This document shows positions 1 to 37,824 of a stretch of DNA of 37,824 nt, one piece after another. Location: positions 1-37,824 of the forward strand of contig JAGHTI010000037.1 of NCBI GenBank assembly GCA_018065415.1. The letters run 5' to 3'. Below the pieces are notes generated by a model. It saw only the letters and a list, made by a program, of their open reading frames with translations, had not been told where the DNA came from and did no database searches. The translations under genes were made by a program, and so were the position numbers. This stretch comes from Candidatus Equicola stercoris (GTDB lineage: Bacteria; Bacteroidota; Bacteroidia; Bacteroidales; Bacteroidaceae). Every line of letters starts with the position of its first letter. Position 1 is the stretch's first letter.

Positions 1-119
1 TTGCCTATGCCACACTCGCAGTGGTGGCAAAGGCTATCAAAGAGGGCAGAATAGCAAGATTTGAAAAAGGCGATTTGAAAATAGAAATTGGCGATGAAGA
101 AGATGAATTAGTCGTTTAG
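1..119 (+). CDS. C-terminal fragment of an unidentified protein, truncated by the window edge (...AYATLAVVAKAIKEGRIARFEKGDLKIEIGDEEDELVV*)
   Basis: Open frame from position 3 to a TAG stop at 117-119; no family recognised. Confidence 0.5.
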   Translation, partial: AYATLAVVAKAIKEGRIARFEKGDLKIEIGDEEDELVV

Positions 120-168
120 GCGAAGCCTTCTCTCACCTCTAAGACTCAGAACATCTTCACAAGGTTTT

Positions 169-199
169 TTTGTTTTAATAATATAATTATTATCTTTGC
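169..199 (+). promoter_or_regulatory. Bacteroidota-type sigma promoter for the DUF2723 gene
   Basis: TTTG (169-172), 18-nt spacer, TATCTTTGC (191-199); matches TTTG/TAnnTTTG. Confidence 0.6.
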
Positions 200-246
200 A
201 AGCGAATTAACCAAAGGAACTGACAAAAAAAAGTTTTATATAAAAT

Positions 247-3200
247 ATGAATGAGAATACATACAGACTGGTGAACAATGTCTTTGGATGGGTGGCATTT
301 ATTGTTGCTGCTATAGTATATTGTTCTACCATTGAGCCGACAGCCAGCTTCTGGGACTGTCCTGAGTTTATTTCAACAGGGTACAAACTGGAGGTGGGAC
401 ATCCTCCTGGGGCACCGTTCTTCATGCTGACAGCAAACCTGTTCAGCCAGTTTGTTAGCGACCCTACACAGGTGGCACGCATGGTGAACACGATGAGTGC
501 TCTGCTGAGTGCTGCGTGTATCTTGTTCCTTTTCTGGACAATAACGCATCTGGTAAAGAAACTGTTGGTAAACGAGGATAACACCGAAGATGGTTTGACT
601 CTGTCAAAGACTATCGCCATCATGGGTAGCGGTATGGTAGGTGCTCTGATATACACCTTCAGCGATACCTTCTGGTTCAGTGCTGTGGAGGGTGAGGTTT
701 ATGCTTACTCGTCTGCATTTACTGCTGTGGTGTTCTGGCTGATACTGAAATGGGAAAACCGTGCCGACCAACCTCATAGCGACAGGTATCTTATCCTCAT
801 CGCTTACCTGACAGGTCTTTCTATCGGTGTCCACCTGCTTAACTTGCTGTGCATCCCTGCCATCGTTTTGGTATGGTTTTACAAGAAATATCCAGAGGCA
901 AACGTGAAGGGTAGTCTCTGTGCTCTCGCTGTATCTGTTGTCCTCATCGCTGCCGTATTGTACGGTATCGTGCCGGGTATTGTAAAGGTGGGAGGATGGT
1001 TTGAGTTGCTGTTTGTCAACGTGCTGCACATGCCTTTCAACACTGGACTTATCATCTATATCATCTGTGTCACTGTATGTGTGATATGGGCAGTATATGA
1101 GACTTACGTTCAGAAGAATCAAAAGCGTGAAAACATCAGTTTCATCGCTTCTATTGCCATGTTGGGTATTCCTTTCTATGGACATGGTGCATGGGCTGTG
1201 GTCATCGGCATCATAGTGATTGCCTTGTTGTGGTTGCTCGTGGCAAAGAAGTTCGGTGGCATACAAGTGTTCACCTCACGTGTCAAGAACACAGCATTGC
1301 TTGCCATGTTGATGATAATGATTGGCTATTCCACTTATGCTGTCATAGTGATACGTTCTTCTGCAAACCCTCCTATGGACCAGAACTCACCAGAGGACAT
1401 CTTTACACTCGGTGAATATCTCGGTCGTGAGCAATATGGCGACCGCCCTCTGTTCTATGGGCAGGCTTATACCTCACAGGTGAAACTGGAACAGCATGGA
1501 AACTTGTGCGTACCTGTTCAGTCAAAAGGTGCACCGGTATATCAGCGTAAGGACAAGGCTTCTCCAGATGAGAAGGATTCTTACTTCGTTGTACGCACAA
1601 AGGACAAGTATGTGTATGCTCAGAATATGCTTTTCCCACGTATGCACGATGCTGCACACCGTGATGCTTACGAGAGTTGGATGGGTGGCGTAGATGGCTA
1701 CGAGACTCCTTACGACCGTTGTGGAGAGACTGTCATGGTAAAGGTGCCTACACAGATAGAAAACATCCGTTTCTTCCTGTCTTATCAATGTAATTTCATG
1801 TACTGGCGTTACTTCATGTGGAACTTTGCAGGACGTCAGAACGACATACAGGGCAACGGTGAACTGGAACACGGCAACTGGCTGTCGGGTATTCCTTTCA
1901 TCGACAACTTAAGACTCGGCAATCAGGATATGCTACCTGACGAACTGAAAGAAAACAAGGGACATAACGTGTTCTATTGTCTGCCTCTGCTGTTGGGATT
2001 GCTAGGACTTTTCTGGCAGGCTTACCGCGGAAGACGTGGCATCCGTCAGTTCTGGGTGGTATGCTTCCTGTTCTTCATGACTGGTCTTGCCATCGTGATA
2101 TATCTTAACCAGACACCACAGCAACCTCGTGAACGTGACTATGCATACGCTGGTTCTTTCTATGCTTTTGCTATATGGTGCGGCATGGGTGTTGCAGCGA
2201 TAATAAGTTGGATAAAACGCCATCTGAAACCATCAATGCTCAACTGCCGTACTCTTACGACGGTGGCAACGGTGGTCTCTGTTGTCTGCTTGCTCGTGCC
2301 GATACAGATGGCTTCACAGACATGGGACGACCATGACCGCTCAGGACGTTATATGTGTCGTGATTTTGGACAGAACTACCTTTCCACATTACCTGAAAAT
2401 CAGTATCCAATAATATATACCAATGGGGATAACGATACCTTCCCTCTATGGTATAATCAGGACACAGAAGAATTCCGTACTGATGCACGCGTCTGCAACC
2501 TGTCGTACATTCAGACAGACTGGTACATTGACCAGATGCGCCGTCCTGCATACGACTCTCCGTCATTGCCTATCACATGGAACAGACTGGAATACTGTGC
2601 AGGCACAAACGACTATGTCGAGGTGCGTCCAGAGGCTAAGCAGTCGCTCATAGACCTGTACAGACAGAGTCCTGAAGAAGCAAAGAAACTGTTTGGCGAT
2701 GAGCCTTTCGAGTTGAAGAACATACTGAAATACTGGATAAGAAATAAAGACGACAACTACCATTACATCCCTACGGACACCATATTTATGACTGTTGACA
2801 AGGAGGCTGTCCGCAAGAGTGGCATGATGCTGGCAACGGAGGAGATTCCTGACAAGATGGTAATATCACTCCACGGAAAGAGCATCCTGTATAAGGGCGA
2901 CATGATGGTACTGGAGATGTTGGCAAACTGCAACTGGACACGTCCTATCTATGTTGCTGTGACCGTAGGCAGTGAGAACTATCTCAACCTTGGAGACAAC
3001 ACAATAAAGGAAGGTCTGGCATCACGTATCACTCCTTTCACTACCAACATAAATGGTGAGCCTGTTCCGGGTGTCAAGATGGTAGATACGAAACGCATGT
3101 ATGACAACCTCATGCATAAGTATAAATTTGGTGGTCTCGACTCTGGAAAGGATTTGTATCTTGATGAGACTATCATGCGAATGTGCTGGACTCACCGCCG

Positions 3201-3618
3201 TCTGTATGCCCTGTTGGCTCAACAGTTGTATTTCGATGGCGAAAACGAGAAGGCAAAGGAAGTGCTGCTCTATGCTGACAAACACATACCTGCATCACTG
3301 GTGCCAATAAGTTATCACAGTGGTTCGCTTGACGAGGCAAGGATATATCTGGCTCTGGGCATGAAGAAACAGGCGAGAGACATCATAGAGTGCATGGCGG
3401 AAAACTCAGGGCAATATCTGCGGTGGTACATCTCATTAGGTCAGAGTCGGATACTTGACAATCAGCGTGAATGTAACGTACACTTCTACATCTTGCAGCA
3501 ATGTGTCGAGACAGCAAAATCATTCAGTAAACCACTTACTGAAAAGATATATAACATCTTAAGTAACTATTCTTCCGAATACAATCGTTTGGGAGGAACT
3601 TTCCCTTTTTCTGACTGA
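247..3618 (+). CDS. DUF2723 family membrane protein (glycosyltransferase/protein O-mannosyltransferase-like)
   Basis: 1123-aa ORF with an N-terminal 'SFWDCPEFISTGYKLEVGHPPGAPFFML' signature and many TM segments. Confidence 0.85.
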   Translation: MNENTYRLVNNVFGWVAFIVAAIVYCSTIEPTASFWDCPEFISTGYKLEVGHPPGAPFFMLTANLFSQFVSDPTQVARMVNTMSALLSAACILFLFWTITHLVKKLLVNEDNTEDGLTLSKTIAIMGSGMVGALIYTFSDTFWFSAVEGEVYAYSSAFTAVVFWLILKWENRADQPHSDRYLILIAYLTGLSIGVHLLNLLCIPAIVLVWFYKKYPEANVKGSLCALAVSVVLIAAVLYGIVPGIVKVGGWFELLFVNVLHMPFNTGLIIYIICVTVCVIWAVYETYVQKNQKRENISFIASIAMLGIPFYGHGAWAVVIGIIVIALLWLLVAKKFGGIQVFTSRVKNTALLAMLMIMIGYSTYAVIVIRSSANPPMDQNSPEDIFTLGEYLGREQYGDRPLFYGQAYTSQVKLEQHGNLCVPVQSKGAPVYQRKDKASPDEKDSYFVVRTKDKYVYAQNMLFPRMHDAAHRDAYESWMGGVDGYETPYDRCGETVMVKVPTQIENIRFFLSYQCNFMYWRYFMWNFAGRQNDIQGNGELEHGNWLSGIPFIDNLRLGNQDMLPDELKENKGHNVFYCLPLLLGLLGLFWQAYRGRRGIRQFWVVCFLFFMTGLAIVIYLNQTPQQPRERDYAYAGSFYAFAIWCGMGVAAIISWIKRHLKPSMLNCRTLTTVATVVSVVCLLVPIQMASQTWDDHDRSGRYMCRDFGQNYLSTLPENQYPIIYTNGDNDTFPLWYNQDTEEFRTDARVCNLSYIQTDWYIDQMRRPAYDSPSLPITWNRLEYCAGTNDYVEVRPEAKQSLIDLYRQSPEEAKKLFGDEPFELKNILKYWIRNKDDNYHYIPTDTIFMTVDKEAVRKSGMMLATEEIPDKMVISLHGKSILYKGDMMVLEMLANCNWTRPIYVAVTVGSENYLNLGDNTIKEGLASRITPFTTNINGEPVPGVKMVDTKRMYDNLMHKYKFGGLDSGKDLYLDETIMRMCWTHRRLYALLAQQLYFDGENEKAKEVLLYADKHIPASLVPISYHSGSLDEARIYLALGMKKQARDIIECMAENSGQYLRWYISLGQSRILDNQRECNVHFYILQQCVETAKSFSKPLTEKIYNILSNYSSEYNRLGGTFPFSD

Positions 3619-4229
3619 TGTTCTTAGAGAGACCTGTTCGATGGCTTCGGTGGTTGTCGCCAACTGCGATGTGGCGAGGCGACCATAATGAGAAATCAAT
3701 ATACCTGACTTTTGATGATGGTCCGATTCCTCAAGCAACGCCATTCATCCTAGACACACTGGCAAAGTATGGTGTCAAGGCTACTTTCTTTGTTGTAGGA
3801 GATAATGTAAGGAAATTCCCAGACCTCTTTGAGCGGATAATATCTGAGGGGCATAAGGTGGGGAATCATACATATCATCATATCAGTGGGTATAAGCACA
3901 GCATAAACACGTACCTCAACGATGTCAAAAAGGCTGATGAATATGTACATTCTCACCTGTTCAGACCTCCTTACGGATGGATGAAACCCGAACAGCGCAT
4001 CTGGATAACACAACACTATAAGATTATAATGTGGGATGTCATCACGCGTGACTACAGCAAGCGGATGCGACCTGATGATGTGGTAAACAACGTAAAGCGT
4101 TATACCCGTAATGGGAGTATCATCACGTTCCACGATTCAAAACGCAGTATCCAAAACCTTCATACCGCATTGCCTGAAAGCATTGAATGGCTGATAAGAG
4201 AAGGATATAAATTCCGTACAATAGAATAA
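3618..4229 (+). CDS. Polysaccharide deacetylase (NodB homology) family protein
   Basis: TFDDGP motif, 'GHKVGNHTYHH', 'FRPPYG'; start overlaps the previous stop (TGATG). Confidence 0.88.
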   Translation: MFLERPVRWLRWLSPTAMWRGDHNEKSIYLTFDDGPIPQATPFILDTLAKYGVKATFFVVGDNVRKFPDLFERIISEGHKVGNHTYHHISGYKHSINTYLNDVKKADEYVHSHLFRPPYGWMKPEQRIWITQHYKIIMWDVITRDYSKRMRPDDVVNNVKRYTRNGSIITFHDSKRSIQNLHTALPESIEWLIREGYKFRTIE

Positions 4230-4251
4230 ACTAATCTTAAAAAATACAATT

Positions 4252-4812
4252 ATGGCTGATACTAAACAACTATTGGACGCATGTCAAGAGAAAATGGAAA
4301 TGGGCGCAATGTACCTTGAAGAAGCATTGGGACGTATCCGTGCAGGTAGAGCAAACATTCACATCCTTGACGCAGTAAAGGTGGAATCGTACGGTACGGT
4401 GGTACCTCTCAACCAGGTGTCAAACGTACAGATTCAAGATGCTCGTACCATCACCATCCGACCTTATGACAAGAATGCGATACACGACATCGAGAAGGCA
4501 ATGATGGCTGCCAACGTAGGGATAACACCTGAGAACAATGGCGAAATCATACGTCTTAACATACCACAGCCAACAGAGGAAAGACGTCGTGAACTCACAA
4601 AGCAGTGTAATGCTGAAGGTGAAAAGACAAAAGTTCAGGTGCGCAACATCAGACGTGACGGCATTGATAAACTGAAAAAGATGATTAAAGAGGGATTGTC
4701 TGAAGACCTCGAGAAAGATGCTGAAAACGATCTGCAGAAAATCCACGATAAATTCATAAAGAAGGTAGATGAACTTATTGCTGAAAAGAATAAAGAAATC
4801 ATGACCGTATAA
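4252..4812 (+). CDS. frr: Ribosome recycling factor
   Basis: 186 aa; 'GRIRAGRANIHILDAVKVESYG', 'IRLNIPQPTEERRRELTK', 'VRNIRRDGIDKLKK'. Confidence 0.96.
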   Translation: MADTKQLLDACQEKMEMGAMYLEEALGRIRAGRANIHILDAVKVESYGTVVPLNQVSNVQIQDARTITIRPYDKNAIHDIEKAMMAANVGITPENNGEIIRLNIPQPTEERRRELTKQCNAEGEKTKVQVRNIRRDGIDKLKKMIKEGLSEDLEKDAENDLQKIHDKFIKKVDELIAEKNKEIMTV

Positions 4813-4836
4813 AGACGGAGGTGGTCAAAGTATTCT

Positions 4837-5781
4837 ATGAAGGCATTAGTGACAAGGAATACAGGCAGTTGGTACACCGTCCGTTCTGAGGATGGGAAGT
4901 ATATCGACTGCAAGATAAAAGGAACCTTCCGACTAAAAGGCATTCGCTCAACAAACCCTGTTGCCATCGGCGACTGGGTTGACGTTGATGTGCCGACATC
5001 TGCTACGACACAAGAGCAGACTCCTTTCATATATAATATATACGACAGGAAAAACTACATTATCCGTAAGTCTATAAATCTCAGCAAACAAAGTCAGATA
5101 ATAGCTGCAAATGTGGATCAGGCATTCCTTGTCATCACCGTTGCCCACCCACAGACATCAACGACGTTTATAGACCGCTTTCTTGCATCAGCACAGGCAT
5201 ACCGCATCCCTGTCATACTGCTTTTCAACAAAATAGATTTATTGAATGCAGAACAGAAGGAATACCAAGACTCGCTTATCAGTGTGTATGGCAAGATAGG
5301 TTATGAATGTATTGAAATCTCGGCAACAAATCCTGACTCTGTAGAAGTGCTCGGAAGCAGATTCAAAGACAAGATGTCTGTATTGTCCGGACATAGCGGT
5401 GTGGGGAAATCAACGATTTTGAACCATTTCATCACTGGTTATCAGCAGAAAACTGCCGAGATATCGGATGCCCACGACCAAGGTGTACATACCACCACCT
5501 TTGCCGAGATGTTTGAAGCACGAGGGGGATACCTAATAGACACGCCGGGGATAAGAGGATTTGGAACGTTTGATTTTGAGAGGGAAGAGATAGGCCATTA
5601 TTTTATTGACATATTTCAATACTCCAAACAATGTCGCTTCAGCAACTGTACGCACACACACGAACCGGGATGTGCGGTGTTGCAAGCAATAGAAGATGGG
5701 CATATAGCACAGACACGTTATAACTCCTACCTCAGCATGCTTGGCGACAAGGACGAGAACCGTTATAGAGAAAAATTATAA
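4837..5781 (+). CDS. rsgA: Ribosome small subunit-dependent GTPase A
   Basis: OB-like N-terminus, circularly permuted GTPase motifs 'NKIDLL', 'GHSGVGKSTILN', 'DTPGIRGF', Cys/His zinc motif. Confidence 0.94.
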   Translation: MKALVTRNTGSWYTVRSEDGKYIDCKIKGTFRLKGIRSTNPVAIGDWVDVDVPTSATTQEQTPFIYNIYDRKNYIIRKSINLSKQSQIIAANVDQAFLVITVAHPQTSTTFIDRFLASAQAYRIPVILLFNKIDLLNAEQKEYQDSLISVYGKIGYECIEISATNPDSVEVLGSRFKDKMSVLSGHSGVGKSTILNHFITGYQQKTAEISDAHDQGVHTTTFAEMFEARGGYLIDTPGIRGFGTFDFEREEIGHYFIDIFQYSKQCRFSNCTHTHEPGCAVLQAIEDGHIAQTRYNSYLSMLGDKDENRYREKL

Positions 5782-5795
5782 TAAAAGATACAACT

Positions 5796-6605
5796 ATGAT
5801 TGACGTAAAAATTACAGACCGCGTCTGTTTTATATGCATGCAGAATGCGGAACATTTCAATTGTCTCAGCGAAGAAATGTGCCATAGCATATCGGATGCC
5901 ATATTGGAAGCATATAAAAAAGAATGTGTGTGTATTGTCATCAAAGCAGAAACACGCCGTAACGTATGGAGTGCTGGACATGACATACATGAGTTGCCAC
6001 AGGATGGTAACGACCCATTGGGGTATGACATTCCGATGGAACAACTTCTGCGTAATGTGCAGGACGTGCCTATCCCTGTCATCGCCTGTGTTGACGGAAC
6101 GGTATGGGGTGGAGCCTGCGACCTCTGCATAAGTTGCGACATGATAGTGGCATCAGAGACTTCTACCTTTGCCATCACACCTGCAAAGATTGGTATTCCA
6201 TACAATGCATCGGGAATCATGCACTTCATCAATCAATTAGGTATCAACAAGGCACGCGAAATGTTCTTCACCGCTGCTCCTATAACAGCACAGGATGCAC
6301 TTAACGTGGGTTTCGTCAACCAGATTGCCTCATCAGAGAATCTGAATGCCATGCTGGAAGAACGTTTCCTGATACCGCTGAGACGCAATTCGGTGTTGTC
6401 TGTAAGTGCTATAAAACGCCAATTCCGCATCCTCAGTCGTGCAGCAAACGTTATCGCATCGGAAGACTTTGAAAAGATAAATGCTTATCGCGCACGTGTC
6501 TATCGTGGAGAGGATTACAAGGAAGGCATAAACAGTTTCCTTGAAAAACGTGCACCGGAATATAAGGGAAAGGCTTCAGACTTGGATTTGGAGTTCGGAA
6601 AATAA
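5796..6605 (+). CDS. scpB: Enoyl-CoA hydratase/isomerase family, methylmalonyl-CoA decarboxylase-like
   Basis: 'SAGHDIHELP..GNDPLGYD.P', 'VDGTVWGGA', 'STFAITPAKIGIPYN' closely resemble E. coli ScpB/YgfG as recalled. Confidence 0.82.
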   Translation: MIDVKITDRVCFICMQNAEHFNCLSEEMCHSISDAILEAYKKECVCIVIKAETRRNVWSAGHDIHELPQDGNDPLGYDIPMEQLLRNVQDVPIPVIACVDGTVWGGACDLCISCDMIVASETSTFAITPAKIGIPYNASGIMHFINQLGINKAREMFFTAAPITAQDALNVGFVNQIASSENLNAMLEERFLIPLRRNSVLSVSAIKRQFRILSRAANVIASEDFEKINAYRARVYRGEDYKEGINSFLEKRAPEYKGKASDLDLEFGK

Positions 6606-6645
6606 AGGTAATGATAGAAAGAAAAATAATATAATCTAACTTTTT

Positions 6646-8364
6646 ATGACAATCTGGATTTTTTTTAAGCTTATCGGCTCCTTGGCCTTGCTCATGTACG
6701 GAATGAAGTCGATGAGTGAAAGTCTGCAGAAGATGGCTGGTAGCCAGCTTCGCCATGTCTTGGGAGCCATGACTACAAACCGTTTTACAGGGATGCTTAC
6801 CGGTATGTTCGTAACAGCATCTGTTCAGTCGTCAACAGCAACGACAGTCATGACGGTTTCCTTTGTCAATGCTGGTCTTCTCACTCTTGCACAGGCAATA
6901 TCCATAATCATGGGTGCTAACATCGGAACAACACTCACTGCATGGATAATGAGTGCAGGATTTTCATTCAACATCACAGATTTTGTTTATCCCGCATTTG
7001 TTGTCGCACTCTTACTCATATATACGAAAAAACGTAAGGTTGGCGGTGATTTTCTGTTTGGTATAGCATTTATGTTTCTTGGTCTCGGCACATTACGCCA
7101 GACAGGAATAGACATGGATCTTGGAAACAATGAAGCCGTATTGAATTTCTTCTCATCTTTCGACCCGAATAGTTTCACTACCACATTGTTGTTCCTCATC
7201 CTCGGTGGGGTTCTCACCATGTCTGTACAAAGTTCTGCGGCAGTAATGGCAATAACAATGATTCTGTGTTCTACAGGTGTCCTTCCTATCTATCAAGGTA
7301 TAGCACTTGTGATGGGAGAGAATATCGGAACCACTGTTACCTCTAATGTTGCAGCCTTGACAGCAAACGCACAGGCAAGACGTGCAGCACTTGCCCACAT
7401 GCTCTTTAACATATTCGGAGTGATATGGGTTCTCATCGTCTTCCGTCCTTTTGTCAACATGGTTTGCGGATTAGTGGGCTACGATGTGACGATGACAAAA
7501 GATACTGTTAGCGGTACGGAATTTATGGCTAATGTAGCCAAACTGTCTTTTGTGCTGGCAGCATTCCATACCTGTTTCAACCTTATCAACACCACTATCC
7601 TTATATGGTTTATACCACAGTTTGAAAAGATAGTCTGCCACATCATCAAGTCTCGTAAAAATGATGAAGAGGAAGAATTTCGCCTACACTTCATCACTGG
7701 CGGTATCATGCAGACACCAGAACTTGCTGTGCTGGAGGCTCAGAAAGAAATCACATTATTTGCACAACGCATTCAGCGTATGTTTGGAATGGTACGTGAG
7801 CTCATACCTATAAAAGATGCAAGTGACTTTGCAAAACGTTTTGCACGCATAGAAAAATATGAGGGCATCTCGGATAATATGGAGGTGGAGATTGCAAAAT
7901 ATCTTGACCATGTCAGCAATAACCATCTTAGCGATGAGACAAAAGCAAAGATACGTGCAATGTTGCGTGAGATAAGTGAGATAGAAAGTATAGGAGACAG
8001 TTGTTATAATATGGCACGCTCTCTCAATCGCAAGATGAACGGAAAAGAAGATTTTACAAAGCAACAATATACCCACATCTCACAGATGATGTCGCTCACG
8101 GACAATGCTCTTCTGGAGATGAATCAACTGATGGAAGGAAGAAAGGGTGATGTGGATGTGAACCGTTCATTCAACATTGAAAACGAAATCAACAATTTCC
8201 GCAATCAGTTGCGTACACAGAATATCAACGACATTGAAAATCAAGTCTATTCATATTCTCTCGGTACCATGTATATGGACATCATCGCAGAGTGTGAAAA
8301 ACTGGGGGATTATGTTGTTAACGTGGTAGAAGCCCACATGGGAGTAAAACAAAAAGAAGCCTGA
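6646..8364 (+). CDS. Na/Pi cotransporter family protein with C-terminal PhoU-like helical domain
   Basis: Duplicated 'SVQSS(T/A)A' and 'GANIGTT/GENIGTT' motifs typical of NptA/Na-Pi cotransporters. Confidence 0.9.
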   Translation: MTIWIFFKLIGSLALLMYGMKSMSESLQKMAGSQLRHVLGAMTTNRFTGMLTGMFVTASVQSSTATTVMTVSFVNAGLLTLAQAISIIMGANIGTTLTAWIMSAGFSFNITDFVYPAFVVALLLIYTKKRKVGGDFLFGIAFMFLGLGTLRQTGIDMDLGNNEAVLNFFSSFDPNSFTTTLLFLILGGVLTMSVQSSAAVMAITMILCSTGVLPIYQGIALVMGENIGTTVTSNVAALTANAQARRAALAHMLFNIFGVIWVLIVFRPFVNMVCGLVGYDVTMTKDTVSGTEFMANVAKLSFVLAAFHTCFNLINTTILIWFIPQFEKIVCHIIKSRKNDEEEEFRLHFITGGIMQTPELAVLEAQKEITLFAQRIQRMFGMVRELIPIKDASDFAKRFARIEKYEGISDNMEVEIAKYLDHVSNNHLSDETKAKIRAMLREISEIESIGDSCYNMARSLNRKMNGKEDFTKQQYTHISQMMSLTDNALLEMNQLMEGRKGDVDVNRSFNIENEINNFRNQLRTQNINDIENQVYSYSLGTMYMDIIAECEKLGDYVVNVVEAHMGVKQKEA

Positions 8365-9059
8365 TGAAAAAGATTGTTGTACTTACAGGAGCCGGCATGT
8401 CCGTAGAAAGCGGACTAAGTACATTCCGCGATGCAGGAGGTCTTTGGGAAAACTACCCTGTGCAACAGGTCGCAACACATGAGGGGTGGGAAGAAAATCC
8501 AACTCTCGTGACTAATTTTTATAATATGTTGCGCAAAAAACTTGTACAGGCATTACCAAATGAAGGACACCGACTGCTTGCAGAACTGGAAAAAGAGTAT
8601 GATATAACTGTTGTCACCCAGAATGTGGACAATCTGCATGAGCAGGCTGGAAGCACAAATGTGATACACCTCCACGGAGAACTCATGAAAGTATGCTCTT
8701 CGTATAATCCTGATGATACGCGGTATCAACAGACTCTCACACCGGACAATCTCGAAGTACAACCAGGGACAAAAGCAGGAGATGGTAGTCTTTTGCGCCC
8801 TTTCATCGTATTTTTCGGTGAGGCAGTACCTAACATGGAACAAGCAGCATCTGAGGCTATGAAAGCCGATATCTTCATCATCATAGGTACCAGTCTCAAT
8901 GTCTATCCTGCGGCAGGACTTGTACAATATGTGCAACAGGGGACACCAATCTACATCATAGACCCTCATCCTGTCACGACAGTTTCATACCTTAATGTGA
9001 CACATATACAGAAAGGGGCATCAGAAGGGATGCGTCAGCTGAAAAATGAAATACTCTGA
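8364..9059 (+). CDS. cobB: SIR2 family NAD-dependent protein deacylase
   Basis: 'GAGMSVESGLSTFRDAGGLW', 'TQNVDNLHEQAGS', 'HLHGE', 'IIGTSLNVYPAAGL'. Confidence 0.92.
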   Translation: MKKIVVLTGAGMSVESGLSTFRDAGGLWENYPVQQVATHEGWEENPTLVTNFYNMLRKKLVQALPNEGHRLLAELEKEYDITVVTQNVDNLHEQAGSTNVIHLHGELMKVCSSYNPDDTRYQQTLTPDNLEVQPGTKAGDGSLLRPFIVFFGEAVPNMEQAASEAMKADIFIIIGTSLNVYPAAGLVQYVQQGTPIYIIDPHPVTTVSYLNVTHIQKGASEGMRQLKNEIL

Positions 9060-9498
9060 AGAGGCGGCATTCGCAAAACTTGCAGCACAATGCTCTGCTG
9101 CAGAGTGCTGTACCAACGACATTGAGAACAAGATGAGGCGTTGGGAAATGGATGAGGCAAGCAGCAAAAAGATAATACAACGTCTCTTGGATGAACATTT
9201 CATAGACAATACACGCTACTGCCGTGCATTTATAAAAGATAAGATCATGTTCAACCGATGGGGACGCAGAAAGATAGAAGAGGCATTGTATGCCAAACAT
9301 ATACCAAAAGACATCTCTACACCGATATTCGAAGAATTCGATGAAGAAAATTATCTGAACACCCTTCGCGACTTGCTCGTTGCTCGTGGTAGAACGATAA
9401 AGGCAAAAGATGACTATGACATGCGAAACAAACTGATTCGCTTTGCACTACAACGCGGATTCAGCATGGGAGATATACTTTCGGTAATTGATGATTAA
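9046..9498 (+). CDS. recX: Regulatory protein RecX
   Basis: 'RLLDEHFIDNTRYCRAFIKDKIMFNRWGRRKIEEAL' RecX repeat; overlaps the 3' end of the Sir2 gene. Confidence 0.85.
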   Translation: MKYSEEAAFAKLAAQCSAAECCTNDIENKMRRWEMDEASSKKIIQRLLDEHFIDNTRYCRAFIKDKIMFNRWGRRKIEEALYAKHIPKDISTPIFEEFDEENYLNTLRDLLVARGRTIKAKDDYDMRNKLIRFALQRGFSMGDILSVIDD

Positions 9499-9542
9499 TC
9501 ATCTGCCATAACTTTCCACAGGATTAAAACTTATAAGACTAT

Positions 9543-11171
9543 ATGAAAACCGTTGTAATTAGTATTTTAATGTGTCTGTCATCAACGATTGCATCTGCAC
9601 AAGTTGAGCGTTGGGGAATGTTTGAAACCTCGTTGACAGCACCATTGACGGAAGAAAATCCTTTCAATGTAGAACTGAAAGCAATATTTGAAAATGCTGA
9701 TACTGCTATCATCGTCAATGGCTATTATGACGGTATTGACAAAAAGACAAGACAAGGCATTTGGCGCATACGCTTCATGCCGATGAGGGAGGGCGAATGG
9801 CACTTTGTGACAATATCTGACACTCATGGTCTGAACGGAAAAAACGGGCATTTTTCATGTATTGCACCATCTGCAAATAATCATGGACCGGTGATGGTGG
9901 ATGAGACAGGACTGCATTTCAGATATGCTGATGGAAAACGTTTCATGCCAGTAGGCACTACCAGTTACGATTGGATGCATGCCACCAATGACCACCGTTT
10001 TGGCAATTTTGACAAAGGTCTCACCATACAGGAACAAACGTTGAAATCGCTAGAAATGTCAGGTTTCAACAAAATTCGTTCTTTGCTACTTGTACATAAT
10101 TTTGATAAATCATACCCAGAACCTGACATCTTTCCGTTTGAGCGTAAGGGAGATGGTTGGGATTGGACTCGCCTCAATCCTCGCTACTTCGACCATGTGG
10201 AAAAATACACACTACAACTGATGCAACTCGGCATTGAACAGGACCTCATACTATTTCATCCTTATGATGAAGGACGCTGGGGCTTTGATGCCATGCCACG
10301 CGAGGCAGGAGTGTTGTTGTGTAAATATGTCACAGCACGTTTCGGTGCGATACGCAATATATGGTGGAGTATGGCAAATGAATATGATGGACTGAAAAAA
10401 CAACCGAAAGATGTATGGGACGTATGGACATATGCTGTAATAGACAATGATCCTTATCATCATCTTATATCAATACACTCCTTTACTGCACAGTATTACA
10501 AATACTGGGATAGCAGATATACACACTGCTCCATTCAAGACCAGGCTCCAGTAGAGGTACAAGGGGGTGCTGCTATCGTGCGTAACATCTATAAGAAACC
10601 TGTCATCTTTGACGAGATATGCTATGAGGGGGACATGACTTCTCGTTGGGGGTGTCTGACAGGTGAGGAAGAACTCTATCGTATGTGGCAGGCGTATGTG
10701 TGCGGAACTTATGCTACACATGCAGAGTGTTTTCAGTATGGCAACCCACACGATTTCAGCCATGACTTCCTTGCTGTAGGTGGCAAGTGGATGGGAGAAT
10801 CATGGAAACGAATAAAATTCATGCGCAGCATACTTGATGACATGGAATACCCTATGTATCTGGCAGATTCCAGTTGGGACCCTTACACCTCTGCCTGTGG
10901 ACCAAACTGTTATATGGTTTATCTTGGCAAGCAGAAAGTGAAAGAGTGGGCGTTCAACCTACCTGCCAAAAATTCATCTTTCCCACGTCTAAAAGGAGGA
11001 GAACAGTTCAAGGTAGAAATAATAGACACATGGAATATGACCATAACTGAATGTCCTATCATCTTTGAGACTACACGAAGCGGACATTATCGTATGGCAG
11101 ATAAAGAAAATAGGGTAGTACCACTCACGGAACAACCCTATCTCCTACTGCGTATCAAACGCATAAATTGA
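9543..11171 (+). CDS. Secreted DUF5060/DUF4038/DUF5605-type glycoside hydrolase-like protein
   Basis: Signal peptide; 'RWGMFETSLTAPLTEENPF' DUF5060-like; 'MPVGTTSYDWMH', 'IRNIWWSMANEYD', 'KPVIFDEICYEGD' TIM-barrel active-site-like motifs. Confidence 0.8.
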   Translation: MKTVVISILMCLSSTIASAQVERWGMFETSLTAPLTEENPFNVELKAIFENADTAIIVNGYYDGIDKKTRQGIWRIRFMPMREGEWHFVTISDTHGLNGKNGHFSCIAPSANNHGPVMVDETGLHFRYADGKRFMPVGTTSYDWMHATNDHRFGNFDKGLTIQEQTLKSLEMSGFNKIRSLLLVHNFDKSYPEPDIFPFERKGDGWDWTRLNPRYFDHVEKYTLQLMQLGIEQDLILFHPYDEGRWGFDAMPREAGVLLCKYVTARFGAIRNIWWSMANEYDGLKKQPKDVWDVWTYAVIDNDPYHHLISIHSFTAQYYKYWDSRYTHCSIQDQAPVEVQGGAAIVRNIYKKPVIFDEICYEGDMTSRWGCLTGEEELYRMWQAYVCGTYATHAECFQYGNPHDFSHDFLAVGGKWMGESWKRIKFMRSILDDMEYPMYLADSSWDPYTSACGPNCYMVYLGKQKVKEWAFNLPAKNSSFPRLKGGEQFKVEIIDTWNMTITECPIIFETTRSGHYRMADKENRVVPLTEQPYLLLRIKRIN

Positions 11172-11177
11172 TTACTC

Positions 11178-13652
11178 TTATTTCGTAACGCCGAAGTCTT
11201 GCTGCTGCTTCTCCACCTCATCGAGAAGACGGCGTCTTTCTGATTCGGATATCGTAGGAACAGATTGTCCACTAGGTTTCATCTCCTCAGATGATTTTAT
11301 AGTAGTCGTCTTTTCATAACATGTCGGCAATTCCGCTGGCACACTATGGATGGTGATGGTGTCGGCAGATGGTGCATGTATGCCCTCAAAGGTAGGACGG
11401 GCTATGATGGTGATATCTCCAGGAGTATTCGTCGCCTGTATCAATATAGGTGCGCTACCCCATTCTACAGTGCGAGGATTGGCACCGATGGAAGCATCTC
11501 CAATAATATGTCCTTCACCTACGACAGTAAACGATACCTGTTCTTTAGCCAAACGTCTTACATTGCCATTATCATCGGTGATTTCGGCAATAATGACAAT
11601 AAAGTCAGACCCATTGGCAACAAGTTCTTTCCCATTTTTGTCAGCATGAAGACGTATCTTCGTTGAACGGCGTGACGGCATCTTCTTTTCGGTACATACT
11701 ATCTTACCGTCCTTGAAACCCTCTGCCAGCAAGGAAACCCTCTGCCAGTTGCGTTGCTTATAGGAGTATTCTCTCGCCTTCCAGAAGTCCCAAAAGCCTT
11801 TGAATACTGCAGGACTACCCGATAATGTCTGTACCATATCACCTTCCAAAGCAGTAAGTCGTACAGAGTCGCAGTTGTTGAAGATGACAACATCCTCTCC
11901 CGAACATTGTGTCATCTCATTTGCAATGAACAGATATGGTTCCGTACTGATAAGACTGTTTGCCTTGAATGCGGCAAGGGCATATTTTGGTTGACGGAAA
12001 GCATCGTATATTCCCCCGAAATAAGGGTCAGGATGATAGCCTCTCTGATGGTCGAAAGGATGCCATTGGCAACCACCTATGAACTGTCTGCTGTCGGTAA
12101 GCATCTCTTTGTATGTGTTGTCCAGACTCAGTGCAGCATCAAGCATAGCCTTTTCGCCCCAACCACGTGAAGCACGGTTTAAGCAGTTGTGAGCATACCA
12201 GTCATCGACCATCTCACCAAACTCGCGTGTAAAAACACACTTGTCTGAAGGTGTTGTAGATTTTCCAATATCTTCAGGCCATCCATAAAGTACCTCGTAA
12301 TTCTCTTTTACGCCAGCAGAATTCATGTCGGCAGCAGCAACAGGACGTCCAGAAAATGGATATTCATCAATGGTAATCTTATGTGCCTCTATGGCAAAAT
12401 CCTTTGGATAGCGTGTTTCGTTAAGTATCGGTTCCCACATCAGTACGCAAGTATGGTTGCGGTCACGCCTTATTATCTCACGGGTGTTTTTATGTACCTT
12501 TTCTGCAAACTTAGGGTCCTTATTCCAATACTGCCATCCCGGAGTAGGCACAATGACAAAAAGTCCCAATTCATCGCAAGCATCCATGAATGCCGGGTCT
12601 TGTGGATAATGTGCTGCACGGACAATTGTCATGCCAGCATCCTTAAGACGTTTTGCATCACGCCATTGCTGTGTATTCGGTACAGCATTTCCTACATATG
12701 CAAAGTCTTGATGACGGTTGCCACCGATGAGTTTATGATATGGTCTGCCATTGAGCCAAAAGCCATCCTTCCCACGAAATTCAGCCTTGCGTATTCCTGT
12801 CCGCAGTGCCACACCATCAACACATCGCTTACCATCATAAGCCCTTATCTCAATAGTGTATAGATATGGTGTTTCTGGACTCCACAGATGAGGATTCTTT
12901 ACCACTGCTGTCAACCGTCCATCAGAAGATGAAATCTTCTTTATCTGCTTGCCGTCAGCATCTTTTATCACGGTCATAGTTTTCATCTTTGACGGCATGG
13001 TGATGTCAATGACCATCGTTGCACTCTTATCAGAGATATCATCATAATGTACAAACACGTCGTCAATAGCCTTTCTATCCTTACCTATCAGCCACACGTC
13101 ACGGTACATGCCATGATGATAACAGAAGTCAAGTTGTGATTGTTTCTTACCAGGAGGATAAGACTTGTCATCCCTGTTGTCAGCCATCACGGCAACAAGA
13201 CATCTGTCACCAGCCTTTATCCCTTGACTTGTCAAGTCTATCTCTATTGGCAGATAGCCACCCTCATGTTCGCATACAAGGTTACCGTTCACAAACACCT
13301 TTTGCTTACCCATGATAGCCTCAAAATGAATGGTGACATTCTTACCCATCATGTCAGTTGGAACGGTGAAAGACTTTCTGTACCAGCAGATACCCTGATA
13401 GTTTCTGCCACCACTCGCCTCCAAAGGCTCAAGTCGTGCAGTATGTGGAGCACAGACAAAATCCCACTCTTCATCGTTGAAACCAATAGCTTCTGCACCA
13501 ACGACGTCACCTAGATGAAAACGCCATCCCTGATTGAAATCATATACAACACGTCCACTATTCGGGATTTGATAAAAACCAGCCACACTCTGTGCCTGTG
13601 AGCCTATCACACATATACAGACAAAACATAAAAGCAAAATAATCTTTTTCAT
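11178..13652 (-). CDS. Glycoside hydrolase family 2 (beta-galactosidase-like), secreted
   Basis: Signal peptide MKKIILLLCFVCICVIGSQAQ; GH2 sugar-binding and catalytic motifs 'WEPILNETRYP', 'REFGE'. The ATG at 13652 is preferred over the upstream GTG at 13658. Confidence 0.9.
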   Translation of the reverse strand: MKKIILLLCFVCICVIGSQAQSVAGFYQIPNSGRVVYDFNQGWRFHLGDVVGAEAIGFNDEEWDFVCAPHTARLEPLEASGGRNYQGICWYRKSFTVPTDMMGKNVTIHFEAIMGKQKVFVNGNLVCEHEGGYLPIEIDLTSQGIKAGDRCLVAVMADNRDDKSYPPGKKQSQLDFCYHHGMYRDVWLIGKDRKAIDDVFVHYDDISDKSATMVIDITMPSKMKTMTVIKDADGKQIKKISSSDGRLTAVVKNPHLWSPETPYLYTIEIRAYDGKRCVDGVALRTGIRKAEFRGKDGFWLNGRPYHKLIGGNRHQDFAYVGNAVPNTQQWRDAKRLKDAGMTIVRAAHYPQDPAFMDACDELGLFVIVPTPGWQYWNKDPKFAEKVHKNTREIIRRDRNHTCVLMWEPILNETRYPKDFAIEAHKITIDEYPFSGRPVAAADMNSAGVKENYEVLYGWPEDIGKSTTPSDKCVFTREFGEMVDDWYAHNCLNRASRGWGEKAMLDAALSLDNTYKEMLTDSRQFIGGCQWHPFDHQRGYHPDPYFGGIYDAFRQPKYALAAFKANSLISTEPYLFIANEMTQCSGEDVVIFNNCDSVRLTALEGDMVQTLSGSPAVFKGFWDFWKAREYSYKQRNWQRVSLLAEGFKDGKIVCTEKKMPSRRSTKIRLHADKNGKELVANGSDFIVIIAEITDDNGNVRRLAKEQVSFTVVGEGHIIGDASIGANPRTVEWGSAPILIQATNTPGDITIIARPTFEGIHAPSADTITIHSVPAELPTCYEKTTTIKSSEEMKPSGQSVPTISESERRRLLDEVEKQQQDFGVTK

Positions 13653-13750
13653 GACCACAAAGATACAAAAGTTTTTTTATCAATACAGATATGCTGTTTA
13701 TAATTTTTTTTCCTAATTTTGCACAGATATACCAAATACACAATGTAGAT

Positions 13751-14653
13751 ATGGATAAACTCAGAGTTGCAATCGTAGGTTTTGGAAATATAGGGAAATA
13801 CGCCCTTCAGGCATTGGAAGCAGCAGAAGATATGGAAGTGGCAGGCGTGGTAAGACGTACCGTCAGTGGGCACCAACCGAAAGAGATTGATGGCATATAT
13901 CCCATTGTGACAGATATCAAGGAACTGGGACATGTCGATGTCGCCATCCTCTCAACACCTAGTCGCCAATGCAAGGAGTTTGCACAACAGATACTACCAT
14001 TGGGAATAAATACCGTTGACAGTTTCGACATCCATACATCCGTATGCCAATACCGCGAAGAACTGATGAAGATAAACCACCAGACAGGTACCGTTTCCAT
14101 CATCTCAGCAGGATGGGACCCAGGCACAGACTCCATCGTCAGAGCTCTCATGCAAGGCTTGGCACCAAAAGGACTGACCTACACTAACTTCGGACCTGGC
14201 ATGAGTATGGGACATTCTGTATGTGTAAAAAGTAAGGAGGGAGTAAAAGATGCACTCTCCATGACAATACCGAAGGGGGAAGGAGTCCATCGCCGTATGG
14301 TATATGTGGAACTCGAACAAGGTGCAGACCTGGAAACCGTAACAAAACTGATAAAAGAAGATCCATATTTCGTCAATGATGAAACATACGTGATGCAAGT
14401 CGATAACATCGATGAAATCAAGGATATGGGACATGGTGTCAACCTAGTACGCAAAGGTGTCAGCGGACAGACTCAGAACCAACTCATGGAGTTCAATATG
14501 CGTATCAACAATCCTGCACTTACAGGACAGATACTCGTCAACATGGCACGTGCCACAATGCATCAACAGCCAGGATGCTACACCATGATAGAGATTCCTG
14601 TCATAGATATGCTACCAGGAAACCGAGAAGAACTGATAGCAAAACTCGTCTAA
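13751..14653 (+). CDS. ddh: meso-diaminopimelate D-dehydrogenase
   Basis: 'VAIVGFGNIGKYALQAL', 'SAGWDPGTDSIVRAL', 'GPGMSMGHSVCVKSKEGVKDALSMTIP', 'NMARATMHQQPGCYTMIEIP'. The supplied ORF starts at 13691, but a promoter-like box lies there and MDKLRVAIVG begins at 13751. Confidence 0.92.
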   Translation: MDKLRVAIVGFGNIGKYALQALEAAEDMEVAGVVRRTVSGHQPKEIDGIYPIVTDIKELGHVDVAILSTPSRQCKEFAQQILPLGINTVDSFDIHTSVCQYREELMKINHQTGTVSIISAGWDPGTDSIVRALMQGLAPKGLTYTNFGPGMSMGHSVCVKSKEGVKDALSMTIPKGEGVHRRMVYVELEQGADLETVTKLIKEDPYFVNDETYVMQVDNIDEIKDMGHGVNLVRKGVSGQTQNQLMEFNMRINNPALTGQILVNMARATMHQQPGCYTMIEIPVIDMLPGNREELIAKLV

Positions 14654-14666
14654 TAGCTCACAACCA

Positions 14667-14707
14667 TTAAACCTTTAAACCTTTAAACCTTTAAACTTTT
14701 AAACCTT
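14667..14707. repeat. 8-bp tandem repeat (TTTAAACC)n, about 5 copies, just 5' of the guaD-like start
   Basis: Read directly: attaaacctttaaacctttaaacctttaaacttttaaaccttt. Confidence 0.85.
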
Positions 14708-14715
14708 TATAACCT

Positions 14716-15183
14716 ATGACCAAAGAAGATTTTATGCGCAGAGCAATTGCACTCTCAAAGGATAGCGTCCTCAACGGAGGAGGTCCTTTTGGTGCAGTCA
14801 TCGTAAAAAACAATGAAATAATCGCAGAAGCGAGCAATTGTGTCACCATCGACAACGACCCAACGGCACATGCCGAGGTGTCAGCCATCCGTAAGGCAGC
14901 ACAAAGGCTAGGAACCTTCGATCTCTCAGGATGTGAGATATACACCAGTTGCGAACCATGCCCTATGTGTTTCGGAGCAATATATTGGGCACATATTGAC
15001 AAAATCTATTATGCCAACGACAAGGAAGATGCAGCAAAGATAGGTTTTGACGATGCTTTCATCTATGAAGAGATAGAACGTCCAATAGACAACCGTCATA
15101 AACCATCAGAACAGATATTGCACCCTGAAGCCCTGAAGGTATTCCGTCTATGGGATGAGAAAGAAGATAAGGCAGAATATTGA
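14716..15183 (+). CDS. guaD: Nucleoside deaminase, guanine deaminase-like
   Basis: 'HAEVSAIRKA', 'YTSCEPCPMCFGAIYWA', 'GFDDAFIYEEI' resemble B. subtilis GuaD more than TadA. Confidence 0.8.
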   Translation: MTKEDFMRRAIALSKDSVLNGGGPFGAVIVKNNEIIAEASNCVTIDNDPTAHAEVSAIRKAAQRLGTFDLSGCEIYTSCEPCPMCFGAIYWAHIDKIYYANDKEDAAKIGFDDAFIYEEIERPIDNRHKPSEQILHPEALKVFRLWDEKEDKAEY

Positions 15184-15232
15184 TATAATTACTATTTTTT
15201 GCTGTAAAAAGTAGTAATACATTTTTTATTTG

Positions 15233-15241
15233 TACCTTTGC
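15233..15241 (+). promoter_or_regulatory. -7 promoter box for tRNA-Ser
   Basis: TACCTTTGC about 12 nt upstream of the mature tRNA 5' end. Confidence 0.55.
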
Positions 15242-15253
15242 ATTTACTTTTAA

Positions 15254-15339
15254 GGAAGGATGGCAGAGTGGTCGATTGCGCTGGTCTCGAAAACCGGTAT
15301 ACGGTTCCCGTATCGGGGGTTCGAATCCCCCTTCTTCCG
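15254..15339 (+). tRNA. tRNA-Ser (anticodon CGA); CCA not encoded
   Basis: Acceptor GGAAGGA/TTCTTCC (one G-U), anticodon stem CTGGT/ACCGG with loop CTCGAAA, long variable arm, T-arm GGGGGTTCGAATCCCCC. Confidence 0.95.
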
Positions 15340-15382
15340 CAGAGTCATAAGGACTGAAGTTTACTTCAAGGACAATGACCAA

Positions 15383-15425
15383 GGAAGCAAAGGGATCATG
15401 AAATAATCCCCCTTCTTCCGCAGAG
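15383..15425 (+). other. tRNA-Ser-like minihelix / relic carrying a duplicate of the tRNA 3' end
   Basis: 21-bp perfect copy (AATCCCCCTTCTTCCGCAGAG, 15324-15344 = 15405-15425), plus 5' GGAAGCA able to pair with TTCTTCC and a GGGAT/ATCCC hairpin. Confidence 0.6.
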
Positions 15426-15463
15426 AAGACTCAACAATAGGTTTTGTAGAGCCTTTTTTTTAT
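15426..15463 (+). terminator. Putative intrinsic terminator after tRNA-Ser
   Basis: Imperfect stem gactcaacaa/ttgtagagcc followed by a T-run. Confidence 0.4.
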
Positions 15464-15467
15464 GCCA

Positions 15468-18400
15468 TTATCTTGTGAGAGAGAACTTTACACTGATACC
15501 AAAATCATGAGTGGTAGTTGGATAACTACTGGATGAAAGCAATGGTGTATTCTGTTGCATATCGTAGTATGCACTCATGGTGAGAAGTTTGGATAGTGTA
15601 TAGTCCGCACTGAACGTAATCTTTGTTGCCTTATTACCACTGCTGGCGTTGCTTTCCATGTTGGCGATGTCGCGCACAAGTGTTGCCTGGTTGCGCAGGC
15701 TAATGTCGAACCGCAGATTAAGATCGTGATTCATACCTTTATTACTGGTGCTGGTGCGTGTAGATTCGCCATTAGCATTGTTGGCATTTTTCCCTTTCTT
15801 GTTCTTGGCAGCAATCTTGCGTGCGCTCTTCTTATAACCGAAAAGGTCTATGTCATTTATCTTATAGCCCATACCGAACACCCAGTCTTTGGATGTTGCT
15901 TCGTTTATCTGCACAGATGTCATTGAGAGATTGAGAACACGAGTGGTCTTATACTCTGCCTTGAAGGTCATATTGTTTTGCAACGTGACATCTATTCCTA
16001 TTAGTGGAGAGAAGGCTTCGTTGATGCTGACAGTGGAGATATTATACATTGAACTCGGCACTGGGAGGGATGTGCTGGCACTGTTTACAAATCCGAGGTC
16101 GCCCATATATTCGAGCCATGAGGAGAAACTGCTGTAGGAGCCTACAGAGTATATGCTCTTATATGCGTGATTTACATTGACACTCTTGAAGTGTTCATTG
16201 AACCATTTCAGTTTCTGCAATCCCGAATAGCGTATTGTCCAGTTCGGGAGCATACGCCATATTGATGGGAAGAAGTCGAGGTCGCTACCTCCACCGCAGT
16301 ATGCGGAGAGGAAAGCTGGCACCATGACATCGGCACTGTATTTGTTTATCGTTCCGTTCTTCGGGTCGAAAGTCTTGCCTTCGAGGATTGTTCCCTTCGG
16401 ATATTTAGCATTGAGATACTGGTGTTCTACAAGAGATTGGTATCTGTCAAGCGACTGGCAGAACTTTTCGAAAGTCTTGGAATAATATCCATCGCTGGCA
16501 CTACCCATACCTTCAAATGCGCTGCCGATGGATATGGTGGTCATGGAGAACATGCCACTGTGGGTGGTAGGATTACCTTCGTACATGTACTGTATGCTCT
16601 TGTTGCGTGTCATAGTACGACTTGCGTTGAGGTCTATCTTGAAGTCACGGAATGGTTCAAGGGTGACACGTACCTGTAGGTCTTCGCTGCTACTAGTGGT
16701 AGATGGAGTGGCTATGCTGTCGGTGCAGAGGAGCCATCCATTGTCGCGTGCTTTGTCTATATAGGAGTCATCAATAAAACCGAAGGCAAAGTCGAGTCCA
16801 GGACTAAGAACATTGCCATTACGCTGTCCGAAGAAATTGCCTACATTCGGCATGAAGCCCGGTAATGCCATGGCATAGTTGTTACGATATGATATGCTAG
16901 CATTGCGTGCCATCATCAGCACTCGTGCTACGGACTGGCTGACGCGGTACCACGTCTGGTTTTCCAAAGGTTCCTTTGCTGCTACACTGACCTTGATGTC
17001 TATGGAGTCGTGGTTGAGAATACGTATCTTGTTTTCATCGAGTACCTTATACTTTATTGGGTACGTGTTGCCATTCTTTGTTTTGGCGGTAACGATGATG
17101 CGTTTTGTATTCTTTCCGTGACTCACCTCAACGGTACTGTCGGTAAGATGTATCTCTTTTGCAAAAACAGCCGGTTTCTTCGTAGTTGTCTGACTCTTCA
17201 ATGCTTGCGGTGATCTACTCGATTTAGTACGATTGTTTGTACGGCGTATGGCTTGTGCAAAACGTTTGTTGGTCTTATCAAGGAATGGTATGAGATTGTA
17301 GAGTTTCTCAAGATTAAGTTTTCCGTTGATATTCAACGTACGCGTAGAGTTGATGGTGTTTCCCAACGACGTACCGTCTTCCAGTTCTGTTCCACGCGAC
17401 CAGTTATAAGATGCGTTGTATGATGCATCGGCAGTGAGCCATTCAAAGATTGGCAGTTTGTTGAGAGGCAACTGGTAAGAGGCTGTGAAGTTCTGCTGAT
17501 ATTTCAGCGGTGTTCCCCATCCGCATATACTATTCCATACGGAGTCTTTCCATGCCTCATACCTGTCAGGATAGAGGTCTTTGTTGACAGGTGTATATGG
17601 TTCTTCTATCTGTGCATCTGTAGCACTTTGGAAATTCATGTGAAGGTTTTTCGTAATATCCCAACGCATGGCGAAATCCCTATTCCAAAGGAACTGTTCG
17701 GAGAATGTCACAGGCAGACGGTCATTAAGATTTTCCATATCACGCTCCTGCAGTTCGTAGTAGTCGCGTTTCATCTCGGTATTGAAGGAGATGTTCTGCG
17801 GGATGTAGTTGAAACCAAACTCTTTCACTATCCTCAACCACTTGCTCTTACCTTTTAGGGACTTACCAGGTTCTAGTGGCTTATAGACTGGTGTATAGGA
17901 ATAGTTGACAGCACCTCGCCAGTTATCTTCACGTTCATAGATGGTGGTCTTACCTGTAGTATATTTATGCGAATGACTATAGGAGAATGCAAAGTTGCCT
18001 GGGTCGTATGGCATAGGATGACGCTTGGTGGTGATGCCCACCTTTGCATTGGAGATGGAGATGTTACGGTTGGTGACATTAGTGATGGCAATAGACTCTA
18101 CGGAGTCTTTATCATGGCTGTTCATAGCCTCCAGAGCATCATCGAGTTCCATGTCGGTGTCGAGTGGATTGTATTTTGGTTTCGTCTTCTCCTGCGTAAC
18201 GGAATAGTAGAATGGTATCGTTACCTTTGCTTTCTCTGGGAAGAATTTTCCCAGTTCAAAACTTGCTGTGATATCATAACGTGAATAGTTGTCGGTAGAA
18301 CGGTCCATCTGTCCTTGTTCCAGTCCTCCGAAGCCTTGTGTCTCAACACGTCCTGCAAGGTTCAGTGAACCAAAGTCAGAGAGTTGTAGATTGAGTGTTC

Positions 18401-21400
18401 CTTGTGCTGCCCATCCACCTTCATTGTTTGATTCAAGGAGACGCAGTTCGTTTACCCACACTTCTACCGCTTTTGTATCCATGGCATTGTTGCGCACACC
18501 GATAATCATCGTCTTCACCTCGCCGAGGGTAGGATTTCCGATGATGGATATCTTATTGTTTGGATTGTCGGCATCGTAGTCTGAGTAGATGATGTTATAT
18601 GCCGCCTTCCCTTCAGCCTTATCTTTGTTTCGTGATTTCTTAATAGAAGTAAACTTGCTCAAAGGGATGTCGAGAAGGTTTTCCTGTGGCCATACCAATG
18701 CTCGGTCGGTGGAGGAATACTGGTCGTAACGTCCTTCCGGCGTCAGGGTGAGTGGTATCTCATATTCGTAATAGTTGCTCTTGTAGTCATTTCCCAGTCT
18801 AACGAAGACACTCATTTCGCCGTCCTTGAGTTCTGTAACATTCGGTTTCAATGCGTTTGCATGTACGAACATCTGCAGGCGTTTGTAGTTGCGGAGATCG
18901 AGGGTAGTGTTCTTATATACACATTTCGCCTCGTTGTGCGACATGTTCTTGACGATGATGTTAAGGGCCTGTTCGTTATTCTCGGTGAGCTGTGGCTGTG
19001 ACGGGTCAACAACGCGGCTTATTCCCGGTGGCAATACATAATTGACTGGTTCTTTATCGTTATTTTCTTCTATGCTGACTGCTGATGCCTCGATGGTACC
19101 AGTATTTGCTGATGGAGATAGTTGTTGTTCGTAGTTACGCCATTCAGCACGCACGAGGTCGAAGGTACCAAGACGGATGACGATAGGTTTCTTGAAGTTT
19201 GTGAGGAAAACACGCATGAAACGTATTGATGAAAAATCGTTGATTCTACCGACTTTTTCTTCATATTGTTCCACTGGAACACGGAACTGATACCATGTTA
19301 CGGTCTCCGTTTTTCCGTTTCTTAGTGTCACGGATGTGGTACGCTTGTCAACGATGAAATTGTTTCCTACATTGTCAGTACTGATGTCACCTGGACGAAC
19401 ACTTACGTGGTACTGATAGTATTTCTCATATTCGTTAAGTGTATAATCTTGGTTGATATCTTCCACGTCAGGACCTGTCTTGTATGAGGTGTCATAGCTT
19501 TCTGTACGGCTGTCACTGTCTGGCGAGTTGCCTTGTGGCATATTTATTCGTTTGTAACGGTCCAATATGGAGGCTTCCTGAGCATCAAGGTCGCTACCAC
19601 GGAAATAATGGTAGTTATCGTTTGCCGGGTCTTTTGAAATCTGTTCCCATACATTCGGATTTACTATCCTCTGTATATTGCCGAGGTCCTGCTGATAGCC
19701 GTCGAAGGACAACTCCTGTGAGTCATTAAGACCATTCAGACCGACATCCTGCAAGACACGTGAACCACTTGTGGTGGCAAAGGCATATGTCACTGACGAC
19801 TGATGAGGTATATAACCCCACTGTGACTTGTCGAGGGTTGCCACAGTAGAACCATCAACAGGCATTCCGCTCTCGTAAAACTTCTTTCCATCACGAAGGA
19901 TGTCTTCTGACATCTCACCAAGATTTATATACATGTCGCCACCAAACTGGTCTGCATCAATGGAGTCTTTGGAATAGATGAATGGATCAAGCATCCAGAA
20001 TTCGATGTATTCAATGTTGGCTGTCTTGAAGTCGCTCGTCTCCAGTTTGCGCATCATGCCTCCCCAACGCTGAAGAGGATTCTGCAACGAACCGTCAGGA
20101 TTGATGTCAGCAGAGAAGTTGTAAGGTCCGCGCTCTGTCGGATAGTAAGCCATATTGAAGATGTTTAATGTGGCAGTGCTACCAGTGTAGTTGCTGAGGT
20201 CGCGGTTAGGGAATAGTTCGTGGACATATACCTCACGAACATAGTGGTTGGAGAGTTGGTCAAGGTCGCTCTTGATGTGCGATGGAGTGAGCGAAGAACT
20301 ACGGCGTGTGAAGAGTGGATCTACATTATACCATGCCATGAGTGCACGTCCATAGCCATTGCCGAGTGTTGTTTTGTCTTCGTAATATTGTTGGTATTTA
20401 TTCCTCGAATCCAACTTCGGTGTGCTACACAATGTCCATGATGATGGTGTGGATATGTTGATGCAGTTCTTGGTGTTCTCAAAGTCATCAAGGTAGGAAG
20501 CATTGTCTTGTGTACCAGAGGCTGTTCCTGCTATGAGTTGTGCAAACTCTGCATTAAAGGATATGTGTGACGGTTGACTTACATGCAGGAACGGGATATA
20601 ATTCAACAAATTCGTGATGAGTTGACTTTCTTTCTTCCAACTCATGTTCAGTCCCCAAATAGTGTTATTAAGTGGTTCACTTCCCATGGTAACCTTCGAG
20701 GTCATGGACTGCTCCGACAGATGCTGTATCGTACCGCCTATGATGAAGTCTTTGGAGAAATCATATTCCCAGTTCAATCCCACCATGGTCTTTCGTTGCT
20801 GCCCATAATCGGTATTACTCTCCAATGACACACTGACATTTGTCCCTGCATCAATGATGCTCTGATTGATAATCGTCACCTCTCCTGCCGAATAATCTAC
20901 GGTGTAATCGCTATTTTCTCTCAGAACCACACCTCCAGCAGTAACTACCACCGACCCTTGTGGCACATTATATGCTCCCAGTGAGATGACATTGGCACGT
21001 GTACCTTTGAACTGTCCCATGAAGACGAACTTATCTTTTTCGGCAATCTGTTTCGCTATCGTCTTTATGGAATCGTAGAGTTCGTGATAACAGTATTTTT
21101 CAGCAATCACAGGGTCTATCCTATGCTGTTGAGAGGTGAGCACTCCATACAGGAAAGAACCGAAAGGCTCTGCAGCAGGAAGAAACACACGTCCGTCAGC
21201 AACGGTATAGCCCGCTACATAGTCAAAATAACCATTTGAATGCAGTTTGTTGTTATTGTCCAAACGGTCACAGTTGAGGAGTTTTATCAACTGAGTACTC
21301 TTGACCTGCGGTTCTGGAAGATATGTGAGATAGACACCAGCTGTATCACTCTGATATTTGATGTCAAGACGGAATTTCTCTTTTTCCACATTGGAAGCAA

Positions 21401-22931
21401 GATAATACACGTTCTTCATCATGAAGTCCCATGTTCCTTTTGAGAATTTCACCGTTGAGACATTTTCGTATATTGGAGAGTTATTGGTATTCTTCAAACT
21501 CTTGACGAACAGACACTGGGAGACATCTGTAAGGTCTGTAGAGAATTCTCCCACCTGATATGTCTTACCATTATATGTATATTCAAAAGCCACACCAAGC
21601 ACTTGGTCTGTCTGCAGTGTATTATGCAACGAGACAAACCCTAGGGCTTCGTTGATGGTATATTCACTTGACGACAGCAGACGTGCACTTTCCACTTTTT
21701 CGTAGTCGATACCTGCCTCCAGTTGCGGTACTGCTCCCAACACAGAACTTACCATGTCTATAGAACGTGCACCACTATATGTTGTCGTCATCTGCTCATA
21801 TTCGTTGTTGGCAATATTGCAAGGCACAGGTTGTGGCGTAAGAATTTTCCAGAAAGGATTTCCCACGAGTTCCTGTTCGCCGAGGTCACTAAGTGCTACA
21901 AGATTACGGGAATTGGCAGTGGTTCCTGTCTTGTTCGTCACCCAAATCTCCATACGAGTAATCTTAATACCTGATGCAATATTTGGCAATGATGCCATAG
22001 CCTTGTCATACTTGTCACGGAAGTAACGCGAAAGGAAGAAGTGGCGGTTCTCTTCGTAATCGGCTGCGTCAATCTCAAATGTTGTCAATTGTGTACCGCC
22101 TTTGGAACTGACACTCTTGGAATTAGACTTTTTCTGCGACACCACCGTCTGCAGTTTCAGACGACCAAACTGCATGTCGGCACGAATACCGAACAGAGCA
22201 CTGGCTCCTTGGACGAGAGAGTTGTTGGAAGGAAAAGACACGTTACCTCCTTCCAATAATTTTATTATCTCGTCCTCCTTACCCTCATACTTGAGTTTTA
22301 GGTTCTGCGTATCAAAATCGAAGGTTGCATCGGTATTGTAGTTGAGGTTGAGGTCCATCTTATCACCAATCTTACCATTGACACTGAGGTTTATCTTTTC
22401 GTCAAAGTTTACGCCAAAAGTGTTTCTGTTACGGATAGGAATACTTGGATTATCAATCTTCTTTATGTTTCCTCCTAGTTTAAGTTCTGCAGTACCTTGC
22501 GTCTTTATCCTCACACCTCCCGGACCGAAAATCTTTTCCGCTGGTCCAAGGTCGAAATGCATGTCCGTGAAATCAAACTTCTCTTTACCACCAGCCGCAA
22601 CCTCTTCTTCGTTTTTCTGCTTCCAGAAATCACTCATGCTCTTTTTCAAACTCCACATCTGGTATTCTTCTGGAGTCATAAAGAATGGAACATTGAGATA
22701 AGATGAGCCAATCTTGCTACCTACCACATAATAGCCGAGAGTATCATTATAAGTTGTTTCTTCTGTGATGTTTTCAGGTGTTTTTAGGTCAGAAGTTTTT
22801 TTATCCAAATCTTTCATCTCTACTGGTGCCGTCTTCTGAACCGTCCAACGTGGAGACGGCAGATTCGGAGTCTGAGCTAATGCCCAGACCGTAGAAAAAA
22901 CTAAAAGTATGGATAAAAATCTTCTTCTCAC
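15468..22931 (-). CDS. sprA: T9SS outer-membrane translocon/gliding protein SprA (Sov-like)
   Basis: 2487 aa, signal peptide, characteristic SprA motifs ('VNVNHAYKSIYSVGSYSSFSSW', 'NEAFSPLIGIDVTLQNNMTFKAEYK', 'RDWTFGMGYKIND'-like), adjacent to ruvA. Confidence 0.93.
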   Translation of the reverse strand: MRRRFLSILLVFSTVWALAQTPNLPSPRWTVQKTAPVEMKDLDKKTSDLKTPENITEETTYNDTLGYYVVGSKIGSSYLNVPFFMTPEEYQMWSLKKSMSDFWKQKNEEEVAAGGKEKFDFTDMHFDLGPAEKIFGPGGVRIKTQGTAELKLGGNIKKIDNPSIPIRNRNTFGVNFDEKINLSVNGKIGDKMDLNLNYNTDATFDFDTQNLKLKYEGKEDEIIKLLEGGNVSFPSNNSLVQGASALFGIRADMQFGRLKLQTVVSQKKSNSKSVSSKGGTQLTTFEIDAADYEENRHFFLSRYFRDKYDKAMASLPNIASGIKITRMEIWVTNKTGTTANSRNLVALSDLGEQELVGNPFWKILTPQPVPCNIANNEYEQMTTTYSGARSIDMVSSVLGAVPQLEAGIDYEKVESARLLSSSEYTINEALGFVSLHNTLQTDQVLGVAFEYTYNGKTYQVGEFSTDLTDVSQCLFVKSLKNTNNSPIYENVSTVKFSKGTWDFMMKNVYYLASNVEKEKFRLDIKYQSDTAGVYLTYLPEPQVKSTQLIKLLNCDRLDNNNKLHSNGYFDYVAGYTVADGRVFLPAAEPFGSFLYGVLTSQQHRIDPVIAEKYCYHELYDSIKTIAKQIAEKDKFVFMGQFKGTRANVISLGAYNVPQGSVVVTAGGVVLRENSDYTVDYSAGEVTIINQSIIDAGTNVSVSLESNTDYGQQRKTMVGLNWEYDFSKDFIIGGTIQHLSEQSMTSKVTMGSEPLNNTIWGLNMSWKKESQLITNLLNYIPFLHVSQPSHISFNAEFAQLIAGTASGTQDNASYLDDFENTKNCINISTPSSWTLCSTPKLDSRNKYQQYYEDKTTLGNGYGRALMAWYNVDPLFTRRSSSLTPSHIKSDLDQLSNHYVREVYVHELFPNRDLSNYTGSTATLNIFNMAYYPTERGPYNFSADINPDGSLQNPLQRWGGMMRKLETSDFKTANIEYIEFWMLDPFIYSKDSIDADQFGGDMYINLGEMSEDILRDGKKFYESGMPVDGSTVATLDKSQWGYIPHQSSVTYAFATTSGSRVLQDVGLNGLNDSQELSFDGYQQDLGNIQRIVNPNVWEQISKDPANDNYHYFRGSDLDAQEASILDRYKRINMPQGNSPDSDSRTESYDTSYKTGPDVEDINQDYTLNEYEKYYQYHVSVRPGDISTDNVGNNFIVDKRTTSVTLRNGKTETVTWYQFRVPVEQYEEKVGRINDFSSIRFMRVFLTNFKKPIVIRLGTFDLVRAEWRNYEQQLSPSANTGTIEASAVSIEENNDKEPVNYVLPPGISRVVDPSQPQLTENNEQALNIIVKNMSHNEAKCVYKNTTLDLRNYKRLQMFVHANALKPNVTELKDGEMSVFVRLGNDYKSNYYEYEIPLTLTPEGRYDQYSSTDRALVWPQENLLDIPLSKFTSIKKSRNKDKAEGKAAYNIIYSDYDADNPNNKISIIGNPTLGEVKTMIIGVRNNAMDTKAVEVWVNELRLLESNNEGGWAAQGTLNLQLSDFGSLNLAGRVETQGFGGLEQGQMDRSTDNYSRYDITASFELGKFFPEKAKVTIPFYYSVTQEKTKPKYNPLDTDMELDDALEAMNSHDKDSVESIAITNVTNRNISISNAKVGITTKRHPMPYDPGNFAFSYSHSHKYTTGKTTIYEREDNWRGAVNYSYTPVYKPLEPGKSLKGKSKWLRIVKEFGFNYIPQNISFNTEMKRDYYELQERDMENLNDRLPVTFSEQFLWNRDFAMRWDITKNLHMNFQSATDAQIEEPYTPVNKDLYPDRYEAWKDSVWNSICGWGTPLKYQQNFTASYQLPLNKLPIFEWLTADASYNASYNWSRGTELEDGTSLGNTINSTRTLNINGKLNLEKLYNLIPFLDKTNKRFAQAIRRTNNRTKSSRSPQALKSQTTTKKPAVFAKEIHLTDSTVEVSHGKNTKRIIVTAKTKNGNTYPIKYKVLDENKIRILNHDSIDIKVSVAAKEPLENQTWYRVSQSVARVLMMARNASISYRNNYAMALPGFMPNVGNFFGQRNGNVLSPGLDFAFGFIDDSYIDKARDNGWLLCTDSIATPSTTSSSEDLQVRVTLEPFRDFKIDLNASRTMTRNKSIQYMYEGNPTTHSGMFSMTTISIGSAFEGMGSASDGYYSKTFEKFCQSLDRYQSLVEHQYLNAKYPKGTILEGKTFDPKNGTINKYSADVMVPAFLSAYCGGGSDLDFFPSIWRMLPNWTIRYSGLQKLKWFNEHFKSVNVNHAYKSIYSVGSYSSFSSWLEYMGDLGFVNSASTSLPVPSSMYNISTVSINEAFSPLIGIDVTLQNNMTFKAEYKTTRVLNLSMTSVQINEATSKDWVFGMGYKINDIDLFGYKKSARKIAAKNKKGKNANNANGESTRTSTSNKGMNHDLNLRFDISLRNQATLVRDIANMESNASSGNKATKITFSADYTLSKLLTMSAYYDMQQNTPLLSSSSYPTTTHDFGISVKFSLTR

Positions 22932-22936
22932 AACCT

Positions 22937-23536
22937 TTATTTAATCATTACCAAAGCCCTCTTGATGATTTCTTCAACAGATGCATCAGGGGTGTCTTTA
23001 AGAATCTGCTGTACGGCTCTATTGGATGCATTAGCCGTAAATCCAAGCATGGTAAGTGCAGAGATTGCTTCACCTGCATTGGCATTAACAACAGGGATTC
23101 CCACGCCTACAGAAGCCTGCAGTCCGACAAACTTATCCTGCAACTCTACAATGATACGTGCAGCACTTCGAGGACCTATTCCTTTTATACGTTTCAACAT
23201 CTTGTCATCACCAGCAGCAATGAGTGCAGACAATTCATCTACCGTCATCTCTGATAGAATCATACGGGCAGTATTGGCACCAATACCATTTACCGTTAGG
23301 AGAAGAAGAAACACTTCACGCTCCTTCTTGGTGCTGAAACCAAACAACTCGTGGGCATCCTCACGGATGGATTCATAGATGTATAGTTTCACAACCTTCT
23401 GAGAGTCTCCTTCCACAACTTGCAATGCTGTGTATGTATTCACGGTTATGTTCACCCTGTAACCCATGCCGTTTATATCGACAACAGCAAATGCAGGACT
23501 TAACTCTACCAATTCTCCCTTTACATACTCTATCAT
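22937..23536 (-). CDS. ruvA: Holliday junction branch migration protein RuvA
   Basis: 199 aa; 'MIEYVKGELVELSPAFAVVDINGMGYRVNI', 'LLTVNGIGANTARMIL', 'KRIKGIGPRSAARIIVELQDK'. Confidence 0.96.
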   Translation of the reverse strand: MIEYVKGELVELSPAFAVVDINGMGYRVNITVNTYTALQVVEGDSQKVVKLYIYESIREDAHELFGFSTKKEREVFLLLLTVNGIGANTARMILSEMTVDELSALIAAGDDKMLKRIKGIGPRSAARIIVELQDKFVGLQASVGVGIPVVNANAGEAISALTMLGFTANASNRAVQQILKDTPDASVEEIIKRALVMIK

Positions 23537-23603
23537 GATACTTCCGTTTTTGTTCTTATATTATTTTATAGTTATATATAGAAACGCAAAACTTATACTT
23601 TTA

Positions 23604-23634
23604 TTGCAAACTCGTTTTTTTTATATACCTTTGC
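23604..23634 (+). promoter_or_regulatory. Promoter for ychF
   Basis: TTG (23604-23606), 19-nt spacer, TACCTTTGC (23626-23634). Confidence 0.6.
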
Positions 23635-23655
23635 ATTTGAAAAATCTATGAAGAT

Positions 23656-24756
23656 ATGGCTTTGAAATGCGGTATTGTAGGACTGCCAAATGTAGGTAAA
23701 TCAACTTTGTTCAACTGCCTGAGTAGTGCAAAGGCACAATCAGCAAACTTTCCTTTCTGTACTATAGAACCTAATGTGGGTGTCATCACTGTTCCTGACG
23801 AAAGACTTGGAAAACTGGCGGAACTGGTACATCCCGGACGCATCGTCCCTGCCACATGCGAGATTGTTGACATTGCAGGACTAGTGAAAGGTGCAAGCAA
23901 AGGAGAGGGTTTGGGAAACAAGTTTCTTGGCAATATCCGCGAGACAGATGCCATCATTCATGTTTTGCGTTGTTTCGATGATGACAACATCACCCACGTT
24001 GATGGTAGCGTTAACCCTCTGCGCGACAAAGAAATTATAGATACCGAACTCCAACTCAAAGACCTTGAGACTATTGAAAGCCGCTTTGCAAAAGAGCAGA
24101 AGGCTGCGGCAGCAGGAAACAAAGATGCTAAGATTGCCGTTGAGGTGCTGGGCAGATATAAGGAGGCTCTGGACAAGGGACAGAATGCAAGAGTTGTGGA
24201 GTTCGACACTAAAGATCAGCAGAAGGTGGCACACGACCTGTTTCTTCTTACAGCAAAACCTGTCCTTTATGTATGCAATGTTGATGAAAGTGCAGCAAAA
24301 GACGGCAATGAATACTCCAGACAGATAGAAGAAATTGCTGCTAAGGAAAATGCAGAGGTGATGATTATTGCTGCAAAAACCGAAGAAGACATTGCAGAAC
24401 TGGAGACATACGAAGACAAACAGATGTTTCTTGAAGAGTTAGGACTGAAGGAGAGCGGAGTGAACAGACTGATAAAAAAAGCCTATCATCTGCTCAACCT
24501 TGAGACATTCATTACTGCCGGTGAAATGGAAGTAAAAGCATGGACATACCATAAAGGATGGAAGGCTCCACAATGTGCAGGAGTGATACATACCGACTTT
24601 GAAAAAGGTTTCATTCGTGCGGAAGTGATAAAGTATGACGACTATATCCATTATGGTAGTGAATCTGCTGTAAAAGATGCCGGTAAAATGGGCATAGAAG
24701 GTAAAGACTATGTCGTTCAAGACGGAGATATAATGCATTTTAGATTCAATGTATAA
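23656..24756 (+). CDS. ychF: Redox-regulated/ribosome-binding ATPase YchF
   Basis: 'GIVGLPNVGKSTLFNCL', 'DIAGLVKGASKGEGLGNKFLGNIRE', C-terminal TGS-like domain. Confidence 0.96.
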   Translation: MALKCGIVGLPNVGKSTLFNCLSSAKAQSANFPFCTIEPNVGVITVPDERLGKLAELVHPGRIVPATCEIVDIAGLVKGASKGEGLGNKFLGNIRETDAIIHVLRCFDDDNITHVDGSVNPLRDKEIIDTELQLKDLETIESRFAKEQKAAAAGNKDAKIAVEVLGRYKEALDKGQNARVVEFDTKDQQKVAHDLFLLTAKPVLYVCNVDESAAKDGNEYSRQIEEIAAKENAEVMIIAAKTEEDIAELETYEDKQMFLEELGLKESGVNRLIKKAYHLLNLETFITAGEMEVKAWTYHKGWKAPQCAGVIHTDFEKGFIRAEVIKYDDYIHYGSESAVKDAGKMGIEGKDYVVQDGDIMHFRFNV

Positions 24757-25597
24757 CGTATTATCATTTATCTATTGGAACCCGAGCGTAGAAATTTTCA
24801 GCATCGGTAATTTTGCCTTGAGATGGTATGCCACCTGCTGGCTTATTGGACTCATCGTTGCATATTTCATAGTAAAAAAACTTTATCGTGACTATAAGAC
24901 GTCCGACAAATTGTTTGACCCTCTGTTCATATACATGTTCTTGGGGGTTCTCATCGGTGCACGTTTGGGACATTGTCTGTTCTACGAACCCACCTACTTC
25001 CTCGCAACAGGCAAGCACTTCATTGAGATGTTTCTGCCTATAAGGTTTCATTATGACGGAGGATGGACGTTCACTGGCTATGAGGGACTTGCCTCTCATG
25101 GAGGTGTGATAGGAGCAATGATTTCATTATTGCTGTATTGTAAACGTACAAAACTCACCTATCTGTATGTCCTTGACAATGTGGCTATCGCAGCACCGTT
25201 TACAGCAATGATGATTCGTTTGGGAAACCTCATGAATAGCGAGATTATAGGAAAGGTCACGGATGTACCTTGGGCATTCATATTTGAAAGGGTAGATATG
25301 CAGCCACGTCATCCGGGACAGTTATACGAAGCCATCTTCTATTGCATCGTGACAATAATAGGTTTCATTCTTTACGCAAAGACGAAAGCACGGAAATCAC
25401 TTGGCACAGGTTTCTTCTTCGGATACTGTGTGGGGACCATATTCATATTCCGTTTCTTCATAGAATTTACAAAGGAAATACAGGAAGATTTTGAACAAGG
25501 CATGTCACTCGATATGGGGCAGATACTGAGTATTCCGCTCGCTTTCATCGGTGTTTATTTCATAGTACGTGGAATAAAGAAGATGCAGTCCTGCTAA
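24749..25597 (+). CDS. lgt: Prolipoprotein diacylglyceryl transferase
   Basis: '[16 protein letters not shown]', '[12 protein letters not shown]', '[12 protein letters not shown]', 'RHPGQLYEA'. Confidence 0.95.
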
Positions 25598-28248
25598 CCT
25601 TTTCCCGTAACAATCTTCTTTATTTGATAGAGTTTGTTTAGAGCCTCAACAGGAGTGAGGTTGTCAACATCCAGTTCTATTATCTCATCCCTTACCTGAG
25701 ACAATACTGGGTCGTCGAGTTGGAAGAACGACAACTGTGTTCCTGGCAAAGCATTGCCGATACCGTCTTTCTGCGGCATCATCTCAACACCAACCTCAGA
25801 CTTTTTCTTCTTCAATGAAGTCTGTGCAGCATTTCCTTCCAACTGTGAGAGAACAGTGTTGGCACGGTTTACTATGCTCTGTGGCATACCTGCCAGTTGG
25901 GCTACATGAATACCAAAAGAGTGTTCAGAACCACCTCGTTCAAGTTTTCTGACAAAGATAATCTTTCCGTTTATATCCCTCACGCTCACGTTGTAGTTCT
26001 TTATCCTACTGAAACTCCTTTCCATCTCATTCAACTCATGATAATGGGTGGCAAAGAGTGTACGTGCCTGCGACTTAGGATTTTCATGAATATACTCCAC
26101 TATCGCCCATGCTATAGAGATACCGTCATAGGTACTCGTACCACGACCGAGTTCGTCAAACAAGACAAGACTGCGTTCCGACATGTTGTTAAGGATATTT
26201 GCTGCTTCGCTCATCTCTACCATGAATGTCGATTCTCCCAAGGAGATATTGTCTGAGGCACCAACACGTGTGAACACCTTATCCACAAGACCTATCCTTG
26301 CGCTATCCGCTGGCACAAAACATCCTATCTGTGCCATGATGGTGATAAGGGCTGTTTGACGCAACAATGCCGACTTACCAGCCATGTTCGGACCAGTGAT
26401 TATCATTATCTGTTGCTTGTCCTTGTCAAGATACACATCATTAGGCACATAATGTTCGTCTATAGGCAACTGCGTTTCTATCACAGGATGACGCCCTTGT
26501 TTTATGTCCAACACAAAGGTATCATCGATGACAGGACGGATGTAGTGATTTTCTTCTGACACCTTAGCAAAGGAATACAGACAGTCTATCTGCCCCACAA
26601 GGTTGGCATCACATTGGATGGCAGGAATATAGTTGTTCATCTCCATCACCAACTCATTGAATAACTTCGATTCCAACGCTATTATCTTCTCCTCCGCACC
26701 GAGGATGCGTTCTTCATATTCCTTCAGTTCTGGAGTGATATAACGCTCTGCCTGAGCCAGAGTCTGTTTCCTTATCCATTCCGCAGGAACATTCTCCTTG
26801 AATGTATTGCGAACCTCGAGATAGTAACCAAAGACATTATTATAACCAATCTTAAGACTGTTTATCCCAGTCTTTTCTACCTCTCTCTGCTGTAATTCCA
26901 GAAGATACTGTTTGCCACCCTTTGATATCCTACGCAACTCATCCAGTTCTTCATTGTAGCCATCAGCGATGACATCACCCTTGTTCAGCAGTTGAGGAGT
27001 GTTAGGATTGATAGCCTTTCCTATCTTTTCACACAGAGGCTCACAGACATTCAGTTTTTCACCTATGGAGACAAGATGTCCGTCTTCTGCCTCAGCACAA
27101 GCAGTCTTCACAGGCACCAAAGCCCCAAGAGCAGTCTTTAGTTGCAGTACCTCGCGTGGCGATACCCTGCCGACAGCGGTCTTCGATATTATTCGTTCCA
27201 TATCACCGATGAGATGGAAGTTTTCTTCTATCACCTCACGAAACTCAGGATGACGGAAGAAGTAATCCACCATCTGCAGTCTCATCTCTATCGGCTCCAC
27301 CTCTTTAAGAGGGAACATCATCCATCGCCGCAGCAGACGTCCGCCCATCGGCGTGATGGTCTTGTCAATGACATCAAGCAGAGACACCCCATCCTCATTC
27401 ATCGCATTGAGAAGTTCAAGGTTGCGTACAGTAAACTTATCCAGACGCATATACCTGTCCTCCTCAATTCTCGACAAGGTAGTGATATGTGAAATTTGTG
27501 TATGTTGTGTTATGGTCAGATATTGCAGTATCGCACCGCTTGCCACGATACCAGCCTGCAGATGCTCCACCCCAAAGCCTTTGAGGTTTCTCACTGCGAA
27601 ATGTTTCAGCAACTTATCTTCTGCTGTCTGCTTCGTGAATACCCAGTCGTCAAGTTCAAAGACACAGTATTTGTTACCAAACACACGTTCAAAGTCGTTA
27701 CGTTTATTCTTGTCGTACAACACCTCTTTAGGAGCGAAGTTTGCAAGAAGTTTCTCGATGTATTCGGGCAAACCTTCGGTTGTCAGAAACTCACCTGTAG
27801 AGATATCGAGGAATGCCACACCACATATCTTCTTGTCAAAATGTACTGCAGCAAGAAAATTGTTTTCCTTATGGTTAAGGACATTATCGCTTATCGTCAC
27901 CCCCGGAGTGACCAGTTCGGTGATACCACGTTTCACCAGTTTCTTTGTCAGCTTAGGGTCTTCCAGTTGGTCGCAGATGGCGACACGTTTTCCGGCACGG
28001 ATAAGTTTTGGCAGATAGGTGTCGAGGGCATGATGAGGGAAACCAGCCATTGCCGTTCCAGAGGCAGCCGTTCCAGCAACACTGCTTCTGCGAGTAAGGG
28101 TGATGCCCAATATCTTGGACGCCATCTCCGCATCGTCACAGTATGTCTCGTAGAAATCGCCACAACGGAACAGAAGCAAAGCATCAGGATGTTTCTCCTT
28201 CAGTTCAAAGAACTGCCGCATCATTGGTGTCAACCCCGACTTATCCAT
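25594..28248 (-). CDS. mutS: DNA mismatch repair protein MutS
   Basis: '[28 protein letters not shown]', '[19 protein letters not shown]', '[19 protein letters not shown]'. Confidence 0.97.
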
Positions 28249-28254
28249 ATCCCA

Positions 28255-29139
28255 TCAAAAGAATTTTATCTCTTCACCTTCAATTTCGCTCAGCAACAAG
28301 TTGGCAAGACGTGAAGTCCCCAAACGGAACAGATCGTTTGTAAGCCATTCCTTGCCCAACACCTCCTCAACGATGGTGTAGTAGGTAACAGCATCCATAA
28401 CAGTGTTGATACCGCCAGCAGGTTTAAAACCAATCACCTTACCCGTTGCCTTATGATATTCCTTTATTGCCTGACACATTATGTATGCAGCCTCTGGAGT
28501 AGCGGAAATCTTTTCCTTACCGGTAGAAGTCTTTATATAGTCAGCCCCAGCATACATGGCTAGAACAGAAGCCTTCTTTATGTTTTCAAACGACACAAGG
28601 TCGCCAGTCTCCAGAATAACCTTCATAGCACAGTCGCCACAAGTCTGCTTCAGTTCGCTTATTTCGTCATAGACACCCTCATAGTCGCCACAGAGGAATT
28701 TCCCCACAGGCATCACAATGTCAATCTCGTTAGCACCATCTTTGATGGCAAGAGCAGTCTCAGCCACCTTCACCTCCAGCAAAGCCTGAGACGAAGGAAA
28801 ACTGCCCGACACACATGCAATGTTCACACCGGCAACATCAAGAGTCTCCTTCACAACAGATGCAAAACAAGGATATACGCATATCGTAGCCACGTGTGGA
28901 AGGTCAGGATACGTACCGTCAAAGTCATTCACCTTCTGTGTGAACGCCATCACGCTATCCTCAGAGTCGGTAGTCTTGAGAGTCGTAAGTTCAATGCTAC
29001 CCATAAGAAACCTCTTCACGTCAAGAGTATTGTTTAGAGGCACCTTTTCGTCAATAATCTTCTGAACTCTTGTCCTCACCTCATCCTCGTTCATCTTCAG
29101 TTCATACTGTTTGAACAATTCATCAAATCTGTTTTCCAT
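28255..29139 (-). CDS. deoC: Deoxyribose-phosphate aldolase
   Basis: 'NEIDIVMPVGKFLCGDY', 'KVILETG', 'ADYIKTSTGK', 'GFKPAGGI'. Confidence 0.93.
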   Translation of the reverse strand: MENRFDELFKQYELKMNEDEVRTRVQKIIDEKVPLNNTLDVKRFLMGSIELTTLKTTDSEDSVMAFTQKVNDFDGTYPDLPHVATICVYPCFASVVKETLDVAGVNIACVSGSFPSSQALLEVKVAETALAIKDGANEIDIVMPVGKFLCGDYEGVYDEISELKQTCGDCAMKVILETGDLVSFENIKKASVLAMYAGADYIKTSTGKEKISATPEAAYIMCQAIKEYHKATGKVIGFKPAGGINTVMDAVTYYTIVEEVLGKEWLTNDLFRLGTSRLANLLLSEIEGEEIKFF

Positions 29140-29151
29140 AATCTTATATTT

Positions 29152-29601
29152 TTATCTATCCTTACTATCCATACAAATCGTCACAGGACCATCATTGAGT
29201 AGTTCCACCTTCATGTCAGCCCCGAAGACACCCCTCTGCACCACCTTTCCGACAGCATCCGACAGAGTCATGCAGAAAGTATCATAAAGAGGTTTCGACA
29301 CCTCTGGTCTTGCAGCCTTCACATACGAAGGTCTGTTGCCCTTCTTCGTGCTTGCCATAAGAGTAAACTGGCTCACCACCAATACCTCGCCATCCGTCTG
29401 TCTGATGTCAAGGTTCATCACCCCCTCGTCATCATCAAACACACGCATTGCAGCTATCTTCCTGCACAGCCAGTCTATATCCTCTTGACCGTCATCATCA
29501 GCCACACCAAGCAGAATCATAAACCCTTTGCCTATTGATGCCACTCGTTGTCCCTCTACAGTCACCGACGCATGGCTCACCCTTTGAATCACCACCTTCA
29601 T
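29152..29601 (-). CDS. dtd: D-aminoacyl-tRNA deacylase
   Basis: 'MKVVIQRVSHASVTVEGQ', 'VVSQFTLMASTKKGNRPSY', 'GVFGADMKVELLNDGPVTI'. Confidence 0.95.
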   Translation of the reverse strand: MKVVIQRVSHASVTVEGQRVASIGKGFMILLGVADDDGQEDIDWLCRKIAAMRVFDDDEGVMNLDIRQTDGEVLVVSQFTLMASTKKGNRPSYVKAARPEVSKPLYDTFCMTLSDAVGKVVQRGVFGADMKVELLNDGPVTICMDSKDR

Positions 29602-29803
29602 ACGTGCTTGGTTTTACATTTTTAACGGAATATTTGCTACAAAACTACACTTTTTCAACGGAAAAACAAAGAGGAAATCACATTTTTCCAACGGAACACA
29701 CATTATAGTGTGTTTGAAAATGCTGTATTTCAACCATATAACACTTCACAATTCTTCCCAATGTTGCAAGAATTGGAAAGAATTAGAAAGAAAAAACAAA
29801 AAA

Positions 29804-29827
29804 AACGACAGCCGTTTGGCTGCCGTT
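29804..29827 (-). terminator. Bidirectional-looking intrinsic terminator downstream of the HU/B-repeat gene
   Basis: Stem AACGACAGCC/GGCTGCCGTT (one wobble), loop GTTT, A-run on one side and T-run on the other. Confidence 0.75.
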
Positions 29828-29834
29828 CTTTTTT

Positions 29835-29872
29835 CTCCCCCCCTACGGGGAGGGGCTGGGGGTAGGCTTTCC
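29835..29872. repeat. G/C-rich Bacteroidota REP-like element (ctccccccctacggggaggggctgggggtaggctttcc)
   Basis: Related in sequence to the element at 30938-31030; sits directly 3' of an HU-like stop codon. Confidence 0.6.
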
Positions 29873-29875
29873 CTT

Positions 29876-30898
29876 TTACTCCACATCGAAGCATGCAGTG
29901 AAATGTTTGCCCTGTGTAGGAGTGAAGGTGTAGGTTGCTTCCTCGTAGGTTTCGCCTTCCTCATCCTCCCAGTAGTCGAAGACATAGCCACGGTTAGGCG
30001 TTGCCACGATTGTGCAGGAGTTTCCGTTAGGGATGAAACCGCCACCAGTCACGCCACCCATTTTGCTGTCTGGAGTTGAAACGGTAACCACGTGACCCGT
30101 AGTCTGTCCGTTGAGTTCAAACATAGCATAGATGGTGACGTTAGCCTGTCCCATGACAAAGTAGGAGTTAGGATTGACAGAGATAATCTTTCCGTCCTTC
30201 ACCCAACCCACGAAGTGGCTTCCAGTCTTTGCCGAAGCAGAGAACGTAGGCACGTCTCCTGTTTCAAAGACACCGCCACCGCTGACAGTACCTTTGGCTT
30301 CGTCAAGCGACTTGACGGTCAGACGATATTTGCCCACTGGCAAGATTTCGATCTGTCCGCTCTTTGAAGCCTCGTATGCACTTTGAGAGATAGGAATTGT
30401 TGATGATTCCTCGCCAGTCTTGTTCATCTTCACCAGCACCTTCTCCGTGTTGCGAGTATTGACGAGCTGGAAGGTACATTCTTCCTTAAAGTCCTTCATC
30501 TCTGCAGGACGAAGCCAAGAAGCATACGCTTTCTTGATATAAGCCGAAGCCACCCACGTCTCATCCAGAGGACATCCTTTGGAAGACAATGACGGATAGA
30601 ACGTACCCATATCCCCCAGTTCCACACGCTTACCCTGCAAGAGCATACTCTCCAGAGCACCCAACACGTCATCAAGCATTGCGATGATGTCGGCAGTACT
30701 CCACAGGATAGATCCGGTAGTGATACAACTCTTTGCGAAAGCCTTGGTGTCAAGGTCACCAGCACTCTGTGCGTTTGCGTATGCCTTATACACCGGCTCA
30801 GTTATGAGAACACCATGTTCATCATATTGTTTGTGGCCATCTTCATCAAGTACTGCCACATTCACTTTTCTGTATGAAATAGAATAATTTATTGCCAT
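29876..30898 (-). CDS. HU-like DNA-binding protein fused to two InlB B-repeat-like domains
   Basis: N-terminus 'MAINYSISYRKVNV...AYANAQSAGDLDTKAFAK...ELGDMGTFYPSLSSKG' (HU-HIG type); C-terminus has two '(T)VSGGGVFETGDVPTFSASAKTGSHFVGWVKDG' / 'GVTGGGFIPNGNSCTIVATPNRGYVFDYWEDEEG' units. Confidence 0.78.
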   Translation of the reverse strand: MAINYSISYRKVNVAVLDEDGHKQYDEHGVLITEPVYKAYANAQSAGDLDTKAFAKSCITTGSILWSTADIIAMLDDVLGALESMLLQGKRVELGDMGTFYPSLSSKGCPLDETWVASAYIKKAYASWLRPAEMKDFKEECTFQLVNTRNTEKVLVKMNKTGEESSTIPISQSAYEASKSGQIEILPVGKYRLTVKSLDEAKGTVSGGGVFETGDVPTFSASAKTGSHFVGWVKDGKIISVNPNSYFVMGQANVTIYAMFELNGQTTGHVVTVSTPDSKMGGVTGGGFIPNGNSCTIVATPNRGYVFDYWEDEEGETYEEATYTFTPTQGKHFTACFDVE

Positions 30899-30937
30899 AA
30901 TTGAAAAAAAATTAATAGTTAAACATTAGCCCCCTCT

Positions 30938-31017
30938 GAAGCCTCTTCCCAACCCTCTCCTAAAGGAAAGGGAGTCAAAAAGTCCTTCCCTTCAGGGGAG
31001 GATTTAGGAGAGGCTCC
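30938..31017. repeat. REPIN-like inverted pair of G/C-rich repeats
   Basis: Left arm gaagcctcttcccaaccctctcctaaaggaaaggga (30938-30973) and right arm tccttcccttcaggggaggatttaggagaggctcc (30983-31017) are imperfect reverse complements. Confidence 0.7.
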
Positions 31018-31035
31018 TACGGGGTAGACTTTCTT

Positions 31036-31503
31036 TTATATTATAATTTCACTTGATGCCTGTTTCGTAGCCTTTTTACCAGCCTTCTTTGCAGCCTGTG
31101 TAGCTACAATAGTGAAACTTGCACCTACGAGAGTTGCCATACGGCTACTCTTTGCCCACTTTACATATACCTTCTTGATGTCAGAGTTTGTATTGAACTG
31201 CTGTGCATCCAGAACGCCATTAGAGGTTAGCCCATGACCGAAGAACCCGAAGTCGCCCAACTGGGAACGCATGGAAATCTTTGCATTTGCCTTCAACGCA
31301 GAGCCGAGAATCACGATCAAAGCCTTGATATTACTTGCACTATACCCTTTGGAGGCACGTGCCACCAGAGCACAGAACTCGTCAAGAGTCATCTTGCCGC
31401 TTGCCTGTGCTTTGGCATACAGTTTGGTCACCTTCTCCCTGACACCAGTGGTGGGATTCTTAACGGTAACCGCACGTTCACTTAAAGAATAATTAATTGC
31501 CAT
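31036..31503 (-). CDS. HU family (HU-HIG-like) DNA-binding protein
   Basis: 'MAINYSLSERAVTVKNP...LYAKAQASGKMTLDEFCALVARASKGYSASNIKALI...ISMRSQLGDFGFFGHGLTSNG'; Lys-rich tail. Confidence 0.8.
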   Translation of the reverse strand: MAINYSLSERAVTVKNPTTGVREKVTKLYAKAQASGKMTLDEFCALVARASKGYSASNIKALIVILGSALKANAKISMRSQLGDFGFFGHGLTSNGVLDAQQFNTNSDIKKVYVKWAKSSRMATLVGASFTIVATQAAKKAGKKATKQASSEIII

Positions 31504-31614
31504 TTTTTTAATTTTTTAATTTGTTAAACTTAATTTTTTATATATCTCATTTTGCGCATAATGAAATTCTTTTCAATTCATACTGCAAGTACAAAAGTCA
31601 TCCCCATCCACTGA

Positions 31615-32103
31615 TCAAATCAATTCATCTTGATCTGTTCGTAAATCAAATGTCTTCGCACGTGCCAACCTTTCCACCTCTGCAATGCTGAGCACCAACC
31701 GCACGCGGAAAATCACATCTTCCACCTCGTCAAGAGTAGTGAAGGCGCAGGAACATTTCACCTTACCATTGCAAAGACCTTTCAGAATTTCATAGTCATT
31801 CTTGTCTTCGTCTGTAAGAAGATTTTTGTTTTCCTTGCGGAGTGATGAAATCCTGTCCATCACATCTTTTACTTTCGCAGGCGAGAAGAAATACAAATCT
31901 ACCCTCTGCCCGAGAGTGCCGAAGTTAACATCTACCTCTGCAAAGGTCATCACCACGTTCTTGCGGAGAACACCCACTTTTCCCAAGAGTGGAGTAAGTT
32001 TTTTTGCAACATCTCTCTCTGCCTCATCCAGCAGAGTGGCAATCTTACACATTGCATTCTTTGCATCTGTGTACGCACTTAAAATTTCTTTTGTGTTTTT
32101 CAT
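31615..32103 (-). CDS. Uncharacterised 162-aa protein
   Basis: ORF with its own promoter (32172-32203); no family recognised. Confidence 0.7.
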   Translation of the reverse strand: MKNTKEILSAYTDAKNAMCKIATLLDEAERDVAKKLTPLLGKVGVLRKNVVMTFAEVDVNFGTLGQRVDLYFFSPAKVKDVMDRISSLRKENKNLLTDEDKNDYEILKGLCNGKVKCSCAFTTLDEVEDVIFRVRLVLSIAEVERLARAKTFDLRTDQDELI

Positions 32104-32136
32104 GATATTAAAATTTGTTCAGAAGGGGAAAAGATA

Positions 32137-32151
32137 CTGACACCGTGTCAG
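32137..32151. promoter_or_regulatory. Perfect 15-bp palindrome in the leader of the 31615-32103 ORF (operator candidate)
   Basis: CTGACAC-C-GTGTCAG. Confidence 0.55.
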
Positions 32152-32171
32152 GCATCTGTCCTTCCGACAAT

Positions 32172-32203
32172 GCAAAAGTACAGACATCACCACACCAGAC
32201 AAA
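32172..32203 (-). promoter_or_regulatory. Bacteroidota-type promoter for the 31615-32103 ORF
   Basis: Minus strand: TTTG, N19, TACTTTTGC. Confidence 0.7.
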
Positions 32204-32213
32204 GAAAAAAGAA

Positions 32214-32250
32214 GAGTGTTTACCGACCTTCTGTTGGTCCGCAAACACTC
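32214..32250 (-). terminator. Intrinsic terminator for the 32289-32774 ORF
   Basis: GAGTGTTT/AAACACTC outer stem with mostly paired inner GACC/GGTC; minus-strand T-rich tail ttctttttt. Confidence 0.65.
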
Positions 32251-32288
32251 ATCATAACACCATTACAGTATTCTCTACAACACTTTTC

Positions 32289-32774
32289 TTATTGGTCGCT
32301 GAGAGTTCGGCAAAAAGACGTTATCTTATCAATGGCAAACGAATTTTCATTCTTTCTTTTGGACAATTTCAGAGACACACCACCCTTGTCACAAAAACAC
32401 GAAGGCACAAAACGCTCCAAATTTGCCTTGTTACCCTTCACCTCCAGATACCGACTGAAAACACACTCCAGCATCGTCCTCAACTGCTGTTTGGTACCAA
32501 CCCAGCAAATCCTCTCTGCGGAACACGTTAAATCAACATCGACACCCATGAGATACACAAAATGTTCCATGGAAGTATTGGCTATCAAATCCTCCTCACA
32601 CAAAAACTCATACAGCTTCTGCGCCTCCTCACGTTTCAGCCCCATCGGCATACGCTCTCGATTCGGAACATCTGGTTTCTTCCTTTCACCAAAATTCAAC
32701 ACGCCACCATTATTTACATTGATTGTCTGCTGCTCAATGTAGTTACCATGAACAATAATACTACCTCTCTCCAT
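32289..32774 (-). CDS. Uncharacterised protein with N-terminal 'IIVHGNYIEQQTINVNNGGVLNFG' segment
   Basis: ORF read from the internal ATG at 32774 (ORF track starts at 32780); flanked by a terminator; overlaps the upstream ORF. Confidence 0.65.
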   Translation of the reverse strand: MERGSIIVHGNYIEQQTINVNNGGVLNFGERKKPDVPNRERMPMGLKREEAQKLYEFLCEEDLIANTSMEHFVYLMGVDVDLTCSAERICWVGTKQQLRTMLECVFSRYLEVKGNKANLERFVPSCFCDKGGVSLKLSKRKNENSFAIDKITSFCRTLSDQ

Positions 32775-33087
32775 ATACATTATTATTAACTATTTGATTA
32801 TTGATATAGTCACCGTTTATCTCCGTAGAGCTGACAGTATATGACTCTTTCATCCCCAACCGTTGAAAACGCTCATATTCATCCGTCGGCAGCTTACGGA
32901 TATCGAACACCTTTGCCAGAAAGTCCTTTATCATCAGCACCCTGTCGTTGAGGTTCGGCGGATACTGTTCCAACACAGCCACAAAGTCCGACAACGAGTG
33001 CAACTCTTGTCCTCCAAGAGCCACCCCCATCATCAGGACATCATCCTGTCCCAACGTGTCAGCCGTTGTGTTTATGTTTTTAGTCAT
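32761..33087 (-). CDS. Small uncharacterised protein with C-terminal 'TEINGDYINNQIVNNNVYGER' segment
   Basis: ORF track runs to 33186; ATG at 33087 (MTKNINTTADTLGQDD...) preferred. Confidence 0.65.
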   Translation of the reverse strand: MTKNINTTADTLGQDDVLMMGVALGGQELHSLSDFVAVLEQYPPNLNDRVLMIKDFLAKVFDIRKLPTDEYERFQRLGMKESYTVSSTEINGDYINNQIVNNNVYGER

Positions 33088-33245
33088 CCTGTTATATTTT
33101 TCTTCCCCACTATGGGCAAAGTTATTGTTTTCAGTTATAGTAGGCCATATATACAGCTCACGCATAGATATTACGGCCCATTTCATCGCATAATCTACTC
33201 GTACTTCTTCTCAATCTTCAAAGGTTAAAATACGAAGTCCCTCTG

Positions 33246-33296
33246 ATTTATCTCCCATGTGTTTTTCACATATTATTATATGTATGGAAGATAAAT
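33246..33296. promoter_or_regulatory. Inverted repeat directly downstream of a promoter box (operator or 5'-UTR structure)
   Basis: ATTTATCTCCCAT (33246-33258) / ATGGAAGATAAAT (33284-33296), 12 of 13 complementary; inner ACATAT-tatt-ATATGT. Confidence 0.6.
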
Positions 33297-33328
33297 GCAA
33301 AGATAAGAAAATCAAATCAGTTCTGCAA
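33297..33328 (-). promoter_or_regulatory. Bacteroidota-type promoter for the 33087/33186 small-ORF unit
   Basis: Minus strand: TTG (33328-33326), N20, TATCTTTGC (33305-33297). Confidence 0.6.
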
Positions 33329-33376
33329 TAGTTATTAGGAAAAAATTAGTGCAGATTATCATTTTTTAATAAATCA

Positions 33377-36300
33377 TTACACTGTGCCGATGTCCTGATT
33401 TTCTGCCCACTGTTCACATTGCTTCAGCACTATGTTCATCGCGCCTTCTGTTTCTTCTGGTGGGTATTGGTATTTCTTTAACAAACGCTTTACCAACCTA
33501 CGCATATTGGCACGTTCTGCCTCTCTGCGGTTCCAGTCTATGGTGCGGTTTTTTCGAAGCATGTCTGTCAGATCTTTAGTCATTGCCACCAACTGGTCAT
33601 TTGAATAGAAGTCCTTCACAGCCTGTGGTCGGGTCAGGGCATCATAGAATGCTTTTTCATCATTGGAGAGTCCCAAATCGTTACCCTGCTGTTCTGCATC
33701 CATCATCTCCTGTGCCAGTTTCAGCAGTTCTTGGATAACTTCCTCATTTGTCAGCAATCCGTTTACATAACGGTTCAGCGTCTCGCTGAATCTGTTGCTG
33801 AACAGTTCTCCTGTCACAATGTTTGAACGAATCATTGTACGTACACGTTCTCGCAACAGGTCTTCCAACAACTTTGCGGCAAGGTTTTTTTCCTTCATCT
33901 TCCTGACCTCTTCCATAAACTTTTCATCGAAGAGTGAGAACTCTGTCTGCTCATCAAAGATGTTGACTACGCCATCGCTGCTTACGCTTTGTTCAATGAG
34001 AGCCACGATACGCTTGTTTATCTCTACCTTCGATATCTTGTTTGTATTCTGCAGACGAATTATCAAGATGCGTACAGACTCCATGAAACTTACCTCATAA
34101 CGCTCTTCTTCCACGAGAAGTGAGCGACAAAGGGTTACAGCCTGACGGAGCATGAAAGCATTTTTTGTGAACTCCTTGCAGTCTTCCGCTTTGGCTGGTG
34201 CCATCAAGAAGTTTACAGCACCCTTTATCAACATCGCACGCTCCGAAGGTGAACCATGATGGAATTTGCTGTAGTCATAGCCATGAAGCAAGTCTCGGCA
34301 TATCTCCTGTTTCTCTTTGAACTCCGAATATGCCCTCTCCTTGATGTCGTTATTGCCGTAGTTGTCACGGTCTCGTTTGGTATAGCGTTTCATTGCCTCT
34401 TTCAATGCTGAGGCAATACCCACATAGTCCACAATCAACCCTCCTGCCTTCTCTGGAAAGACTCTGTTCACGCGGGCAATGGCTTGCATCAGGTTGTGGT
34501 CCTTCATTGGCTTATATACATACATCGTTGCCAGTGACGGAACATCAAAACCTGTCAGCCACATATCCACGACAATGGCTATCTTCATCTCGTCGTCCTC
34601 GTCCTTGAACTTTTTGGCAAGTTCTTTCTTGTAGGCTTTACTTCCGATGATTTCTGCCCATTCCTCCGGATCTTGGTTCCCTCCTGTCATCACCACTTTA
34701 ACCTTTTCCGTCCAGTCAGGGCGAAGTTCAAGGATGCGGGTGTATATCTTCATGGCTATCGGTCGGGAGTATGCCACAATCATAGCCTTTCCACAACAGA
34801 TATGCTGACGGTTTTCTTCATAATGCGTGATGATGTCTGCCACAAGGTCGTTGACTGTCGCATCGTTGCCAAGCAGTGAGTCCATGTGCGACATTACCTT
34901 CTTGTTCTCTTCAAGGTCTGCTTCCGATGCTCCTTCTGCCCTCAACTTGTCATACTCTGCATCAATCTGGGCAAGTATCTCATCGTTGAGTTTCAGTTTT
35001 ATCACGCGGCTTTCGTAATAGACTGGGCGTGTTGCGCCATCCTTTACCGCCTGCGTCATGTCATACACGTCAATGATGTCACCGAACACTTCTGCCGTAT
35101 CTCTGTCTTTGTCTGATATTGGAGTTCCTGTAAAACCAATATATGAAGCATGAGGCAGTGAGTTTCGTATCTTTCGTGCAGCACCGATATGTGTATTTCC
35201 TTCTGTGTCTATCTTTTCTTCCATGCCATACTGACCGCGATGTGCCTCATCGGTCATCACGATGATGTTGCGGCGGTCGGAAAGTGCACCGTCCCAGTCA
35301 TCGAATTTCTGCATGGTGGTGAAGATGATGCCTCCGGAATTTCTGTTCTTCAGCATTGCCTTCAGAGATGTGTCATCATTTTCTGCATCGCGGCTTGTGC
35401 ATTGCACTGCACGCTGACGGAGGAAATCGACCGTGCGAGAAAACTGACCGTACAACTGTTCATCGAGGTCGTTACGGTCTGTAATAACCACTATGGTAGG
35501 GTTCATCATCTGTATCTTTGGATGATGAGCCAAGAACACCATCGACAGGCTCTTGCCAGAGCCTTGTGTATGCCAGAACACACCAATCTTGCCATCGCCT
35601 TTCACAGCCTCCTCTGCTCTCGTGGCGGCCTTCTCCACAGCGTAGTACTGATGATAGCCTGCGAGAATCTTTGCATAACTGCCTTCGCGGACATCAAACA
35701 GTATGTAGTTCTTCAGAAGGTTTAGCAGTACTTTCGGGGTGAATATGGATTTGAAGGCCACATCATAGTCTGCCACCTCTCCGGTAGGCTGTTTCCATTC
35801 CATGTAGCGGTCTTCCTTGGCAGTGACGGTTCCTACTTTTGTCTGTGCCATGTCGCTCATCACATTGAAGGCATTGTAAATAAATAACGATGGAATGGAC
35901 TTCTGGTAGTTGCGCAGTTGCAGATATGCTTCGCTGGCATCTGTCTCCTCTCTTGACGGAGATTTCAACTCTATCACCACCAGAGGCAGACCATTCACGA
36001 ACACCACAATGTCCGGTCGCTTGGTATCATGCTCCTGCACCGTAAACTGATTCACCACCAAGAAATCGTTTTTCTCAGGATGCTCAAAGTCTATAAGGTT
36101 TACAACCATTGTCTTCTCGCGCGACTGTTGTTCCACGCGTTCATTGAATCTGCCGTAGTGTGACATGGCTTCGTGTATCATGTCCGCACCTTCGTTCTTT
36201 GGATTGGAAGATGCGTGCTGTGTGAACGTCACCTCAATGCCATATTGCATCATCTGCGTGAACTTGAAGTTGCACTCATAGAGCGAAGACCCCTCTATCT

Positions 36301-36505
36301 GATGCAGTTTCCTGATGGCATCATCAATGGCATCACGGGGAATAGACGGATTGATGCGGCACAGAGATTCCCGCAGCACATCGTCCAATACAGGATTTGC
36401 ATAATCACGCTCTATGTCAGGACCGTACTCATAACGGAACTGATTACCTTCAAGGCTCTGAAACAATTCGATGAGAGCCTGCTCGTAGGTGTCTTCTGTA
36501 AACAT
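33377..36505 (-). CDS. hsdR: Type I restriction endonuclease subunit R
   Basis: 1042 aa; 'FEHPEKNDFLVVNQFTV', 'PDIVVFVNGLPLVVIELKSP', 'FWHTQGSGKSLSMVFLA', 'TDEAHRGQYG', 'GFTGTPI'. Confidence 0.95.
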   Translation of the reverse strand: MFTEDTYEQALIELFQSLEGNQFRYEYGPDIERDYANPVLDDVLRESLCRINPSIPRDAIDDAIRKLHQIEGSSLYECNFKFTQMMQYGIEVTFTQHASSNPKNEGADMIHEAMSHYGRFNERVEQQSREKTMVVNLIDFEHPEKNDFLVVNQFTVQEHDTKRPDIVVFVNGLPLVVIELKSPSREETDASEAYLQLRNYQKSIPSLFIYNAFNVMSDMAQTKVGTVTAKEDRYMEWKQPTGEVADYDVAFKSIFTPKVLLNLLKNYILFDVREGSYAKILAGYHQYYAVEKAATRAEEAVKGDGKIGVFWHTQGSGKSLSMVFLAHHPKIQMMNPTIVVITDRNDLDEQLYGQFSRTVDFLRQRAVQCTSRDAENDDTSLKAMLKNRNSGGIIFTTMQKFDDWDGALSDRRNIIVMTDEAHRGQYGMEEKIDTEGNTHIGAARKIRNSLPHASYIGFTGTPISDKDRDTAEVFGDIIDVYDMTQAVKDGATRPVYYESRVIKLKLNDEILAQIDAEYDKLRAEGASEADLEENKKVMSHMDSLLGNDATVNDLVADIITHYEENRQHICCGKAMIVAYSRPIAMKIYTRILELRPDWTEKVKVVMTGGNQDPEEWAEIIGSKAYKKELAKKFKDEDDEMKIAIVVDMWLTGFDVPSLATMYVYKPMKDHNLMQAIARVNRVFPEKAGGLIVDYVGIASALKEAMKRYTKRDRDNYGNNDIKERAYSEFKEKQEICRDLLHGYDYSKFHHGSPSERAMLIKGAVNFLMAPAKAEDCKEFTKNAFMLRQAVTLCRSLLVEEERYEVSFMESVRILIIRLQNTNKISKVEINKRIVALIEQSVSSDGVVNIFDEQTEFSLFDEKFMEEVRKMKEKNLAAKLLEDLLRERVRTMIRSNIVTGELFSNRFSETLNRYVNGLLTNEEVIQELLKLAQEMMDAEQQGNDLGLSNDEKAFYDALTRPQAVKDFYSNDQLVAMTKDLTDMLRKNRTIDWNRREAERANMRRLVKRLLKKYQYPPEETEGAMNIVLKQCEQWAENQDIGTV

Positions 36506-36518
36506 TGCTTTTATAGTC

Positions 36519-36645
36519 TTTTTTTTCTAGGCTTTCTAGGATTTTCTAGAGTTTCTAGGCTTTTCTAGAGCTGCTAGATTTTCTAGAGTTTCTAGAGCTG
36601 CTAGGCTTTCCAGCCTTTCCAGAGTTTCTAGAGCCCCCAGCCTTT
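36519..36645. repeat. CTAG-rich approx. 9-bp repeat array in the hsdR leader
   Basis: Units such as gtttctaga, ctttctagg, ttttctaga, gctgctaga; about ten CTAG tetramers by eye. Confidence 0.8.
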
Positions 36646-37455
36646 CTATTTTCTTTTCTCCAGTTCTCTTTCCAGCGAGGCTATCCGCGCTCGCAGGAGT
36701 GCATTTTCGGCTTCGAGCCGGGCTATTATCTGCTTTTGCGTGCCTCGCATGTCGAGGCGGGCTGCTGTCATGCGCTCGCGGATGCCGCCCTCCTCCACAA
36801 ACTCGCGGTCGAGGCCCTCTATATAGGTTGTCATCGCCTTGTCCACCATGTGGCAGAGGGTGATGGCAGTGTTGCACAGCTCCTCATCGGTCCACTTGGA
36901 GAAATAGGGCTCATAGTCTGCAAGGTCGTTGTGAGTGCGGCAGAATGTAAGCAGCTTGTCGTAGCGGCTGGCAATGCCAGCCTCCATAGCTTCCCTAGAA
37001 TTGCTAGAATTCCTAGAATTTCTAGAGCCACTAGAATTTCTAGAATCCCTAGAGTTGCCAGAACCGCTAGAGTTGCCAGCTCCCCTATGGCTTCTTGCTA
37101 TTCTTCCCCAGTCGTTCAGGTGGTGCTGTTTCAGGTAGTCCTGATAGTCCTCTAAGAGTTCCTGATTGCTCCCTTTGGCAATGCCAAGGAGCTTTATCTC
37201 CACCTCGAAACTGGTGCGGCCATCGGTAAGCCCCTCCGCGATGTTCTGTTTCACTGAGCGTGCCGCCTGCACCATCTGGTCAACGGTGCGGTCGCCATAT
37301 CTTGGCAGGAATCGCTCGCAGAATGCTTTTGTCAACTGCACCAGCACGTCGCTTTTCTGGAAGAAGAACAGCTCCGTATATACGGTCTGCTTCCTCATCA
37401 CGCTCGGAGTACCGTCGTCATAGCGATTCAGGTTGATATTCTTTTTCTCAGCCAT
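36646..37455 (-). CDS. Four-helix-bundle (S23/suffix-domain-like) protein encoded between hsdS and hsdR
   Basis: 'QKSDVLVQLTKAFCERFLPRYGDRTVDQMVQAARSVKQNIAEGLTDGRTSFEVEIKLLGIAKGSNQELLEDYQDYLKQH' and C-terminal coiled coil. Confidence 0.8.
   Translation of the reverse strand: MAEKKNINLNRYDDGTPSVMRKQTVYTELFFFQKSDVLVQLTKAFCERFLPRYGDRTVDQMVQAARSVKQNIAEGLTDGRTSFEVEIKLLGIAKGSNQELLEDYQDYLKQHHLNDWGRIARSHRGAGNSSGSGNSRDSRNSSGSRNSRNSSNSREAMEAGIASRYDKLLTFCRTHNDLADYEPYFSKWTDEELCNTAITLCHMVDKAMTTYIEGLDREFVEEGGIRERMTAARLDMRGTQKQIIARLEAENALLRARIASLERELEKRK
36991..37086. repeat. In-frame 9-bp repeat array (consensus ATTTCTAGA) encoding an N-S-R/S linker
   Basis: Units attgctaga, attcctaga, atttctaga, gccactaga, atttctaga, atccctaga, gttgccaga, accgctaga; encodes GNSSGSGNSRDSRNSSGSRNSRNSSNSREA. 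Confidence 0.85.
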
Positions 37456-37459
37456 AGCA

Positions 37460-37824
37460 TCATATTTTTATCTCACCAGACATCAATTTTGGAAGAAGCG
37501 TATCACGGAGAGAGGAGAGATGGGAGGATTCTAATCGTGTATTGATTATTTTGTCAATAACATCATTCATAAAATTACTCATCCAGTTCAGCATATTATT
37601 GTCAGGAATCGTCACTAAAGCCTTTTCTAAATCGCTTCTCTTAATATGTCCCATTGTTACAGCCTTATCTTTTGCTATTCTAATAAATTCATCCAAATGG
37701 AATTTCGTCCACATTAGATAGATCCATTTTGGATAATTCTCTGATGTAACTTTGAATAGATGCTGATTAAGACCGCAAATACCACCACACCAAATATCAA
37801 CAAGGAGAGTTCCAGACCATGAAA
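37460..37824 (-). CDS. hsdS: Type I restriction specificity subunit S, C-terminal part (truncated at window edge)
   Basis: The minus frame stays open to the window edge: SWSGTLLVDIWCGGICGLNQHLFKVTSENYPKWIYLMWTKFHLDEF...LRDTLLPKLMSGEIKI*. Confidence 0.88.
   Translation of the reverse strand, partial: SWSGTLLVDIWCGGICGLNQHLFKVTSENYPKWIYLMWTKFHLDEFIRIAKDKAVTMGHIKRSDLEKALVTIPDNNMLNWMSNFMNDVIDKIINTRLESSHLSSLRDTLLPKLMSGEIKI

Follow-up and report, generated by a model that had tools for sequence, protein, structure and literature searches.

A 37,824-nucleotide stretch of DNA from Candidatus Equicola stercoris (hereafter, the window) carries two small, overlapping genes beside the restriction gene hsdR, and an earlier note on this DNA pointed out that the first protein ends, and the second begins, with a similar short peptide. 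Why would two neighboring proteins carry matched segments at their facing ends, and does this arrangement recur elsewhere? We favor, with somewhat better than even confidence, the explanation that the two genes, A and B, form a translation-coupled module in which homotypic beta tags, as predicted from sequence, would allow each A protein to bind its own B protein and not those of other tag classes.

Both genes lie on the minus strand and overlap by 14 to 20 nucleotides, with the peptides that the earlier note had quoted. Gene A (32761..33186) codes for a protein of 141 amino acids that belongs to no named family, with a variable body (roughly 90 to 120 amino acids in the window) and a C-terminal tag, INGDYINNQIVNNNVYGER (32764..32820, minus strand); its C-terminal end reads ...STEINGDYINNQIVNNNVYGER. 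A second in-frame ATG at 33087 would give 108 amino acids. Gene B (32289..32774) codes for an adaptor-like protein of 161 amino acids that starts with MERGS, or of 163 amino acids starting with MYMERGS if the alternative start at 32780 is used. Its N-terminus reads MERGSIIVHGNYIEQQTINVNNGGVLNFG and includes the tag IIVHGNYIEQQTINVNNGGVLNFG (32688..32759, minus strand), which is followed by a conserved and mostly helical C-terminal domain (residues 41-160; 32295..32654, minus strand). Depending on the start of B, the overlap is 14 nucleotides (32761..32774, minus strand, read directly from the sequence) or 20 nucleotides, and translation of the two genes is likely to be coupled through the 14-nucleotide overlap.

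The interval first assigned to the pair, 32289-33328, extends at its upper end past the first codon of A and takes in TATCTTTG (33298-33305), part of a promoter-like site that was recognized by eye (33298..33329, minus strand; ATTG, 20 nucleotides, then TATCTTTG). The site resembles the Bacteroidota-type consensus TTTG/TAnnTTTG with three of four consensus matches at -33, and a strict pattern search does not report it. This candidate promoter upstream of A suggests that A and B are transcribed apart from hsdR.

Neither protein matches a family in Pfam, NCBIfam or PADLOC, and matches to PHROG are at chance level. A search of 200 genomes of the genus found no relatives of the A body in the window, only weak, chance-level matches, and a single-sequence AlphaFold model of A is poor (mean pLDDT 47). 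The AlphaFold model of B, built from 14 sequences, is confident for residues 41-160; it predicts disorder for the tag region, where pLDDT is <50 throughout residues 1-37 and two short strands are placed. We could not name the C-terminal domain of B through known families, because comparisons with Pfam, PDB sequences, PDB folds and viral folds (BFVD) were all empty. Structure prediction, as proposed in the earlier note, thus yielded a confident domain in B, but a poor model of A and no fold match for B. The suspicion that the two-gene module is undescribed held up: in the literature searched, we found no description of it, or of diverse restriction-associated proteins tied to one adaptor.

In the same 200 genomes, searches with B recovered B itself, seven clear relatives and one weaker one. 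At E<=0.001, a profile of B matched 25 of 398 genomes of the genus (about 6% of Prevotella-genus genomes); in approximately 17 of those 25 the match was strong and full-length. A few further relatives turned up in other genera of the same family. The named records (16 loci, from a contig scan with a narrower B alignment) belong to Prevotella/Xylanibacter, mostly rumen isolates and metagenome-assembled genomes (MAGs), and to one Bacteroidaceae MAG. A role as phage or plasmid cargo was considered and rejected, because B relatives were absent from the viral contigs, plasmids and phages of IMG/VR, PLSDB and INPHARED at the sensitivity used.

In the window, the A tail (INGDYINNQIVNNN..VYGER) aligns with the B head (VHGNYIEQQTINVN..NFGER) with a BLOSUM62 score of 39 (composition-shuffle p = 0.0033). 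Of 21 B heads compared, the 20 others score at most 28 with this tail; when representatives of the tag classes were compared later, its nearest noncognate head was that of locus L111, at 36. As a control, 115 other adjacent same-strand gene pairs from the same loci have a mean score of 19.9 (sd 4.5, max 36). On its own, the tag pair in the window is suggestive. The match recurs across relatives far beyond chance, and the original observation of a shared segment at facing ends is thereby borne out. The literal string 'G-[DN]-Y-I-x-x-Q' is specific to the window locus; what is conserved elsewhere is the match between the two tags and not this sequence.

At nearly every locus, the gene directly upstream of B codes for a protein whose tail tag resembles the head of its own B. 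Across loci, these upstream proteins are unrelated or distantly related, and the tag sequence varies. Examples (A tail and B head) are RIGQVVLEQNNYG and GIGQVVLEQNNTF, NIFFTGDHATYNEN and RIIMTGDEATYIER, NMIEKGANVAYKK and NMFVESGAKVVYQE, AEQVVVSNHGNVNHNN and AQIIVNNESGGTVINHN, and NNYGTYVAEGGTQVN and NYGNLFEAGATQIN. The A bodies include a HIRAN-like domain (a weak Pfam match), a HARE-HTH-like domain (by eye), coiled coils, an EcoRII nuclease and further, unassigned bodies. Among sampled adjacent pairs, no A protein has a clear membrane helix (no 19-residue hydrophobic window above 1.6).

For 21 loci, the cognate tail/head scores sum to 868, compared with a mean of 571 (sd 43) when partners are permuted, and the cognate sum was never attained in 200,000 permutations. 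The tags fall into about ten sequence classes and covary with their partners; with one representative per class, cognate pairs average 47.9 and noncognate pairs 22.5 (p = 5e-6). Inside classes, pair-specific matching is weak or absent (p = 0.009 in the largest class, not significant in three small ones), so specificity is at the level of the class. The pair at L073, with a score of 24, is not convincing. The B-type proteins of L062 and L069, which were reached via their tags, have other C-terminal domains in the same arrangement, and searches with them revealed new tag classes, among them GDYVVTKHIANEVNGVAKGATGINV with GDLVIEKHVDYEVNNVEAGGIGIQIN and QLVIGNGTQNIT with QLVVGDSTQTIE. In this second set (other B-type domains plus L111), cognate matching is again significant (p = 3e-4, with the wrong ORF taken as A in one case).

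An explanation by chance, by low-complexity Asn/Gly composition or by a DNA-level repeat is very improbable. The tags are indeed rich in Asn and Gly, but the shuffles, the partner permutations, the 115-pair control and a codon test exclude such an origin. In the codon test, 74 of 180 identical tag residues use the same codon, compared with 73.4 expected from codon usage. We therefore rejected a DNA repeat or recombination site, and selection acts on the peptide. Common ancestry of A and B was also rejected: the A bodies belong to several families, none of which showed similarity to the B domain, and only the tags match.

Tags have been exchanged between related bodies. The A bodies of L114 and L122 are homologous (29% over 369 residues, E 2e-39), whereas their tags, VMEQNN and IIQIGDSPQY, differ, and each matches its own B. 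Likewise, the A bodies of L003 and L009 are homologous in their N-terminal parts (46% over 69 residues) and carry the tags VVLEQNN and VVVSNHGNVN, each of which matches its own B (scores of 42 and 37 for the cognate pairs, and of 18 and 20 when partners are crossed). Natural fusions also occur. L141 is a single 271-amino-acid ORF consisting of an A body of the L052 coiled-coil type, one tag and a B-type domain; its N-terminal part is 33% identical to the L052 A protein (E 2e-15). A second fused A-B ORF, at L140, has a membrane segment recognized by eye. Fusion of A and B bodies around one tag is expected if tags normally join the two proteins. The idea in the earlier note that matched ends might let the proteins associate is thus favored by covariation over about ten classes and by two fusions, and we presume that A and B bind physically.

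At L118 (1802-4538), the tag of B is shared by two different proteins encoded upstream (TVNNYGNIFENGATQINNQ, TFNNYGTYVAEGGTQVNYLKK), and one B may therefore serve several partners. Homologues that occur singly, which the earlier note had named as evidence against the module, are not a feature of the B family of the window. They are common in a distant B-like family (GLWW-type), most members of which were found without an adjacent A. Its representatives at L127, L129-L133 and L135-L139 mostly fit this description and have different N-terminal segments rich in Asn and Tyr, for example ITINYYNSVGQRIDSVTTQNFS; partners of these solitary proteins, if any, would be encoded elsewhere.

How might the tags join the proteins? 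Asn, Gln and Gly make up 34% of tag residues, compared with 13% otherwise, and Pro makes up 0.6%, compared with 3.7%, with tag boundaries set by eye. The tags are also rich in Val, Ile and Tyr and poor in Lys and Leu; the L057 class contains prolines. This composition is compatible with amyloid formation. In the largest class (MTGDEAQY), B carries the motif twice. Like tags on both sides, the doubled motif in one B class and the tag composition favor homotypic beta stacking. The tags could instead be ordinary docking peptides, in which the A tail adds a strand to the B head or folds with it without amyloid, and A and B would then be a constitutive two-subunit protein (a stable 1:1 complex or small oligomer). 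The same tail/head covariation fits this arrangement, and a permanent complex would explain the one-tag fusions no less well than a switch would. We consider it rather unlikely, because docking partners are usually complementary and not alike, and here the same motif is on both sides and occurs twice in some B proteins, as for homotypic stacking.

The window pair lies beside a type I restriction-modification (R-M) locus. All of its genes within the window are on the minus strand: hsdR (33377..36505), the neighbor of A; a gene for a four-helix-bundle-suffix protein (TIGR04258; 36646..37455), between hsdS and hsdR; and the C-terminal part of a probable HsdS specificity subunit (37460..37822), assigned by sequence with no profile and cut by the contig end. 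The window contains no hsdM gene. Four-helix-bundle proteins that are alike by eye are also encoded at L117 (5838-6584) and at L124 (minus strand, before A); at these three loci, the gene is either flanked by R-M genes or placed immediately ahead of the pair.

Across the loci, 9 of 24 have an R-M match in the 6 kb upstream, compared with 2 of 40 control stretches (p = 0.0015), an upper estimate because the query proteins were taken from the case loci, and both matching control stretches are halves of one region. Besides the type I locus of the window, R-M systems near the pairs include a full type I system near L117, type III near L104, type IIG near L125, C5-methyltransferase systems near L110 (with a NotI-like enzyme) and L113, and GmrSD near L096 and L114. 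At L113 (5815-7488, minus strand) and L116, a C5 methyltransferase gene is followed by a gene for a 557-amino-acid protein without a Pfam or PADLOC match, which is a candidate restriction enzyme.

At L111, the A protein itself is an EcoRII-type endonuclease (EcoRII-C, E 2e-61; EcoRII-N, E 3e-28) whose gene follows a C5 methyltransferase gene. Of its 448 residues, EcoRII homology reaches as far as residue 381, and the extra 67-residue tail carries the tag; this tail, ITNNFHGKVDQVVNNKG, scores 59 with ITNNFYNVVNKVVNNYG of its own B, and the A stop codon is 292 nucleotides ahead of B. The link to restriction drawn in the earlier note is therefore partly upheld by the 9 loci and by this nuclease, but it is not general, as many A-B loci are without a recognizable R-M neighbor. 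The neighborhood survey that it called for gave the same divided answer: B has a matched upstream A at nearly all loci, and R-M genes accompany only part of them.

Two small overlapping genes beside defense genes could also be a toxin-antitoxin-like pair that is joined by the tags. We regard this as quite improbable, because no match to a toxin or antitoxin family was found in Pfam, NCBIfam or PADLOC, and the A bodies vary without a common toxin-like domain.

A different context is evident downstream. At most of the sampled loci with enough downstream sequence, among L096-L108 and L112-L125, the genes after B code for a Rha/KilAC-type regulator, a protein of 90 to 130 amino acids, a DUF3987 protein (approximately 750 to 860 amino acids) and an amidase or M15-like protein. 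Distant relatives of the C-terminal domain of B at L058, L059, L075, L077 and L088 (E 1e-6 to 1e-12), which have no Pfam name, are encoded directly after tyrosine integrases (integrases recognized by eye). One genome contains two identical-looking copies of A-B with its downstream cluster (L106 and L107, approximately 5.9 kb) that differ in flanks on both sides, which suggests mobility of the block or an assembly effect.

The integrase-adjacent relatives and the Rha/KilAC-DUF3987-amidase cluster make a role in a mobile element possible: the C-terminal domain of B would be an element regulator, R-M genes would be passenger cargo, and A and B would control element genes or protect the element. 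We place this reading on the unlikely side. The window has no such cluster (two HU-HIG proteins are encoded there, at 31036-31503 and 29876-30898), one A is a restriction nuclease, and the searched viral contigs, plasmids and phages yielded no relatives. Moreover, the mobile-element reading concerns the purpose of the pair and does not conflict with coupling through tags.

Returning to tag-coupled pairing, we propose the following mechanism. A would present a variable body with a C-terminal tag of roughly 14-28 residues, and B a matching N-terminal tag with a small conserved domain. Like tag would pair with like, such that an A protein would bind the B encoded with it but no B from a different class of tags. 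B would probably be a constant adaptor or regulator, by which the tagged protein associated with restriction is collected or controlled. We expect the tags to form a short beta-arch or an amyloid-like stack, following the logic of bacterial amyloid signaling pairs. Regulation of A by B and a role in defense are what we infer from this arrangement; the module is a previously undescribed and probably defensive one. A review (PMC7889193) asks whether bacteria have signaling amyloids in NLR-independent pathways. It is conceivable, though somewhat doubtful, that A-B is a case of such signaling, in unicellular bacteria, in which class-specific, self-templating tags would recruit restriction enzymes and other restriction-associated proteins to a small adaptor, or release them from it, and the tag classes would insulate coexisting modules from each other. 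For this question, the module offers about ten tag classes with native partners, as well as natural tag swaps and fusions; if correct, the proposal describes a way to tie diverse restriction-associated proteins to one adaptor.

Known systems resemble the A-B module in part. As regards type I R-M (HsdRMS), the window pair adjoins hsdR and the L117 pair adjoins a full system, but neither A nor B was recognized as an Hsd subunit in Pfam, NCBIfam or PADLOC. Like EcoRII (PDB 1na6), the L111 A protein has EcoRII-N and EcoRII-C domains and follows a C5 methyltransferase; it differs in its tagged tail and in the downstream B gene. Effector-associated domains (PMC8195603) are also homotypic modules at protein termini, by which a range of effectors is coupled to a core protein. 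However, they are folded and mostly alpha-helical, whereas the A-B tags are short and predicted to be disordered or beta; a folded, shared terminal adaptor domain was not found in A-B. In HET-S/NWD2, HELLP/PNT1 and metazoan RHIM systems, matched short motifs likewise link an effector to its partner, and in HET-S one motif on one side faces two on the other, as in the MTGDEAQY class. A-B differs in having no receptor NTPase, and the fungal HET-s/PP/sigma Pfam models match neither ten tagged A and B-type proteins nor A and B of the window.

The closest likeness is to the BASS gene pairs (Dyrka 2020, as described in PMC7889193 and PMC8086366), which are Bell/NLR pairs with matched terminal motifs; the N-terminal motif is on the NLR, and the effector is a Bell domain with a transmembrane helix or, less often, CHAT or TIR. 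In both systems, two genes adjoin or overlap, the first product ends in a motif that resembles one at the start of the second, the motifs form several families and are beta-prone in composition, and some proteins carry the motif twice. In contrast, B is a protein of 161 amino acids without an NLR (NB-ARC/NACHT plus repeats) and without any Pfam, NCBIfam or PADLOC family; A bodies are not one family and include restriction nucleases; no Bell transmembrane effector was seen by the hydrophobic-window criterion in sampled pairs, and no CHAT or TIR domain in the A proteins scanned. The hosts differ as well, being mainly filamentous actinobacteria and cyanobacteria for BASS and unicellular Bacteroidota for A-B. 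With no NLR and no Bell domain, we do not file A-B as BASS; it differs from these amyloid signaling pairs, though the logic is alike.
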